A DNA stretch of 64,000 nucleotides from contig NJBH01000003.1 in the NCBI GenBank assembly GCA_005223125.1, positions 1 to 64,000 on the forward strand. Direction: 5' to 3'. Each line of letters starts with the position of its first letter. Positions within the stretch are counted from its first letter, which is position 1. The position numbers were made by a program, and so were the translations under genes. Source of the DNA: Promethearchaeota archaeon Loki_b32. GTDB lineage: Archaea; Asgardarchaeota; Lokiarchaeia; Sigyniarchaeales; SOKP01. The notes beneath the pieces were generated by a model that was not told the DNA's origin, ran no database searches, and saw only the letters and a program-made list of their open reading frames with translations. This document shows, in pieces, positions 1 through 64,000 of the stretch.

Positions 1-1180
1 TAAATGAAAATACCAAATTTCTACCATAAAATATAGAAATACCTTGAGTCATAGATAATCCATTAATTTCATAACTGTGGATTTCAGGTGGGTTATTTTT
101 CACTGTTAAAAAAGTTGATTTTGAATCGATTCCGTTATCATCATCCATTGCTGTGATATCAACTTTATACCTACCAGCAGGTCTATCCGGGAGAATAACG
201 AATGTAGTTGAAAAAAGATTATCTCCCTTATAACTCAAATCTTTTTCAATTACATTTCTACCTTCAGAATCTTGAATGGCCACAGTAATAGTGAGATTCT
301 CTGCTACGGTTTCAATATCAGTGGCATTTATTGAAACCAAACATTCGTCTGTTCTAAAAAGTTCATCAGGAGAAAGATCAATCTCAGAAATAATTGTTGG
401 ATTAGAATTTATTATGTTGAAAGGAAAATATGCTGCTACTATTTTTCCACTAGGTATATCGGTCATATTAACTTTTAGATAGTATATTTTATTTACATCC
501 TGGAAAGTCTCGTTATCTATAGGGAGAGTGAATTGATTAACATTACTTTTAAGATCTAATAAATTATTTTGTGTCGCCTCGTCCATACTATCGACAATAG
601 TAAGGTCCCATTGAAATCCATAATCAATAAAATTACTAGTAAAGTTATTTACCATCAATTCTGCATATAGTGTATCTCCAATAAAGTATTCAGAACTATT
701 AAACCATGCAATACAATTTGAGTGAATTGTGAAGTTTTTATACGTGGTGTGATCATTTAAAAGTGTGCGAGTATCATTGTATATGTAAAAGCTTACATTT
801 TGAACCTCTAAAGGAGCATTATATTCTGGTATATATTCATAATAAAATTCGTTAATTTCGACTTGATCCATATCATAATTTCTAACAGAATTATTACTAA
901 ACTGAATTTCCATTGTTATATAAACCGCATCAGGAAAATCATTTGATGTATCGATAGTAAAATTAATAGATTCAAACAACCGATATATATTTGTAGCGTT
1001 TTGAATTATATCATCATAATTTAGAGCGGTTGCGAATTTAGGGTTTATAAATTCCTCAATTTCATTATCCTCATAATTAATCGTTTGAAAATCATTTAAA
1101 GAAATTAGCATTGAATTTAAACAAAATCCAAATAAAATGAATGAAAATAAAATTATAATTTTGTACCGATTCTTTGTCAA
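1..1180 (-). CDS. Secreted surface protein, 3' part outside window
   Basis: The reverse strand is open from a TTG at 1180 to the window edge. It is absent from the ORF track because it has no stop in the window. The start reads TKNRYKIIILFSFILFGFCLNS, a basic stretch followed by a hydrophobic signal peptide or anchor. The remainder is rich in Asn, Ile, Tyr and beta-prone segments with many N-x-S/T sequons, as in archaeal cell-surface proteins with Ig-like repeats. The start lies 7 nt after the stop of the upstream surface gene, so the two probably form one operon. There is no ATG near this start. No enzymatic domain is recognised and the function is unknown. Confidence 0.7.
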   Translation of the reverse strand, partial: MTKNRYKIIILFSFILFGFCLNSMLISLNDFQTINYEDNEIEEFINPKFATALNYDDIIQNATNIYRLFESINFTIDTSNDFPDAVYITMEIQFSNNSVRNYDMDQVEINEFYYEYIPEYNAPLEVQNVSFYIYNDTRTLLNDHTTYKNFTIHSNCIAWFNSSEYFIGDTLYAELMVNNFTSNFIDYGFQWDLTIVDSMDEATQNNLLDLKSNVNQFTLPIDNETFQDVNKIYYLKVNMTDIPSGKIVAAYFPFNIINSNPTIISEIDLSPDELFRTDECLVSINATDIETVAENLTITVAIQDSEGRNVIEKDLSYKGDNLFSTTFVILPDRPAGRYKVDITAMDDDNGIDSKSTFLTVKNNPPEIHSYEINGLSMTQGISIFYGRNLVFSF

Positions 1181-1187
1181 GATTATC

Positions 1188-3989
1188 TCATCTTCTTAAT
1201 TTCTTATGTTTTATATCTCTATTCTTAAAAAAAAGTATTACTCCAATAGGGATTACAATCGGTAAAATATAGAAAATGACTAAATTAAAAGATGATAATT
1301 TTAAACCAATTTCAAAATAAAACCTTTCAATTTCTTCATCAGAACTATCTTTTAATACAATTCTATATACCTTAGTTCCAAATTCATAGGGATTTATTGT
1401 TGGCGTTATTTTTGCTACAATTGTATTTTCCCCCGTGTTTAACTCAGCTATGTTCGTGCCAACCCTTTTTCCGTTAAAATATAAGGAAAATTCCTCCGAA
1501 TTATCTTGGTTGTTTTGGATTACTATTATTAACTGAGCAATAGCCCCTTGAGGTACAGTTTTTGGAAAGGTAACACTTATTAACTCAAATTTAGGTATTA
1601 TTTCTATTAAAAATACTTCAGAATAAAATTCTGTTGTGTTGATTAATATGCTCATTTTAACTCTGATGGTTTCATTATCAATAAATTCTAAGGTTTTGAG
1701 ATAGTAGGAAACCGTTTTTATTTCATTTTCGTTTAATGTCTCCTCTTTAATATAATCTTCAATACTATTATCATTATATCCTGTAAAACTTACGTTAAAG
1801 GTTTGAGTTGCATTTGGGAGAAAACTCTCCAAATTCATTGATACCAAGAGATAATCACCACCAACCACTTTACTTTGATATATAAAGTTACTGTAATCAA
1901 ATGGATATCCAATTTCTATTACTTTTTTTATTTCTAAGTAAATAATATCATCTTTTTTAATTCTAAAAAAGATTTCACTACTTCCTGGTATTGCACCAAG
2001 CTTGGCTGTAAGGTTAAAGTTTATTCGAATTTCTTCCAAAGTTACAAAACTAATTTCCTGAGAAGGGTAATTTTGTAATTCTTCACCTTCTAAAGATGCT
2101 GTTAATGTTAAATTTTCATAACGGGTATAATTAATAACTAAGGACACATTTATTACAGGTCCTTGATATAACGTACTTGGTAATCCCTCAATTGATTTGT
2201 TAATTAATCCAGAAACAACATTAAAACGTTTTAAAGTGCTTGTCAGTCTAAAATATGTTGTATTAGCCCAAATATAAATATTATACCCATCACCTATGGA
2301 TAAGGTTTCAGTAATATTATATAAAAGAGTATGGGATGTTGCAGGTTCATTAATTTGATCTTCAAATTGATAATAAAAAGTTCCATTAGGATATTTAAAA
2401 ACATAATTAATAGTGGCATTTGTTATATCATATTGTACTATAGAACGTCCATAAGACTCATTTTCTGGATTATAGAAAGGAATACTTTTAATAAATGAAT
2501 AGGTTGATGTTAAATTCATTTTTTCTTGATTAAAAATAAAATCTGGTATATTTCCCGATACATTATAGACTCCAGTTAAAACTGTGCTATTATAAATATT
2601 AAAAGCATCTAGATATGCCCTACTTAATTTAAGATTTGAATAAAATGATTTAGATGTATCACTTAAAGATAAATTGTAGGCACCGTTGATATCGTCATAT
2701 AGACTTTCTAGAGAATTGTATAATTTCAATGCCCTGTTATAGTATGTTATATTTCCTGTACCTTCAAACAATTTCAAACAAGCACTCATCATCAAAGCGT
2801 TACTATCAAGGTTTAAACTAGGATCAAATATTATAGCCCAAGTAGGTTGGCCAATATTCTTATATAGATTATTACTTGAATCCCATAAATGAGTTTCATC
2901 AGATAAGCTCTCATATAGGTCGATAGCCATTTGTAAATAAGTAGAATCATTTTGCATGCCAGATTCAATCCAAAATTCTATTAAGCTGATTATACCTAAA
3001 GCATTTGTGCTTAAGTGATAATTTTTTTGCTGGCCACCACCTGTGCCCCAATTTCTATCAGCATTATGATAGAAAGCCTCATCTAAAGGATTCCACATAT
3101 TGTCAATCATATCAATCATAGTTAAATTTGCGAGTTCATAAGCTCTGTTTCGTATTGTAGCGTCTAAATTGAGATCATAATAGTTTTGGTGAATTAAGAG
3201 ATTTGCCAATATAGCATAAAAATTACTTTCAGAATATTTAACATTAATATTGAATGGCGGCTCTAAATATGAAGAATTATAATGATAAAATCCATTATAA
3301 TTAATTCTATCATCCCAAAATTCAGAAGAATTCATTAAATAGAACATTTCATTAATATAATTTCTTGGAGATTTTCCATTAATCGAGATAGTGTTAATTT
3401 CAGCACCAATATTTTCAATTAAAAGGAATATTGGCAATAAATTATCATATAAGTATCTATTATCATCTTTTATTTCCCCTGTTGCATTATCAATTGAATT
3501 AATAAAGCCATATTCAAACTCATTTACATCACCTTCATACCATAAAGTAGTATCTTTTAAATCTAAGTAAATATCAAATGTTTCAAGATCATCAATTTCC
3601 ATTTTCATTAACGAGTTGTAATAAAATAAATTGTCTTCTGAAAAAATTGTATCATCTGTAATAACACCATCACTATCTCCATATCTGAAATAGGTGGGTA
3701 TTTCAAAATCTAAACTTGATTGATACTTTGTCTCAAAAAAGTCGCGTAATAGATCAAAATTTTCTGTAAATGGGTCTTGAAGCATTGAAGTTGCAGAAGT
3801 TGTCTGCAGATTATCTATAGGATTATCAAGAATATCTCTATTTTCTGCAGAAAAGTTTTCTCCTGAAAAATTAATATTTAAAATATTTAGTAAGAAAATT
3901 GAAACAAAGAAAAGAGATATTACTATTTTTAGACGTTGGTCTATTTGTCTTCTTTTCTTTCCTTTAATGAATAAATTTGATAACTCCAT
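1188..3989 (-). CDS. Membrane-anchored surface protein with six-hairpin-like and Ig-like regions
   Basis: The 933-residue product has an N-terminal hydrophobic segment at about residues 19-42, and a C-terminal membrane helix (about 900-920) followed by a basic tail, the pattern of an exported protein anchored by its C terminus. Residues about 200-480 contain repeated helical hairpins with W, Y and N motifs such as NMWNPLDEAFYHN and NRALKLYNSL. These resemble the alpha/alpha-barrel six-hairpin fold of glycosidase-like and YyaL-like proteins. I see no clear catalytic acid pair, so an enzyme activity is not claimed. Residues about 500-890 look like several beta-sandwich (Ig-like) modules. N-glycosylation sequons are numerous. 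It is transcribed with the downstream secreted protein (7-nt gap). Confidence 0.65.
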   Translation of the reverse strand: MELSNLFIKGKKRRQIDQRLKIVISLFFVSIFLLNILNINFSGENFSAENRDILDNPIDNLQTTSATSMLQDPFTENFDLLRDFFETKYQSSLDFEIPTYFRYGDSDGVITDDTIFSEDNLFYYNSLMKMEIDDLETFDIYLDLKDTTLWYEGDVNEFEYGFINSIDNATGEIKDDNRYLYDNLLPIFLLIENIGAEINTISINGKSPRNYINEMFYLMNSSEFWDDRINYNGFYHYNSSYLEPPFNINVKYSESNFYAILANLLIHQNYYDLNLDATIRNRAYELANLTMIDMIDNMWNPLDEAFYHNADRNWGTGGGQQKNYHLSTNALGIISLIEFWIESGMQNDSTYLQMAIDLYESLSDETHLWDSSNNLYKNIGQPTWAIIFDPSLNLDSNALMMSACLKLFEGTGNITYYNRALKLYNSLESLYDDINGAYNLSLSDTSKSFYSNLKLSRAYLDAFNIYNSTVLTGVYNVSGNIPDFIFNQEKMNLTSTYSFIKSIPFYNPENESYGRSIVQYDITNATINYVFKYPNGTFYYQFEDQINEPATSHTLLYNITETLSIGDGYNIYIWANTTYFRLTSTLKRFNVVSGLINKSIEGLPSTLYQGPVINVSLVINYTRYENLTLTASLEGEELQNYPSQEISFVTLEEIRINFNLTAKLGAIPGSSEIFFRIKKDDIIYLEIKKVIEIGYPFDYSNFIYQSKVVGGDYLLVSMNLESFLPNATQTFNVSFTGYNDNSIEDYIKEETLNENEIKTVSYYLKTLEFIDNETIRVKMSILINTTEFYSEVFLIEIIPKFELISVTFPKTVPQGAIAQLIIVIQNNQDNSEEFSLYFNGKRVGTNIAELNTGENTIVAKITPTINPYEFGTKVYRIVLKDSSDEEIERFYFEIGLKLSSFNLVIFYILPIVIPIGVILFFKNRDIKHKKLRR

Positions 3990-4214
3990 GTTAAATTAAA
4001 TAAAGCAATTATGTATGTTCTAACCAAAGTTTAATTTTTAAATTATATTTGTAAAAAATCCTTCTCTTTAAAATTTTTTCTGAACATACCAAATAGATCA
4101 TAATATTTAACAAAAGTTTAAGAGTTAATTCAATTCTTAATTTTAAACATAGATCTATTATTAAAAATTAGAGGATTTGATATTTTTATAAAAAAATATA
4201 CATGGATACTTAAT

Positions 4215-5711
4215 TCACTTAAAGGTTCTGAGTTTATTTCTTATGATTTCAACTAATTCATTTATATTTACTCTATCTTGTTTCATTGTATCTCTAAATC
4301 TAAGAGTAACTGAATTGTCTTCTAGAGAATCATAATCAATTGTAACACAGTACATTGTGCCAATTTCGTCTTGTCTTCGATACCTTTTACCAATTGAGCC
4401 AGAAGCATCATAAAATGAATTAATCCGATTTTCTAATAAGTCTCTATGCACACTTAATGCTAATTTTCTAATATTTTCCTTATTTTTGACAAGAGGAAAG
4501 ACTGCTACTATGTTTGGAGCTAAATTTGGGTTAAGTTTCAAATTAATTCTTCCTTCTTCCACATTAAAATTTGTCTCAAGTAATGTATATATGATTCTAT
4601 CAATTCCAAATGCAATTTCAAGAATCTGAGGAATTTCTTTGGTTTCTGAATCAGAACTCATATTTATGTTAAAATTCTGTTTCGAGAATTCTCCATGTCT
4701 TCTTAAATCATAATTAGTTCTATCATGGACCCCACATATCTCAACCCATCCAAATTGTTTTGTCTTTATTTCCAAATCCCAAGCATCATCAGCGTAATGA
4801 GCACGTTCATTTATTGAATGTTGCCTTAATCTAATGACTTCTTCTGGAAACCCTAAAATTCTGGTCAAATAATAAGTGATATAAAGACAATAAGCATATG
4901 CTGGTTTTTTGAGTATTTTTGTGTTAATTGTGGTCTCTAATGAAATTTTTTCTGGTTTAACGATATTCTTCTCTTGGAGTTTCCAATCTAAAAGAGGTAA
5001 AATTTTATCTTTAATCTCTTCATAATCCTCAAATTCCATCTCTTGCTGTTTACCGATAAATAATTGGAGTTCCAATTGATCAAATGCCCTCATTCGAAGA
5101 ACTCCTTGACGTGGAGAAATTTCATTTCGATACGCTTTACCAAATTGGCATATCCTAATTGGGTATTGCCTTCTAGCATCTTGATTTAAACGATTGAATA
5201 ATAAGTATGTTGTGGTGGCTGTTTCTGGTCGTAAATATGCGGTAACATTATTACCTACTTGTGTTTTTAACATTAAATTATATTCTTCTATTTTAGTAAA
5301 AGTATTTCCGCAATTAGGACAAGCTAAATTATGTTTTTTAATTAAATCTTCCATAGCCTGAAATGACAAACCATCAATCATAAGGTCTGGAAGCTGTTCC
5401 TGAAGGAATTTATCTGCTCTATATAATGTATTACATTTCTTACATCTCAGAACAGGATCAATAAAGCGTTCCAAATGCCCAGATGCTCTCCATACAATTT
5501 CAGGCATAATTGTTGGGCATTCAACTTCTCCAAAACCAAAATATTGTAATTCTCTCCTAAATAAATTTAAAATATTGTTCTTAAGAGCCATTCCCGAGGG
5601 GGCGTAAGAATAGAACCCCGCTAATCCACCATAAATCTCTGGTGAAGGTCCCCATATAAATTTTCTTCTAATTAATGAATTAAATGTTTCAAAATTATCC
5701 TCAATTTTCAT
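4215..5711 (-). CDS. glyS: Glycyl-tRNA synthetase (archaeal/eukaryotic type)
   Basis: Class II aminoacyl-tRNA synthetase that charges tRNA-Gly with glycine in the cytosol. The 498-residue protein begins with the family signature RRKFIWGPSPEIYGGLAGFY. It carries a zinc-binding pair (CKKC near 90 and CPNC near 132), motif 2 (FGKAYRNEISPRQGVLRMRAFDQLE) and motif 3 (EIAFGIDRIIYTLLE). The C-terminal anticodon-binding domain ends with VTLRFRDTM and the REDR-like DRVNI segment. It is somewhat shorter than the usual 550-600 residues of archaeal homologues, probably through smaller insertions, and no motif is missing. It is a single gene with its own upstream region. Confidence 0.95.
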   Translation of the reverse strand: MKIEDNFETFNSLIRRKFIWGPSPEIYGGLAGFYSYAPSGMALKNNILNLFRRELQYFGFGEVECPTIMPEIVWRASGHLERFIDPVLRCKKCNTLYRADKFLQEQLPDLMIDGLSFQAMEDLIKKHNLACPNCGNTFTKIEEYNLMLKTQVGNNVTAYLRPETATTTYLLFNRLNQDARRQYPIRICQFGKAYRNEISPRQGVLRMRAFDQLELQLFIGKQQEMEFEDYEEIKDKILPLLDWKLQEKNIVKPEKISLETTINTKILKKPAYAYCLYITYYLTRILGFPEEVIRLRQHSINERAHYADDAWDLEIKTKQFGWVEICGVHDRTNYDLRRHGEFSKQNFNINMSSDSETKEIPQILEIAFGIDRIIYTLLETNFNVEEGRINLKLNPNLAPNIVAVFPLVKNKENIRKLALSVHRDLLENRINSFYDASGSIGKRYRRQDEIGTMYCVTIDYDSLEDNSVTLRFRDTMKQDRVNINELVEIIRNKLRTFK

Positions 5712-5838
5712 ACCATATTAAAAAGTGTATTATTTTATTTGTATTTTAAGATATTACAAGTAAATTAAAATAAATTTTTATAATAGTAATATAATAATAA
5801 TATTATTATTTCTTAAAAGTAAAAAAAATTGAAGACTT

Positions 5839-6696
5839 ATGTTATTTCAAGAAACTCCATTGGAATATTTATCATTTTTTGATGCCATAGAGATGGGTCT
5901 CTATTTTATTATTGTAGGTTACTTTTTCCTCTTATTTTTCTACTTCCTCTTCATACGATATAGAACTTCAAGGAAGTTGTATTGGTTGTTTTTTAGCTTA
6001 TTTTTTCTATGTTTTGGCATTGCAAGGGTATTTTTCATTGTCTATTATTTCTTCGGTCCAGAACTATACGATTTAACAAATGGTGCTGAAGTCGTTGCAT
6101 TTTTAATGATAAATTTTCGCTTAGCAACATTCTTTACTTGGATGGGGGTAGCTTGTGCTGTTGGAGTTTTAGGAATTCTTTTATTTCCACCTGAAACACA
6201 GGAGGAAAATAAAGGAAAAAAAACATTAAACGAATGGTTAAAAAATAGAAAAAATCTCGAATTACTTATTCGGATAGGATTATTTGCTCTCCCTATAATT
6301 ATAGGAATTCTCGCTTTAACATTACCAGATGGCTTATTTATGGATCCTGATTTTATTGACGAGTATATTGTACCTGATAATATTGTTAAAATCACTATTG
6401 GCTCATGGAATTATCCACTTGGTAGATTTCTATTTAATTTCATTTTTATGCCACTATTCCTCACATTGATTCCTTTTATCTTTCTATATCTTGCCTGGAA
6501 AACTTTTGGAGTATTAAGAAAATCATATGCTTTAAATGCTATTGGTTTCATTCTTTATTTTATCGGGGGAAGAATATTACAAGGTGTACTAGATGTAGCT
6601 ACATTACCTCATTTGAGAGCGATAATGCCCCCATTAATAATATTACTCGCGCTTCTTATTTTAGTTATAGCAAATAATTACGAACAGCTCAAATAA
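5839..6696 (+). CDS. Seven-helix membrane protein of unknown function
   Basis: The 285-residue protein has about seven predicted membrane helices: residues about 18-40, 48-75, 90-117, 142-162, 198-222, 230-248 and 262-281. A charged loop (EETQEENKGKKTLNEWLKNRKN) separates helices 3 and 4. The aromatic-rich helices and the GGRILQG segment match no transporter or receptor motif I recognise. The start ATG follows an A-rich tract without a clear ribosome-binding site, so the mRNA may be leaderless. It is divergent from glyS and isolated. Confidence applies to it being a gene, not to a function. Confidence 0.7.
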   Translation: MLFQETPLEYLSFFDAIEMGLYFIIVGYFFLLFFYFLFIRYRTSRKLYWLFFSLFFLCFGIARVFFIVYYFFGPELYDLTNGAEVVAFLMINFRLATFFTWMGVACAVGVLGILLFPPETQEENKGKKTLNEWLKNRKNLELLIRIGLFALPIIIGILALTLPDGLFMDPDFIDEYIVPDNIVKITIGSWNYPLGRFLFNFIFMPLFLTLIPFIFLYLAWKTFGVLRKSYALNAIGFILYFIGGRILQGVLDVATLPHLRAIMPPLIILLALLILVIANNYEQLK

Positions 6697-6910
6697 AATA
6701 ATTTTACTTTTTACTTATATAATTATTTTTTGTCAGTGGCATTTCTCAAATTACATTATAGCAACCCTTGAAAGTAGTAGAAACATTTAAACTACTATTT
6801 TTTTTTCCTAAAGAAAAAAAGATTAAAAATTTAAAACTGGAGCTCTTTAAATTTAATATATTTGATATATATATATTAAAGATATAAATTAAAAATTCAA
6901 GATAATATCC

Positions 6911-8545
6911 ATGACTGTACACGGAAATCAGTATTTGTTACCATTTTTTATCAGAAAAGATTCACGACCCCTTTCAATTCAAGGAAATGATGAATTAGCG
7001 CTTTCGTTTTATCTTTTAACTAATGAATTGAGTAAAAATAAAAAAATTATTTCTTTTTCAAGACTTCTTTGGCCTATTTTAAGCATTCAAGGCGTAATTA
7101 GTACCCATATAATGTTAGATGGATTAAAGCTTTTTAATAATAGAGGTAGGTTTTCTAATCCCCCACGTCAACCTTTAATTGGTCATATTCTTAGGAATAT
7201 AGACAATAAAACACGAATTGAATTACTCAATAGAATTCTTGACGTTTTAACCTATAAAGACATAGAAGCTGAAGAAATTGGTGAAGGAGAAGAATCTGAA
7301 TTTCAAACACTTAAAATTGATAGTATAATTAATCCAGTGTTTCTTCAGTCATTAATAAAATTCATTCCTCTTATTGAATATAAACCGATTGTAGATTACA
7401 CGGTGTTAGATTCTAGTATTTCTACTGAAAATGCTTTAAATATCTCGGAAGAGTATCGCCAAATAATCAATGCTATGAAAGGAAATGCGTTAAGATGGAA
7501 GACTCAAATTGAATTAATAGATAAAGAAGTAAGTAAGTGGCTTATTGATCTAAACGTTCAATTAAAAGATATTGATTCACGTTATTCGAGTCAAATTACT
7601 AAAACTACCTCTTCAATAGATACATTTCAAGTGAATGAAAAAACAAAATTAGAATTAGATAAAATTGATCAATGGAGTGTTAAAGAGAAGAAAAAAATAA
7701 TTGAAAACATGTCTACTTTATTTAAAACATTTGAAAGACACCTAGAAGAAATAATAAAGAAAAATAAATTTTTTACAAGTGGAGATTCTTTAAAAAGTAG
7801 AGTTTTCAAAGATATTGTACCTCACTTTGAAAATCAATTTTTATATCTAAGAGATGAGGGAAAAAAGTTCTTAGAATCCATTGAAGGTCTTCACCAAAAA
7901 TTCAAAGAATTAAAAGAACGAGGAACTCAAATTGATATTGAAGCAGAACAAAAGTTAGCTAAATTTAAGGACTCATTACATATAAAACTAAAAGATAGAG
8001 ATAAACAATTAACTGAATTTGAAAGTGAAAAAGAAGTGAAAATCTCTGAGTTAAATAATCTAAAAACTCAGATAGAAGATTTAATTACAAATATCAAAAA
8101 AATTATACAAGAAAAACAAAATTCATGCTTACAAGAAGCGCAAAAATTGATTGAATGGTCTCTTAATGATGATCAATCAGATTTATTTTCGAGGCCTATA
8201 CAGTGGATATATATGCCAATATATGCGATTTTTATTGAAGATGAGGATAATATGGAAGAATATATGAATATTTTATTTCCGGGATATATAACCAACGACC
8301 CAAATGCTATATATCAAAACATTGATGATGCCTTCATTAGTTTAAAGAATATTGTGAATGAAAAAGTCGAAACAGACATGGCTACACGATCGAATTTTGA
8401 ATTTTCTTGTGAAAGGAAAAATTTAATTAACGATCCTAACCTTAAAAAGAGAATTCAGTTAGGAATTTCCAAATTAAGAGAAAAGACGCTACTTAATGAA
8501 ACCATTGAAAGAATTATTCGAGAAAAATTAAATTTGTTAACCTAA
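6911..8545 (+). CDS. Coiled-coil protein of unknown function
   Basis: The 544-residue protein has a globular N-terminal part (about 1-130, with VHGNQYLLPFFIRKDSRPLS and SFSRLLWPILSIQG). A long acidic-basic helical region follows (about 170-410, rich in K, E, Q and heptad-like spacing), and a mixed C-terminal domain (about 415-544) contains RPIQWIYMPIYAIFIEDED. There is no signal peptide or membrane helix. It ends 24 nt before the GNAT gene in the same direction, so the two are probably co-transcribed. A scaffold or cytoskeletal-type role is possible from the coiled coil, but nothing in the sequence proves it. Confidence 0.7.
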   Translation: MTVHGNQYLLPFFIRKDSRPLSIQGNDELALSFYLLTNELSKNKKIISFSRLLWPILSIQGVISTHIMLDGLKLFNNRGRFSNPPRQPLIGHILRNIDNKTRIELLNRILDVLTYKDIEAEEIGEGEESEFQTLKIDSIINPVFLQSLIKFIPLIEYKPIVDYTVLDSSISTENALNISEEYRQIINAMKGNALRWKTQIELIDKEVSKWLIDLNVQLKDIDSRYSSQITKTTSSIDTFQVNEKTKLELDKIDQWSVKEKKKIIENMSTLFKTFERHLEEIIKKNKFFTSGDSLKSRVFKDIVPHFENQFLYLRDEGKKFLESIEGLHQKFKELKERGTQIDIEAEQKLAKFKDSLHIKLKDRDKQLTEFESEKEVKISELNNLKTQIEDLITNIKKIIQEKQNSCLQEAQKLIEWSLNDDQSDLFSRPIQWIYMPIYAIFIEDEDNMEEYMNILFPGYITNDPNAIYQNIDDAFISLKNIVNEKVETDMATRSNFEFSCERKNLINDPNLKKRIQLGISKLREKTLLNETIERIIREKLNLLT

Positions 8546-8569
8546 CTTTACATTTTTTTACTTCTGATC

Positions 8570-9250
8570 ATGTCACAATCAAAATTAGAGCGTAAAAAAA
8601 GATTAAATCTCAAAAAAAGGAAAATTAGAGCTTATTTCTTATCAATCGAAACAAAAAAAAAACATAAAGTAGAAGTTGATAAGGTTGCAGAGGAACTTTA
8701 TCAAGATGGTATGGTTTACATCCAAATGAAACTCCCTGTTGAGAAAATAACTAATGTTGAAAAAAATTTAAAGGAAAAAATAGAACATAACATAGTACAA
8801 GCAAACATACGAGAAGCTACGAAATCAGATCTTGAGAGCTTGAAATATATTTATAATAGAGCTTGGCTAACTTCCAATACCCCGTTTCGCCCAATAACTA
8901 AAACAGATTTACAAAAAATCCTTGAATATCCTGAAACTGTATTCCTTATAGCAAAATTATATGGATCTGATGCTGCATTTCTTCTTCTAGATTTTGAAGG
9001 TGAAAATAAAGAATTTGCAATCATAGCTGCTTTAGCTGTTATTCCTAGATTTCAAAGGAAAGGTCTTGGATCAGTTCTAGGCATGGCAAGTTGGCAATAT
9101 CTTAAAAAGGAATTCCCTAATGTAAAGGAAATTAGATGTGAAGTATATAAAGATAATAAAGTCTCATATGCTTTCATAAAAGGCATTGGATTTGAAGAGT
9201 ATGGCAAAAAGGTTTATAAAAAAGAAGATTTTGAGATTTCCGACAACTAA
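8570..9250 (+). CDS. GNAT-family N-acetyltransferase
   Basis: Residues about 80-220 form a GNAT domain: the conserved N-terminal strand and helix (ANIREATKSDLESLKYIYNRAW), the acetyl-CoA-binding motif A (VIPRFQRKGLGSVLGMASWQYL, a Q/R-x-x-G-x-G/A variant) and the C-terminal NKVSYAFIKGIGFEEYGKKVY. Such enzymes transfer acetyl from acetyl-CoA to an amine; the substrate cannot be read from the sequence. The first 75 residues are a very basic extension (KLERKKRLNLKKRKIRAYF) that could bind nucleic acid or a protein partner. It lies 24 nt downstream of the coiled-coil gene. Confidence 0.85.
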   Translation: MSQSKLERKKRLNLKKRKIRAYFLSIETKKKHKVEVDKVAEELYQDGMVYIQMKLPVEKITNVEKNLKEKIEHNIVQANIREATKSDLESLKYIYNRAWLTSNTPFRPITKTDLQKILEYPETVFLIAKLYGSDAAFLLLDFEGENKEFAIIAALAVIPRFQRKGLGSVLGMASWQYLKKEFPNVKEIRCEVYKDNKVSYAFIKGIGFEEYGKKVYKKEDFEISDN

Positions 9251-9281
9251 AAATAGTATTTCAATCATAAAGCTTTTATTT

Positions 9282-10736
9282 CTATAAAATATTAATATCT
9301 GTTTGATTTCTTAACGATTTTATTTTTTCGTTTAACAAATTCGCGCTATAGTCATCTTGCATTTTTTGATAATAGTCTCTTGCGCTTTCGAAATTGGATA
9401 TAGCCCGTTCAGTTATTCCTTTATGGAGGTATATATCACCTAATTTATGATAGATTATTGCACATTCTTTAATATATTCTAGATCTTCATATATGTTCAA
9501 AGCCTCTTCTATGTAATTTATCGCTTTTGATGTGTCTTCCTCAAATTCTAAAATAATCTTTCCTATTTTGAATTTAAGTTCAGCATTTTTTCTATTGTCT
9601 CCAAATTTATAAAAAATCTCGCAAGATAGATCATAATATTCAATAGATTTATCAATATCTCCTTTAGAGAGATATAATTCTGCTAAATTTTCTAAGATCT
9701 CACCTTCTTTTATATTATCTCCAATTTCAAAAATGCGGACTGCTTCTAAACTTTGGAGAAATAAGTTTTCAGCTTTAGTAAGATTATCCCATAAACTATA
9801 AATTTTTCCTAGATAAAGAAAACATTCCCATTCTAATTTTGCTTTAATATAAACAGTGATATTTTTTTTTATTAATTCAATTAACTCTAAGGCTTTAGTT
9901 AAATGTTGAAGAGATTCACTAAAATCCTCCCCCATCATATAATAAAGTTTCCCAAATTTAATATGGGTTTGAATCATTCCAAATACATCTTCATTATCTT
10001 TAAAGAAGTCCAGATTTTTTGTTAAGATTCCTTTAATCCGATCGTAATCCTTTAATAAATATAGGACTTCCACTAAATTACTAGAAGATTTTACTTCTTC
10101 AAAAATGAAGTTTTCTTGTTGAGAAAGTTGATATGCTTTTTGATAATAATTATAAGATTGTTCTATATCCTTAATAAGAAAATATACATTTCCTAGATTA
10201 TTAAAAACTTTAACAATTTTAGATGTATCATTTAAATCCTTAAGAATCTCAAGAGATCTGTTAAAATGATAAATTGCTTGGTCAAAAAATCCATTGTCTT
10301 CTTGGATTATTCCTAATTCATTGTGACATATGGCAATATTAGATAAATCATTTTCCTCCTTAAAATTAGTAAGAGCTAATTCAAGAGTTTTTAGAGCTTC
10401 TGGAATATCTCTTTTTCTATAATAGAGACTTGATTTCTCTAATAATAATGATCCAGGGATTGGTTCTCCTAGGACTTCTTTACTTTCTAAAGTTGAATCT
10501 ATTTTTTTTATTTTTTGATCAATTTCCTCATCTTTAATAATAATATCATCATAGGCATCACTTTCTTCCTCCAGATCTAGATGAAAAATCTCCGGTTCAC
10601 CATAAGTAAATCTTACATTTCTATCTAAAGCATCCTCTAAATTTGCAATTAAAGGTTTATTACAATTTCTACAATATGACCAAAATTCCTCAATAGGATT
10701 TTTACAATATGGACATGTCTTCATAAGCATAGACAA
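9282..10736 (-). CDS. Zinc-ribbon plus TPR repeat protein
   Basis: The 484-residue protein opens with a zinc ribbon (CPYCKNP...YCRNCNKPL, residues about 8-29), then an acidic linker, then roughly nine tetratricopeptide repeats from about 95 to 475. Clear repeat units include AICHNELGIIQEDNGFFDQAIYHF and VFNNLGNVYFLIKDIEQSYNYY. TPR arrays of this type bind other proteins. This Rapsyn/LGN-like spacing is common in Asgard genomes, but the partner is unknown. The first codons read MSMLMKTC; either ATG is possible and the domain content is the same. A second TPR gene lies 1.4 kb away on the same strand. Confidence 0.85.
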   Translation of the reverse strand: MSMLMKTCPYCKNPIEEFWSYCRNCNKPLIANLEDALDRNVRFTYGEPEIFHLDLEEESDAYDDIIIKDEEIDQKIKKIDSTLESKEVLGEPIPGSLLLEKSSLYYRKRDIPEALKTLELALTNFKEENDLSNIAICHNELGIIQEDNGFFDQAIYHFNRSLEILKDLNDTSKIVKVFNNLGNVYFLIKDIEQSYNYYQKAYQLSQQENFIFEEVKSSSNLVEVLYLLKDYDRIKGILTKNLDFFKDNEDVFGMIQTHIKFGKLYYMMGEDFSESLQHLTKALELIELIKKNITVYIKAKLEWECFLYLGKIYSLWDNLTKAENLFLQSLEAVRIFEIGDNIKEGEILENLAELYLSKGDIDKSIEYYDLSCEIFYKFGDNRKNAELKFKIGKIILEFEEDTSKAINYIEEALNIYEDLEYIKECAIIYHKLGDIYLHKGITERAISNFESARDYYQKMQDDYSANLLNEKIKSLRNQTDINIL

Positions 10737-11014
10737 ATTAATTTGTTTGAAGTGAAAACTCTTAAAATAAAAATGAAAATAACATTATTTATAATTAATT
10801 ATCAATTCTAACAACCATTACATTAATATATCCTTCTCATTTTTTTAATTTTTAACCCCTAAATAGCAAGAGATTCTAAGAAAAACATTAAATAGAGATA
10901 ATTTCACTTATCTATTAAGAAACCTTGACATATCTCTGGATTTATAAAAAGAAATAAAAGGGATAAAATTTTTTTTTATAAAAAAAACTTCGATTTTATA
11001 AAGAGTGAATAACG

Positions 11015-11170
11015 TTGGATGATAAATTATTTAAAAAAACCTTTCCTTTCATTTGTAACGATTGTGGAGCATTTGCTCATACGGACCATGAATTTTGCGA
11101 TAAATGCGGAGCAAAAGGGTTAAGAAAAGCTACAAAACATGATTTTAAAAATCTTAAAAACTCTAAGTAA
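11015..11170 (+). CDS. Small zinc-ribbon protein (51 aa)
   Basis: A 51-codon frame too short for the ORF track, starting with TTG. It encodes LDDKLFKKTFPFICNDCGAF then HEFCDKCGAKGLRKATK, so two CxxC pairs (CNDC and CDKC) about 15 residues apart make one zinc ribbon, with a basic tail. An in-frame TGA lies 3 codons upstream of the TTG, and GAGTGA 7 nt before the TTG can serve as a ribosome site. It lies between two TPR genes on the opposite strand. The spacing of the two CxxC pairs makes chance unlikely. The role is unknown; RNA or protein binding is usual for such ribbons. Confidence 0.6.
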   Translation: MDDKLFKKTFPFICNDCGAFAHTDHEFCDKCGAKGLRKATKHDFKNLKNSK

Positions 11171-11223
11171 GAAAAATAGGGGATTTAGGAAAAACAGATA
11201 TTATCTTCTTTATATTATCAGTG

Positions 11224-12141
11224 TCAATTTTGATTTTTTTCAATTTCTTTTAATTCTTCTGTGATATTTTTATCTTGCAGTCCAAGTGATTGTAGAAGAA
11301 TTCTAATTTGAATTATAGCATTTTTGGCATTAATATTCTCAGCAATATTTAACGCTTTTATAAATTGGTTTTTTGCTTCCTTAATTTTTCCGAGATAAAA
11401 TAAGGTCTCACCCACATAACCAAGACCTTTAATAATTTGTTCTGCATAGTTTCCATCAATTGCCACATTGGTTCCTTTTTTAAAATATCTAAGGGCTTCT
11501 TCAAGATCATTGCTTTTCTTTTGAAGGATTCCTAAATTAAAATAAGCTGTTATAATTCCCTTATTATCATTAATTTCTTTAAATGCTTTTAAGGTTTTTT
11601 TATATAGCTCAAATAAAACGTCCCATTCTTCATTAACCTCATGGATATAGATTAAATTTCCTAAACAATCCAATAAATTATAAATGTCATTATTATCTGA
11701 ACAAATTGCGCTACAGTCCATAAAGACATCGCAAGCCTCATCAAATTGGTTTAATTTTATATATGTATTCCCTATTCCCTTCAAACAAGTGATCTGTTCT
11801 TGAATCTGTTTTAAGATCTCGTAGATATCGTAGGCTTTTTCATAGAATTCTATTGATTTCTTGTAATCACCTTTCCTAAAGTATAAAGTAGCTAACACAC
11901 CATAATCTGCAGCTTGTCCTAATCTATCTTTTTGCTTTTTGAAGTGGTTTAGACAAATTAAATAATTTTCTTCTGACTCTTTAAATTGTTCTAATTGTAA
12001 TTGAATTAGAGCAATATTACTTAATTCATGAAAGTAATTAGAATCTTTGCCAAATTCTTCTAGTTCGTTTAAGTTTTCCAACTTTTTATTTAATAATTTT
12101 ATTAATTCCTCTTTTTTTAGCTCTGTCTCATTCTCCGTCAT
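11224..12141 (-). CDS. TPR repeat protein
   Basis: The 305-residue protein is built almost entirely of tetratricopeptide repeats (about seven), for example QAADYGVLATLYFRKGDYKKSIEFYEKAYDIYE near 78-110 and ITAYFNLGILQKKSNDLEEALRYFKKG near 200-228. There is no zinc ribbon, signal peptide or membrane helix, so it is a cytosolic protein-interaction scaffold. It resembles the repeat part of the larger zinc-ribbon TPR gene nearby and may derive from the same family. Partners are unknown. Confidence 0.85.
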   Translation of the reverse strand: MTENETELKKEELIKLLNKKLENLNELEEFGKDSNYFHELSNIALIQLQLEQFKESEENYLICLNHFKKQKDRLGQAADYGVLATLYFRKGDYKKSIEFYEKAYDIYEILKQIQEQITCLKGIGNTYIKLNQFDEACDVFMDCSAICSDNNDIYNLLDCLGNLIYIHEVNEEWDVLFELYKKTLKAFKEINDNKGIITAYFNLGILQKKSNDLEEALRYFKKGTNVAIDGNYAEQIIKGLGYVGETLFYLGKIKEAKNQFIKALNIAENINAKNAIIQIRILLQSLGLQDKNITEELKEIEKNQN

Positions 12142-12181
12142 AAAAATTCTAAATAATAAGTAGTTCCTTCATATAATATTT

Positions 12182-12622
12182 TTATAATAGTTCTTCTAAA
12201 ATCTCTGCTGAGTTCTTTACATATTGAAGACATTTCTTTTCTAAAAATTCATGCTTATCGAAATAGTCTTTCCCTTCAGAAGTATTAATATCACAGCCAA
12301 GTAGTTCCTTGCAAACTACAGAGCCATTATTTTCCTGAAATCGTTCGGTAAATTCTCTAATAACCTGATATGTCTTTTCTTTCGCTTCTAAATTTTCATC
12401 TATTCCCATACCATATTTCAAACCTATAACCATATAAGCCCCCGTCACGGCACCACATGTTCGACCAAACCGAGCCATTCCTCCTCCAAATCCAGTAGAG
12501 ATTTTTAGAGCTATATCTCTATTCAGCCCATATTGAGTGCTGTAAGAAATTAATACTGATTGAGCACAATTACAATTACCATTAAAGTAGGAAACAGCTT
12601 CTTCTATTTTTGATATTTCTAT
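12182..12622 (-). CDS. C_GCAxxG_C_C family redox-type protein, apparent AUA start
   Basis: The ORF track begins this gene at an internal ATG (12478), but the reading frame continues upstream and completes the family signature: YFNGNCNCAQSVLISYSTQYGL, then GFGGGMARFGRTCGAVTGA and the distal Cys residues CKELLGCD and KKCLQYV. The family has about 140-150 residues with conserved cysteines and is thought to be redox or metal-linked. The function is not established. An in-frame TAG at 12628 limits the extension, and the only plausible start in that stretch is ATA at 12622 (reading IEISKIEEAVSYF), 6 nt after AAAGAG. Either a rare AUA start or an ATG-to-ATA change is implied. The product would be 146 aa. 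Confidence 0.7.
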   Translation of the reverse strand: MEISKIEEAVSYFNGNCNCAQSVLISYSTQYGLNRDIALKISTGFGGGMARFGRTCGAVTGAYMVIGLKYGMGIDENLEAKEKTYQVIREFTERFQENNGSVVCKELLGCDINTSEGKDYFDKHEFLEKKCLQYVKNSAEILEELL

Positions 12623-12710
12623 AACCTACTCTTTAAAATATTATAATTTAAATCTATAAGAATTATAAAATTTCATATCTATTATATATTTAGAGACACA
12701 TTACTCAAAT

Positions 12711-12727
12711 TGTTTATATAAAAAGGA
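12711..12727 (+). promoter_or_regulatory. Candidate TATA box and ribosome site of the radical SAM gene
   Basis: TGTTTATATAAAAAGGAT lies just upstream of the ATG at 12735. TTTATATAA is a good archaeal TATA box placed for a very short leader, and AAAGGA about 8 nt before the ATG could be the ribosome site. The same AAAAAGGATAT string precedes the CheY gene at 17183. TATA-like strings are common in this AT-rich DNA, so confidence is modest. Confidence 0.35.
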
Positions 12728-12734
12728 TATTTAA

Positions 12735-13847
12735 ATGAAATTCAAAGCTAGGTTATTTGATAAACTCGATGGAAATAAGGTCAAGTGCCATGTATGTGCA
12801 AATGAATGTACAATCTTACCAGATAAAGTAGGAATATGTAGAACAAGAAAAAATTTTGATGGAGAACTTTTCACACTTATTTATGGATCACTTATTTCTT
12901 CTGGAAGCATAGATCCAATTGAGAAGAAACCACTTTACAATTTTTGGCCGGGTGCAACAGCATATTCTATTGCGTCAATTGGATGTTCTTTTAAGTGCCA
13001 GAATTGCCAAAATTGGAATATATCACAAGCAAATCCAACAGATAATGGAAAAAATGGATTTTATAATATTCAAGGTTATGAAGGTCGCGTTATATCACTA
13101 GCGGAAATGACTCCAGAGCAACTAGAAAAGAAAGTAGTAAAGAGTGGAGCTAAAACTGTTGCTTATACTTATAATGAGCCATTAATATGGCACGAATGGA
13201 TTATAGACACAGTTCCTCTCCTGAAAAAGCATGATATTAAAACTATTTTAGTAACAAATGGATATTCAACTCCAGATGCGACACAAGAGTTGATTCAAGC
13301 AGGAATAGATGCTGCAAATATCGATATTAAAGCAATGACCGATGATTTTTACAAAAAAATATGTGGAGTTAAGTCTGTTCAACCCGTTTTAGACACTGCT
13401 AAACGATTTAAAACTAGTGGAATTCATATAGAAATCACTAATTTAATTATACCCGATTTAAATGATAGTAAGGAAGATATTCAAAAACTCTGTGTTTGGA
13501 TTGTGGAAAATTTAGGGAAAGATACTCCTACTCATTTTTCTTCTTATCATCCGGATTTCAAAATGCCTTCAATGAAACGTACTCCTTATGAAACACTCGA
13601 TATTGCTTATAAAATTGCGAAGGAAACAGGATTATACTTCCCATATATAGGCAATATAAGTCATGAGGAGGGAGGAAATACCTATTGTCCAAACTGCAAC
13701 TTTCTATTAATAGGAAGAAGGGGTTATAGTTTCAAAAATATTGATGTGACTGATGATAAGAAATGTCCAAATTGCTCCTATGAACTAAGCAATGACATTA
13801 TTGGTGAAATTAATAAGCACCCTTCACATAGATTCAGTATTTTTTAA
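12735..13847 (+). CDS. amrS: AmmeMemoRadiSam system radical SAM enzyme
   Basis: The 370-residue protein has an N-terminal cysteine segment (CHVCANECTILPDKVGICRTR), the invariant GSLISSGSIDPIEKKPLYNFWPG stretch and the radical SAM [4Fe-4S] motif CSFKCQNCQNWNIS (about 83-96). Later core motifs include TYNEPLIWHEW and TNGYSTPDAT, and a C-terminal zinc ribbon (CPNCNFLL...CPNCSYEL) is present. It belongs to the PflA-like family that co-occurs with AMMECR1 and Memo domain proteins. The substrate of this system is not established. Neither partner gene is in the window. The gene is divergent from the C_GCAxxG_C_C gene and stands alone. Confidence 0.9.
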   Translation: MKFKARLFDKLDGNKVKCHVCANECTILPDKVGICRTRKNFDGELFTLIYGSLISSGSIDPIEKKPLYNFWPGATAYSIASIGCSFKCQNCQNWNISQANPTDNGKNGFYNIQGYEGRVISLAEMTPEQLEKKVVKSGAKTVAYTYNEPLIWHEWIIDTVPLLKKHDIKTILVTNGYSTPDATQELIQAGIDAANIDIKAMTDDFYKKICGVKSVQPVLDTAKRFKTSGIHIEITNLIIPDLNDSKEDIQKLCVWIVENLGKDTPTHFSSYHPDFKMPSMKRTPYETLDIAYKIAKETGLYFPYIGNISHEEGGNTYCPNCNFLLIGRRGYSFKNIDVTDDKKCPNCSYELSNDIIGEINKHPSHRFSIF

Positions 13848-13917
13848 CGATGATTCAAAAAAATCTCGAAAAAATATCCATTATTATATTTAGTCTTTAA
13901 TTTGTATTTACTTACTT

Positions 13918-14397
13918 CTATCTTTCATTTATTTGTTTGCCAAATATAATGGCATTTTTTTCTCCGATCCAAAATACTTTTCTGAATTTGGATTGGTCGA
14001 TTACTTGAGCACCTGCTTCCTCAACTTTTACTTTCATATAATCAAGTGCTTTTCCACCAGTAAAACGAGCTGTATTAAAGACAACTGCTCTTTTTCCACT
14101 AAAATTTCTAATTCTAGCTACAATTTCATCAAAAGCTTGCGGGGGTTTATTTCCATAAGTGGGCATACCAAAAATAATTAAATCATAATTTGCAGCATCG
14201 AGGGTATTTAATTCAGTTTCTATTGCAGAAAAGTCTTTATTCTCGAACTTGTCTAACATTTTTATCTTTTCGACAAATTTCCCAGTTAATTCCACTGGAA
14301 AATAGCTCACTTCATAATTAGTTAGAGCATTTGCGATAGCCTCAGCAGTTTTCTTCGTTCTTCCTCCCATTGTGAAATATGCAATTAGAGTTTTCAT
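13918..14397 (-). CDS. Flavodoxin-like protein
   Basis: The 159-residue protein begins LIAYFTMGGRTKKTAEAIANAL, the FMN phosphate-binding loop of flavodoxin-fold proteins, and has the second FMN loop region DLIIFGMPTYGNKPPQAFDEIV near 85-106. It is a likely small electron carrier or NAD(P)H-quinone-type flavoprotein in the cytosol. The C-terminal part (GGKALDYMKVKVEEAGAQVI) matches the flavodoxin_5/heme-oxygenase-like variant rather than classical FldA. It lies alone on the reverse strand downstream of the radical SAM gene (convergent). Confidence 0.8.
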   Translation of the reverse strand: MKTLIAYFTMGGRTKKTAEAIANALTNYEVSYFPVELTGKFVEKIKMLDKFENKDFSAIETELNTLDAANYDLIIFGMPTYGNKPPQAFDEIVARIRNFSGKRAVVFNTARFTGGKALDYMKVKVEEAGAQVIDQSKFRKVFWIGEKNAIIFGKQINER

Positions 14398-14506
14398 AAT
14401 TTAAAGTAATTATACTTACTAAAAAACCTTTATTCTGATTAGTTCTATAAAAAAATAGATTTTCTTTATTTTAAATTTAATAAAAGATAAAAAAAATTAG
14501 ATAAAA

Positions 14507-15181
14507 TTAGAAATATCCCGAAATTGAAACTCCAATTACTAGTAATAAGAATCCTTGAATAAGACAGAAAGCAGCAACTATAAATGCTAATGGAGGCCAT
14601 GATAATGCTTTTGAGATTGCCATTACTCCAGACATATAGAATTTTGCTGTAAGAGCGATTATCGCAAAGATAATTATAAATATGATTACTAATAATATCT
14701 TCGGATCAATAAATACCGCGATAGCTTCTACTAGTTTTGGGGGGATTGCTAAAGCTATTATAGCCACAATTAAACTAGCAACCATTAAACCAATAACACT
14801 TGCGATTGGAAGATCATTTATAGGTTTTAAAAAAGTAAATATCCCAAAGACGATTAGAATAATAGCTGTAAAAACGCTCCTACCAGCTGTGGGATTTAAT
14901 TCAGCAAAAAGTGTGCTTGGTGGTTCATCAAGAATTAACTCTCCAACTCCGCTCAATATGCTGAAAATTCCTACAATAAAACCCAAATAAGTTAAAACTT
15001 TAAGAAATTTGGTAACATCAAAATCCCAAGTTTCTACTTTCCGTTTTTTGACAGATCCTCTCCTTTTTGTCTCATATAATGCGTAAATTATCCAAATAAT
15101 ACCAAGAAGCAAAAGGAAAAATCCTCCCCATTGTGATAAAGGTTTCAAAATATTTTTTGTAAAATCAAATGCAAAAATCAA
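14507..15181 (-). CDS. Six-helix membrane protein of unknown function
   Basis: The 224-residue protein has six predicted membrane helices: about 18-36, 62-84, 100-117, 128-149, 158-180 and 192-216. A basic cytoplasmic loop (ETKRRGSVKKRKVETWDF) follows helix 1. There are no transporter signature motifs. It is not obviously linked to its neighbours, since there are gaps of about 110 nt on each side. It is a real gene by length and composition, with unknown role. Confidence 0.65.
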   Translation of the reverse strand: MIFAFDFTKNILKPLSQWGGFFLLLLGIIWIIYALYETKRRGSVKKRKVETWDFDVTKFLKVLTYLGFIVGIFSILSGVGELILDEPPSTLFAELNPTAGRSVFTAIILIVFGIFTFLKPINDLPIASVIGLMVASLIVAIIALAIPPKLVEAIAVFIDPKILLVIIFIIIFAIIALTAKFYMSGVMAISKALSWPPLAFIVAAFCLIQGFLLLVIGVSISGYF

Positions 15182-15290
15182 TTATGTTCACTCTTAAATG
15201 TAAATTTAGATTTGTTATTATATTGTATATACAAACTTAAAAATATATTTCAAAGGGAGTCCAATAATTAAAAAATGAAGTCAGAAGGGA

Positions 15291-16976
15291 TTAGTTAATA
15301 AATGAAACAGATTTCTTAATGTACTCCATATATGACTCAATTTCTTGATTTTTCTTATTTTCATCCCAAGAGTATTCTTTTGCCATAATTTCAGCAACTC
15401 TTTTAGCGGCTATATCCGCAATTTTATGGTCAATCCAAAGTGACATTTCTGTTCGTCTACAAAATAGATCAATTAGATGAGGAGTCGGTTCATATCTTAA
15501 ACAATAAAGAATTTCTGATAGAATAAAATCATTTTCTTCAATTATTTTTTCTTTTAATGATTCATCTTCTTTAATCATTTCAAGAATCTTTATAGCTCCC
15601 TTACCATATTGCTGATATAGGCGATCTTTAATATCGGTCTCCAACTCAATCTTTGATATTTTAACTTCAGCTTCCCATTCTTCTTTTTCTATGCTTATAA
15701 CGAACTTTTGTTTTGAGAAGTTTTCTTTTCTTCCAATATTGGGAAAAATTTCTTTTTCTTCAATTTTTTTGAGTAAATCCTCAGCCATACTCCTCCAAGT
15801 TGTTAGTTTCCCACCTGTAATCGTTAATAATCCATCATTTGAGAAAAATATTATATGTTTCCGAGAAATTTCACTTTCAGATTTACCTTTTTGCATAACT
15901 AAAGGTCTTATTCCCGCATATGTAGAAAGAATGTTATTATAATCTAATTCTGCTTTGGGAAAATAGTGTTTGACGGATTCAATTAAATAATCAGCATCCT
16001 GTCTATTACAAAATGGATTAGCTAAATCCTCCTTATAATCTGTATCTGTTGTACCAATAATCGTAAAATGGTTATTACGAGGTAAAACAAAGAAAGCACG
16101 ACCATCTGTTATTGATCGAATAATAGTGGCCATTTTATTTTTTACATGTTTGCGCTTAAATTGTAAATGGACTCCTTTTGTTGGCCTAATAAGAGGTTCT
16201 GGGATCTCATCAGGATAGTTCTCTAATAATTCATCAGTCCAGATACCAGTTGCATTTATAATTAATTTACCCTTTATCTCTAAGATTTTATCTTTTTCTA
16301 AATCCTTACATTCTACACCCATGATTTTTCCATTCTCTTTAATGTATCCAGTAACTTTACAATAATTAACAATATCTGCACCCCTAATTATTGCTTCTTT
16401 AAGAACCTCAATTGTTAATCTAGTATCATCTACATTATTATCATAATATACTGCTCCACCAATATTTCCTTCTTTAATGAACTCAGGCTCCATCTTAAAA
16501 ATTTCCTCTGGAGGGTACCATTTATACTTTTTATAATTCTTAAATTCTGATTTGTTATCACTTAGAAAATCATATAATTTACATGCTCCTACAATATCTC
16601 GTTTTTTATATTTACCACCTTCTAATGCAACAAAAAGAAAAGGGATTGGTCTTACCAAATGGGGTATATGCGCTCGCATCCAGTTTCTTTCTGTAGTAGA
16701 TTCTTTTACTAAATCCATATCACCGTGAGCTAAATATCTTATGCCTCCATGAGCTAATTTCGAACTCCTTGATGATGTCCCTGCTGCAAAATCTTGCATA
16801 TCAATACAAGCGACCTTTAGCTCTCTCATTGCTGCTTCTCTTGCAACCCCTGCCCCTGTAATCCCCGCTCCAATAATTATTACATCATATTCGGTTTCTT
16901 GCAAGTTATTAATAATTTTGTCCCTATTTTTATAATTCCATGACTTATCAAACAATTTCTTTTCTAAATCTTTCAT
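15291..16976 (-). CDS. glpD: FAD-dependent glycerol-3-phosphate dehydrogenase (GlpD/GlpA type)
   Basis: It oxidises sn-glycerol-3-phosphate to dihydroxyacetone phosphate with FAD. The 561-residue protein has the FAD-binding GAGITGAGVAREAAMRE near 36-52, the family motif TSSRSSKLAHGGIRYL near 67-82, the substrate-domain TKGVHLQF and GTTDTDYKEDL, and a GITGGKLTTWR-like ITGGKLTTWRSMAE segment. A C-terminal helical domain (about 400-561) follows. No glpB/glpC or glpF/glpK gene is beside it, so the electron acceptor is unknown. In Asgard archaea the enzyme is of interest because it handles the glycerol phosphate enantiomer used for bacterial-type lipids. Confidence 0.92.
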   Translation of the reverse strand: MKDLEKKLFDKSWNYKNRDKIINNLQETEYDVIIIGAGITGAGVAREAAMRELKVACIDMQDFAAGTSSRSSKLAHGGIRYLAHGDMDLVKESTTERNWMRAHIPHLVRPIPFLFVALEGGKYKKRDIVGACKLYDFLSDNKSEFKNYKKYKWYPPEEIFKMEPEFIKEGNIGGAVYYDNNVDDTRLTIEVLKEAIIRGADIVNYCKVTGYIKENGKIMGVECKDLEKDKILEIKGKLIINATGIWTDELLENYPDEIPEPLIRPTKGVHLQFKRKHVKNKMATIIRSITDGRAFFVLPRNNHFTIIGTTDTDYKEDLANPFCNRQDADYLIESVKHYFPKAELDYNNILSTYAGIRPLVMQKGKSESEISRKHIIFFSNDGLLTITGGKLTTWRSMAEDLLKKIEEKEIFPNIGRKENFSKQKFVISIEKEEWEAEVKISKIELETDIKDRLYQQYGKGAIKILEMIKEDESLKEKIIEENDFILSEILYCLRYEPTPHLIDLFCRRTEMSLWIDHKIADIAAKRVAEIMAKEYSWDENKKNQEIESYMEYIKKSVSFIN

Positions 16977-17182
16977 ATATATCAGTCAGCAGAATTTTTA
17001 GATCTAAATTAATCTTACTTGATAATACTATAATACGTAAATTAATATTTCAACTTTTTTTTTGAATTAATAATTATTCGTGTGGACAATACATATTTTT
17101 GCGAAATGTAAAAATTTAAAATAAAATTATTTTATGATCAATGAGTACAGCTAATTTTTGATTCAAAAAAGGATATAAGAAT

Positions 17183-17563
17183 ATGCCAAAATCAGGAAAA
17201 AAAAAAATTTTGATTGTAGACGATGCTCAATTTGTAAGAAATAAGATTAGAAAAGTAGTTGAAAAAATGGATTTTGTCGAAGTTGCAGGTGAAGCTTCAA
17301 ATGGAGATGATGCAATATCTTTATACAAAGAGTTAAAACCTGATTTAGTTACAATGGATCTAGTAATGCCAAATACAGATGGAATTAAAGCTATTGAAGA
17401 AATTATGAAAATTGATAAAAATGCTAAGATCGTTGTAGTAAGCGCGATGGGACAGGAGTTAAGTATTCTTGATGCAACCGAGAAAGGAGCTAAGGATTAC
17501 ATAAAAAAACCTTTTAAAGAAGAAGATATTTACAGAACAATTGAAAAATTTTTAAAAGCCTAA
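17183..17563 (+). CDS. CheY-like single-domain response regulator
   Basis: The 126-residue receiver domain has every key residue: the acidic pair in ILIVDDAQFVR, the phospho-acceptor Asp in DLVTMDLVMPNTDG (about residue 55), the switch Ser in VVVSAMG and the Lys in DYIKKPFKEEDI. It has no output domain. It would be phosphorylated by a histidine kinase, but none is encoded in the window. AAGGAT lies about 10 nt before the ATG. It could serve in chemotaxis (CheY) or as an orphan phosphorelay protein; flanking genes do not decide. Confidence 0.92.
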   Translation: MPKSGKKKILIVDDAQFVRNKIRKVVEKMDFVEVAGEASNGDDAISLYKELKPDLVTMDLVMPNTDGIKAIEEIMKIDKNAKIVVVSAMGQELSILDATEKGAKDYIKKPFKEEDIYRTIEKFLKA

Positions 17564-17589
17564 TTTTTATAACCATTCAAGACTTATTT

Positions 17590-18564
17590 TTAAAAGTCTT
17601 TTAGAAGTATTTTAAGGATTAAAGGCATAGAATAAATATCATAATAATTATGCTCAACTATTTCCTTTATTAAGCCAATATATCTTTTAGGATTTTCTTT
17701 ATATTTGCGGTAACAGAGTCCTACGAGATTACTTGGTAGTGTATTTTCTCTTGTCCAATTTAATAAATTTTCTTCCATATTGGTTAGAGTATAATTATTA
17801 AATCTTCCTTTAAATAAGCGCCGACAATGATGATATAAATCTATATGGTGGAATTTAGTATTACGTTTCTCATATGGTTGATCATCAATTGAAATCATCG
17901 GATTTTCATCAAAAAAATATAAGAATCTATTTGCTAAATAAGGGATATCGAATGACTTTCCATTATAGGTAATGAAACATTTAAAACGTGGAAATATTTT
18001 AGTTCTTAGATGTTCATATATCGCTATTTCTTCTTCCAGTTCTCTAGTGAAAAGGATATGAATTTTAAATTTATCATTTTCAAAAAAGCCAATCCCTACC
18101 ATAATAACAGGACTATCAATTATTCCTAAGGTTTCAATATCTAAAAATAGGAAATCTTGGATTTTAAAGCAAAAACTTACATCCAATTCATTAATATATC
18201 GATTTTTTGTAAGAGTCTTATAATCTTTATGTTTTATTAAGTTTAAAACCTGATTTGCTGAACTACTAAAATTTAGATTAAATTTTAAATCTGTTAGAGT
18301 CTTTATTCCTCTCTGCTTCAGTTTTTCTTCAATATAATCTCCAATATAGTGTACTGTTTTAAGATTATATAGTAATTTTTTCTGAGTTTTAAATAAATTA
18401 ATGTTATTTGGAATATCTTTTTCTTCCCAAAAGAGTTCTGCAAATTCGCCCATCTTATTTGTAATAATGTGATAATGGTTTTCAAATAGATCTTCTAATC
18501 TTTTTCCATGATACTGTTCTATTAATGGTGTAATCTCAAAGCTTTCGAAATTATAGTAGTTCAT
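17590..18564 (-). CDS. RNase H-like 3'-5' exonuclease (YprB family)
   Basis: The C-terminal part of this 324-residue protein is a DEDD-type nuclease domain. It has DIETLG (exo I, about 140), TYNGKSFDIPYLANRF (exo II, about 200), HIDLYHHCRRLFKGRFNNYTL (the YprB-type HxDL motif) and HNYYDIYSM (exo III, about 305). The N-terminal 120 residues include a KTLTDLKF-like helix-hairpin region that may bind DNA. These proteins are predicted metal-dependent nucleases; the substrate is not known. It is convergent with the CheY gene (26-nt gap). Confidence 0.8.
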   Translation of the reverse strand: MNYYNFESFEITPLIEQYHGKRLEDLFENHYHIITNKMGEFAELFWEEKDIPNNINLFKTQKKLLYNLKTVHYIGDYIEEKLKQRGIKTLTDLKFNLNFSSSANQVLNLIKHKDYKTLTKNRYINELDVSFCFKIQDFLFLDIETLGIIDSPVIMVGIGFFENDKFKIHILFTRELEEEIAIYEHLRTKIFPRFKCFITYNGKSFDIPYLANRFLYFFDENPMISIDDQPYEKRNTKFHHIDLYHHCRRLFKGRFNNYTLTNMEENLLNWTRENTLPSNLVGLCYRKYKENPKRYIGLIKEIVEHNYYDIYSMPLILKILLKDF

Positions 18565-18747
18565 TGCCTATAATTAATTAAGATTTTTTATTTAATAATG
18601 TATTCTCTTAAGATTTATAATAAAACTAAAGTATAAGGACACAGAAAATCTAATATAACCTAATTTATAGATTTATTCTCATTGTGGAGAAAATAATAAA
18701 AGGGAGGTATTAAATTCCCTTGTTTAGCAATTTTAATTGATATCTGT

Positions 18748-20037
18748 TTATGTAGTTTTAAATAATCTTCTAGACTCAGCATCTCCTAGCACATAATGAC
18801 TTCCACCACCATGAATCATACAAAAGGCATCAAGAAGTGCTATCTGATTACTATATTGCTCTGTGAATGCACGCCCCCCCATAGTTCTAAATAAATCAGT
18901 AGAACTTTGTAAAGCTAATTCAGAAGTTTGGATTTTTAAACCCATCCCGTGAGAAGCCATTATTTTAGAACTAGCTGATTGAGGATGACTATCAATCTCT
19001 CGAGTATAGTTTATCAAAGCGGAAAGAAATAAATTGATTTGGCGTATGTTTTGAGCAATTGGAAATCTTATAATCTGATACTGATGTAATTTGTGTTTAA
19101 ATTGTTCACGTTGAAGGGCAAAACTATGAGAAAAAAACATTTTTTTAATAGAGTCACCTATAGCTTCAGCACTGATGACTAATCTCTCTTCAGTGAGTTG
19201 ATGAAACATAATATCTAAACCATCTCCTTCGAGAAGATTCTCTTTAGGGATTTCTACATTATTAAAAACCAAACGACTGACAAATGCATCATTCATTCCA
19301 TAAGTTCTTACTCTGGAAGATTCATAGTTCTTCAATTGTTGATGTTCAGTATCTACTATTATACCTCCTAATCTTCCACTATTTAACCTACCATAAAGAA
19401 TAATATAGTTTGCCAATACTCCATTAGTGATGAAAAGTTTTTTTCCATTCGCAATTACTGTATCATTTTTATCATCAAGTTCCAACTCAATTCTAACAAT
19501 ATCACTACCCGATTTAAATTCAGTCATAGCCGAAGCAGCCATTAAACCATTTTTTACCACAGGAATAAGAAATTTCTTTCTTTGAAATTCATTAGCTTTA
19601 TAGTTTACAGGATTACAATAAAGTGTTCCTCCTGCTAATCTCCCCATTTCAATACTCCAGTTTCCATTTATATATCTTCCACTATTTTTAGACCAAAAAC
19701 CTCCACATAATGCTAAAGCAATAAGTGCATTTCTAGTAACATTTCCAACTTCATATTCTTCAAAATCTATTACTGTACTATAATATCCCTTTTCCGCTAA
19801 TTTCTTCATAAAATTAGCCACGATTTCTTTCTTCCTTTCTTGAATAGGTTCCTCTGCCAGATAATTTAATTCTTCTAAGGCTTTCAAATCTTTTTCGAGG
19901 ATTTCTTCCATATATTCATAAAACTCAGTTAAAAATTCCTTTTCTTTCGTAGTAAATATTGGGTTATTTAGTAAATCTAATTCGGGGATATAACCACTAA
20001 TTTCTAGTCTTGGAAATTCTGGGAGTCTTGTATCCAT
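18748..20037 (-). CDS. Acyl-CoA dehydrogenase
   Basis: The 429-residue flavoenzyme has AMTEFKSGSDIVRIELELDD (the T-E-x-x-x-GSD FAD-contact motif, near 165), NGKKLFITNGVLANYIILYGR and a C-terminal helical bundle ending MGGRAFTEQYSNQIALLDAF. It would introduce a trans-2 double bond into an acyl-CoA, passing electrons to ETF or another acceptor. The usual catalytic Glu segment (Y-E-G-T) is not recognisable near the C terminus, where the sequence reads MIHGGGSHYVLGD, so the base or even the reaction may differ. It is divergent from the first thiolase gene with a 190-nt shared upstream region. Confidence 0.85.
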   Translation of the reverse strand: MDTRLPEFPRLEISGYIPELDLLNNPIFTTKEKEFLTEFYEYMEEILEKDLKALEELNYLAEEPIQERKKEIVANFMKKLAEKGYYSTVIDFEEYEVGNVTRNALIALALCGGFWSKNSGRYINGNWSIEMGRLAGGTLYCNPVNYKANEFQRKKFLIPVVKNGLMAASAMTEFKSGSDIVRIELELDDKNDTVIANGKKLFITNGVLANYIILYGRLNSGRLGGIIVDTEHQQLKNYESSRVRTYGMNDAFVSRLVFNNVEIPKENLLEGDGLDIMFHQLTEERLVISAEAIGDSIKKMFFSHSFALQREQFKHKLHQYQIIRFPIAQNIRQINLFLSALINYTREIDSHPQSASSKIMASHGMGLKIQTSELALQSSTDLFRTMGGRAFTEQYSNQIALLDAFCMIHGGGSHYVLGDAESRRLFKTT

Positions 20038-20227
20038 AATAAATAAGTCAATTTTCTCATGATTTTAAATTTTCTTCTACATCACGTTGGATTTTTTTCT
20101 CATTAAGATTAAAAAGTCTAATTAGTAAGCTTTTAATCAAAATAAAACATAACAATAAAATATTAACTCTATTTGAAACTAAATTCTAAAATTAAAAAGA
20201 CATGAAATTGTAAAAAGTGAAGATATT

Positions 20228-21649
20228 ATGATAAAATTTAGTGATAAACAATTAAAAATTCCTAAATTAATGCGCCCAGTCTATTTAGCTACAGTAGGAA
20301 TGTCAAAATTTGATCGGGCATTTCCAGAAACGCGGATTGAAGAATTATGTATAGATGCATTAACAGCAGCAGCAGATTTTGTAAATATGACTCCTAGTGA
20401 ACTAAAAAAGTATATTCACACATGTTATTATGGTCATTTTGCTGATCATTTTGGGGATCAATTACTTGGAGAGGCTGTAATTCATGATAGACTTGGATTA
20501 GATCCATTAGGGAATATTGGAGTAAAAACTGGTGGTGCTACAGGAGGTTCTGCCATGTGGGAGGCTGTAAAAGCTGTTGCTTCTGGATATAGTGATTGTG
20601 CTCTCGCATTAGGTTGGGAGAGAATGGATGAAGTACCAACAGATGAGGGTAATCACCTTATTTCTTGCGCTGCAGATAAAGATTGGGAAACTCCACTTGG
20701 ACATATATATACAGGTTATTATGCTGTTATGGCTCAAAGATATTGGAAAATATTTGGTAAGGAAGAAGACTCATTTCGAAATACTATGGCAGAAGTAGCT
20801 GTAAAGAATCGAGGGTACGCTAGAATGAATCCTCATGCTCAAGGACCGATGAAGATAACTGTTGAGGACGTGATTAACTCTCCTATAGTTGCTTATCCTC
20901 TCCGTGTTTTAGATTGTTGCTTAATGAGTGTCGGATCTGCGTGTGGTATAGTATGTGATGAAAAAACAGCTTATGAAATCACAGACAAACCACTTAGGAT
21001 TTATATTGCAGCCGGGAGCCATACATTAAGGGTAGCTGATCGAAGAGATATGAAAATACCTCTCTTACCAAATGAGAAACCAAATCAATATGATGATTTA
21101 GGGAAAAGATTTCCAGGAGGAAATCGTTATCCAGGATTCACAGGCTTTTTAGCAGCAAGGATGTCCGCTTATTATGCATATAACATGTCTGGTGTTGTTG
21201 ATCCAACTGAAGATCTTGATTTAGTTGAACTTCATGATGCATTTACAATCAGTGATATTCAAACTTACGAAGATATTGGAATTAGGCCTTACGGAGAAGG
21301 AAGAGATTATATTGAGAGTGGAGATGCATATGTTATTAACCCACATACTAAAAAACCAGGAAAGCTACCTAGTAACCCATGTGGTGGGTTAATAGGGTGT
21401 ATGCATGCTGTAGGGGCGACAGGTCTAATGCAAATTGCTGAGATTGGATATCATATTTGGAACCGATGGGATGAAATCCATGAGCCTGAGGAGAAGTGGA
21501 AAGCGTTCGGAAGGGAAAAACCAAAAGATTGGACAAATCTACAAGTTAAGGGAGCAAAAAGAGGTTTGGCAATTTCTCACGCGGGAGTAGGTTCCCATGT
21601 AACATGTACAATTTTAATGGATCCAAATAATTTAATAAAGGAGGATTAG
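20228..21649 (+). CDS. SCP2-type thiolase-fold protein lacking the nucleophilic Cys
   Basis: The 473-residue protein is a member of the SCP-x/Ltp2 thiolase superfamily. It has the helix after the nucleophile position (TGGATGGSAMWEAVKAVASG), ELHDAFTISD with the conserved His, CMHAVGATG (the GHP-equivalent His) and AISHAGVGSH. Where human SCP2 thiolase has NNNCATGSTAL this protein has a Gly for the Cys. Related Cys-less members act as retro-aldolases (Ltp2 in sterol side-chain breakdown) or acyltransferases, so plain thiolysis should not be assumed. It precedes its DUF35 partner by 4 nt, the usual two-subunit arrangement. It is longer than the 380-415 residues of the other copies. Confidence 0.85.
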   Translation: MIKFSDKQLKIPKLMRPVYLATVGMSKFDRAFPETRIEELCIDALTAAADFVNMTPSELKKYIHTCYYGHFADHFGDQLLGEAVIHDRLGLDPLGNIGVKTGGATGGSAMWEAVKAVASGYSDCALALGWERMDEVPTDEGNHLISCAADKDWETPLGHIYTGYYAVMAQRYWKIFGKEEDSFRNTMAEVAVKNRGYARMNPHAQGPMKITVEDVINSPIVAYPLRVLDCCLMSVGSACGIVCDEKTAYEITDKPLRIYIAAGSHTLRVADRRDMKIPLLPNEKPNQYDDLGKRFPGGNRYPGFTGFLAARMSAYYAYNMSGVVDPTEDLDLVELHDAFTISDIQTYEDIGIRPYGEGRDYIESGDAYVINPHTKKPGKLPSNPCGGLIGCMHAVGATGLMQIAEIGYHIWNRWDEIHEPEEKWKAFGREKPKDWTNLQVKGAKRGLAISHAGVGSHVTCTILMDPNNLIKED

Positions 21650-21653
21650 AAAG

Positions 21654-22256
21654 ATGCCAAAAACAGAAGAGGAAAAAGGTTTTGTAGATATTGTTGATAG
21701 TAGATATAAACCTAAAGGAGTTTTTCATATAATTGAAGCAAATCAACCCATTTATAATAAAGATACGGGAAAATTAGCAGGTGTTACAAACCCAAGAGAT
21801 ATGACATATATACATACATATGGAGGAGAAGCTATATTTTTTGAATCTCTTGGTAAAGGAAGACTTATGGCTTCAAGATGCGATAACGAAAAATGTGAAA
21901 CAAAAGGTTCTGTTTATGAACCGTTTAGAATCTTTTGTCCAGACTGCTTAAGAAAAAACACCGTTGTAGATATAACAGAGAAAGCCCAGAAGACTGCAAA
22001 AATCCACTCATTTATTATTACACATCGTTCTGGAGCTTTCAATACATTGCCTAAACCCATAAAATTCATAAATGTAGAATTTGATGAAGAAGTGGTAACG
22101 ATTCTTATGAGTGTGTTAGTTGTCGGAGAACCTGAAATGGGAAAAATAGTTGTGCCAATTTTTCGAACTAAAAGTCCAACCTATACAATTATGGATTTAA
22201 TGTTTGTTGTTGAAGGTACAACCGAGTCAGAGTTACCTGAAGGCTTTACATTTTAA
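21654..22256 (+). CDS. DUF35 Zn-ribbon/OB-fold partner of the thiolase-fold protein
   Basis: The 200-residue protein has a rubredoxin-like zinc ribbon (CDNEKCETKG...FCPDCL, about 75-103) followed by an OB-fold domain. The ATG follows GGAGGATTAGAAAG, a strong ribosome site overlapping the end of the thiolase gene, so translation is coupled. In characterised systems (archaeal HMG-CoA synthase/thiolase complex, Ltp2-DUF35, PhlB) this subunit bridges or shapes the thiolase-fold active site and binds acyl-CoA. This copy is more divergent and longer than the other five here, with an extra N-terminal 50 residues and a four-residue spacing in its first Cys pair. Confidence 0.85.
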   Translation: MPKTEEEKGFVDIVDSRYKPKGVFHIIEANQPIYNKDTGKLAGVTNPRDMTYIHTYGGEAIFFESLGKGRLMASRCDNEKCETKGSVYEPFRIFCPDCLRKNTVVDITEKAQKTAKIHSFIITHRSGAFNTLPKPIKFINVEFDEEVVTILMSVLVVGEPEMGKIVVPIFRTKSPTYTIMDLMFVVEGTTESELPEGFTF

Positions 22257-22491
22257 TTTTATATTCTATTACTCTTTTTTTTATTTAGAATATTATTTTC
22301 AAATCCAAAGATTTTATAAACTCAATTTCTGTCAATAAATTATTATTTTATTTTGAAATATTTAAGATTTTCTCTACTTAAAGCAAATTGCTTAAATTAT
22401 CAATTTGATTTTAATTAGTTATAATACGATACTAAAATAAGTAAAAAGTAAAAGATTTTATTTATAGTTGTTTATCGGTTTAGATGACTGC

Positions 22492-23391
22492 TTATAATAT
22501 CACATGTTCTTGCTTTAGATGAAATATTTTTCTTGCCTCTTCACCTTGAGCAATTTCTCGTCCTGAAATCTCAGCAACCTTTTTGGCCCATGCTACTTGT
22601 TCATAACTGCCTTTAGCTAATTCTCCTGTAATATTACGTGTATTATCTTCGAGACCAACTCGAATATGCCCTCCCAAAGCTGCAGCGCATAATCCACCTT
22701 GAAATTGTTGCTTAGAAACACCACATACACTCCAAGTAGCATCTGGAGGTATCAGATCTAGCAGTAGAGCGAGATTTTTTGGATTGAATGGAATTCCTCC
22801 GAGTACGCCCCATACAAATTGGAAATGTAATGGTTGTGTGAATGTACCTTCTTGTTTATTTAGGAAAAGCATATTATACAAGCCTCCTAAGTCGTAAATT
22901 TCCATTTCTGGTTTAGTTCCAGCTTTCTTCATCTCCTTCGCAAATTTCGAAATAGTTCTAAATGTATTTGCAAAAATATTAGTTGCACCCATACCAACTT
23001 TTCCTGTTCTGTAATCACCAACAGCAAAATTCATGGAGGCTGTATTTAAAGATGCTAGGGGGGGTTTATAGGTTTGAACTGGCGCTATTCTTTGTTTATC
23101 AGTTGCAACTGAACTAATAGCCGTACTCAAATTTATTATTACATCTGGTGCTTTTGATTTAATATTTTCTAGCACAGCCTTTATTAACTCTAACTCATGT
23201 GTTGGATTGCCTTTTTCTGGATCTCGAGCATGAATGTGAACAATCGCAGCACCTGCATCATAACATTTTTTTGCTTCATCTCCAAATTCTTCTGCTGTAT
23301 AAGGAACACCTGGATTATTAACCTTAGTCGTAATTGCACCAGCTAATGCTGCTGAAATAACTAACTTATTTTCTGGGTTTGATTCTGACAT
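22492..23391 (-). CDS. Beta-keto acid cleavage enzyme (BKACE, DUF849)
   Basis: The 299-residue TIM-barrel protein has the family signatures LVISAALAGAITTK, GAAIVHIHARDPEKGNPTHE (zinc ligand His pair), VIINLSTAIS and GLEDNTRNITGELAKGSYEQV. Enzymes of this family, first known as 3-keto-5-aminohexanoate cleavage enzyme, react a beta-keto acid with acetyl-CoA to give acetoacetate and a new acyl-CoA. The substrate varies widely. Here it lies between two thiolase operons on the opposite strand, which fits a role in chain cleavage of a keto acid in the same catabolic island. Confidence 0.88.
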   Translation of the reverse strand: MSESNPENKLVISAALAGAITTKVNNPGVPYTAEEFGDEAKKCYDAGAAIVHIHARDPEKGNPTHELELIKAVLENIKSKAPDVIINLSTAISSVATDKQRIAPVQTYKPPLASLNTASMNFAVGDYRTGKVGMGATNIFANTFRTISKFAKEMKKAGTKPEMEIYDLGGLYNMLFLNKQEGTFTQPLHFQFVWGVLGGIPFNPKNLALLLDLIPPDATWSVCGVSKQQFQGGLCAAALGGHIRVGLEDNTRNITGELAKGSYEQVAWAKKVAEISGREIAQGEEARKIFHLKQEHVIL

Positions 23392-23668
23392 TTAATATCA
23401 CATTTTTATTTATTTTGTTTGGATTTATTTTAAGAAGAAAAATTAATTGTTTAGTAAAAATTACACATCTTTATATTTAAACTTTGAATGATAGAATTTC
23501 TCTGAAGCAAAGCTTTGAATTCTTTGAACAAAATTGAGGAAATTTTGCTTAAAAAAATCAACTCAATGTTAAAATGAATTAGTCATTTTAACTCAATTAG
23601 AAATTTTTTTTATTAATTCAACTAATATAATAATAATTTGAATTAAAAAAAAAAAGAGAAAATCAAAT

Positions 23669-24814
23669 ATGGATAAAGAAGTTGCTATTGTTGGATGTAC
23701 TCAAACTAAATATGAAGCAGATAAAATAGATTTAACAATTTCAGAACTTGTATTTGAAGTTGTCAAGAAGCTTCATAATGATTTAGGAATCACAAATGAT
23801 GATGTTGGGTGTGTAATATCTGGTTCTAATGATTTCAATGATGGGCGAACAATTGCTAATATGGCAATTCAAGATGCCGTAGGATCTGTTAGAAAATCAG
23901 AATCTCGAGTTTCTGGAGATGGTGCTTTTGCTTATGTGTATGGTGCTATGAGGATTCTTTCTGGTGAATATGATACAGTCTTGGTTGTTTCCCATTCTAA
24001 ATGTTCAGAAGGGGATCAATTTCTTATAAATAATTCAATATTTGATCCCTATTATCAACGACACTTAGGATTAGATCAAATTTCTTCTGCTGGTTTAATG
24101 GCAAATATGTATATGAGTAAATATGGAGTTAGTGAAGAACAAGCTGCTAAAGTGGTTGTAAAAAATCGGAAAAATGCTATAAATAACCCACATGCACATC
24201 TACAAAAAGAGGTATCTATGGATGAGGTTTTAAGCTCACCAATGTTAGCATATCCACTGAAAGAATTGGATTTTCCACCATATAGTGACGGTGCAGTAGC
24301 AATGCTTCTCACTAACAAAGAAAAGGCTAAAAGGTTTACAAATACACCAGTTTGGTTAAAGGGATATGCAAGTTGTACTGATGCTTATTATCTTGGACAT
24401 CGAACCATGACCGATCTAATTGGATTAGAATTTGCTGCAAAAGAAGCCTATAAGATGGCAAAAATCAAGGATCCGGTTAGGGATTTGGATGTTGCTGAAG
24501 TTTTTGAAGCCTTTTCTACACATGAACTGATGATTTATGAAGCATTAGATTTTTGTGATAAAGGAGAGGGAGGAAAATTTATAGATAGTGGAGAAACAAA
24601 TATAAATGGTACAATTCCAGTTAATCCTTCGGGTGGTGTTTTATCTAGCAACGTAGCAATGGCTAATGGATTAATTCGTGTAGCAGAAATTACTTCACAA
24701 CTAATGGGTGCAGCAGAGGATCACCAAATACCTAACGCAAAAACGGGACTAGCATATGGGATGAATGGTATCTGTTCGCAAGGAAATTGTGTATTAATAT
24801 TTGGAGGTGAATAA
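23669..24814 (+). CDS. Thiolase-fold protein, Cys-less subunit (type a)
   Basis: The 381-residue protein starts VAIVGCTQTKYEADKID, the thiolase N-terminal strand. In the nucleophile helix the motif is RVSGDGAFAYVYGAMRILSG, so Ser stands where Cys is expected. The C-terminal regions read DVAEVFEAFSTHEL and VNPSGGVLSSNVAMANGL: the HDAF and GHP histidines are both missing. It is 3 nt upstream of a second thiolase-fold gene of a different subtype and is followed by two DUF35 genes. This suggests a hetero-oligomer in which this subunit may be structural or use different chemistry. It resembles the 41524 gene (same subtype). Confidence 0.85.
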   Translation: MDKEVAIVGCTQTKYEADKIDLTISELVFEVVKKLHNDLGITNDDVGCVISGSNDFNDGRTIANMAIQDAVGSVRKSESRVSGDGAFAYVYGAMRILSGEYDTVLVVSHSKCSEGDQFLINNSIFDPYYQRHLGLDQISSAGLMANMYMSKYGVSEEQAAKVVVKNRKNAINNPHAHLQKEVSMDEVLSSPMLAYPLKELDFPPYSDGAVAMLLTNKEKAKRFTNTPVWLKGYASCTDAYYLGHRTMTDLIGLEFAAKEAYKMAKIKDPVRDLDVAEVFEAFSTHELMIYEALDFCDKGEGGKFIDSGETNINGTIPVNPSGGVLSSNVAMANGLIRVAEITSQLMGAAEDHQIPNAKTGLAYGMNGICSQGNCVLIFGGE

Positions 24815-24817
24815 AGA

Positions 24818-25990
24818 ATGCCAAAACATAATGTAGCGGTAGTAGGGATTGGTCAAACTAAGTTCAGGAGTAAAAGAAGAGATGTGAATATACCTGAAAT
24901 GATCTATGAAGCAGTTAAGATGGCCCTTGATGATGCTCAAATGGAACCGAAAGATGTTGATGCCATTCTTATCGGCAATATGGATCATTTTGAAGGGATT
25001 AATTTCTCTGAGATGTGGTGTGGAATTGATGCTGCACCAGGATATCTAAAACCAGTTGTTAAAATTGCAACTGGAGGGACAACAGGGTCATCTTTAGGGA
25101 TATGTGGATATTATAATGTCGCTTCTGGGATATACAAAAACATTTTAGTTGTGGGATGGGAGAAATTAAATGAAGGAGGAGCCACAACAGGAATAATCAC
25201 AGCATTTGATCCTGTATGGGAACGCCCCTCATTGGCAGGAGCTCTAGGACCACTCGCTCTAATGGCAAATATTTATGCTGCTCGATATGGAATAACCTCT
25301 GAACAAGCAGCAAAAGTAACTGTTAAAAATAGAAGCAATGCTGCCAATAATCCATTTGCCCATATACAAATGCCTGATATTACTTTAGAAGATGTAATGA
25401 ATTCTCAAATGATATCTTATCCCTTAAGATTACATGATTGTTGTCCACAGAGCGAAGGAGCTTGTGCCGTTATCTATGCTAATGAGGAAGAAACAAAGAA
25501 AATAACAGATAATCCTGCATGGTTTAAAGGTGTGTCAACAGCTCATTACTACACATTTGGTTGTGACGATTTAATGTTTGATTTGCCCACTGCCGCCATT
25601 GCGTCCAAGAAAATATATAAGAAACTAGGTATAAAAGACCCTGTAAAGGATCTTGATGTTGCGGAGATATATGAACCTACATCATGGTCAGAACTTAGTT
25701 GGACTGAAAGCTTAGGTTTTTGCGGTAAAGGAGAAGGAGGTAAGTTATTGGATGAAGGTATAACTCAAATGACGGGAGAGTTACCCGTTAATCCCTCTGG
25801 TGGAGTATTAAGCACTAATCCTATTGGAGCAACAGCATTAGTGCGATTCGCTGAAGCTGCTATCCAGGTTATGGGTAGAGGAGGAAAACGACAAATTCCT
25901 GATGTCGAAACAGCAATGGGAATGGGATTTGGTGGATCTCTTTGGACTGAATTAGCAATATTAGGTAAAGATCCAAAACCGTTGAGGTGA
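24818..25990 (+). CDS. Thiolase-fold protein, Cys-less subunit (type b)
   Basis: The 390-residue thiolase-fold protein has KIATGGTTGSSLGICGYYNVASG, with Gly at the position of the catalytic Cys. Its later motifs are DVAEIYEPTSWSEL and NPSGGVLSTNPIGATALVRFAE, with Asn at the GHP histidine position. Ribosome site GGAGGTGA lies within the end of the previous gene, giving tight coupling to the type-a partner. It belongs to the same subtype as the 42668 gene. The reaction is not predictable from sequence beyond acyl-CoA binding; the operon also encodes two DUF35 proteins. Confidence 0.85.
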   Translation: MPKHNVAVVGIGQTKFRSKRRDVNIPEMIYEAVKMALDDAQMEPKDVDAILIGNMDHFEGINFSEMWCGIDAAPGYLKPVVKIATGGTTGSSLGICGYYNVASGIYKNILVVGWEKLNEGGATTGIITAFDPVWERPSLAGALGPLALMANIYAARYGITSEQAAKVTVKNRSNAANNPFAHIQMPDITLEDVMNSQMISYPLRLHDCCPQSEGACAVIYANEEETKKITDNPAWFKGVSTAHYYTFGCDDLMFDLPTAAIASKKIYKKLGIKDPVKDLDVAEIYEPTSWSELSWTESLGFCGKGEGGKLLDEGITQMTGELPVNPSGGVLSTNPIGATALVRFAEAAIQVMGRGGKRQIPDVETAMGMGFGGSLWTELAILGKDPKPLR

Positions 25991-25995
25991 TAAAA

Positions 25996-26475
25996 ATGGG
26001 AAAAAAAGAAAAGGAATTTCAGATTAAATGGAAAACAGACTTACCTTATAGGTATTCTATAGGAAAATTGGCAGTAAAATATTTTGAAGAACTTAAAAAT
26101 AAGAAGATTATGGGTTCAAAATGCCCTAAATGTGATAAAAGATATATGCCTCCGAGAGCCGTATGTGCGAATTGTTTTATTGAAATGACTGTGGAAGATA
26201 TGATAGAATTTTCTCCTAAAGGTACTTTAGTAGGATTTACAGTTGTTAATTATCCCTTTATTGATCCAAATACAGGAGGTATGCGTCCATTCCCTTATGG
26301 TTATGGAATATTCAAATTAGATGGAGCAGACACGTATATGATGCACTTTGTTGATGAAACTGATCATACTAAATTTAAAATCGGACAAAGAGTTGAAGCA
26401 GTGTTCAAAGAAAAAACTGAAGGTGATATTTATGATATTCCATACTTCAGGCTTATTAAGGAGGAGGAAGAATAA
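25996..26475 (+). CDS. DUF35 Zn-ribbon/OB-fold protein
   Basis: It has a zinc ribbon CPKCDKRYMPPRAVCANC (about 40-57) and an OB fold with GTLVGFTVVNYPF and YGYGIFKLDGADTYMMHF, and ends with VEAVFKEKTEGDIYDIPYFRL. The ORF track starts at a GTG (25987) that overlaps the upstream stop. The ATG at 25996, preceded by GAGGTGAT, is the better start (159 aa). It is the first of two tandem DUF35 genes and probably pairs with the type-a/type-b thiolase-fold proteins just upstream, binding acyl-CoA or bridging subunits. Confidence 0.88.
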   Translation: MGKKEKEFQIKWKTDLPYRYSIGKLAVKYFEELKNKKIMGSKCPKCDKRYMPPRAVCANCFIEMTVEDMIEFSPKGTLVGFTVVNYPFIDPNTGGMRPFPYGYGIFKLDGADTYMMHFVDETDHTKFKIGQRVEAVFKEKTEGDIYDIPYFRLIKEEEE

Positions 26476-26939
26476 TGGAGGGAGAAAAAATGAATGAAGA
26501 ATTAGAAAAGAAAGTATTTAGAGGGAGAATTAAAGTTCCTTATAAACATACTGCTGGGGCCTATGTAGAGAAGTTCATAACTGAAATCGGAAAAAATAAC
26601 AAAATTATGGGAGTAAGATGTCCAAAATGTAGTAAAGTGTTTGTACCTCCCAAGATGATCTGTTTTAAATGCTTTGAAAAAATGGAAGAATGGGTTGAAG
26701 TCGGAAATCAAGGAGTAATTAAAGGTTTTACAGTAATTTCTCATTCGACGCCTGTGTTGCCTTTGAAACCTCCATTTGCTTATGGGATAATTACACTCGA
26801 TGGTGCAGACACAGATTTTGTACATATTATAAATGAGAGCGATCCTAAAAAATTAAAAGTAGGAATGCGAGTCGAAGCTGTCTTTAAAGAGAAACCAAGA
26901 AAACGAATATTGGATATTGAATATTTCAAACTAATTTAG
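26475..26939 (+). CDS. DUF35 Zn-ribbon/OB-fold protein
   Basis: The 154-residue second DUF35 of the pair has ribbon CPKCSKVFVPPKMICFKC and OB-fold GVIKGFTVISHSTP with YGIITLDGADTDFVHII. Its ATG overlaps the upstream TAA (TAATG); a second ATG at 26490 follows GGAGGGAG and could also be used. Two different DUF35 proteins with two different thiolase-fold proteins suggest one DUF35 per thiolase-fold subunit. It is the last gene of a four-gene operon (23669-26939). Confidence 0.88.
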   Translation: MEGEKMNEELEKKVFRGRIKVPYKHTAGAYVEKFITEIGKNNKIMGVRCPKCSKVFVPPKMICFKCFEKMEEWVEVGNQGVIKGFTVISHSTPVLPLKPPFAYGIITLDGADTDFVHIINESDPKKLKVGMRVEAVFKEKPRKRILDIEYFKLI

Positions 26940-27015
26940 TAAGCAATAAAACAAATTTTTTATTATATTAATTTTAAACTTCCTTGGTATAAAGAAAATA
27001 AAGAATATAATTATT

Positions 27016-29028
27016 TTATATACTATTTGCCACTTTGTAAGCTCTGTGAACCGCTTCTAGGACTGTTTCTGGTTTTCTTGCATCTCCGATTTTTTGAACC
27101 TTAATGTTTCTAAGTTGTTTTATTTCATTAAATAGGTTATCATTTGGTTCTACTCCAGTAGCATAATATACCATATCCACATCATTAATCATTTGTTCTT
27201 TATCTGCGGCATCAAGATAACTTACAAAATTCTCTCCAATTTTTTTAACTCTAACGCTAGTATGAAATTTAACACCTAAAGCATCACATTTATCGAGAAG
27301 TACCCATTTTGTCGTTTTTCCAAGAGCTGTACCTAATTTTGGTAATTGTTCCAATACAGTTACCTTATTTCTCCCACCATGTAACATTTTTAAAGCAATA
27401 TCTGGCTCTAAAGCTTTGTAAAATGTAAGAAAATCAAAGGCTTCAAGACTTAAAGCCCCAAATTTAGCTAAATAAATGGCAAGTTCGATTCCAGTAGCTC
27501 CTCCACCAATTATTACATTATTATTTCCAACTGGAGCATCTCCATTAAAAACATCATTAGCCCAAAAGACATTTTCTCTATCTATACCGGGAATCGGTGG
27601 CGTTATTGGATTTGATCCAGTTGCTAAAAACACTGCATCGGGATTAAATTCTTTAACAGTATTAATTGAAACTTCTTTGTCAAGATGTAAGTGGATTCCA
27701 TATTTTTGAATCCAATATAAATAATTATCAATCATTCTTTTGAATTCATTTCTTCCGGGAGGAATCCAGATGATGTTTAATAAGCCTCCAATTTTGTCAT
27801 CCTTTTCAAAAACGTGAACTTCATGACCTCTCATCGCTGCAACTCTCGCAACTTCTAATCCTCCAGGCCCAGAACCAATAATCATTATTTTCTTTTTTTC
27901 TTTAAGAGGTTTTAATTCTGTTTTAGCTTCATTTGCAGCTCTTGCATTTCTTAAACAAGAAATTGGCATCATTTTAAATATTGCATCAAAACATCCTTGA
28001 TTGCAACCAACACAAGTCATAATATCTCTCAATTCACCTTTTTTTGCTTTCATTGGTAAATATGGATCAGCTATCAATGATCTACCCATACAGATAGCAT
28101 CCGCTTTTCTAGCCATTAAAACTTGTTCCGCTAATTCAGGATTATTAATTCTATTGGAGGCAAAAACCGGGATAGACACATTATTTTTAACATTTTCAGC
28201 CAAATAGGTGTAGCATCCTTCTGGAACATCCATAGTTGTCTGGGGGGTTTTAGTTTCATGCCAACCTCCAGTTACATTGAAATAATCTAAATATTTTCCC
28301 AAGTTTTTAGCTATTGCAGCTTTTTCTTTATAAGTATTACTATCTGGAACAAAATCATCACCAGAAATTCGGTATCCTATAGGAAAATCATCTACACTTG
28401 ATCTCATTAATTCAATTGTTTCAATGGGAAATCTTAAGCGATTTTCAAAACTACCTCCATACTCATCAGTTCGGATATTAGTCTTCGGAGATACAAATTG
28501 AGTAAACAGATAACCAGCATTAGCACAAATTTCCACTGCATCAAATCCTGCTTTTTTTGCCCGTACAGTAGCATCAGCAAAAGCTTGTTGTTCTCTTTTA
28601 ATATCTTCAAGAGTCATCTCTCTCGGCGTTGTTTTACTGAAGTTACTGTAAACAGCGGAAGGAGCGATGGGAGTTTTTCCAATTATAAAAGGCATCGTAT
28701 ATGCTCCACCATGGTATAATTGGCAAACAATTTTTACATCATCTCTAGCTTTATGTAGAGCTTCTGTAAACTCTGTTAATTTTGGGACATATTCATCGCT
28801 TTCTATTGAAATCATGGCAGGTAATCCTTTTCCATATACGTCTACATAACAACCCCCCACAATTAACATACCAGCACCCCCCTTTGCCCTTTCACGATAA
28901 AAATTTATTAATTTTTTTGTGATAAAACCATTATTAGCAAGGTTAAGATTCAAAGCAGGCATAACAATACGATTGGAGACCGTCATATTCCTAATTTTAA
29001 AAGGTGTAAACAATTTAAAGAACTTCAA
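27016..29028 (-). CDS. FadH-like NADH:flavin oxidoreductase (dienoyl-CoA reductase family)
   Basis: The 670-residue, three-part enzyme has an N-terminal old-yellow-enzyme FMN barrel ([20 protein letters not shown] and [11 protein letters not shown] with the active-site His). A [4Fe-4S] cluster segment ([14 protein letters not shown]...SCLRN, about 340-365) follows, then FAD- and NAD(P)-binding domains ([19 protein letters not shown] and [20 protein letters not shown]). This is the layout of 2,4-dienoyl-CoA reductase and trimethylamine dehydrogenase. In an acyl-CoA catabolic island the reductase of unsaturated acyl-CoA or enones is most likely. It is a single gene on the reverse strand. Confidence 0.9.
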
Positions 29029-29261
29029 TTTTAATCCTCAACATAATATAATTTTATAATAAGAATAACATGGTAATTTATTAAAATTTATTTGGAGTAA
29101 AAATAGGGGGCTTATTTATTATACGTTTTAGTAAAGAGGACAGCAGTTTAAATTGTTAAGCAAAAGAAATTGTCTTCTTACATTAGAAGAAGGAAAGAAA
29201 TAATTTTTTTATCAAAATACAATTATACTATACAAAAATAAAAATTAATACGTGAAAAAAA

Positions 29262-30086
29262 ATGTCTGAAAACGCAATATTAATAGAGGAAAATGAAGAT
29301 AAGACAATCACGATAATTAAAATGAATCGTTTAAGTAAAAAAAATGCGATGAATTATGATTTAATGGTCGGACTTCAAAAAGCAATTGATAAAATCGAAC
29401 GAACTAATACGAGAGTTGTTATTATAACTGGAGGAGACGATTTTTTTAGCTCAGGTATAGATTTAAACTTTTTAACGGGGCAAGAAAAAGATTCTGAGGG
29501 TGTAATTCCTGATTTACGAATTCCAAGGAATTTTAGATATTTTGCAAATACTTGGATCCATCCGATTTTCACAAAAATTGAAAAGATGGAAAAACCGGTG
29601 ATTGCTAAGATAAATGGTTACTGTTATGGAATGGCATTTGAATTAGCTTTAGCATGTGATTTTCGATTTTGTACAGAATCAGCCGAATTCCATATGTTAG
29701 AATCAAAGATAGGTATGAACCCCGACGTGGGGGGTACAATTAGACTAACAAGACTTGTGGGTATTCAAAATACTAAAGATATCATTTTAACAGGACGGAA
29801 ATTTGATGGAAATGAAGCTTATAGACTTGGAGTTGTAAATCGGGTTGTTAAAAACCATCAAGAATTAGATTCAATTATTAAAAAGTATACCGATGAACTT
29901 ATGACAAGTGGACCCCTAGCGGTAGGACTTGCAAAAAAATTAATAGATGATTGTTATGGTAAGGATACAGCTTTTGGATTAGAACTTGAAACGCTTGTTA
30001 GTTCACAATTACTTCAAACCAAAGATGCTACTTCAGGAGTGCTCGCTCGTTTGCAAAAGGTAAAACCTAAATGGCGATGGAAATAA
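29262..30086 (+). CDS. Enoyl-CoA hydratase/isomerase
   Basis: The 274-residue crotonase-fold protein has MNRLSKKNAMNYDLMVGL near the N terminus, the oxyanion-hole segment FFSSGIDLNFL and AKINGYCYGMAFELALACDFRF, and the later ESKIGMNPDVGGTIRLTRLVG. Asp in NPDVGG aligns near one acidic catalytic position. It hydrates or isomerises a 2-enoyl-CoA in beta-oxidation. It is a lone forward gene between FadH-like and AOR genes that face the other way. A T-rich stretch follows the stop. Confidence 0.88.
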   Translation: MSENAILIEENEDKTITIIKMNRLSKKNAMNYDLMVGLQKAIDKIERTNTRVVIITGGDDFFSSGIDLNFLTGQEKDSEGVIPDLRIPRNFRYFANTWIHPIFTKIEKMEKPVIAKINGYCYGMAFELALACDFRFCTESAEFHMLESKIGMNPDVGGTIRLTRLVGIQNTKDIILTGRKFDGNEAYRLGVVNRVVKNHQELDSIIKKYTDELMTSGPLAVGLAKKLIDDCYGKDTAFGLELETLVSSQLLQTKDATSGVLARLQKVKPKWRWK

Positions 30087-30104
30087 ATTTTTTTTCTTAT
30101 TTTA
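30087..30104 (+). terminator. T-rich stretch, candidate terminator
   Basis: ATTTTTTTTCTTATTTTA directly follows the enoyl-CoA hydratase stop codon, in the 18-nt gap between convergent genes. Oligo-T tracts end archaeal transcription. The AT-rich background weakens the call. Confidence 0.35.
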
Positions 30105-31952
30105 TTAAAGATCTCCTAAACCTAATCTTTTTAAATCTTCTTGCTTAAATTTTCCTGTTTCGATATCCCATTGTCTATATTTATAATATTCCATTTTTAA
30201 TTGTTCAAAGTCAGGGGATTTGCCAGCACACTCCGTTCCTTCTAATGGGTTGAGTAAAATTTTTGGTAATCGATCATCTTTTGGAGAAATCCCCATCTTT
30301 AGATTAAACATTCGTTTTATCATGAAAATTCTTTCACCGTAAATTTTTAGTCTTTCTATATCACATTTTAAACCTATAGCTGTTTGTACTAATTCAGCAA
30401 TTATTGAAGGTAATGGATTAGCAAAAACACACATAATTAATGAACTATAGAGTGCACGGTAATCTTGAGCTCTAGCACTCATTATCGCCATTTCTGAGTC
30501 ATCTTTAAATTTATCAATAGTCTCTATCCCAAATTCTTCAAGAGGAGTTCCTAATAAAATAGTACACATATCACAAGAATTATGGCAAGGACCTCTAGGA
30601 GCAGCTATTGCATATGCTATTGCCATACCGAAATTCGATCGTAAATCATGATATGGGACTTCCATTCCATATACAGTTGCTATTTCGTCTTGAGGTATAT
30701 TGAATTCTTTCCCTATCTCATCAGATCCCTCAGCTAATAAATCTCCTATGCCTTCTCTTATTGATATTTTTTCAATCATCTCTAAAGCAGGTTTAATGTC
30801 TCCCCATTTAGGACTCAAACCATCAATTTGTTCGGATTTTAGTTTACCAGAATCATATAAGTAATATATAAGGGCAATTATACTGCTACAACTAATTGTA
30901 TCAATTCCATAATCATTACATAATTCGTTTGCTTTTACAATTGATTCAATATTATCATTTAAAATCATAGAGCCAAAACCAGCGAGAGTTTGATATTCTG
31001 GAGCTTCAACTTCTCCCTCAGTTTTATATTCTCCGGTTTTTACAATAGCTTTTTTAGCACATCCAATTGGACATGAAAAGCAAGGATATTTCCGTGTAAC
31101 AGTTTTCTCTAAAGCAGTCATTCCAGAAATATTGTAGGCGCCTTCCCACTCATCACCATAAGTCCAATATTTTTTGGACATTTCTCCAGTTGAGTTCCAT
31201 AAGTCTATACCTGCTGATGTACCAATATCACCATACATTTTTGAAGTAAATGATTGATTTACTTCAGTTAATGCTTTTTGAACTGATTGTTTGAAATTTT
31301 TTGAGTCAGCCGCTTCATATTGCCTTTTTTTACCTCGTACAGATATAGCTTTTAATTTTTTCGATCCCATAACAGCGCCCATTCCCGTTCTTCCAGCAGC
31401 TTTTTCTTCAGAGGCAATAATAGCAAATTTAATTAAATTTTCACCTGCTTGACCTATGCAAGCTATCCTAGTTAAATTTGAGCCAGATTGCTCTTTTAAG
31501 ATTTTTGAAGTTTCTAATATCCCTTTTCCCCATAAAGATGAAGCATCTTTAATTTTAGCTTCATTTTCTTTAACTTCAAGATATATAGGTTTTTCTGAAG
31601 CACCTTTAATAATGATTCCATCATACCCTGCTTTTTTAAGCTCTGGTCCAAAATATCCTCCGCAATTAGATTCTCCCCAAATTCCAGTATATGGAGATTT
31701 CGCACATACAACAAATCTTCCACTTGTTGGAATAGTCGAACCGCAGAATGGGCCTGTCATAAACATTAAAATATTATCTGGAGATAAAGGATTTGTTTTT
31801 TTATCGATATGATCATAAAGATACCTACAGCAATATCCAGAACCTCCAAGAAAGTCTTTTGCGATTTCTTCATTAAGCAATTCTTCAGAAATTTCTTGAT
31901 TAGTTAAGTTAACTATTAATAATTTGCCCGTAAACCCTTTTAATGTACTCAT
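30105..31952 (-). CDS. aor: Tungsten aldehyde:ferredoxin oxidoreductase
   Basis: The 615-residue AOR-family enzyme oxidises aldehydes to carboxylic acids using a tungstopterin and one [4Fe-4S] cluster. It has the N-terminal GFTGKLLIVNLTNQ and YLFMTGPF-like segments, the cofactor motif SNCGGYFGPELKKAGYDGIIIKG, the cluster cysteines YPCFSCPIGCAKK near 290, and AAPRGPCHNSCDMCT near 445. The fourth ligand is probably the Cys in LIMCVFANPL near 510. GGAGAC precedes the ATG. It lies 35 nt upstream of the iron-alcohol dehydrogenase boundary on the same strand, so aldehydes made or used by that enzyme are plausible substrates. Confidence 0.93.
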   Translation of the reverse strand: MSTLKGFTGKLLIVNLTNQEISEELLNEEIAKDFLGGSGYCCRYLYDHIDKKTNPLSPDNILMFMTGPFCGSTIPTSGRFVVCAKSPYTGIWGESNCGGYFGPELKKAGYDGIIIKGASEKPIYLEVKENEAKIKDASSLWGKGILETSKILKEQSGSNLTRIACIGQAGENLIKFAIIASEEKAAGRTGMGAVMGSKKLKAISVRGKKRQYEAADSKNFKQSVQKALTEVNQSFTSKMYGDIGTSAGIDLWNSTGEMSKKYWTYGDEWEGAYNISGMTALEKTVTRKYPCFSCPIGCAKKAIVKTGEYKTEGEVEAPEYQTLAGFGSMILNDNIESIVKANELCNDYGIDTISCSSIIALIYYLYDSGKLKSEQIDGLSPKWGDIKPALEMIEKISIREGIGDLLAEGSDEIGKEFNIPQDEIATVYGMEVPYHDLRSNFGMAIAYAIAAPRGPCHNSCDMCTILLGTPLEEFGIETIDKFKDDSEMAIMSARAQDYRALYSSLIMCVFANPLPSIIAELVQTAIGLKCDIERLKIYGERIFMIKRMFNLKMGISPKDDRLPKILLNPLEGTECAGKSPDFEQLKMEYYKYRQWDIETGKFKQEDLKRLGLGDL

Positions 31953-31987
31953 AATAAAAGTCTCCTTTTTAAATTATAGTGATATCT

Positions 31988-33187
31988 TTAAAAATCGATG
32001 TCTTTCCCTTCATAGGCATAATAATATATTTTTCTGTAATATTCGTCTGTAATTGATCTTGGAGTCATTACACTAGTAGCATCTTGAAAACAACAAGCAA
32101 CTAGCATTTCTATATTATTTTCAAAATCAGTTTTTGAAACTCCTAAATCTTGTAATTTAGAAGGAAAGTCAACTTTCTTTTGAAGTTCTTTGATTTTATC
32201 GACAGCTTTAAATGCTGCTTTTTTATCATCATCATCCCATTTAGCCCATCCTAGCTGTTTAGCAATCTTAGAATGTATTTCTAGAGTATCATCATCTTTA
32301 TCAGGGTTATTTAGGCAAAATTGCGAGACATATGGAAGTAAAATTCCAACTGTTCTTCCATGATGGGTATGAAAAACCGCACCCCAACTATGCCCCATGC
32401 CATGACCAATATGAACCTGAGAATTACTGAAAGCTAAACCAGCCATAGTCGCTGCTTGATGTAGATAATCCCTTGCTTCCATATTTTTCCCATCTTTGTA
32501 AACAATTGGCAAATATTTAAAAATGAGTTCTATCGCTTTTAAACCCATTGCGTTTGAAAATTCATTCTTCCAATTTGAAACCATACCTTCGATAGCATGC
32601 GATAATGCATCAAAAGCAGTATCAACCGTTAATTGTGGAGGCATTCCTTTTGGAAATATAGGATCTACAATAGCATACGTAGGAGTTATTCCCCGATGGG
32701 CATAAATAAATTTTTTCCATATATCATCCTCTAACTGCGAAATAATTGTTCCGTTTGTTGCTTCTGACCCAGTTCCCGAAGTAGTTGGTATTGCAATAAA
32801 TTTTGCCTTTTTCCCCGTCTCATATAAATCAGATCTAAATAGATGAATATCACCAATGTTCAATTCTGGAAATTCATATAGAACCCATGCTGTTTTAGCA
32901 GTATCTATTACAGATCCTCCACCTAAAGCAATAATTATATCGGGAGAATAAACATTACACTGTTTTCTCGCCTTTAAAACACCTTCTTCTCTTGGATCTG
33001 GAACAACTTCATTAAAAACCTGAAAATCTTTGCCAAATTTTTCTAATTTTTCTGTTAATATTTTAAGATAGCCTAATTCTTCAATTAACTTATCAGTAAC
33101 TATATAACATTTATTTCCCTTAATATTTTCTATAAAACCTAAGCTATCTTCTCCATAAATTATATTTGGACTATAGAAATACCACAT
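31988..33187 (-). CDS. Iron-containing alcohol dehydrogenase
   Basis: The 399-residue group III alcohol dehydrogenase has NAD binding at IALGGGSVIDTAKTAW (about 88-103) and IPTTSGTGSEATNGTII. The metal ligands lie in DALSHAIEGMVS and SQVHIGHGMGHSWGAVFHTHHG. It interconverts an alcohol and an aldehyde with NAD(P)H. It is directly upstream of AOR on the same strand, which would then oxidise the aldehyde to acid with ferredoxin. The alcohol is unknown. A GGGG segment lies 8 nt before the ATG. Confidence 0.92.
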   Translation of the reverse strand: MWYFYSPNIIYGEDSLGFIENIKGNKCYIVTDKLIEELGYLKILTEKLEKFGKDFQVFNEVVPDPREEGVLKARKQCNVYSPDIIIALGGGSVIDTAKTAWVLYEFPELNIGDIHLFRSDLYETGKKAKFIAIPTTSGTGSEATNGTIISQLEDDIWKKFIYAHRGITPTYAIVDPIFPKGMPPQLTVDTAFDALSHAIEGMVSNWKNEFSNAMGLKAIELIFKYLPIVYKDGKNMEARDYLHQAATMAGLAFSNSQVHIGHGMGHSWGAVFHTHHGRTVGILLPYVSQFCLNNPDKDDDTLEIHSKIAKQLGWAKWDDDDKKAAFKAVDKIKELQKKVDFPSKLQDLGVSKTDFENNIEMLVACCFQDATSVMTPRSITDEYYRKIYYYAYEGKDIDF

Positions 33188-33302
33188 ATTTTTTCCCCTA
33201 TAAAATTAGTATAAATATTTTGAATATATTCCTTAAATATTAATAAAATTTAACTTTCTTTGAAAAATCCATTCTAACAAAAAAAATAAAATTAGAATTT
33301 TG

Positions 33303-33704
33303 TTATAAAAATTCAAATTCGAAGCGCCCAAGACTGTTCACAATTTCTAGTGCTGCTTTAGTATTACGCATTAACTTTGCCATATCACCTTCAAGTCTTA
33401 ATTTACCAGCCATTATAGCTCTTATTGGATCAATTTCTTTTTTCGTAACTGCTACAAAATTATCATAAGGTCCAGCCATGGTGGATTCTGTTTCTATTTC
33501 TTCACCTTCTGGTACCAATCTAGTTCCTGTACATTCTCCATGATGTAATCCTATAAATACTCTAACTTCATGATCTAACTTACCACTAGGTTCGATAACA
33601 AGAAGCATATCCCCTTCCCAAGTAAGTGCTGATGGTTTATAATCTGGATTTTCATTTATAGCTTTGCCAAAAGCTTCAACCCATTCTTCTGATAAAATTT
33701 TCAT
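33303..33704 (-). CDS. SCP2 sterol-carrier domain protein
   Basis: The small protein is made of one SCP2 lipid-binding domain: GDMLLVIEPSGKLDHEVRVFIGLHHGEC, then AGPYDNFVAVTKKEIDPIRAIMAGKLRLEGDMAKLMRN. SCP2 domains bind acyl-CoAs, sterols or other hydrophobic ligands in a tunnel. The ORF track uses a GTG nine nt upstream; the ATG at 33704 preceded by GTGAT is the better start (133 aa). It is placed between the alcohol dehydrogenase and the 2Fe-2S reductase on the same strand, suggesting a bulky hydrophobic substrate for the pathway. Confidence 0.85.
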   Translation of the reverse strand: MKILSEEWVEAFGKAINENPDYKPSALTWEGDMLLVIEPSGKLDHEVRVFIGLHHGECTGTRLVPEGEEIETESTMAGPYDNFVAVTKKEIDPIRAIMAGKLRLEGDMAKLMRNTKAALEIVNSLGRFEFEFL

Positions 33705-33802
33705 TCTTATCACTTCAGTTTTTTCAATTTAAATTTATTTTCTTCATAATTTGTTAGTATATTAATTGTTAAAATTGAATTTAAGATTTCAATTTTTTTA
33801 AT

Positions 33803-35002
33803 TTAGATTAAAGTTAAATCAATATGAATATCAGTTATGGGGTAAGACACACAGGGGTGAATATAACCATAATCTTGATCAATTTCTCTCATTGTCACTT
33901 CTGGGGGCATGAATATTTTGCCACTCACAAGTTTAGTTCTACACAAAGCACATGCTCCTGAGCGGCACCCATTATTAATAATTATGCCTAAATCTTTTTC
34001 TCTTTCAAGACTATTTAATATTGGTTCAACACATGATGCTTCAAATGTCTCTTTAACTTTTCTTCCCTGATTTAAAAACTCTATAGTAATATTCACAGTG
34101 TTTGAAGTATTAATATCTTTTGGCCAACCTATTACTTCTGTAACATCATCAGGGACCCCATAAGATTCGTAAATCATGTGATGTCTAGGGACACCCAACT
34201 CTTTCATTTGTCCTTCTATAAATGAATACATTGCACGATTTCCAACTATATAAAAGAATTTATTTTCAATTGATTTTATCTCATCTAAAATCTTATCTTT
34301 TGTAATAAAGCCGGAAGCACCATCCCAACTTGGTCCTGGTTCTGAAAGAATGTATTTAACTCTAACATTAGAACGTCTTGTTTGTATATCCTCAAGTTCG
34401 TCTTTAAATAACATATTATCTTCAGATAAACATCCAAATATTAACCAGACATTCAATTTTAAGTTCTGTTCAGAAATATCTCTCAACATTGAAATGAAAG
34501 GTGTTATACCAGAACCACCAGCAATAAAAACTAAATCGGTCCCATGAAAAACACGATTATAATACAATTCTCCTAATGGTTCTGTTGCTTCTAATATATC
34601 ACCAACTTTTATTGCATCAAGTAAATAAATGCTAACAAATCCTCCCTCTTTTCTTTTTACTCCTAATTCATAATAAGCAAGCTGATTTGGAGATGAAACA
34701 AGTGAAAAAGGTCGAGATGTTCTAACACCACTAATTTCTACAGTAAGACCAATATACTGGCCGGCTCTGAATGGAGCAAGAGGCTTATTAGGTCTTGCTG
34801 AGACGAACCGATACAGTTTAGTATCCTTAGAGAGTTCTTGTATATCTGTGACTTGCAATAATTGTTTTTCGGGATGAATACGATCACAGAGATTTTCCAA
34901 TCCATCATAATACCAAGGAATTGGCTCAACTTCATCTCGCCATTTTTTTAATTTCTCAAGTTTTTGATACTTCTTAACATCATTCATTATCTCTTTTTCC
35001 AC
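33803..35002 (-). CDS. Ferredoxin-NAD(P)+ reductase fused to a 2Fe-2S ferredoxin
   Basis: The 399-residue protein has an FAD-binding barrel (APFRAGQYIGLTV and TSRPFSLVSSP, the RxxS flavin motif), an NAD(P) domain (LVFIAGGSGITPFISMLRD) and a C-terminal plant-type [2Fe-2S] ferredoxin. The iron ligands are CRSGACALC plus HPC. This is the layout of oxygenase reductases and of the reductase of phenol hydroxylase. Here it follows the FAD-dependent desaturase-like gene with only 3 nt between them, so the two probably exchange electrons. The GTG start at 35002 has ribosome site GGAGGTGG 7 nt before it. No oxygenase gene is nearby. Confidence 0.9.
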   Translation of the reverse strand: MEKEIMNDVKKYQKLEKLKKWRDEVEPIPWYYDGLENLCDRIHPEKQLLQVTDIQELSKDTKLYRFVSARPNKPLAPFRAGQYIGLTVEISGVRTSRPFSLVSSPNQLAYYELGVKRKEGGFVSIYLLDAIKVGDILEATEPLGELYYNRVFHGTDLVFIAGGSGITPFISMLRDISEQNLKLNVWLIFGCLSEDNMLFKDELEDIQTRRSNVRVKYILSEPGPSWDGASGFITKDKILDEIKSIENKFFYIVGNRAMYSFIEGQMKELGVPRHHMIYESYGVPDDVTEVIGWPKDINTSNTVNITIEFLNQGRKVKETFEASCVEPILNSLEREKDLGIIINNGCRSGACALCRTKLVSGKIFMPPEVTMREIDQDYGYIHPCVSYPITDIHIDLTLI

Positions 35003-35005
35003 TAC

Positions 35006-36559
35006 TTACCACCTCCCTTCTTTGTTATCTCTTATATACATACCAGCAGCAATCCTTCCACTCAAAATACTTGATGAGAATCCACCACCAATATTTGTCC
35101 AAGCACCGCACTGATATAACCCAGGAATTGAACCACGGCTTTTTAACCTAAGTGTTGGACCATTCATAAGATCCTGAGTATATCCATAGATAGCTCCTTC
35201 TAAATTCTTTGAATATCGATAATATGTAAGAGGAGTTGCGGCTTCAACTACTTCTATATAATCACGAATCTCTGGACAAATTGTTTTTTCTACTAATTCA
35301 ACCATTTTATCGGTAATATAATCCTTGACTTTAAAATACTGGTCAGGGGATATTGATTGCCATAATTTGCCCATTTGTAATGTAGTAAGAACAAGTTGGG
35401 ATGTTCCTGGAGGAGTAATATCATCATAAATATGATTATAACAAGCTGCTACCATATATTTAGGTGGTTCTAATTTAGTAAATGTTTCATAGGCTTTATT
35501 TAAATCATCTGTCTCATTTATAAACATTTCATGAACATTCAATCCTAATTCTTTGTATGAAGCATTCAGACCTATATAAACTGAAAATGCAGATGGACCT
35601 ATTTCTGGAGCATAAATTTGCTTTTTATAACTATCTGGGACTACATCATTGGGAAGCATCTTCATTGTTGTACAAATCGGATTGACATTTGAAATTACTG
35701 TTTTACATTCATATATATCACCATTAAGAAGTTCAACACCACAAACTCTTCCATTTTGAACTAGTATTCGGTTAACTAAAGCATTAAACCTAATTTTACC
35801 ACCTAATTCTTCAAAAGCCTTCACAATAGCAGTTGTAAAAGCATGTGATCTTCCAATTGGAAAGGCAGCACCCCATTTTAAATACGTAATTAACATAGCA
35901 ACAAATGCATATGCATTTAATCGAGATGGAGGCAGACCCAAGTATCCCCATAATTGTGCGATAATTGCCATCAAACGTTTATCAGTAAAGAATTTATCAA
36001 ATACTTCTTGTAATGTAAGACCAGAAACCCGTACAAGCCATGGATGTTCTTTAAGTACTTCTGCGGGCGAATACTGACCTCTTCTTCTTACCATAAATTC
36101 AATACCCTCCAACACTTTTTGACACATATCTAAAAATTCTTCGATTCCCTTTTTCTCAGAAGGAAATAATTCAATGAGCTTCTCAATGTATTCTTCTAAA
36201 CCGATAGGTAGAGTAACATCATATCCATCTAAAAATACACTTCTATAAAACTCTGGAATTTGTTTGAATTGGATTTTGTCAGGAATTACTCCTATTCTCT
36301 CCAAAAATCGGTATAAGCCACCTTTATTGGCTTCTGTACCAATATCACTTAGTTCATGTAAGGCGCCCTCAAATTCAAACCTACCTCTTACAAAAGAAGT
36401 TGCAAAACCACCCGGGACATTATGTTTTTCCAGTAATAATACTTTCTTCCCTACAAGGGCAAGTTGACATGCAGCACCGAGTCCTCCGAGACCAGCTCCA
36501 ATAATAATAACGGGATAACTGTCTACTACTCTAGTTTTATCATAAATACTATCATTCAT
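35006..36559 (-). CDS. Phytoene-desaturase/retinol-saturase-like FAD oxidoreductase
   Basis: The 517-residue flavoprotein has an N-terminal Rossmann motif (VIIIGAGLGGLGAACQLALVGKKVLLLEK), the amine-oxidase/carotenoid family segment PGGFATSFVRGRFEFEGALHEL, and a C-terminal FAD motif (PGLYQCGAWTNIGGGFSSSILSGR). Relatives desaturate, isomerise or saturate polyene or isoprenoid chains. Together with the reductase downstream and an SCP2 protein this suggests redox chemistry on an isoprenoid-like or other hydrophobic substrate. Whether it desaturates or saturates cannot be told from sequence. Confidence 0.85.
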   Translation of the reverse strand: MNDSIYDKTRVVDSYPVIIIGAGLGGLGAACQLALVGKKVLLLEKHNVPGGFATSFVRGRFEFEGALHELSDIGTEANKGGLYRFLERIGVIPDKIQFKQIPEFYRSVFLDGYDVTLPIGLEEYIEKLIELFPSEKKGIEEFLDMCQKVLEGIEFMVRRRGQYSPAEVLKEHPWLVRVSGLTLQEVFDKFFTDKRLMAIIAQLWGYLGLPPSRLNAYAFVAMLITYLKWGAAFPIGRSHAFTTAIVKAFEELGGKIRFNALVNRILVQNGRVCGVELLNGDIYECKTVISNVNPICTTMKMLPNDVVPDSYKKQIYAPEIGPSAFSVYIGLNASYKELGLNVHEMFINETDDLNKAYETFTKLEPPKYMVAACYNHIYDDITPPGTSQLVLTTLQMGKLWQSISPDQYFKVKDYITDKMVELVEKTICPEIRDYIEVVEAATPLTYYRYSKNLEGAIYGYTQDLMNGPTLRLKSRGSIPGLYQCGAWTNIGGGFSSSILSGRIAAGMYIRDNKEGRW

Positions 36560-36704
36560 AAAAAATAATTCTATCAGATAACATTTAAAATTATAGATTT
36601 TAATCTAAATAATTTAATTTTTAATAGATAAGAAAATAGAAGAGGAACATTTGTATATTAATGAAAAATAGATATTCAATATAGATTTTGTTAGTAGGGT
36701 TTAA

Positions 36705-37520
36705 TCAACGACCAACAAAGACTGGATCTCGTTTTTCTTTGAGAGCTTTCATAGATTCATTAAAATCTTTTGAGGTAAAGGCTTTTCTTAATGCTCTATT
36801 TTCTAAATCTAAAGTTCTATCTAAGATCTCCCGAAAATAAGCATGCATAGTTTTTTTCATCAGCTTCAAAGATAGGCTTGGACCTTTTGGTGGGATTAAT
36901 TTTAAAGCTTGTTCTCTAGAATAAGGGATTAATTCATCTGGTGGCAAAACTTTATTTACAAGTCCAAGTTCATAAGCTTTTTGAGCAGTTATTTTATCAC
37001 CAAAATAACAAATTTCCTTTGCTTTTTGAAAACCGACTAGTAATGGTAAAAGAAATGTGCAAGAAAATTCTGGAATTATGGCTCTTTTTGAGAAGAAAAA
37101 TCCTAACCAAGCATTTTTTGACATATATATTAAATCGGCACCAGCCAAGGGCATTGTAATACCACCTCCAATGGCCATTCCATTAATAGCGGCTATGACT
37201 GGTTTATTAAAATCCCAAAATTTCATACACACTTTTTTTTGTGCGATATCCATAAGATCAATTTCTGGATATTTTCTCATTTCTTCCATCATTTCTGGTT
37301 TAAAATAACCACCAGATGTAAAAGCGTTTCCCTTGGGATCTCCAGTTATTATTAGTACTTTAGCATTTCTATCGTTTTCCATATCTTCTAAAACAGTATA
37401 GATTTCTAAGAAAGTAATATAAGTCACAGCATTCCTTCCTTCAGGTCTAGAAATTGTGGCAGTACATATCCCATTATCTTCCTTCTCATAAATAATATCT
37501 TCAAAATCTTCTATTATCAT
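36705..37520 (-). CDS. Enoyl-CoA hydratase/isomerase
   Basis: The 271-residue crotonase-family protein has TISRPEGRNAVTYITFLEIY, the oxyanion-hole segments GNAFTSGGYFKPEM and AINGMAIGGGITMPLAGADLIYM, and FSKRAIIPEFSCTFLLPLLVG. Glu in IPEFS is in the place of the catalytic Glu of the hydratase helix. It lies between the acyl-CoA ligase and the FAD oxidoreductase on the same strand. It differs strongly from the other hydratase (29262), so the two probably act on different intermediates. Confidence 0.88.
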   Translation of the reverse strand: MIIEDFEDIIYEKEDNGICTATISRPEGRNAVTYITFLEIYTVLEDMENDRNAKVLIITGDPKGNAFTSGGYFKPEMMEEMRKYPEIDLMDIAQKKVCMKFWDFNKPVIAAINGMAIGGGITMPLAGADLIYMSKNAWLGFFFSKRAIIPEFSCTFLLPLLVGFQKAKEICYFGDKITAQKAYELGLVNKVLPPDELIPYSREQALKLIPPKGPSLSLKLMKKTMHAYFREILDRTLDLENRALRKAFTSKDFNESMKALKEKRDPVFVGR

Positions 37521-37638
37521 AATTAGATTTAAATTAAATTTTTAATATTGAATACTTTTCAAATTTATGATTATTTATACTTAAGTTTATAGCAAATTTA
37601 AAGAAAATATGTAAAAAAAAGTTTAATTATTTAGTTCT

Positions 37639-39348
37639 TTATTTTTTTTCTTCTTCGCGAAGTGCTTTTTTCAATACTTTACCAACCATAGTTAATGGTA
37701 GTTCTTCTCGGAAGTCCCAGATCTTGGGAACTTCATATTTTGAGAGATTTTCTTCAGCATATTTTTTAATACTATCTTTAACTTCACCAGCTGCTTCAAC
37801 TCCTTCTTTGAGTTGAATAACTGCTTTAACTATTTCAGCTCCAGGTCTATCAGGATTAGGAACCCCTATTATTGCAAGTATTTGAATATCAGGATGCTTT
37901 GTCATTACTTCTTCAACATGAACACTATATACCTTAAAGCCGCTAACTATCAGCATATCTTTGGTACGATCTACAATCTTTAAATAGCCATCTTCATCGA
38001 AAACACCAACATCGCCCGTATGAACATAACCATCTTTATCAAATGTGGCTGCTGTAGCTTCAGGTTTATTATGATATTGCTTAACAACTGAGGGACCTTT
38101 TATCAAGATTTCACCGGGTTGTCCAATCTCTTTTATATCTGCTCCAGATTCTGTATCTATTAGTTTAATATCTGTATCTGGCCATGGCAATCCAACAGTT
38201 CCAATTTTTTTCTCTCCATACATTGGATTAGCGCATATTACAACAGCAGTTTCAGTCATTCCATAAACCTCGACAAATTTATTCTCTGTATGAAATTGTT
38301 TTTCAAATTCTCTTATTGCTTCTGGAGGAAAGGGTGCAGCACCACTTACATATAATGAAATATTATCTAATACTTCTGGTGGGATTTTTTTTGACATTGG
38401 ATTATTCTGAACCATTAAAAACAGAGTTGGTACATTTCCAAAACTTGAAGGTTTCTTATCAATGATCTCCTTTATTATATGGTCAGTATCTCTTGGATTT
38501 GCTATTAATATTTGTGCTCCTCCTAAATAATTCAAAAAAAGTCCTATAAGGAATCCCGCAACGTGAAAGAAAGGAAATGCTGAAAGAAGTATTTCTTTAC
38601 CTTTCTCTCTATTGACCCAGACATCAAATTGATGAATATTTGCCATCAAATTGGAATGAACGATGTCTACTCCTTTAGGAAGTCCTGTAGTTCCTCCTGT
38701 ATATTGTATCAAGGCCAAATCTTTTTTCGGATCAATATCAACCTTTTTCAAATCAATTTCCGTTTCTAATGCCACTAGAAATGGGACTACAGTTTTTCCA
38801 GGCCAAGGTATAATTTTACCCTTTGGAATCTTTTTTATTAATTTTCCCATAAATACTTTAAATCCCCCGAAACCCATAAATTCTGAAATATTTGTTGGGA
38901 CTATAACTTTCAAATCATTTAAGCGATCATAAATCTTTGAAATGACTTTTTCATGAAGTATATCCATAGTAATTAAAAATTTTGCACCTGAATCCTTCAT
39001 TTGATAAGCCATTTCTTCGGGGCTTAACAGTGGTGAACATCCTGTAACAGTACCGCCAGCTATATATGTTCCATAAACAGCAAAGAGGTATTGAGGAGAA
39101 TTCGCAAGACAAATTGCAACTACATCACCCTTATTTAGACCATTTTTCTGTAAGAATGTAGCAAATTTCTGAGAATATTTTAATATCTCTTTGAAAAGAA
39201 ATGTGCGGTCCATGAAATAAAAACCTACATTATCTGCATATTTGGTCATGTTTTGGGTTAAAATCGTTCCAAGATCTTCTGTTGGATATGTTAAAGTTGC
39301 TGGAACATGTTTATCATATGATTTAAGCCATATTTTTTCATTACTCAT
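37639..39348 (-). CDS. Acyl-CoA synthetase (AMP-forming)
   Basis: The 569-residue ANL-family ligase activates a carboxylic acid to acyl-CoA with ATP, releasing AMP. The phosphate-binding motif is IQYTGGTTGLPKGV (about 213-226). EVYGMTETAVV, YVHTGDVGVFDEDGYL and a C-terminal lysine in LPLTMVGKVLKKAL complete the family motifs. Long loops around GGFKVFMGKLIKK suggest a medium- to long-chain or bulky acid. GAGGAGTT precedes the ATG. It is the likely entry step of the pathway in this cluster. Confidence 0.93.
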   Translation of the reverse strand: MSNEKIWLKSYDKHVPATLTYPTEDLGTILTQNMTKYADNVGFYFMDRTFLFKEILKYSQKFATFLQKNGLNKGDVVAICLANSPQYLFAVYGTYIAGGTVTGCSPLLSPEEMAYQMKDSGAKFLITMDILHEKVISKIYDRLNDLKVIVPTNISEFMGFGGFKVFMGKLIKKIPKGKIIPWPGKTVVPFLVALETEIDLKKVDIDPKKDLALIQYTGGTTGLPKGVDIVHSNLMANIHQFDVWVNREKGKEILLSAFPFFHVAGFLIGLFLNYLGGAQILIANPRDTDHIIKEIIDKKPSSFGNVPTLFLMVQNNPMSKKIPPEVLDNISLYVSGAAPFPPEAIREFEKQFHTENKFVEVYGMTETAVVICANPMYGEKKIGTVGLPWPDTDIKLIDTESGADIKEIGQPGEILIKGPSVVKQYHNKPEATAATFDKDGYVHTGDVGVFDEDGYLKIVDRTKDMLIVSGFKVYSVHVEEVMTKHPDIQILAIIGVPNPDRPGAEIVKAVIQLKEGVEAAGEVKDSIKKYAEENLSKYEVPKIWDFREELPLTMVGKVLKKALREEEKK

Positions 39349-39584
39349 TTGTTAACTCCTCTATATTAACACTTTTTTGAAATTTTATTATTATATTATT
39401 ATAATTAATTATTTACTATCTTTGTAAAAGCTTATAAAAATTGACATTTTTTTTCTGAAGATTAATGGTTTATATCTCCATTAAAATACAACAATGGACA
39501 GTGTATATTATTGTTGAACTTGCATTGTTATTTACGAAAATTTGGTTAAATTTATAAAAAAGATAAGAAAAAAAAAAAGAAATG

Positions 39585-40865
39585 TTAGAGCAATTTAAAT
39601 AATTGTCTTAGTGTTAGACTCATGATATATTGCTGAATTTGTCTTGTACCTCCGCCAATTTCCTGAATTCTGGTTATGCCTAGTAAATCTTGCATTAATG
39701 TATTATCACACACACCAGCACCTCCCATAAGATTAGCACACTCATAAGCTGTTCTTTGAGCCAACTTAGCACTTATTGATTTCAGTTGGGCTGCTGTGGC
39801 CATTAAAGTTAAACTAAATTGTTTAGGGAGGGATCCAAATTGTTCCACTTTTTTATCTACCATTTGACATACGTTTAAAGTAGATAAAGTAAGATTCATA
39901 GTTTCTGCCCATAAATCTGCTAAAGGAAATCCAACCCCTTGAAATTTTAAAATCTCTTGATCAAATTGCTTTCTCATGTTAGCATAAATAACAGCATGAG
40001 TTATAGCATTCCAAGCTTCTGCCGCGTTTAGTATCACAATCCCTAATCGTTCCAAATTCAATCCTTCAAAAAGATATTCCCTTCCTTGACCTGGTTTACC
40101 TAAAACATACTCTGGAGGTACTTTTAAATTTGTGAAAGTTTCTTTACCAAGATGAATTCTTGGAGTCCATGGAATATTGATTCTTTCTGCTTTCCATCCA
40201 TCCCAAGATGTATCAACTAAAAATTGTCCCATAGTATTGCCACTATTCTTTTCAGTAACGGCATAAATTATTGCCCAATCTGCTTTAGGTCCATTTGTTT
40301 GGTAAATTTTTTCTCCGTTAAGAATATAACTTCCATCTTCTTGTTGATCACAAGTTGTTAACATATGAACTGCATCAGAACCTCTTTCAGGTTCGGTGAT
40401 ACAAATACATCCATTTTTCTGCCCTGTTACTAATTCTTTTAGCGCTTTTAAGCGAATATCAACATCTTCATGATGCACCAATAGAGGATTTATTGCTAAA
40501 ACATTAGCACCCATTCCCATTGTAAGTTGAGGGTCAAAAAAATCAGTAGCTAATGTTCTCATAAATTCAGCTGTTAATCCATACGGCTCAAAATTCATAT
40601 CAAGAACATCAAAATTATTTATTCGTGTAACTAAACCTTCTTTACCAATTTCAGGAATCCACTCATAAAAATCTTCATTATGAGTGATATTATTCCTCTT
40701 TTCAAAACCGATATAGAACTTTTGAGCTTTCTTAAGAAAATCTAAATGCTCCTTTTCCAAAAAAGACATCAAATTGTAATTCAAGAATTTATAACGATTC
40801 TTTAAAGAAAGCTTCTCAAGTATTTCATCATTAATACATTGAACTTCTCCTTTTTTGATAACCAT
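39585..40865 (-). CDS. Acyl-CoA dehydrogenase
   Basis: The 426-residue flavoenzyme has ICITEPERGSDAVHML (FAD contact near 153), GSYILNGEKIYQTNGPKADWAIIYAV, a substrate helix and the C-terminal GGAGVCDNTLMQDLLGITRIQEIGGGTRQIQQYIM. Glu in RIQEIGGGT is the catalytic-base position. Its N-terminal half contains an unusual leader (about 1-60) rich in K and N. It is upstream of the acyl-CoA ligase on the same strand with a 236-nt gap and divergent from the next DUF35 gene. It would oxidise the CoA ester made by the ligase. Confidence 0.9.
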   Translation of the reverse strand: MVIKKGEVQCINDEILEKLSLKNRYKFLNYNLMSFLEKEHLDFLKKAQKFYIGFEKRNNITHNEDFYEWIPEIGKEGLVTRINNFDVLDMNFEPYGLTAEFMRTLATDFFDPQLTMGMGANVLAINPLLVHHEDVDIRLKALKELVTGQKNGCICITEPERGSDAVHMLTTCDQQEDGSYILNGEKIYQTNGPKADWAIIYAVTEKNSGNTMGQFLVDTSWDGWKAERINIPWTPRIHLGKETFTNLKVPPEYVLGKPGQGREYLFEGLNLERLGIVILNAAEAWNAITHAVIYANMRKQFDQEILKFQGVGFPLADLWAETMNLTLSTLNVCQMVDKKVEQFGSLPKQFSLTLMATAAQLKSISAKLAQRTAYECANLMGGAGVCDNTLMQDLLGITRIQEIGGGTRQIQQYIMSLTLRQLFKLL

Positions 40866-41012
40866 TTAACTCAACTCTAAAAATTTAAATTAATTTTTTT
40901 AGTAGTAATATTGCCCATATCTCTTAAAATTATTTAAAATGTCTGTAAAAATTAAAGAAAGGGAATCAGAGGTTTTTAAAATTATAAATACTACTAATCA
41001 CAATATTAATCA

Positions 41013-41020
41013 TTATAAAA
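41013..41020 (+). promoter_or_regulatory. Candidate TATA box for the DUF35-thiolase operon
   Basis: TTATAAAA is centred about 30 nt upstream of the ATG at 41047, the distance expected for an archaeal TATA box serving a leaderless message. It favours 41047 over the upstream ATG at 40939. Confidence 0.4.
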
Positions 41021-41046
41021 ATTACAATCAAAAAAAATTTAAAATA

Positions 41047-41508
41047 ATGACTGAAAAAATAGTTGTTGCAAATAAAGGGTTAGTAAGAGCAGAATTTGCT
41101 TTTTGGGTTGGCCGATACATGGACAAGTTTTTTGATGCTTTTGAAAATAAGAAAATACTTGGAAATAAATGTCCTAAATGTGGAGATGTTTTTGTTCCAC
41201 CAAGAAAAATATGTGGAAAATGTAATATTATGATCCCTTTTGATCAAAATTGGGTAGATTTGCCAGATACTGGTACTTTAAAGAATTATACTATAACATA
41301 TTACAAAATAAATGATAGAGCCAGTCGAAAGGTTAAGAAACCTCAAATTATTGGGATGGTACAAATTGATGGGAGTAATACAGCAATAATTTACCGTCTA
41401 TTAGATATTGAACCAGAAGAAGTGAAGATAGAAATGAAAGTTAAAGTTGTATGGGAAGATAAAACTAAAGGCGACCCTTCAGATATTAAGGGTTTCGTAA
41501 AAATCTGA
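41047..41508 (+). CDS. DUF35 Zn-ribbon/OB-fold protein
   Basis: It has zinc ribbon CPKCGDVFVPPRKICGKC and an OB fold (TGTLKNYTITYYKI and MVQIDGSNTAIIYRL). The ORF track begins at 40939, but the extra 36 residues are Asn/Lys-rich and unlike the family. The ATG at 41047 gives 153 aa, places the first Cys near residue 42 as in the other DUF35 copies, and has a TATA box about 30 nt before it. It is the first gene of a four-gene operon (DUF35, two thiolase-fold genes, DUF35). Confidence 0.85.
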   Translation: MTEKIVVANKGLVRAEFAFWVGRYMDKFFDAFENKKILGNKCPKCGDVFVPPRKICGKCNIMIPFDQNWVDLPDTGTLKNYTITYYKINDRASRKVKKPQIIGMVQIDGSNTAIIYRLLDIEPEEVKIEMKVKVVWEDKTKGDPSDIKGFVKI

Positions 41509-41523
41509 GAGGTGATAAAATAG

Positions 41524-42666
41524 GTGCAAAAAGTAGGAATTGTAGGATTCTACCAAGTAAAATTACTTTCTGATGCAAATTATGGTCGTTATGAAATGAT
41601 CTTTGAAGCGGTAAGAGGAGCTCTTGATAAAGCAGGATTAAAGAAAAAGGATATAACAACGGTAATTTCATGTACAAATGATTATTATGATGGGAGAACT
41701 ATTTCTAATGCTTTTGCTGTTGAAGCAGGTGGTGCATACTTAGCAGATGAGTCAAAAGTAGAGATGGATGGTGCACACGCATTACTTTATGGGATGATGA
41801 GAATTTTATCTGGGAATCATAAATTAGCAGTGATTTGGGCAGGGAGTATGGCTTCATGTTTTCCATATCATTCAGCTAGATTATTTGAGACTGATCCAAT
41901 ATGGGAAAGACCTAGTGCTTATGTTAATGATATAACAGCAGCTGGGTTTCAGATGAGAGCTTATATGGAGAAATATGGGGTTAGTGTTGAAGAAATGGCC
42001 AAAGTAGTGGTCAAAAATAGAAGAAATGCATCCAAAAATTTATTAGCTTTAGAAGAAGCTCAAAATCCTAATTTAACAGTTAAAGATGTTTTAGACTCTG
42101 AAATTTATGCTGATCCGGTGACTGAACTTATGGTGGCTCAACCTTGTGATGGTATTGCAGCAATACTTTTAGCTCCAGAGAAACAAGCTTTAAAAATTAC
42201 TGATAAACCAGTATGGATTACTGGAGTAGGATATAATCAAGATGCTTATTATCTTGGCGATAAAGATTTATCAGAATCTAAATCAATGAGACTAGCAGCT
42301 AAAATGGCATACGAAGCTGCTGGAATTACAGATCCAATAAAAGAAATTAATGTTGCTGAAATATTTGAAGCATATGCTCATGAAGAATTAATCTTAAAGG
42401 AAGCTCTAGGATTTGCTGAAAAAGGAAAAGGAGCATTTTTGAATTCTGAAATTGATGGAGAGCTTCCAATTAATCCTTCTGGGGGTGCACTCGGAGGTAA
42501 TCCACCTTGTGGAACAGGATTAATTAGAATTATTGAAGCTACGAAACAAATTACAGGTGAAGCAAATGGATATCAAGTAGAAGGTGTTAAAAAAGCTCTA
42601 GCAACAGGGCAGATTGGTATGTGTGCCCAAAATAATATAGTATATATATTGGAGGGGGGGAATTAA
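41524..42666 (+). CDS. Thiolase-fold protein, Cys-less subunit (type a)
   Basis: The 380-residue thiolase-fold protein starts at GTG with GAGGTGAT 8-15 nt upstream. The helix after the usual nucleophile reads KVEMDGAHALLYGMMRILSG, with Glu at the place of Cys. The C-terminal motifs are NVAEIFEAYAHEEL and NPSGGALGGNPPCGTGLI, lacking both family histidines. A Cys occurs late, in GQIGMCAQNN, at roughly the position of the second thiolase Cys. It matches the 23669 protein in subtype and gene order (followed by a type-b gene after 1 nt), so the two operons probably arose by duplication. Confidence 0.85.
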   Translation: MQKVGIVGFYQVKLLSDANYGRYEMIFEAVRGALDKAGLKKKDITTVISCTNDYYDGRTISNAFAVEAGGAYLADESKVEMDGAHALLYGMMRILSGNHKLAVIWAGSMASCFPYHSARLFETDPIWERPSAYVNDITAAGFQMRAYMEKYGVSVEEMAKVVVKNRRNASKNLLALEEAQNPNLTVKDVLDSEIYADPVTELMVAQPCDGIAAILLAPEKQALKITDKPVWITGVGYNQDAYYLGDKDLSESKSMRLAAKMAYEAAGITDPIKEINVAEIFEAYAHEELILKEALGFAEKGKGAFLNSEIDGELPINPSGGALGGNPPCGTGLIRIIEATKQITGEANGYQVEGVKKALATGQIGMCAQNNIVYILEGGN

Positions 42667-42667
42667 A

Positions 42668-43915
42668 ATGGGAAGACAAGTTTGTATCGCTAGCGCTGGA
42701 TTCAGCGAACATGCTTCAAAAAGATCTGATGTGAATATGCCAGAATTAGTCAGTGAAGCAATTGAAGATTGTTTAAAAAAAGTTCCAAGTGTCAGTGTAA
42801 ATGACATCGATGCTTTTGTTAATGGGAATATGCCTGCCTTTGAAGGTTCTAATATACCAGAATTATGGATGACTGATTGGATGGGAGCACGAAACAAACC
42901 ATTAATGAGAATTACAACTGGTGGAACAACGGGAGGATCAGTCGCTATTGGTGGATATTATACTGTAACAGCAGAATTACCAGGGATCGACACAGTTTTG
43001 GCAATAGCATTTGAACAACAATCCCAAGGGGACACTAGCACGGGCTTAGCTTCTGTTGCATATGGGGAAATATCAGTTCTAAACACTTTAGGCATTTCTT
43101 ATGAACAATTAACCCAATTATTATCTGCTGGCGCCGCAATTGGAGTTGCTTCTTACCAAGCTACTAATTATATGCGTAGAAGTAAAATTACGGAAGAAGA
43201 CTTAGCTAGAGTTGTTGTACAAAATAGACATAATGCTGCTAATACTTGGTGGGCTCATTTGAAAATGCCCGATCTAACAATCGCAGATGTATTAGAAACA
43301 CCATATATTTCATATCCTTTAAGATATGGTATGGTTTGTCCTGCGTCGGATGGAGCATGCGCCATGTTATTTACTACTGAAGAAAAAGCAAAAGATCTAT
43401 GCGATATACCTGTTTATGTAAATGGAGTAGGTAGTGTAGCTAATGAATCAGGAGTGCTAGGATATAATGGTAGTGGTGCTGGTCAATTAGATACTTCTGA
43501 ACAATTAGGAGCAATGAAATCTGCAGAACTTGCTTTTGGGCAGGCAGGCATTTCATTTCCAAGGAAAGAAATTGACTATGCTGAGGTTTATTCGCCTTTT
43601 CCAAACCAAGAACTAATGTGGATTGAAAGGTTAGGGTTGTTTGAGGAAAATACAGCTTCAGAAATGTATGAAACGGGTGTTACAGCTCTTAATGGAGAGT
43701 TACCAATAAATTGTTCTGGTGGAGTTAATTCAACTAACGCGATTGGAGCTTCAGCCATGGAAAGACCTGCAGTAGCAGCACTTCAGATTATGGGTAAAGC
43801 TAGTAATCAAGTACCAAAAACGGTACACACCGCTATTGGTCATGGATGGGGAGGTATTATAAATTTAATTACGATGATGGTGATGTCAAATAAACCTACA
43901 AGGAAAATTAAGTAA
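42668..43915 (+). CDS. Thiolase-fold protein, Cys-less subunit (type b)
   Basis: The 415-residue thiolase-fold protein has RITTGGTTGGSVAIGGYYTV with Gly for the catalytic Cys, DYAEVYSPFPNQEL in place of the HDAF motif, and NCSGGVNSTNAIGASAMERP with Asn for the GHP histidine. A late GHGWGG segment replaces the CxG motif. Its start is 1 nt from the previous stop, with GGAGGGGGG just upstream. It pairs with the type-a gene before it and a DUF35 gene after it (17-nt gap). It is probably part of one multi-subunit acyl-CoA enzyme. Confidence 0.85.
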   Translation: MGRQVCIASAGFSEHASKRSDVNMPELVSEAIEDCLKKVPSVSVNDIDAFVNGNMPAFEGSNIPELWMTDWMGARNKPLMRITTGGTTGGSVAIGGYYTVTAELPGIDTVLAIAFEQQSQGDTSTGLASVAYGEISVLNTLGISYEQLTQLLSAGAAIGVASYQATNYMRRSKITEEDLARVVVQNRHNAANTWWAHLKMPDLTIADVLETPYISYPLRYGMVCPASDGACAMLFTTEEKAKDLCDIPVYVNGVGSVANESGVLGYNGSGAGQLDTSEQLGAMKSAELAFGQAGISFPRKEIDYAEVYSPFPNQELMWIERLGLFEENTASEMYETGVTALNGELPINCSGGVNSTNAIGASAMERPAVAALQIMGKASNQVPKTVHTAIGHGWGGIINLITMMVMSNKPTRKIK

Positions 43916-43932
43916 ATGGAGGTATTAAAAAA

Positions 43933-44463
43933 ATGTCGAAAAGAACTCAAAGAAAATCAATGGGTTATATTAAAAAAGATTATATAAGAACTCGAACAAT
44001 GCCAGGCAGCTGGTATCTTTCCAGTTATAGGTTTAAATTCAATATAACTCACTTTAAACCTTTTCAGGACAAATTAAAAGAGAGAAAATTAGTAGGTTTA
44101 CAGTGTTCGAGCTGTAATCGAGTTTTCTTTCCACCTAGACTTATCTGTGGTAAATGTTTTGTAAAACCAGATCGATGGGTGGATTTACGTGAAACAGGGA
44201 GAGTTGCTACATTTACTATAACATACTTGAAGGATCTGGAAACTGGAGAAGTATCAGAAAGACCCGTTGTATTAGTTCAACAAGATGGATCTGATACTAC
44301 ATATACTGCTCAATTAAGCCCTGATGTGGATTATAAGGATACATATATAGGAATGCCAGTTAAGGTCCACTGGGCCGAAGAACCTACAGGGGGCTTAATG
44401 GATATTCAATTTTATGATTTAGTTGAAGATAATTCAAAAGATTTAGAATTACGTAAAGATTAA
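43933..44463 (+). CDS. DUF35 Zn-ribbon/OB-fold protein
   Basis: The 176-residue protein has ribbon CSSCNRVFFPPRLICGKC (about 58-75) and OB-fold parts TGRVATFTITYLKDL and VLVQQDGSDTTYTAQL, ending with the WAEEPTGGLMDIQFYDL strand. GGAGGT lies 8 nt before the ATG. It has an N-terminal basic extension of about 20 residues missing from the other DUF35 proteins. It closes the operon starting at 41047 and is followed by a T-rich tract. Confidence 0.88.
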   Translation: MSKRTQRKSMGYIKKDYIRTRTMPGSWYLSSYRFKFNITHFKPFQDKLKERKLVGLQCSSCNRVFFPPRLICGKCFVKPDRWVDLRETGRVATFTITYLKDLETGEVSERPVVLVQQDGSDTTYTAQLSPDVDYKDTYIGMPVKVHWAEEPTGGLMDIQFYDLVEDNSKDLELRKD

Positions 44464-44483
44464 TTATTTTTTTTTTATTTTTT
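44464..44483 (+). terminator. T-rich tract, candidate terminator
   Basis: A run of T residues broken by one A (ATTTTTTTTTTATTTTTT) starts right after the DUF35 stop codon, between two convergent genes. This is the kind of oligo-T signal that ends archaeal transcription. Confidence 0.45.
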
Positions 44484-44518
44484 ATAATTTACTCTTAGTA
44501 ATATTGAATATATCATTT

Positions 44519-45583
44519 TCAAGCACTTAGATAATTAGTTAATACATTGCTAATTTTTTCAATAGAATACTGTATATCATCTTCAAATATTCCATAATGA
44601 GTTACAAATCTAATTTTTTCTTTACTGATATTGAAAGCTAAAATCCCATCTTTTCCAAGCGTATTTACTATTTTAAATATACGTACATTTTTCTTAAGTT
44701 CAACAATTACAATATTTGTTTCTGGTTTATGTACATTTATAGGTAAATCATAAGATTCAATTCCTTCAGCAAGTAGTTTTGCGTTTTTATGATCTTCTTC
44801 GAGTCGGTCAATCCATTTTTGCTCAAGCGCTATTAATCCAAAAGATGCAATTATTCCAGCTTGACGCATGCCTCCACCAAGCATTTTTCGATATCTCCTA
44901 GCATTTGTGATAAATTCTTTTGATCCAGCAACAATTGATCCAACTGGACAAGATAATCCTTTAGATAGACAAAACATGACACTATCAATATGTCTGGTGA
45001 ATTCTGTAATCGGAACTTTAAGGCTTACTGCTGCATTAAATATTCTTGCTCCATCTAAATGTAATTTTAAATCATTCTTGTCTGAAAACTCCTTCATATC
45101 TTTAATTACTTCCGGTCGAATAATTACTCCTCCGTGATAATTGTGAGTATTTTCTACAGAAAAGAGAGTTGTAGGTGGTTCATGTATATCCTCTCTATCA
45201 CGAATTAGTTTTTGGAGTTGATCAAATGAAGGAACACCTTTATTCGAAGGATAAGTCCTAATCATTAATCCTCCAATACGAGCAGCACTACCTACCTCAT
45301 TTTTGTATATATGACTTAATTCTTCTAATAGAATCTCATCACCAGGATTAGTTTGTGAGAGTAATGAAACTAAATTTCCTTGTGTCCCAGAAGTAACAAA
45401 TAATGCTGCTTCTTTACCAATAACTTCAGCTGCTCTTTTTTCCAGTTTATTTACGGTGGGATCTTCTCCTTCAACATCATCTCCAATTTTGGAATCATCA
45501 AGTGATCTGAGCATCTCCCACATTTCTTCAGATGGCTTGGTAACAGTATCAGAACGAAAATCTACAATTTTCAATTTAATCAA
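44519..45583 (-). CDS. ltaE: Low-specificity L-threonine aldolase
   Basis: The 354-residue PLP enzyme cleaves L-threonine or allo-threonine to glycine and acetaldehyde. Motifs are VDFRSDTVTKPSEEMWEML at the N terminus, FVTSGTQGNLVSLLSQ, ENTHNYHGGVI, HLDGARIFNAAVSL with the cofactor Asp, and SVMFCLSKGLSCPVGS with the PLP lysine. The start is TTG (no ATG is available). A second, broken copy lies at 51109. This is the only complete copy in the window. It is convergent with the DUF35 operon. Confidence 0.93.
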   Translation of the reverse strand: MIKLKIVDFRSDTVTKPSEEMWEMLRSLDDSKIGDDVEGEDPTVNKLEKRAAEVIGKEAALFVTSGTQGNLVSLLSQTNPGDEILLEELSHIYKNEVGSAARIGGLMIRTYPSNKGVPSFDQLQKLIRDREDIHEPPTTLFSVENTHNYHGGVIIRPEVIKDMKEFSDKNDLKLHLDGARIFNAAVSLKVPITEFTRHIDSVMFCLSKGLSCPVGSIVAGSKEFITNARRYRKMLGGGMRQAGIIASFGLIALEQKWIDRLEEDHKNAKLLAEGIESYDLPINVHKPETNIVIVELKKNVRIFKIVNTLGKDGILAFNISKEKIRFVTHYGIFEDDIQYSIEKISNVLTNYLSA

Positions 45584-45654
45584 GACTTTATTTATTATAA
45601 GTTAAATCTCTATAATGTATCATAAAAATAAAAGAGTATGATAATAAGTGATAT

Positions 45655-45775
45655 GATCAATAATTTGAAATTTCATTTTAGGACGCAAAACAGAAGTTCA
45701 AATTCAAAATTTCAATACCATAATCTTTTAATCGAAGAATCTCATTTAATCTAAAAAATTTGTCATCAAAGATTG
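45655..45775 (-). pseudogene. Relic of a DUF362 gene
   Basis: Two short stretches match the intact DUF362 gene at 52156-52995. ATCAATAATTTGAAATTTCA and what follows match about 52388-52430, and CCATAATCTTTTAATCGAAG and what follows match about 52660-52720. The intervening 230 bases and both ends of the gene are gone. Its place between ltaE and the permease is the same as in the right copy. Confidence 0.6.
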
Positions 45776-45845
45776 AGATATCAAATTAATAGACGTAATT
45801 AAAAAAATAAAAAAAAATTTTAAATTTTATTTAAAGTTAAGTAAA

Positions 45846-46595
45846 TTACAAACCTGGAATTCCTGTTCGTTTGTGAACGATATCTAATCCTTTGGAAATA
45901 ATCGCAATTGTGACTAGAAAGATAATAGCGACAAGGATGTAGGTAGTTAGCGATATAGCCGTAACTGACACGATAGATTTCGCCTGAGCAAATAGTTCGG
46001 TGGCTCCAACTAAAGAAACAACGACAGTATATTTAGGAAGGTATGCTGCTTCATTAGACCACGAAGGAATGACACGGCGTAGTGTTTGTGGTAATACAAC
46101 ATGGCGAATACCAGCTAGACGAGACATGCCCAATGATTGGGCAGCCATTAACTGCCCAGTCCCTACCGACATAAAAGATCCACAGAAGTATTCAGCTTGA
46201 TAGGCTGCACTATTTAGACCTAGTGTGATTAGGGCGACTAAAGTTCGGTGATTTAGGAGGATGATAGTGATATCCTTATCTAGTATTTTGAAGCTAGTAT
46301 CTAATCCCTAGCTTCCCACTGGGATATTTAGGCTAACGTGAAGAAAATAAATGAATAATAATTACGCGAGCAAAGGTGTACCACGCATAAACTCAATATA
46401 CACGATAGCAATTCGTGAGAGAATCCAACCACCATACTGACGGAGAGTAGCTAGGATAAGACCAAGAAAAAAGCCCATCATAAGCGCCCATGCATACAAC
46501 CACATCGTCAATAAAAAACCTGAGAAGATATGATCACAGTATTCTAGGACAGTAAGAAGTTCGGCTATGGGATTAGTAGTACCTTGAAATATCAT
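45846..46595 (-). pseudogene. Amino-acid ABC permease with two nonsense codons
   Basis: The ORF track shows two pieces (46362-46595 and 45846-46172), but they are in one frame and together align over the full length with the intact permease at 54893 (249 aa). The frame is broken by TAA at 46362-46364, after RGTPLLA, where the intact copy has Gln. It is broken again by TAG at 46308-46310, where the intact copy has Trp (IERWAF). The region between the stops also has several substitutions. The C-terminal half ([36 protein letters not shown]) still reads well, so decay is fairly recent. Confidence 0.85.
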
Positions 46596-47330
46596 TTACT
46601 TTCCTCCTCATATGATTGCTTTAAAAGCTCTTCATGGCTTCCATATAATATCTGAAGCTGTTTGAGAAATTTTTTTACTCGATCAGACTTAGGCGAGGTG
46701 AAGAAATGTTTAGGAGTTCCCTGTTCTAAGATAACTCCATCACCGAGAAAAATCATTTCTGATGCAACAGCTCTCGCGAAACCCATTTCGTGAGTGACAA
46801 CTATCATTGTAGTACCTGCTTTAGCAATATCCAACATCACTTGGAGTACTTCGCCAATCAGTTCAGGATCTAAAGCAGAAGTAGGCTCGTCAAACAAGAT
46901 TACATCTGGCTCCATGGCCAAAGCACGTGCAATACCTACACGTTGTTGTTGTCCACCAGATAGTTCTGCAGGATAGTGATCAGCCCATTGCTCCATTTTA
47001 ACTTGTTGCAATGCCTCTAGTGCCTTTGCGCGAGCTTCTTCCTTTAAAAGACCTTTCACCCGGCGAAGCCCTATACTAACATTATCTATCGCTTTGAGAT
47101 GAGAAAATAGATTAAAAGTTTGGAATACCATGCCGATCCTTGCTCGTATCGTATTAAGATTTATTCCAGATGCCATAAAATTCTGTCCACGAAGATATAC
47201 TTCACCCTTATCTGGTGGGCTTAGCATATTGATGCAACGAAGTAGTGTACTTTTACCAGAACCACTTGGCCCAAATATTACCTTGACTTCTCGCTCTGCT
47301 ACTTCGAGTGAAACACCCTTAATAAATCCG
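46592..47330 (-). pseudogene. Amino-acid ABC transporter ATPase, 5' truncated
   Basis: The ORF track starts at an internal ATG (47227). The frame is open upstream to about 47330 and still has Walker A (GPSGSGKST), the signature LSGGQQQR, Walker B with DEPTSALDP and the H-loop VTHEMG. It lacks the first 19 or so residues and any start codon present in the intact homologue at 55639. At about 47325-47340 the sequence changes abruptly into an acetyltransferase fragment on the other strand, marking a deletion or recombination joint. The four-base overlap with the permease is kept. Confidence 0.8.
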
Positions 47331-47897
47331 GAGCAATTCCAAGATAAAGATTTAATGGTATTTCCCTGTTTAGTGTCACATTCAAAATTTTCTCAGAGGG
47401 GAATTGGGAAACAATTAATTGAAGCAGCAGAGAAAGAAACTTTCAATCAAAAGCGAAAGGGAATTGCAACGATTGGTTATTTTTGGGATTTTTGGTTTAT
47501 GCCTGCAAAGTATTTTTTAAACCTTGGTTTTAAAGTCATGGTAAGGAGGGGTGAAGAAACAATATTATAGAAACAGTTTGATCAAACTGCAGAACCACCT
47601 ACATTTAGGGAAGAAAACTATAAATTTAAACCCATTAAAGGAAAAGTGGTAATAGATCTATTTTGGAGTACTTTCTGTTTAACCAGTGATGTTGAAGCCC
47701 AAAGAGTTCGAGAAATAGTCTCAGAATATGGAGGTACTGTGATTTCAAATGAATATTCTGCTGATAATCAATCAATTTTACAACAATATGGTATTTCTCG
47801 AAGAATCTATGTGAATGGTAAAATAGTTGAAGTGAGTCCAGAAATAGAAAAAGAAGAGCTTAGACAAGAAATTGAAAATGCTAAAATAAAGATTTAG
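47331..47897 (+). pseudogene. GNAT acetyltransferase with YoaP-like C-terminal domain, broken
   Basis: The forward frame from the joint (about 47331) reads a GNAT core ([17 protein letters not shown] and YFLNLGFKVMVRRGEE). It meets TAG at 47568-47570 and continues in the same frame through 47897 as a thioredoxin-like YoaP domain (VVIDLFWSTFCLTSDVEAQRVREIV, ISRRIYVNGKIVE). The TAG is probably a former Trp codon (TTATAGAAACAG). The N-terminal half of the enzyme is deleted. The ORF 47130-47570 in the track mixes antisense ATPase codons with this gene and is not real as such. Confidence 0.75.
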
Positions 47898-49030
47898 CTT
47901 TGCGAATTTTTTAACTCCATAATTAATTCATGTATGCGACTAAGTGCTTGGGTAAGGTAATCTTGCGGCAGTCCAAAACCAATCCGAAGGAACTTGTCCA
48001 TACCGAAAAAATCCCCTGGTATAATGAGTACATTCTTTTCCTTTCGCAAACGCTCTGCAAATTCAGTAGAATTGATATCTAAGTGATAACGTAAGAAAAG
48101 GATTGCAGCTGCTTGTGGAGGTATAAAACTGAATGTATTTTTGTGGTTATCCATCCATGATTGTAAAACCAGATATCCATTACGAATGAACTTACGAGTA
48201 CGCTTGATAATGCGCGGTCTTACTTTAGGGGACAAGGCGATCGCAGCGAGTTTGTTTGATAACATCGTGGCACTGATTGTAGTATACTCGTGTCGTGCCC
48301 AAATATTATCTATAGTATCAATAGGACCGAGTACCCAGCCAATACGAAGTCCAGGTAAACCATATGCTTTACTCATACTACCCACCGCTAGTACTTTGTC
48401 GTATCGTCCATAAAATGAAGGAGTTTGATCGTTTATCAAACGTTCAGTACCATTATAGACTTCATCGGCCAAAATCCATGCACCAACTCGTTCTGCTGCA
48501 TTAACAATAGCATCCATTTCATTCTCAGTAAGGATATAACCAGTAGGGTTATTAGGATTACATACGGCGATGAGTTTGGTATTTTTTGTCACTTTTTCTT
48601 GTAATTCATCTAAGTCAGGTGCCCAACCATTTTCCTCGAGTAGATGGAGTGTTCTTAACCTAAAATTATTGTTCTTGGCAATACCCCAAATTTGCATGTA
48701 ATTTGGTAGCATCATGACGATTTCATCACCAGCAGCAAGTAAAGTACGGATAGCATTATAATTGGCTTCAATTGCCCCTACCGTAACCAAAACATTGTCC
48801 GCCGTAGCACCATCATATAACACAGCAATATTTTCCCTTAGTTCGGGGATGCCATTAACATGTGGATAATTCAGATCAGTAGCAAGAAGATGATTGATAT
48901 AATCTGGATCATCTGAAAGTAATTCGCTGAGCGACATTGGATGAACACTACTTTCGGTCAGGTTGAACTCAACATCCTGCTCAAACTTGGACATCCAGCG
49001 TTCTTTAGCAAAGGGTTGAAATTTTTGCAT
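47894..49030 (-). CDS. PLP-dependent aminotransferase (class I/II)
   Basis: The 378-residue fold-type I aminotransferase has AVCNPNNPTGYIL near 165, the cofactor Asp in WILADEVYNGTE, and the PLP lysine in VGSMSKAYGLPGLRIGW near 225, with an Arg in FLRIGFG for the substrate carboxylate. The N terminus (NLTESSVHPMSLSELL) resembles the capreomycidine-synthase/aspartate-like subgroup, so the substrate is open. Base composition looks richer in GC than the lipid island, which hints at transfer. It overlaps the end of the broken acetyltransferase by 4 nt. Confidence 0.88.
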   Translation of the reverse strand: MQKFQPFAKERWMSKFEQDVEFNLTESSVHPMSLSELLSDDPDYINHLLATDLNYPHVNGIPELRENIAVLYDGATADNVLVTVGAIEANYNAIRTLLAAGDEIVMMLPNYMQIWGIAKNNNFRLRTLHLLEENGWAPDLDELQEKVTKNTKLIAVCNPNNPTGYILTENEMDAIVNAAERVGAWILADEVYNGTERLINDQTPSFYGRYDKVLAVGSMSKAYGLPGLRIGWVLGPIDTIDNIWARHEYTTISATMLSNKLAAIALSPKVRPRIIKRTRKFIRNGYLVLQSWMDNHKNTFSFIPPQAAAILFLRYHLDINSTEFAERLRKEKNVLIIPGDFFGMDKFLRIGFGLPQDYLTQALSRIHELIMELKNSQS

Positions 49031-49288
49031 TTTATTGTTTTACTATTTGGAATTAATTTAAAAGAGTATTAAATCTATTTTAAATCTTCTTTGATCTATT
49101 ATTTTTCTTAATCAATTGTACAATTATTCTATTTGATAAATCGAAGTATGTCTCTAGGTTACCTTAAATCAAAATTTCAATTAAGAATTTCAATATTATT
49201 CTAATATATCTATATATAGATTTTCGATCAATTCTTTAAAATCTTGAATTTAATGTTTAACAGAAGTTTTGTTTCCATCAGAAAAATA

Positions 49289-49312
49289 GATTAATTCCTA
49301 AATCTTGTGTAT
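49289..49312 (+). repeat. Left terminal inverted repeat of the first IS
   Basis: The end reads GATTAATTCCTAAATCTTGT then GTAT. It pairs with the reverse complement of 51052-51075 with two mismatches at adjacent bases. Confidence 0.8.
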
Positions 49313-49329
49313 ATATAAATGATTTTTTC

Positions 49330-50936
49330 TTAATTAATAAAATTGCGCACTTCACCTCCAAGCTGTAATTGCATGCGATTTACTATGTGATCGAGCCCCT
49401 GTCGATTCAAACTTGCTTTAAAAGGCGCTTTCACGCGTTTATTGAGCCATTCCATGTTTGCACGACAGGCTTTTCCTAATTCGGGATATTCGAGAAAAAC
49501 TTTAGCAAACGCTATTATTTCAGATTTATATTTTTTGAGCGTTGTTATAGCAGTGTTTAATTTATCGGAGTAATTCTTTTTTTGAGTTAAGGCGTCTATT
49601 TGCCGACCATCTATAACCTTATAGGGTTCTCGATAAATTTCTCCTATCATTAACGTCATTTCGCGATATTCCCGGAGAATCGGATGTTGCTTTAAGAATT
49701 CTTCTATAATCGCTTCTACTTTAGGAGACACCTTTTCGGGCTGTTTAAAAAGAAGAAATTGCTTTTTACTGAATTCTCGTGCCTCTTCTTTCAGCGGTTT
49801 TCTAAAACTAACACAGAGTGTCTTCAATTTTTTCAAGAGCTCTCCTTGGACACGATTGCGTCCTTTAATGGTAAACTTCCGTTTTGGGAATTTAGAGCGC
49901 AAAACATCGCAAAACTCCTTTACTCTTTCGCCGTGTTCTTTTAAAAGCTTTTTAAGCTCCACGTCAAAAACGATAAAAAAAGAGTGAGGATCCCATAGGG
50001 TTAAAAGAAAAAGTAGCTTCTTTATGACATCGCTACATGTTTTTGCTCCGGAATGGGAAGGGGTAATACTTTTTAAAGGAGGAATGCTTTCAAGGGTAAG
50101 GAGATCTGCGTGCTTACGCATCTCTTGGAGTCCATTAAGATAAGAACGAAGCTCTAAAAATTCATTTATTTCATTACGATAATGTTTAGCCCTGTAATAC
50201 TTGAAATCTCGTCTTATCCCGTTATTGAGTTCTCGCATGACGTGAAAGCCGTCAATTTGAACGGTAGATTCAGGAAAAATCGCCTTGATTGATGCGATTA
50301 ATGCGGGACTAAAATCGCACGTGATAATATAAGGGTTAATGGGTGCTTTTTTTCTTACGGCGAGTAAAGAACGGCAGCCATTCTCGAAATCTTCTACTCC
50401 CACCAGGTCAGTAAGTATATTCCGTCTGACAACTTGACTGCTGATGACAATTGCACATCGTTTTTTTTTCCTAAAAGCTTATTTCCTAAACTAAAACCCG
50501 TTCCATCGATCATTAGTGCTTTATACACTTCTAATGCCTTCTCAGGCTCGGCTTTAAATTCACTTTTCATGAAGTCTTCAGTTAAAGCATTGATCCATGA
50601 GTAAATCGTCTTAGGAAGCATCTGAACGCTAAAATATTTCGCAAGCTGAGCCGCAATTCTGTTTCCTGAGACATTATCTTGAAAATGGAGAGACAAGGCC
50701 GTTTGAATTATACTTCTTGAATATTCATATCCCTTAGGGTAATCGGGGTGTTGTGGCGTGTATTTATTCCTGCAATTCTCACATTCAAAGGTAGCTACAT
50801 GGAGTTCCACAAATAATTCTGTAATAATATTTCCAAGCTCGGATATTGTCCTTTTATGGCTTGTCCTTATTGCAATTTCACCACTTCCGCAAGATGGGCA
50901 CGCTTTTGGTGCATATTGGTGGGTAGAGATCTTCAC
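49330..50936 (-). CDS. Transposase (ISL3-like DDE), two frames joined by a -1 shift
   Basis: The first frame (50394-50936) has a zinc finger (CPSCGSG...CENCRNKYTP), a helix-turn-helix and the first catalytic Asp in LMIDGTGFSLG. It ends in an unrelated tail after GKK. The second frame (49330-50403) has CDFSPALIASIKAIFPESTVQIDGFHVMRELNNGIRR, with the second Asp, and long helices with the Glu (MIGEIYREP). If the ribosome slips back one base at GGAAAAAAAAACG (50460-50471) the product reads on as CAIVISSQVVRRNILTDLVGVEDF into the second frame and makes one protein of about 535 residues. The first frame alone lacks the catalytic core. The class is ISL3-like or ISLre2-like; not settled. Confidence 0.8.
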
Positions 50937-51051
50937 GATTTCTTTTTTGACGCATCAACTAAAGTCCATAAATTCAAAAGCAGTAAATTTTGTTATAATA
51001 AGCTGTGATATCTATGTGATACCTTCAAACGAAAACTTTTTTTTTTTGCCC

Positions 51052-51075
51052 ATACACAAAGTTTAGGAATTAATC
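51052..51075 (-). repeat. Right terminal inverted repeat of the first IS
   Basis: The forward strand reads ATACACAAAGTTTAGGAATT then AATC, the inverted partner of 49289-49312. Confidence 0.8.
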
Positions 51076-51108
51076 AATTTTTTTGAATAATAGGGAAAAT
51101 ATCTGTTT

Positions 51109-52078
51109 TCATTCACTTAGAAACTTGTTTAATACATTACTAATTTTTTCAATAGAATATTGTATATCATCTTTATTTATTCCGTAATGAGTTACAAATC
51201 TGATTTTTTCTTTACTGATATTGAAAGCTAAAATCCCCTCTTTTCCAAGGGTATTTACTATTTTAAATATGCGTGTCTTTTTCTTAAGTTCAACAATTAC
51301 AATATTAGTTTCTGGTTTATGTACATTTATAGGTAAATCACTAGTTTCAATTCCTTCAGCAAGTAGCTTTACATTTTCATGATCTTCCTCAAGTCTGTTA
51401 ATCCATTTTTGTTCAAGTGCAATTAAACCAAAAGAAGCAATTATTCCAGCTTGACGCATACCTCCACCAAGCATTTTTCGATATCTCCTAGCATTCGTGA
51501 TAAATTCCTTGGATCCCGCAACAATTGAACCCACTGGACAAGAAAGTCCTTTAGATAGACAAAACATTACGCTATCAACATATTTAGTGAACTCTGTAAC
51601 AGGGATTTTTAGGCTTACTGCTGCATTAAATATCCTCGCTCCATCTAAATGTAATTTTAAATCATTCTTTTCTGAAAATCCCTTCATCTCCTTAATTATT
51701 TCTGGTTGGATAATCACTCCTCCATGATAATTATGAGTGTTTTCTACAGAAAAGAGAGTAGTTGGTGGCTCATGTATATCTTCTTTATCACAAATTAATT
51801 TTTGAAGTTGATCAAATGAAGGAACACCTTTATTCGAGGGATAAGTTCTAATCATTAATCCGCCAATACGTGCAGCACTACCTACCTCATTTTTGTAAAT
51901 ATGACTTAATTCTTCTAAGAGAATCTGCTTTTTCTTCTAACTCATTAACAGTAGGATCTTCTCCTTCAACATCATCTCCAATTTTTGAGTCATCCAAAGA
52001 CCTTAGCATTTCCCACATTTCAGGAGATGGTTTGGTTACGGTATCAGAACGAAATTCAACTACTCTCGAATTAATCAA
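51109..52078 (-). pseudogene. Threonine aldolase with internal ~95-bp deletion
   Basis: The N-terminal piece (ORF 51887-52144 in the track, true start TTG at 52078) reads VEFRSDTVTKPSPEMWEMLRS and ENPTVNELEEKA-like sequence, then runs out of frame. The C-terminal piece (51109-51855) resumes at MIRTYPSNKGVPSFDQLQKL. Compared with the intact ltaE, about 95 bases (equivalent to 45336-45430) are missing at the joint GAATCTGCTTTTTC. This removes the strand with TSGTQGNLVSLL and shifts the frame. The PLP lysine segment is still present, but the protein cannot be made whole. Confidence 0.88.
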
Positions 52079-52155
52079 GACTTCATCAATAAAAGTTAAA
52101 ATTCTATAATGTTTCATTAAAATAAAAGAGTGTATTAAAAGCAATAAGATAATTA

Positions 52156-52995
52156 TTAAAATTTATAATAAACCTCATTTATAGATTTTCCTACAATTTC
52201 AATTTCATCCAAATCTGCTATACCAAGTTGTTTTTTTTCTCCATATTTTAAATATTTGACTTTATCCCACCCAAATCCTATGATTTCGCTCCCAACTCTA
52301 TCAACAGCCACAGGATCTTCTCCAGCTATAATTAAATCCATTTGGATAGGTTTGCCTCCTAGCTCCCATCCATCTGACTCAATAATTGCATCAATGATTT
52401 GAAATTTCATTTTAGGTCGTAACACAGAAACTAAATCAGTTATTTTTTTATGGATACTCGAGTGCATTATACTTTTTGGCATAATAGTACCCATCATATT
52501 TTTCATGCTTAATGTTGTTCTAGCCAAATTATGTGTTTTTAATGAGGGAACCGAAATAATACAACTAGCCTCCATAGCTGTCTTCACTATATTAACAGTT
52601 TTTAATGACAAAGGATTAGGAATTTCAATGTCATTTACAATTTCATCATTATTTAAATCCATAATTTTGATTCCATAATCCTTCAAACGAATAATTTCAT
52701 TTAATTTGAAAAATTCCTCAGCTATACCAAAAGATCCTCCATCACCAACTATTAATTTTTCAGGATCTATTTTAGCTTCTTGTATAAGATATATAACAAT
52801 TCCTTCTAACGTATCTGTTGAAGTTATGTTTCCAGTAGTAAAATGCTCGGAGGTTACCCAATTTGGATTTATTATAATTTTTTTTTCTGAATTAGTTATC
52901 AATTCCTTTAGAGGAATCATTTTAAGAATTCTTAAAACTACCGCTTGAATAGTTTCATGGGATTTTCTTTTAATTACATAAACTTTTGTTTTCAT
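52156..52995 (-). CDS. DUF362 domain protein
   Basis: The protein of about 279 residues has the DUF362 signatures IIINPNWVTSEHFTTGNITS, AMEASCIISVPSLKTHNLARTTLSMKNMMGTIMPK and LIIAGEDPVAVDRVGSEIIGFG. The family is uncharacterised, is often fused to ferredoxin domains and is thought to be iron-sulfur or redox related; this copy has no ferredoxin cysteines. The ORF track starts at a TTG at 53100 lying in the end of an insertion sequence. The ATG at 52995 (MKTKVYVIKRKSHETIQ) is the natural start. A relic of a second copy lies at 45655. Confidence 0.8.
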   Translation of the reverse strand: MKTKVYVIKRKSHETIQAVVLRILKMIPLKELITNSEKKIIINPNWVTSEHFTTGNITSTDTLEGIVIYLIQEAKIDPEKLIVGDGGSFGIAEEFFKLNEIIRLKDYGIKIMDLNNDEIVNDIEIPNPLSLKTVNIVKTAMEASCIISVPSLKTHNLARTTLSMKNMMGTIMPKSIMHSSIHKKITDLVSVLRPKMKFQIIDAIIESDGWELGGKPIQMDLIIAGEDPVAVDRVGSEIIGFGWDKVKYLKYGEKKQLGIADLDEIEIVGKSINEVYYKF

Positions 52996-53078
52996 ATTTA
53001 AAGAATTTATCTCAAGTAAAAGGATTAAGATATTAAAATATTTAAAGTAATTAAAGAAATTAAAAAAAAACTTTAATG

Positions 53079-53102
53079 TCAAACAACACTCACCCGACAA
53101 AA
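53079..53102 (+). repeat. Left terminal inverted repeat of the second IS
   Basis: The end reads TCAAACAACACTCACCCGAC then AAAA; it is paired with 54818-54841 with three mismatches. Confidence 0.75.
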
Positions 53103-53163
53103 ATAAATAGGCTCCTTGAGCTTAATAGAAAGGTTTATCTTCGTTAAATCCTTATTTTATTTA

Positions 53164-54813
53164 ATGCCAACAAAACCTTCTGAAATTAAAAAAGCTACAA
53201 TCCATACTTATTGGAAATCTAAAGAAGGATTGATTTGCCCCTTATGTTCTTCTCAATTACAACATGAATTTAATAATGGAGGCAGGAAGATTATTACTTT
53301 AAAGGGACCTGTATGGGTAATGACTAATTATTATAGCTGCATTAATCCTAAGTGTGAAATGCACGAGGCATTTCCAGTAGCATATCATTCTGCCATGCAA
53401 CGGAAGCGATTTTCCTTGGAAGTATGGGAAAAAGTGATACAACATCATTTCAAGCATCATCTTAATTATTCCACTATCGTTGAACTCATGTGGGACGATT
53501 GGGACGTGTCAATTTCGAGGAACACGGTGAGAAACATCTGCGAATTTTTTGAAATGGCAGGAAAGCAATACACGGACAAAAAAGTCCTAAAAGAGGTAGA
53601 ATCAAGCGGGAAAATTGTTTTATCGCTTGATGGTGCCCAACCAGTTAAGAGCGAGCCTTCTCTTTGGGTCTTTTCTGATCGCCTCACGGGAAACGTGCTC
53701 CTTGCAAGGAACTTAGAATCTGCTCCCGCATTCGCGTTATGTGCTATATTTCGAGAAATTGAAATGCTCTATGGCGTTCCCATCGTAGCCATCATTTCCG
53801 ACAAGCAAAAAAACATTGTGAATAGTGTCAAGCAATTCAAACCAGATATCCCACAGGTGTATTGCCAGTACCACTTCCTTAACCACGTTGCCGAGCCCAT
53901 TGCTTCGAAAGATTCGCATCTCAAGAAAATTCTTCGGAAATCTGTAAAACAACTCTCAATTGTCTATAATAGTAAATATACCGATTCAAACAAGTTATAC
54001 AAGTTGTTTCATCCCATTAGCGAGGAGCTGAAATGTGCCATCTCCACGCGTGGTGTTCGATTTGACGTGTTTCCGGGAATCGAAGCATATGCGAATTTAG
54101 AGTATGTTGTATCACGATTGGAACAATTCGGGGAAATAGAGTTCGCTCCGAAAGTTTTTCGCACACTGAACGCTCTTCTTGCAGCATTAAAGAATTTACT
54201 TAGAGAGAATCGTCATTTACGAGAGGAGATAACCTCCTTGATACCTGATTTTCAGCAGATTCGTAAGATTTTGGCCAAAAGGGAGAAAAAATCTTCTCAA
54301 ATCGAGAAAGAAGTGAAAAAATGGATGTACAAACTCCAGAGCCGCTTGAAAAGGAGAAAATTGGAGTCTAATCCTCAGAACATCAAGTGGCAACAACCTT
54401 CTTTCAAGTTAAGTTGCGAGGAAATATGGCAACAATGGATTAGGTTAGTAAATTCTTATAGTGAAGGATTATACAAGGCTTATGATGTCGAGGAATTAGA
54501 GTTTACCAATAACGCCAAAGAACAGCTGTTTCACCGCAGTAAGCACCATTTTAAAGCCCTATTGGGCCGTGAAAACGTTGCAAGAGCGTTTCTGAACCAC
54601 GGAGGACTGCATGTCCAGTTATTAGATATCGATTTTACGAAAAAAAAAGTTACAAGCGTGCTGTTAGCGTGCGAAACCCCACTTATTGAAGCCCACAGGA
54701 AAGAATTTAACGCACAATACGCAACAATAAGAAGAACGTGGAGAATTAGAGAAAAAGACACAGGAAACTTTACCCAATTCAAAATTAATTTGACTCAACT
54801 AGAGATGTCCTAA
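53164..54813 (+). CDS. Transposase (DDE type, unclassified family)
   Basis: The protein of about 549 residues has an N-terminal zinc-binding pair (CPLCSSQL and CINPKCEMH), a helix-turn-helix region (WEKVIQHHFKHHLNYSTIVELMW), and the first Asp in IVLSLDGAQPV. The second Asp is in VAIISDKQKNIVNSV, with YCQYHFLNHV after it, and a Glu in TNNAKEQLFHRSKHHFKALLG follows. The track begins at a TTG at 53116; the ATG at 53164 (MPTKPSEIKKATIHTYW) is more convincing. It is complete and without frameshift, so the element may be active. Related to ISNCY/ISL3-like or MULE-like transposases. Confidence 0.85.
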   Translation: MPTKPSEIKKATIHTYWKSKEGLICPLCSSQLQHEFNNGGRKIITLKGPVWVMTNYYSCINPKCEMHEAFPVAYHSAMQRKRFSLEVWEKVIQHHFKHHLNYSTIVELMWDDWDVSISRNTVRNICEFFEMAGKQYTDKKVLKEVESSGKIVLSLDGAQPVKSEPSLWVFSDRLTGNVLLARNLESAPAFALCAIFREIEMLYGVPIVAIISDKQKNIVNSVKQFKPDIPQVYCQYHFLNHVAEPIASKDSHLKKILRKSVKQLSIVYNSKYTDSNKLYKLFHPISEELKCAISTRGVRFDVFPGIEAYANLEYVVSRLEQFGEIEFAPKVFRTLNALLAALKNLLRENRHLREEITSLIPDFQQIRKILAKREKKSSQIEKEVKKWMYKLQSRLKRRKLESNPQNIKWQQPSFKLSCEEIWQQWIRLVNSYSEGLYKAYDVEELEFTNNAKEQLFHRSKHHFKALLGRENVARAFLNHGGLHVQLLDIDFTKKKVTSVLLACETPLIEAHRKEFNAQYATIRRTWRIREKDTGNFTQFKINLTQLEMS

Positions 54814-54817
54814 TCTA

Positions 54818-54841
54818 TTTTGTCGAGTGAGTGGGGTTTGA
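54818..54841 (-). repeat. Right terminal inverted repeat of the second IS
   Basis: The forward strand reads TTTTGTCGAGTGAGTGGGGT then TTGA, the inverted partner of 53079-53102. Confidence 0.75.
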
Positions 54842-54892
54842 AATTAAAAAAAAAAAAAAAAAAAGTATAAATTTTATTTATACTTGGACAGA

Positions 54893-55642
54893 TTACAAAC
54901 CCGGAATTGCTGTTCGTTTATGGATGACATCTAGTACTTTGGAAACAGTTGAGATCAAGACTAGAAAGATGATAGCGATAATAATGAATGTAGCCTCCGG
55001 GATAAACTCCTTAAAAACGAGATAGTGAGCCTTGCCAAAAAGTTCTGGTACTCCAATATACCAGACAACTATAGTATATTTCGGAAGATAAGCGGCTTCG
55101 TTGGACCATGCAGGAATAACACGGCGTAAAGCCTGTGGCAACACGATATGGACTATACCCACCCGACGAGACATACCCAGCGATTGGGCAGCTACTAGTT
55201 GCTCAGTACCAACAGATGTAATAGCACCACGGAGGTATTCAGCTTGATAAGCCGCACTATTAAGACCTAAAGCGAGGATACCTACTAAAATTTCTGGATT
55301 TAATAAGATGAAAGTCATCTCCCTATCACTGATTCTAAAGTTAGTGTAGAAGGCCCACCTTTCAATGGGGATATTCAAGCTATAAGGGAGAAAGTATAGG
55401 AGTAATATCTGTGCTAGTAAAGGTGTACCCCGCACAATTTCGATGTACCCAGTAGCAATCCGTGAAATAATTGCCCCCCCATATTGGCGAAGAATGGCGA
55501 GGAAAAGGCCAAGAAAAAAGCCTATCATTAGTGCCCATACATATAACCAAATCATCATTATAAAACCTTCTAGGATTTCATCCCAGTATTCTAGTACGGC
55601 AAGTAAGTCCTGAATTTCCTGAGGGAGAGCTTGGAACATCAT
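54893..55642 (-). CDS. Amino-acid ABC transporter permease (HisM/GlnP type)
   Basis: The 249-residue membrane protein has about five helices. The family EAA loop is [40 protein letters not shown], which docks to the ATPase. The N terminus ([37 protein letters not shown]) is the PAAT-family signature. It is the intact version of the pseudogene at 45846, overlaps the ATPase gene by 4 nt, and forms a heterodimer with the permease at 56433. Likely cargo is a polar amino acid. GC content is higher than the lipid island. Confidence 0.92.
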
Positions 55643-56430
55643 TTGTCTTCTTCCTCTTTTGACAACTTCAGAAGTCCTTTATGGCTTCCGTATAAAATAT
55701 CAAGTTGTTTAAGAAAAGTCTTCACACGATCAGATTTTGGTGAGGCGAAGAAGTGTTGTGGAGTTCCACGTTCTATTATGACGCCATTACCGAGGAAGAG
55801 CATTTCTGATGCAACAGCTCCAGCGAATCCCATCTCGTGAGTTACTACTATCATTGTAGTACCAGTTTTAGCAAGCTCTAACATTACTTGAAGTACTTCT
55901 CCGATCAGTTCAGGATCCAAGGCAGAGGTAGGTTCGTCAAACAAGATAACATCAGGCTCCATTACCAATGCACGTGCAATACCTATACGCTGTTGTTGAC
56001 CACCGGATAGTTGTGCAGGATAATGATCAGCCCATTCCGCCATCTTTACTTGATTTAAAGCCTTTAATGCCTTCGAACGAGCTTCTTCCTTTGATACACC
56101 TTTTACTCGGCGAAGACCGATACTAACGTTATTTATTGCTCTGAGATGCGCAAAAAGATTAAAATGTTGGAATACCATACCGATATTTGCTCGCATTATG
56201 TTAAGATTGATTCCAGGCTCCATTAGATTCTGTTCCGAGAGATAGACCTCACCTTGGTCTGGTGGGTCCAGCATATTGATGCAACGAAGCAATGTGCTCT
56301 TACCAGAGCCACTTGGTCCGAAAATAACCTTCACCTCTTGTTCCATTAACTCAAATGAGACCCCCTTAAGAACCTCCAATTCTCCATACGATTTCCACAC
56401 ATCAACTATGCGTAGCACGGGTTTACCCAT
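55639..56430 (-). CDS. Amino-acid ABC transporter ATP-binding protein (GlnQ type)
   Basis: The 263-residue ATPase has Walker [10 protein letters not shown] (about 38-46), Q-loop [11 protein letters not shown], signature [10 protein letters not shown], Walker [14 protein letters not shown] and H-loop VTHEMG. It drives uptake through the two permeases. The insert [29 protein letters not shown] is typical of GlnQ/HisP. Starts and stops overlap with the neighbours, so it is translationally coupled. A truncated relative lies at 46592. Confidence 0.95.
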
Positions 56431-56432
56431 CT

Positions 56433-57161
56433 TTATCCACCTCCCATTCCCAACTCTTTAAGTTTCTTGGTTTGCCGTTCGCCAAATAATCTTGTTATAG
56501 GATAGGTGAGTAGAAAATATAGAATCGCCACAACGCCTATAGATACAGCCCACAACTCGACAAAATTTGATGATATCTGTAAAGCTGCGTTTGTCATCTC
56601 GACTATTCCAACCGTGAGGGCAAAAGATGAATCCTTGATGACTACCGCATATTCATTAGACCAGCTAGGAACAGCTAGCCGTAAGGCTTGAGGCAATAGA
56701 ATAGTTCGTAAAGCTTGGAAACGGCTCATCCCCAATGCACGAGCAGCTTCCTCCTGTCCTGGATTCACGGATAGAAGAGCGCCGCGAAAAATCTGAGATT
56801 GATAAGCTCCACTGCGAAGGGCAAGCGCCAAAAATACACCGAAAAGTGGTCTATATTGTGGCTCTATGCCAAAACATGTATCACCAATGCAAATCTCATA
56901 CAAATTAGTTAGATAAATAGCAAAGACGAATATCAGAACCAGAATTGGGATTCCACGAAAAAGTTTTTCATAGCCACTCGCTAACCAATTAAGTTCTTTG
57001 CCACCATAAACGCGCATAATTGCCAGTGATAAACCTATCACAAACCCACCTAATAGGCCTAGAACTGTGAGTATTAACGTTCTAGGCAATCCTTTCACAA
57101 AAATATAAAAACCAATTTCAGCAAGATTAGGAGGTTTCGGAATGCTGTTCACCCAAACCAT
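56433..57161 (-). CDS. Amino-acid ABC transporter permease (HisQ/GltK type)
   Basis: The 242-residue permease has the PAAT start ([37 protein letters not shown]), [20 protein letters not shown] and the EAA loop [40 protein letters not shown]. It is only distantly related to the other permease. A periplasm-side loop [11 protein letters not shown] carries a Cys pair. It starts inside the end of the binding-protein gene (13-nt overlap). The left copy of the block has lost this gene. Confidence 0.92.
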
Positions 57162-57949
57162 TTTTCGATGAGTAAATCCATTGATCCATCTCCAAATGCA
57201 TTAAGGATGACTTTATTGATTTCTTTCATCAGTTCGGGTTCTTCCCAACGGCACCAAAGTGCTGTAGGCTCAGCTGGTACTGTGAATATAGACTTAAATG
57301 CGTACGTTTTCGCATAGACGGTAAAAACTGGTTCATCTACAAACGCAGCATCAATAGTTCCAAGATCTAATGCGGCCATAAGCACGTCAGCTTTAGGGTA
57401 TACTAAAAGATTTACGCCTTCAGTCATGCCGAGATCTTTTAAGGTATCATGCTGTGTGGTACCCGATTGAACACCAACGGTGTAAGCTGTAATTTCCGTT
57501 AAACTAGTGATATTAATCGTTGAGACACTCTGGACGATGACAACCTCATTTACACGAATATAAGGCACGGAATGCGCGAGTTGTTCTGCACGAGTTGATG
57601 TAACCATCATTGCAGCCGCAATCATATCGATACTACCTGCTTTACAAGCACCAATCAGGAGATCAAAATCCATATCTGTCATTATAAGGGCAACACCGAG
57701 GTGCACAGCTATCATGGCTGACAGATCGATGTCAAAACCTTGCCACTCATCCGCAGTAACATTAAATATCTCAAAAGGGGGCCATGGTTCATCAGTTCCC
57801 ACCATAATATAGCCTTGATCCTGAATCTCCTCGAGTAATGTTTTCCTTTCTGTTGGTTCTGCGGTAAAAAGTGGAGGTATAAACCATCCCGCCAAGAATC
57901 CTCCCGCTAAGCAAACTATCATCCCTACTACTGCAATTTCTCTTTTCAT
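57149..57949 (-). CDS. Amino-acid ABC transporter substrate-binding protein
   Basis: The 266-residue type 3 binding protein has an N-terminal signal anchor (EIAVVGMIVCLAGGFLAGWFIP). The SBP_bac_3 signature IMVGTDEPWPPFEIFN, GFDIDLSAMIAVHLG, AAAMMVTSTRAEQLAHSVPYI and GVQSGTTQHDTLKDLG follow. The Arg in TSTRAEQ binds the ligand carboxylate. It would be anchored outside the cell and deliver an amino acid to the transporter. It is the first gene of the four-gene operon; GATAGATT-like AT-rich sequence upstream may hold the promoter. Last codons overlap permease 2. Confidence 0.92.
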   Translation of the reverse strand: MKREIAVVGMIVCLAGGFLAGWFIPPLFTAEPTERKTLLEEIQDQGYIMVGTDEPWPPFEIFNVTADEWQGFDIDLSAMIAVHLGVALIMTDMDFDLLIGACKAGSIDMIAAAMMVTSTRAEQLAHSVPYIRVNEVVIVQSVSTINITSLTEITAYTVGVQSGTTQHDTLKDLGMTEGVNLLVYPKADVLMAALDLGTIDAAFVDEPVFTVYAKTYAFKSIFTVPAEPTALWCRWEEPELMKEINKVILNAFGDGSMDLLIEKWFG

Positions 57950-58420
57950 TTTATATTTACCTCTTATTATTTTTTTTTATTTTATATAATTTTTTTAATT
58001 GATATTTTTGGATAGATTCTGATGGTAAAATAATTCCTAGGTAAATATATAAAGATTTCGATATTTGAGTATAAAATACGAATTATCTTTAATATTAAAA
58101 TTTCTATTACTCACCAACAAGATTTATCATAAAAAATTAATTTATCAATAGCTAAAACAAAACCTAAATTATTCCACGCAATATGGAATTCTTGATCGGT
58201 GTTAAATGTGAAAGTTACTAAAAACGATTTAGAGAGATTCATTTAAAACCTTTGCGATGAAATTCTAATATCACAATGAAAATTTCTTCCACCAGAAAAT
58301 CATTGTCATTAGTAGAACAAATATAAAATTGTATTTAGTTAGAGAAATTAATTAATCATCCATATAAGGTTATTTAGAAATAAAAACAAAGTTCTTATTG
58401 ATTAGGAATTTTAATAATTC
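57950..58420. other. Intergenic region, 471 bases, no firm gene
   Basis: The region separates two divergent genes and holds their promoters. A reverse frame at 58111-58242 would give 43 residues (starting MNLSKSFLVTFTF); it matches nothing I know and may be chance. No tRNA-like fold or repeat is seen. Confidence 0.5.
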
Positions 58421-59593
58421 ATGGATCTCTCAAAAATCACAGAAATTTTTACAGAATCAGTTATACGTGAAATGACACGTATAGCACATCAATATCCTGG
58501 ATGTATTAATCTTGCTCAAGGTTTTCCAGACTTTCCTGCACCTGAACCAATAAAAGATGCTGCGATAAAAGCAATTAAAGAAGATATAAACCAATATTCA
58601 ATCACATGGGGTTCTGAATCTCTAAGGAATGCAATTGCTGATAAAGTTGCTCGTTATAATAAAATGGATTTTGTAGAGGCTGATAAGAATATTACAGTTA
58701 CTTGTGGTTCAACAGAAGCAATGATTTCTTCTATGAAAGCAATTATAAATCCTAAAGATGAAGTAATTATTTTTGAACCATTTTATGAAAATTATGGACC
58801 TGATTGCTTATTATCTGGAGCAATTCCTCGATATATTAAATTATATTCTCCAGAATGGACATTTGATTTTGATGAACTTGAAGTATCTTTCAATGAAAAA
58901 ACTAAAGCCATCATTTTAAATACACCTAATAACCCTACTGGAAAAGTTTTTACCGAAAAAGAATTGAAATTTATTGTTGATTTATGTTTGAACTATGATT
59001 GTATTGCGATGACAGATGAAATTTATGAACATATATTATATGATGACCATAAGCATATCTCTATTGCGTCTTTTCCAGAAATGGAAAATAATTCAATTAC
59101 AATTAACTCAATCTCAAAATCTTATTCACTTACTGGGTGGAGAGTTGGTTGGGCAATAGCTAGTGAGAGAATAACTGCTGAAATTAAAAAAGTTCATGAT
59201 TTTTTAACAGTGGGTGCTCCTGCTCCACTTCAAGAAGCTGCCGCATTTGCACTATCGCTTGGAGACGAGTATTATACACGGTTAAGAGATTTTTATCAAA
59301 AAGCTAGAGATAAACTTTATAATGCTTTAAAAAATACAGATCTGCAGCCAATTAAGCCAGGTGGCGCCTATTATATGATGACAAATTGCGAAGAATATAT
59401 GAAAAATTATGAGCTCAAAAATTCTATGGATTTAGCTATACACTTAGTGAAACGTTTAGGTATAGTAACTGTACCAGGATCTTCATTTTATGCTAATCCA
59501 GAGGATGGACAATTTCAAACTAGATTTTGTTTTTGTAAAAAAGACGAAACGCTTCAAGCAGCCTCTCAAAAGCTAGTTAAGATAAGAAGTTAA
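58421..59593 (+). CDS. PLP-dependent aminotransferase (aspartate/kynurenine type)
   Basis: The 390-residue class I aminotransferase has CINLAQGFPDFPAPEPIKDA, the DQYS-like NQYSITWGSESLR segment, ILNTPNNPTGKVF, MTDEIYEHILYD with the cofactor Asp and Tyr, SISKSYSLTGWRVGWAIA with the PLP lysine, and the Arg of FQTRFCFCKKD for the substrate carboxylate. It transfers an amino group between an amino acid and 2-oxoglutarate; sequence cannot tell aspartate from aromatic or kynurenine substrates. No neighbour is co-directional within 2 kb, so it is probably monocistronic. Confidence 0.92.
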   Translation: MDLSKITEIFTESVIREMTRIAHQYPGCINLAQGFPDFPAPEPIKDAAIKAIKEDINQYSITWGSESLRNAIADKVARYNKMDFVEADKNITVTCGSTEAMISSMKAIINPKDEVIIFEPFYENYGPDCLLSGAIPRYIKLYSPEWTFDFDELEVSFNEKTKAIILNTPNNPTGKVFTEKELKFIVDLCLNYDCIAMTDEIYEHILYDDHKHISIASFPEMENNSITINSISKSYSLTGWRVGWAIASERITAEIKKVHDFLTVGAPAPLQEAAAFALSLGDEYYTRLRDFYQKARDKLYNALKNTDLQPIKPGGAYYMMTNCEEYMKNYELKNSMDLAIHLVKRLGIVTVPGSSFYANPEDGQFQTRFCFCKKDETLQAASQKLVKIRS

Positions 59594-59975
59594 GATATTT
59601 ATGAACAGATCATTCCTGATTCTTTCTATTAATTCATATTATTCGGGTTAATATATTAAATTATAGTTCAATCAAGATATTAGGCATTTTTTTCTAATAA
59701 TTTCAAATGATCCGTGAGTATTATGCGCTAAAAAGGTCTATCTTGTCCAGGAATTTTTCCTGTTGCTATCCAAGCTTGATCATCTTTCGGTATAAAAATA
59801 CATGAATAAACACAACTCACTACTTGACTATAAATAGATCTTTTAAAATTAAAGAAATGTTTACATGAGTTATTTAATTGAATCTTATCATTCATTCATT
59901 TCTTTATTAAAATTTTATCACTTCATAAAGTAAAAATAAATAGGTTGTAATAAAATTTTAAAAGAAAAAATTAAT
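59594..59975. other. Intergenic region, 382 bases, with a possible gene remnant
   Basis: It holds one coding-like reverse frame, 59728-59895 (55 codons, ATG at 59895), reading MNDKIQLNNSCKHFFNF at the start and IPKDDQAWIATGKIPGQDRPF at the end. The second half looks like real protein but I cannot name a family. A decayed 3' end of a longer gene is as likely as a small gene. The rest is AT-rich with no RNA gene. Confidence 0.35.
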
Positions 59976-60347
59976 TTATTTAGTTTTTAATACGATTGTA
60001 ATTGCTCTCGTTAGGCGGATAACATCCATAACTTTACCTTTTTCCACAGTTATCTGCTCTCGCGAAATCACATGGGTAAAATCTCCTTTTCCATCACATA
60101 CTTTAACGAGTGCATCAGAATCCCCAGACATTACGATGAATGCATCAGATTTAGTACCTTCAGATAAGAGAGCTTTACGATTCTTGATTTCTAAGAAGAA
60201 GGGGTCATCTTTATCTAGATTAAACTGAAAGGACATCTCCCAATCAACATCTTTTCCTGCAATATTCGTAACAAATACCGCTTGAGCTTTTGGAATTGTG
60301 TTTAATTTCTCCACGATTTTACTTAAATTTTCTTTTGCTTGTCCCAT
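59976..60347 (-). CDS. SCP2 sterol-carrier domain protein
   Basis: The 123-residue one-domain protein has NIAGKDVDWEMSFQFNLDKDDPFFLEIKN, then SDAFIVMSGDSDALVKVCDGKGDF, the usual SCP2 strand-helix pattern that forms a lipid tunnel. It starts on the last base of the DUF35 stop region (1-nt overlap) with GGAGGAGAATC before it, so it is coupled to the DUF35 and thiolase-fold genes. In eukaryotes SCP2 is fused to this same type of thiolase (SCP-x); here it is a separate gene of one operon. A second SCP2 gene lies at 33303. Confidence 0.85.
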   Translation of the reverse strand: MGQAKENLSKIVEKLNTIPKAQAVFVTNIAGKDVDWEMSFQFNLDKDDPFFLEIKNRKALLSEGTKSDAFIVMSGDSDALVKVCDGKGDFTHVISREQITVEKGKVMDVIRLTRAITIVLKTK

Positions 60348-60844
60348 TATGATTCTCCTCCTTCATATTCTGACTTTGATATCCAATTTTCATACTCATC
60401 TTCGGGAACAAAGAAAAAATCAGTCATTTTACCCACCCTATCCTTGTTAAAGACCGCCCTAACTTTTTTTCCCTTTTTTATTTTTGAAGGTACTAAATTC
60501 TCAGAAAAAATCCCTTGAAGTAATGCGGTTTCAGCACCATCAAGTTTTATAAACCCTATTCCATAAGGTATCGCTTTGATAAAGGCTGAAGTGGTATACC
60601 ACACTATTGTGCTAACCTCTATTGTTCCAGTTTGTTTGAGTTCCACCCAATTTGCTGGTGTATAGCAATCAGAGCAGTTAATTCTAGGAGGCATCCATAT
60701 CTTTCCACATTTAGTACATTTCGTACCTAATAACTTCTTGTTATTCATTAACTCTATAAAAAACTTTGATTGACCTCCCATTGTGTATTTATACGAAATA
60801 GCAATTTTATCTCGTATTTCATGAGATAGAAATTCTTCACTCAT
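60347..60844 (-). CDS. DUF35 Zn-ribbon/OB-fold protein
   Basis: The 165-residue protein has ribbon CTKCGKIWMPPRINCSDC (about 42-59) and OB-fold TGTIEVSTIVWYTT and YGIGFIKLDGAETALLQGI, with a C-terminal EDEYENW extension. Its start overlaps the stop of the thiolase-fold gene by 4 nt. It is the partner of that protein and is followed by the SCP2 gene, giving a compact three-gene operon thiolase-DUF35-SCP2. Confidence 0.9.
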   Translation of the reverse strand: MSEEFLSHEIRDKIAISYKYTMGGQSKFFIELMNNKKLLGTKCTKCGKIWMPPRINCSDCYTPANWVELKQTGTIEVSTIVWYTTSAFIKAIPYGIGFIKLDGAETALLQGIFSENLVPSKIKKGKKVRAVFNKDRVGKMTDFFFVPEDEYENWISKSEYEGGES

Positions 60845-62097
60845 GTTTGTTTCAACCCCTCCTCATTTGCCATTACAATAACTGCGGCATATGCTGCTCC
60901 CGGTCCTCCTATAGAATGCGAAATAGCTCGCCCCTTTTCAATTGTTACTTGATGTTTTCCTGCTTCTCCTCTTAATTGAAGAGCAGCCTCTCCCGTACTC
61001 ATTATCCCAGTTGCACCAACAGCATGTCCACAACCTATTAACCCCCCAGAAGGACAGCAGGGTAATTCCCCTTCAATCCAGGGTCCCTCTCCTGATTTTT
61101 CAAAAGTTTTTTCAATCCAAGAACCACCCTCTCCAAAAGGAACAAACCCAAGCTCCTCATAGGAAATAACTTCCTGTCCTGAGAATGCATCGTGTAATTC
61201 TGCTAAATCTATTAGGCTTTTTATTCTATTATAATCTAGTCCTGCCATTTTATAGGCAGCTTTTGCTGCATATATATTTGAATAAAGTCTTCCCATATCT
61301 TCTCTGTTTCCTATAAAACAATCAGTATTTGCTGCTGCTACCCCAGTAATCCAAACTGGCTTTTCAATCTTTAATTCTCTTACTTTTTCTTCACTTGCTA
61401 GAATCAACGCCGCAGACGCTTCTGAATATAAACAACAATCCAACATTTTGAATGGATAGCAGATTATTCTTGAATTCATGACATCCTCAACGGTTATTTT
61501 CATTGGAGATTGTGCTTTTGGATTATTCATAGCATTTCCATGATTTTTAACACTAACGTAAGCCATTTGTTCCTCCGTTGGATTTCCAAATTCTTCATAA
61601 TGCGCATTTACCATCGACACATAAGAACTCGCTGCCATCATGCCCATAGGGTATTCATATGTCATATCCGCGGAATATGCTATTGCATTTAAAACTTCAG
61701 GTGTAGTAACTCCAGTTTGTTCATCGTAACAGTCATTACATTTTTCAAGACCTATGCATAAACATAAATCTGACAATCCTGAAGCAACTTCTGCATATGC
61801 CATCCTTACTGTGTATCCTCCTGTAGCACCCCCTGTTGCAATACGCGTTCCAGGTTTGTTATTCATCCCAAGATAACTATTTGTAAAAATATCTGGCATA
61901 AATTGCCGTTCAAACAATTCGTTATAGATTCCATAAACGGTTGATTGAATGTTTTTATGAGATATATCAGCTCCATTTTTATTAGCATCTTCTAAGGCAA
62001 GTTTAGTTGCATCATAAGCAAGCTCAAAATAAGTTTTATCTAAATACCTTGCCTTAAAAGGAGTAATTCCAATTCCTATTATTGCTACTTTTTGCAT
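60841..62097 (-). CDS. SCP2-type thiolase-fold protein lacking the nucleophilic Cys
   Basis: The 418-residue protein is close in motifs to the 20228 protein. It has RIATGGATGGYTVRMAYAEVASG with Gly in place of the Cys, DLAELHDAFSGQEV with the His, LIGCGHAVGATGIMSTGE with the His of the GHP motif, and AISHSIGGPGAAYAAV at the C terminus. Of the six thiolase-fold proteins only this one and 20228 keep the family histidines, so they may be the catalytic retro-aldolase-like type. It is the first gene of the thiolase-DUF35-SCP2 operon. Confidence 0.87.
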   Translation of the reverse strand: MQKVAIIGIGITPFKARYLDKTYFELAYDATKLALEDANKNGADISHKNIQSTVYGIYNELFERQFMPDIFTNSYLGMNNKPGTRIATGGATGGYTVRMAYAEVASGLSDLCLCIGLEKCNDCYDEQTGVTTPEVLNAIAYSADMTYEYPMGMMAASSYVSMVNAHYEEFGNPTEEQMAYVSVKNHGNAMNNPKAQSPMKITVEDVMNSRIICYPFKMLDCCLYSEASAALILASEEKVRELKIEKPVWITGVAAANTDCFIGNREDMGRLYSNIYAAKAAYKMAGLDYNRIKSLIDLAELHDAFSGQEVISYEELGFVPFGEGGSWIEKTFEKSGEGPWIEGELPCCPSGGLIGCGHAVGATGIMSTGEAALQLRGEAGKHQVTIEKGRAISHSIGGPGAAYAAVIVMANEEGLKQT

Positions 62098-62268
62098 ATT
62101 TTACCACTTTTGAAATTTTCTTTTTATTATTTTTAAGGAATAATTATTGATTCATTTTTATTTTAATTAATTATGAAAAAAGTATGAATTGATTCTAAAA
62201 AATTAAATAGGTTAAAAACCAAAATTAATTTAAATACACTTTTTGTGTAAAACTATTAGGGATGAAAT

Positions 62269-62955
62269 TTGCTTAATCGTATAGATCTCAATGGATTCAA
62301 AAAAGTTCAAAAGGAGTATAAAAAAGACCGCTCCAAATGTAAAAAAACATTAGAGGTTAAAGGAAGATGGAGATTAGATGTTGAATATGGTCCACAATTT
62401 GAGACTAAACTAAAAACAGAAAGAGCCGGGGAAATTACGGTACAAACTGATGAAACGATTATCCTTGGAGGAGGAGGAACTGCAGTACATCCTGTTCATT
62501 ATTGCATGGCAGGTTTTTGTGGATGTTTCTCTGCAGCTTTTGCTAAATGGGCTGCAATGGCAGGAATTGAGTTAAGAAAACTTGATATTAGAATAGTTGC
62601 AGATATTGACTTAACCACAGGATTTGGGATTGAGGATGGTATTGATGCCGTGGACAACTATAAACTTGAAATATTTGTTGAGAGTGACGCACCTATAGAA
62701 AAATTAAATGAGGTTCTAGAGGCTACTAAAAAAAGGTGTTTTTGCATGTATTGTATTACGACACCAATAGTTCCTAATATAGATATGATTGTAGAAATTC
62801 CAAAGGAAAAGATGGAAGAAGCTCTTTTTATTTGTCCTACATGCTTCAATAAAACATTGGTCTTTTTAGATGATAATACACAAAAGTGCAAGAATTGTGG
62901 TACTACTGGCTACTTTACTAAACAGCCCGAACCAGAAAAAGTATCTCAAAAATAA
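62269..62955 (+). CDS. OsmC-family protein with C-terminal zinc ribbon
   Basis: The 228-residue protein starts at TTG, with GGGATGA 5 nt upstream. Residues about 20-175 form an OsmC/Ohr-like domain: VHPVHYCMAGFCGCFSAAFAKWAAMAG near the first Cys, LDIRIVADIDL, and a second Cys in KKRCFCMYCIT. Family members with these Cys are hydroperoxide reductases or sulfur-handling proteins. The C-terminal zinc ribbon (CPTCFNKTL...CKNCGTTGY) is an added domain. The extra Cys (CGC, CFCMYC) raises the chance of metal or thiol chemistry beyond classic OsmC. Confidence 0.8.
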   Translation: MLNRIDLNGFKKVQKEYKKDRSKCKKTLEVKGRWRLDVEYGPQFETKLKTERAGEITVQTDETIILGGGGTAVHPVHYCMAGFCGCFSAAFAKWAAMAGIELRKLDIRIVADIDLTTGFGIEDGIDAVDNYKLEIFVESDAPIEKLNEVLEATKKRCFCMYCITTPIVPNIDMIVEIPKEKMEEALFICPTCFNKTLVFLDDNTQKCKNCGTTGYFTKQPEPEKVSQK

Positions 62956-63042
62956 AAATTATATGGAAAAAAATAATTGTATATAATAAAAACCATACAT
63001 AAAAGTAAAAAAGTAATTTTAAAATTTTAGAGGTTGAATTTA

Positions 63043-63252
63043 ATGACAGAAGAATGGCCATATGTTTCTGATAAAGATCAATATGTAAAGACTTTAGAAA
63101 AGGATTTAAAGAAGATTAAAAGTCAATTATACCAGACTCTATTAAACGCAAATAAAACTGTAATCCAAAACCAAAAACTACAAGAGCAATTAAATCAATA
63201 TCAAATTGAAAACTCTAAATTAAAGACTCAGATTAAAGATTTAACTAAATAA
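63043..63252 (+). CDS. Small coiled-coil protein (69 aa)
   Basis: It reads MTEEWPYVSDKDQYVKTLEKD at the start, followed by one continuous heptad-rich helix to the end (ANKTVIQNQKLQEQLNQYQIENSKLK). The ORF track begins at TTG 63034; the ATG at 63043, with AGAGGTTGA about 5 nt upstream, is better. No domain is known. It may act as a dimerising adaptor. It lies 90 nt upstream of the longin-like gene on the same strand. Confidence 0.6.
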   Translation: MTEEWPYVSDKDQYVKTLEKDLKKIKSQLYQTLLNANKTVIQNQKLQEQLNQYQIENSKLKTQIKDLTK

Positions 63253-63342
63253 ATTAAAAAACGAATTATCAAAATTATAGAAGAAAAATTTGAAATTATT
63301 AGTATATTAAACTAAAATTGAAAAAGTGATGTAAGTTTGAGT

Positions 63343-64000
63343 ATGGAAAAGGGTGAAATATTAGAGGAAAAAAAAGTAATAGAAAATTATGTTGAATCAA
63401 TTTACGTTTATGACAACGCTGGAGTTTGCTTGACAAGTTGCGGAATTAAACCTGAAAATTTGGATGAACATATCGTGTCTGGATTTTTCACAGCAATTAA
63501 GAAATTTGGTCAAAAATTAATTCCTGGAACTGTTGTTAAATCCTTAATAATGAGTGGTCATAAATTATTTTATAATAATTTCGAAAATATTACTTTTTGT
63601 ATTCAATGTTATGACGATCTGCCAAATCAAGTAATTGATTATATTCTAAACAGGATATCAAATCAATTTCTGGAAATTTATCAAGAACGTCTCCCAATAC
63701 GCGATGGAAATATAAGCATCTTCTCAGATTTTAGCACATATTTATCGCAGTTTATGGAACAACCGCTAATTGAAGGTTTATTAGAAGATTTTGGGTATAA
63801 AGTATTATCCGAAGGTGTGATTTTATTTGATGAAATCCGAGAAAAAATTCTTTTTGCAAAAGTTCCAGAAGAATATTCGTCAAGAAAACAAATAGCTATG
63901 AGCGGAATGTTAATTAATTTTGCTAAAAAACTATCAAATGAATATCAAGGTGGAGATGTAAACAGTATATTAATTTCTTCTGAGAATCGGTGGATTTGTA
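63343..64000 (+). CDS. Longin/roadblock-like protein, 3' end outside window
   Basis: The forward frame is open from ATG 63343 (an in-frame TTG at 63337 with GTGAT upstream is also possible) to the window edge, at least 219 codons. The first 110 residues have the alternating strand-helix pattern of a profilin-like longin or roadblock fold (VESIYVYDNAGVCLTS, HIVSGFFTAIKKFGQKL). Residues about 145-219 begin a second, similar unit (LEDFGYKVLSEGVILFDEI, ISSENRWIC). Such domains are typical partners of small GTPases and are multiplied in Asgard archaea. The assignment is by fold pattern only. Confidence 0.6.
   Translation, partial: MEKGEILEEKKVIENYVESIYVYDNAGVCLTSCGIKPENLDEHIVSGFFTAIKKFGQKLIPGTVVKSLIMSGHKLFYNNFENITFCIQCYDDLPNQVIDYILNRISNQFLEIYQERLPIRDGNISIFSDFSTYLSQFMEQPLIEGLLEDFGYKVLSEGVILFDEIREKILFAKVPEEYSSRKQIAMSGMLINFAKKLSNEYQGGDVNSILISSENRWIC

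Follow-up and report, generated by a model that had tools for sequence, protein, structure and literature searches.

A longin-roadblock gene encoded together with a Rab-type GTPase and a TRAPP/V4R-like protein in Lokiarchaea: a candidate Rab regulator of Asgard archaea

TRAPP combines Bet3-fold and longin subunits and opens Ypt1/Rab1, and the TRAPP and V4R folds serve also as ligand sensors. Tri-longin complexes act via their first longin domains on GTPases carrying a YK motif in switch I (PMC12383261), and the small GTPase MglA is regulated by MglB (PMC10933270). Longin, roadblock, Rab and TRAPPC3 proteins of Asgard archaea are already known, a longin-TRAPPC3 fusion of Heimdall and GTPase-longin/roadblock fusions have been reported, and the GTPase genes of MK-D1 are generally not in one operon with those of roadblock, longin or TRAPPC3 proteins (Tran et al. 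2024, PMC10933270). Both Rab-like GTPases and longin/roadblock proteins number in the dozens in Asgard genomes and await the pairing of regulator and GTPase, for which genome layout gives no help according to that study. The locus described here shares the phylum and the predicted folds with the proteins of Tran et al., but unlike in MK-D1 its GTPase gene is situated in an operon with roadblock, longin and TRAPP/V4R-like genes. No publication on this operon or on the gene pair at its core was found in a literature search that was incomplete.

The gene in question, LR (longin-roadblock tandem), is cut by the edge of the window, i.e. the whole 64,000-nucleotide stretch of DNA that was analysed. 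Its frame runs open to the edge from 63337 (TTG, an alternative start) or 63343 (ATG), and the initial annotation had regarded it as an unfinished gene. This proved correct when the 3' flank was obtained from the parent contig (C24 of the genome G000, 228 kb): the frame continues for 137 bases beyond the window to a stop at contig position 64137, resulting in a protein of 266 aa. The residue numbering used below starts at 63337. The full-length identity to the relatives in five other species was 83-87% and the pN/pS was 0.11-0.16, which shows LR to be coding and under purifying selection. A contig scan gave a single relative, 87% identical, from 'Candidatus Lokiarchaeota archaeon isolate 33X4'. 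The features of the locus are presented in Table 1; gene order, conservation, the domains and folds of LR and T3L and the pairing of these two genes were all determined computationally.

Table 1. Features of the LR locus. Positions are those of the window, or of the parent contig where indicated.
Feature	Position	Strand	Remarks
OsmC-like gene, C-terminal zinc ribbon	62269-62955	+	PF02566, E 8.5e-14; first gene of the co-directional string
CC, small coiled-coil gene	63043-63252	+	69 aa; ATG start common to relatives
LR gene (longin-roadblock tandem)	63343-64000	+	Open up to the window edge; 3' end taken from the parent contig
Longin domain of LR	63382-63759	+	AlphaFold2 b-b-a-b-b-b-a, residues 19-118; linker helix to 141
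Roadblock/LC7 domain of LR, first part	63766-64000	+	AlphaFold2 a-b-b-a-b-b-b-a; whole domain residues 144-259, end at contig 64113
Ras/Rab-family GTPase gene	contig 64222-64779	co-directional with LR	185 aa; PF00071, E 2.7e-37
RB, solitary roadblock gene	contig 64818-65156	co-directional with LR	112 aa; 58% identical to the second half of LR
T3L gene	contig 65172-65687	co-directional with LR	171 aa; no Pfam family

The AlphaFold2 model of LR (mean pLDDT 81.6, 28 aligned homologues) resolved the two consecutive profilin-like units suspected from the letters into a longin domain (E-E-H-E-E-E-H) followed by a roadblock domain (H-E-E-H-E-E-E-H). The check for a fold outside the longin, roadblock and profilin-like types was thus negative, and the best solved matches were longin RabGEF complexes and roadblock proteins. 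The top Foldseek matches in the PDB spanning both domains were BLOC-3, Mon1-Ccz1 and CPLANE/Fuzzy-Inturned (E 1.8e-7 to 1e-6), with a large rmsd that is probably due to a differing orientation of the domains. Ranked after these, Asgard Roadblock3 9jue matched the roadblock domain with a TMt of 0.81 and an rmsd of 2.0, and MglB with a TMt of 0.74-0.80. In Pfam, the window protein gave sub-threshold matches only, and its relatives exceeded the cut-offs of Robl_LC7 (L055 and L060) and of Fuz_longin_1, PF19036 (L065, 35.7 bits); PF13774 Longin was found sub-threshold in 16 of 20 LR family members. The NCBIfam search with LR and with T3L resulted in no match for either.

The two sequence patterns pointed out as conserved were located at residues 23-30 (YVYDNAGV, 63403-63426), in the beta1-turn-beta2 of the longin domain, and at residues 213-219 (ISSENRW, 63973-63993), in a hairpin of the roadblock domain. 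Their conservation holds within the close clade, where they read YIYDN[AS]GV and ISSE[NYS]RW, but distant homologues retain parts only, with G29 and L32 invariant and a second motif of the kind 'LRGKNKW'.

The genes of the GTPase, RB and T3L follow LR in the same direction, no gap exceeding about 95 bases. Five other Lokiarchaeal genomes, of genus g8, have the same LR-GTPase-RB-T3L order, and a sixth occurrence is cut at a contig end (L047-L051, L056). The GTPase is situated between LR and RB-T3L in every genome of the window clade, and all four genes of the cassette are under purifying selection (pN/pS 0.11-0.35). As the gene directly 3' of LR in this conserved string encodes a Ras/Rab-family GTPase, the first part of the earlier suggestion, which named GTPase regulation and membrane traffic as candidate roles, has gained strong circumstantial support, and LR is a strong candidate for an archaeal form of the eukaryotic machinery of Rab switch control. 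The adjacency alone weighs less. With about 90 GTPase candidates in the window genome, a single LR-GTPase adjacency would be expected by chance in roughly 5% by our estimate, and for this reason the evidential weight was placed on conservation, on the transfer of the cassette as a unit and on independent linkages (L086, L058).

The G1-G5 motifs of the cassette GTPase are intact (GDGGVGKT, DIAGQ, NKVD, TSAK), switch I reads DYISTVG and the catalytic Gln is kept. The closest solved structure was Rab23. The switch I form YISTVG/YISTIG is like that of Rab35 and presumably resembles Rab1-type Rabs. Prenylation cysteines were sought at the C-terminus and no Cys was found in the last 10 residues, as is likewise the case in other Asgard Rab-like proteins (PMC10933270). 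The GTPase orthologues of L103, L116 and L117 differ from those of the window clade in having Glu instead of the catalytic Gln of switch II (AGEKE). A paralogue of the cassette GTPase in the window genome, at C37, is 64% identical to it.

The structural matches of LR could mean that it is a direct archaeal homologue of the tri-longin RabGEFs (Mon1/Ccz1, Fuzzy/Inturned) with the same catalytic mechanism. BLOC-3, Mon1-Ccz1 and Fuzzy-Inturned share the consecutive longin-type domains and lead the Foldseek list, and one LR family member exceeds the PF19036 cut-off. The latter match is not specific, since many single longins of Asgard archaea match too; PF19036 exceeds its cut-off in 104 of 228 Asgard genomes, and a specific kinship of LR to Mon1/Fuzzy was rejected. 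In addition, LR has two domains in its 266 aa and not the three longin domains per chain of the tri-longin RabGEFs, and the YK motif of their substrates (PMC12383261) was looked for in the cassette GTPase and is absent, Y being followed by I. Direct homology is considered very improbable, and the missing YK motif, which disfavours the tri-longin mechanism, makes a TRAPP-like exchanger the preferred guess.

In the preferred reading, LR, RB and T3L would act as a platform that regulates the GTPase encoded with them, probably by exchanging its nucleotide; we hold this with about even confidence. LR, the first regulator gene of the cassette, would contribute the longin and roadblock domains, RB a second roadblock which duplicates that of LR, and T3L a subunit of the TRAPPC3/V4R fold. 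The three proteins could assemble into a small platform through the dimer surfaces of the longin and roadblock domains and the Bet3-like subunit. Such a platform would bind the Rab-type GTPase whose gene lies between LR and RB-T3L and, by analogy with the action of TRAPP on Ypt1/Rab1, may drive its nucleotide exchange rather than activate its GTPase reaction. In the lineages whose T3L has TM helices, it would act at a membrane. A longin, a Rab-type GTPase and a Bet3 fold, which in T3L is a predicted one, would be common to the cassette and the eukaryotic TRAPP core (Bet3/TRAPPC3 with the longins Bet5 and Trs23). In contrast to the TRAPP core, longin and roadblock are here joined in one chain, T3L has no detected TRAPP sequence homology, and the exchange activity is a proposed one. 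A further proposal goes beyond this: LR, RB and T3L would constitute a minimal counterpart in archaea of the TRAPP core, an exchange factor of longin and Bet3-fold parts that has its Rab1-like GTPase encoded alongside, and the phylum-wide LR-T3L pairs would be the ancestral state of eukaryotic TRAPP and other longin exchange factors. It is considered rather unlikely.

A different role is suggested by the second domain of LR. The roadblocks of LR and RB could constitute an MglB-like dimer, mainly GTPase-activating and possibly exchanging, with T3L as a sensor or localiser. This agrees with the match of the LR roadblock domain to MglB and with the position of a solitary roadblock gene directly 3' of the GTPase gene, and a small GTPase with a roadblock regulator is shared with MglA-MglB of Myxococcus. 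However, the cassette GTPase is of the Rab type and not of the MglA type, it retains its own catalytic Gln, the longin and TRAPP-fold parts are extra, and the conserved partner of LR throughout the phylum is T3L rather than a GTPase or a solitary roadblock. An MglB-like function is judged unlikely.

The AlphaFold2 model of T3L (pLDDT 82.7, 38 homologues) showed the order H-H-H-H-E-E-H-H-E-E-E, which fits the TRAPP/V4R pattern of four N-terminal helices and a b-b-a-a-b-b core. Foldseek matched it to the V4R sensors PoxR and MopR, to TRAPPC3/Bet3 including the Thorarchaeal TRAPPC3 7yh3, and to CesD/BcsD relatives. The E values were 2e-4 with PoxR and 1.6e-3 with Naegleria TRAPPC3, and the TMt with mouse Bet3 was 0.50; for many V4R/Bet3 entries the Foldseek probability was 0.95-1.0 at borderline TM-scores of 0.35-0.5. 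The sequence methods did not confirm the relation: the profile-profile comparison with TRAPP (hhalign) gave a probability of about 1%, the alignment first used for this comparison (A5) being poorly aligned, the Pfam search gave no TRAPP (PF04051) or V4R match, and the profile search in the PDB gave nothing. Because of these TM-scores and the missing confirmation, T3L is named TRAPP/V4R-like by its predicted fold and not a member of the TRAPP family; its putative kinship to TRAPP is one of fold only. Six positions are invariant among the 38 sequences, and C111 and C127 are the only invariant Cys, which sets T3L as a separate family apart from the Asgard TRAPPC3 with its 4-Cys zinc set (PMC10933270).

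Out of 228 Asgard genomes, 54 were found to contain T3L by a profile search independent of the position of LR. LR adjoins T3L in 49 of the 53 occurrences with enough flank, mostly less than 200 bases away, the window-clade neighbourhoods with GTPase and RB in between being counted. The four exceptions are L071, L079, one T3L-like gene of L086, which is paired with roadblocks in place of LR, and L107, where T3L is a decayed remnant. The LR tree and the T3L tree contain the same four clades, with a mirror correlation of 0.86, and the remaining neighbours vary between lineages. Based on the adjacency, the matching trees and the variable other neighbours, LR and T3L are inherited together. The T3L of clade A is soluble (window, g8, f20, f4, f19, f10), that of clade B has a single N-terminal TM helix, that of clade C several TM helices, and that of clade D is 245 aa long (f28, f15). 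The remnant in L107 (4538-4900) lies at a site syntenic with the window operon. At L106 (3937-4521) the LR-T3L locus is decaying and an in-frame deletion fuses both genes; the ORF joining them was rejected as a functional fusion.

Outside the window clade, LR-T3L is mostly found without an adjoining GTPase, and for this reason the cassette GTPase may be a bystander. LR-T3L would then be a module sensing a ligand or the membrane without a dedicated GTPase, and the GTPase a passenger from an older OsmC-CC-GTPase string. The best-scoring solved structures for T3L, the V4R domains of PoxR/MopR, are sensors, although theirs are parts of transcription activators and T3L stands as a protein of its own, which pairs with LR and in many cases is anchored in the membrane. 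Ligand binding has also been proposed for Asgard TRAPPC3 proteins (PMC10933270), OsmC-CC-GTPase occurs without LR at the locus in L116 and L117 (f3), and some general synteny of the region (OsmC, NMO) was counted against the platform. On the other hand, the GTPase is embedded within the cassette in all window-clade genomes and was apparently exchanged together with it, and GTPases are linked in L086 and L058 too. A sensing module without its own GTPase is regarded as possible but improbable.

The OsmC-like gene is 86-92% identical and syntenic in relatives. In L101 and L103, two genomes of the window's genus, OsmC-CC-GTPase is present and a clade-C LR-T3L is located divergently on the far side of OsmC. 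OsmC-CC-GTPase is older than the cassette containing LR. The initial annotation had named the upstream coiled-coil gene as a possible partner of LR; this was weakened, and since CC is linked to OsmC and the GTPase in L116, L117, L101 and L103, it is better seen as a member of the GTPase cassette.

The GTPase of the window genome was 82-86% identical to those of g8 at most loci (72% in L051) vs 69-70% to those of its own genus. Together with RB and T3L the identity to g8 was 82-87% at most loci, and close relatives of LR, RB and T3L are confined to g8. In contrast, the identity of the flanking NMO was 94% within its own genus and 74% with g8, and that of the flanking thiolase 89-94% within its own genus. 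As the inner genes match g8 and the outer genes the own genus, a transfer of the whole cassette between genera, in which the resident GTPase was displaced, is the simplest explanation. A chimeric assembly is a less probable source of the pattern; the contamination estimate of G000 is 4.6%.

The operon names one GTPase and, as its candidate regulators, three proteins of about 110-270 aa which lend themselves to co-expression, and the LR-T3L pairing offers a second, phylum-wide handle on the assignment of regulators. If LR-T3L exchanges nucleotide, a part of the eukaryotic Rab-activating machinery was already a working unit, and not just a set of separate folds, before eukaryotes arose.

TRAPP-family genes elsewhere in Asgard archaea also adjoin longin/roadblock genes. 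In f26 genomes (L126 4935-6667; L131) three genes overlap or nearly abut, which encode a PF04051 TRAPP, a V4R/TRAPP-like protein below the Pfam threshold and an LR-type longin. In f28 genomes (L124 4033-9032, L125, L136) a PF04051 TRAPP gene is preceded, twice per genome, by the gene of a protein of roughly 305-347 aa, the N-terminus of which appears roadblock-like by our reading of the sequence and has no Pfam match; one of the units then has a further V4R-like gene. Paired TRAPP matches were detected in most f28 genomes, and PF04051 had no match in the control genomes. A GTPase-RB-T3L-RB-T3L string is present in L086 (3393-5808, f10), a GTPase adjoins an LR relative in L058, and in the window genome (L006, L007, L011) an LR-type longin and a GTPase-like domain are fused in proteins of about 300 aa. 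These linkages and those of L126 and L131 were counted in favour of the platform. In L118 (5286-10937), a Rab-like GTPase gene adjoins that of a longin/P-loop/carbon-nitrogen-hydrolase fusion, which is followed by genes of a JAB protease, an E1-like (ThiF) and an E2-like (UQ_con) protein; the layout in L119 and L120 is similar.
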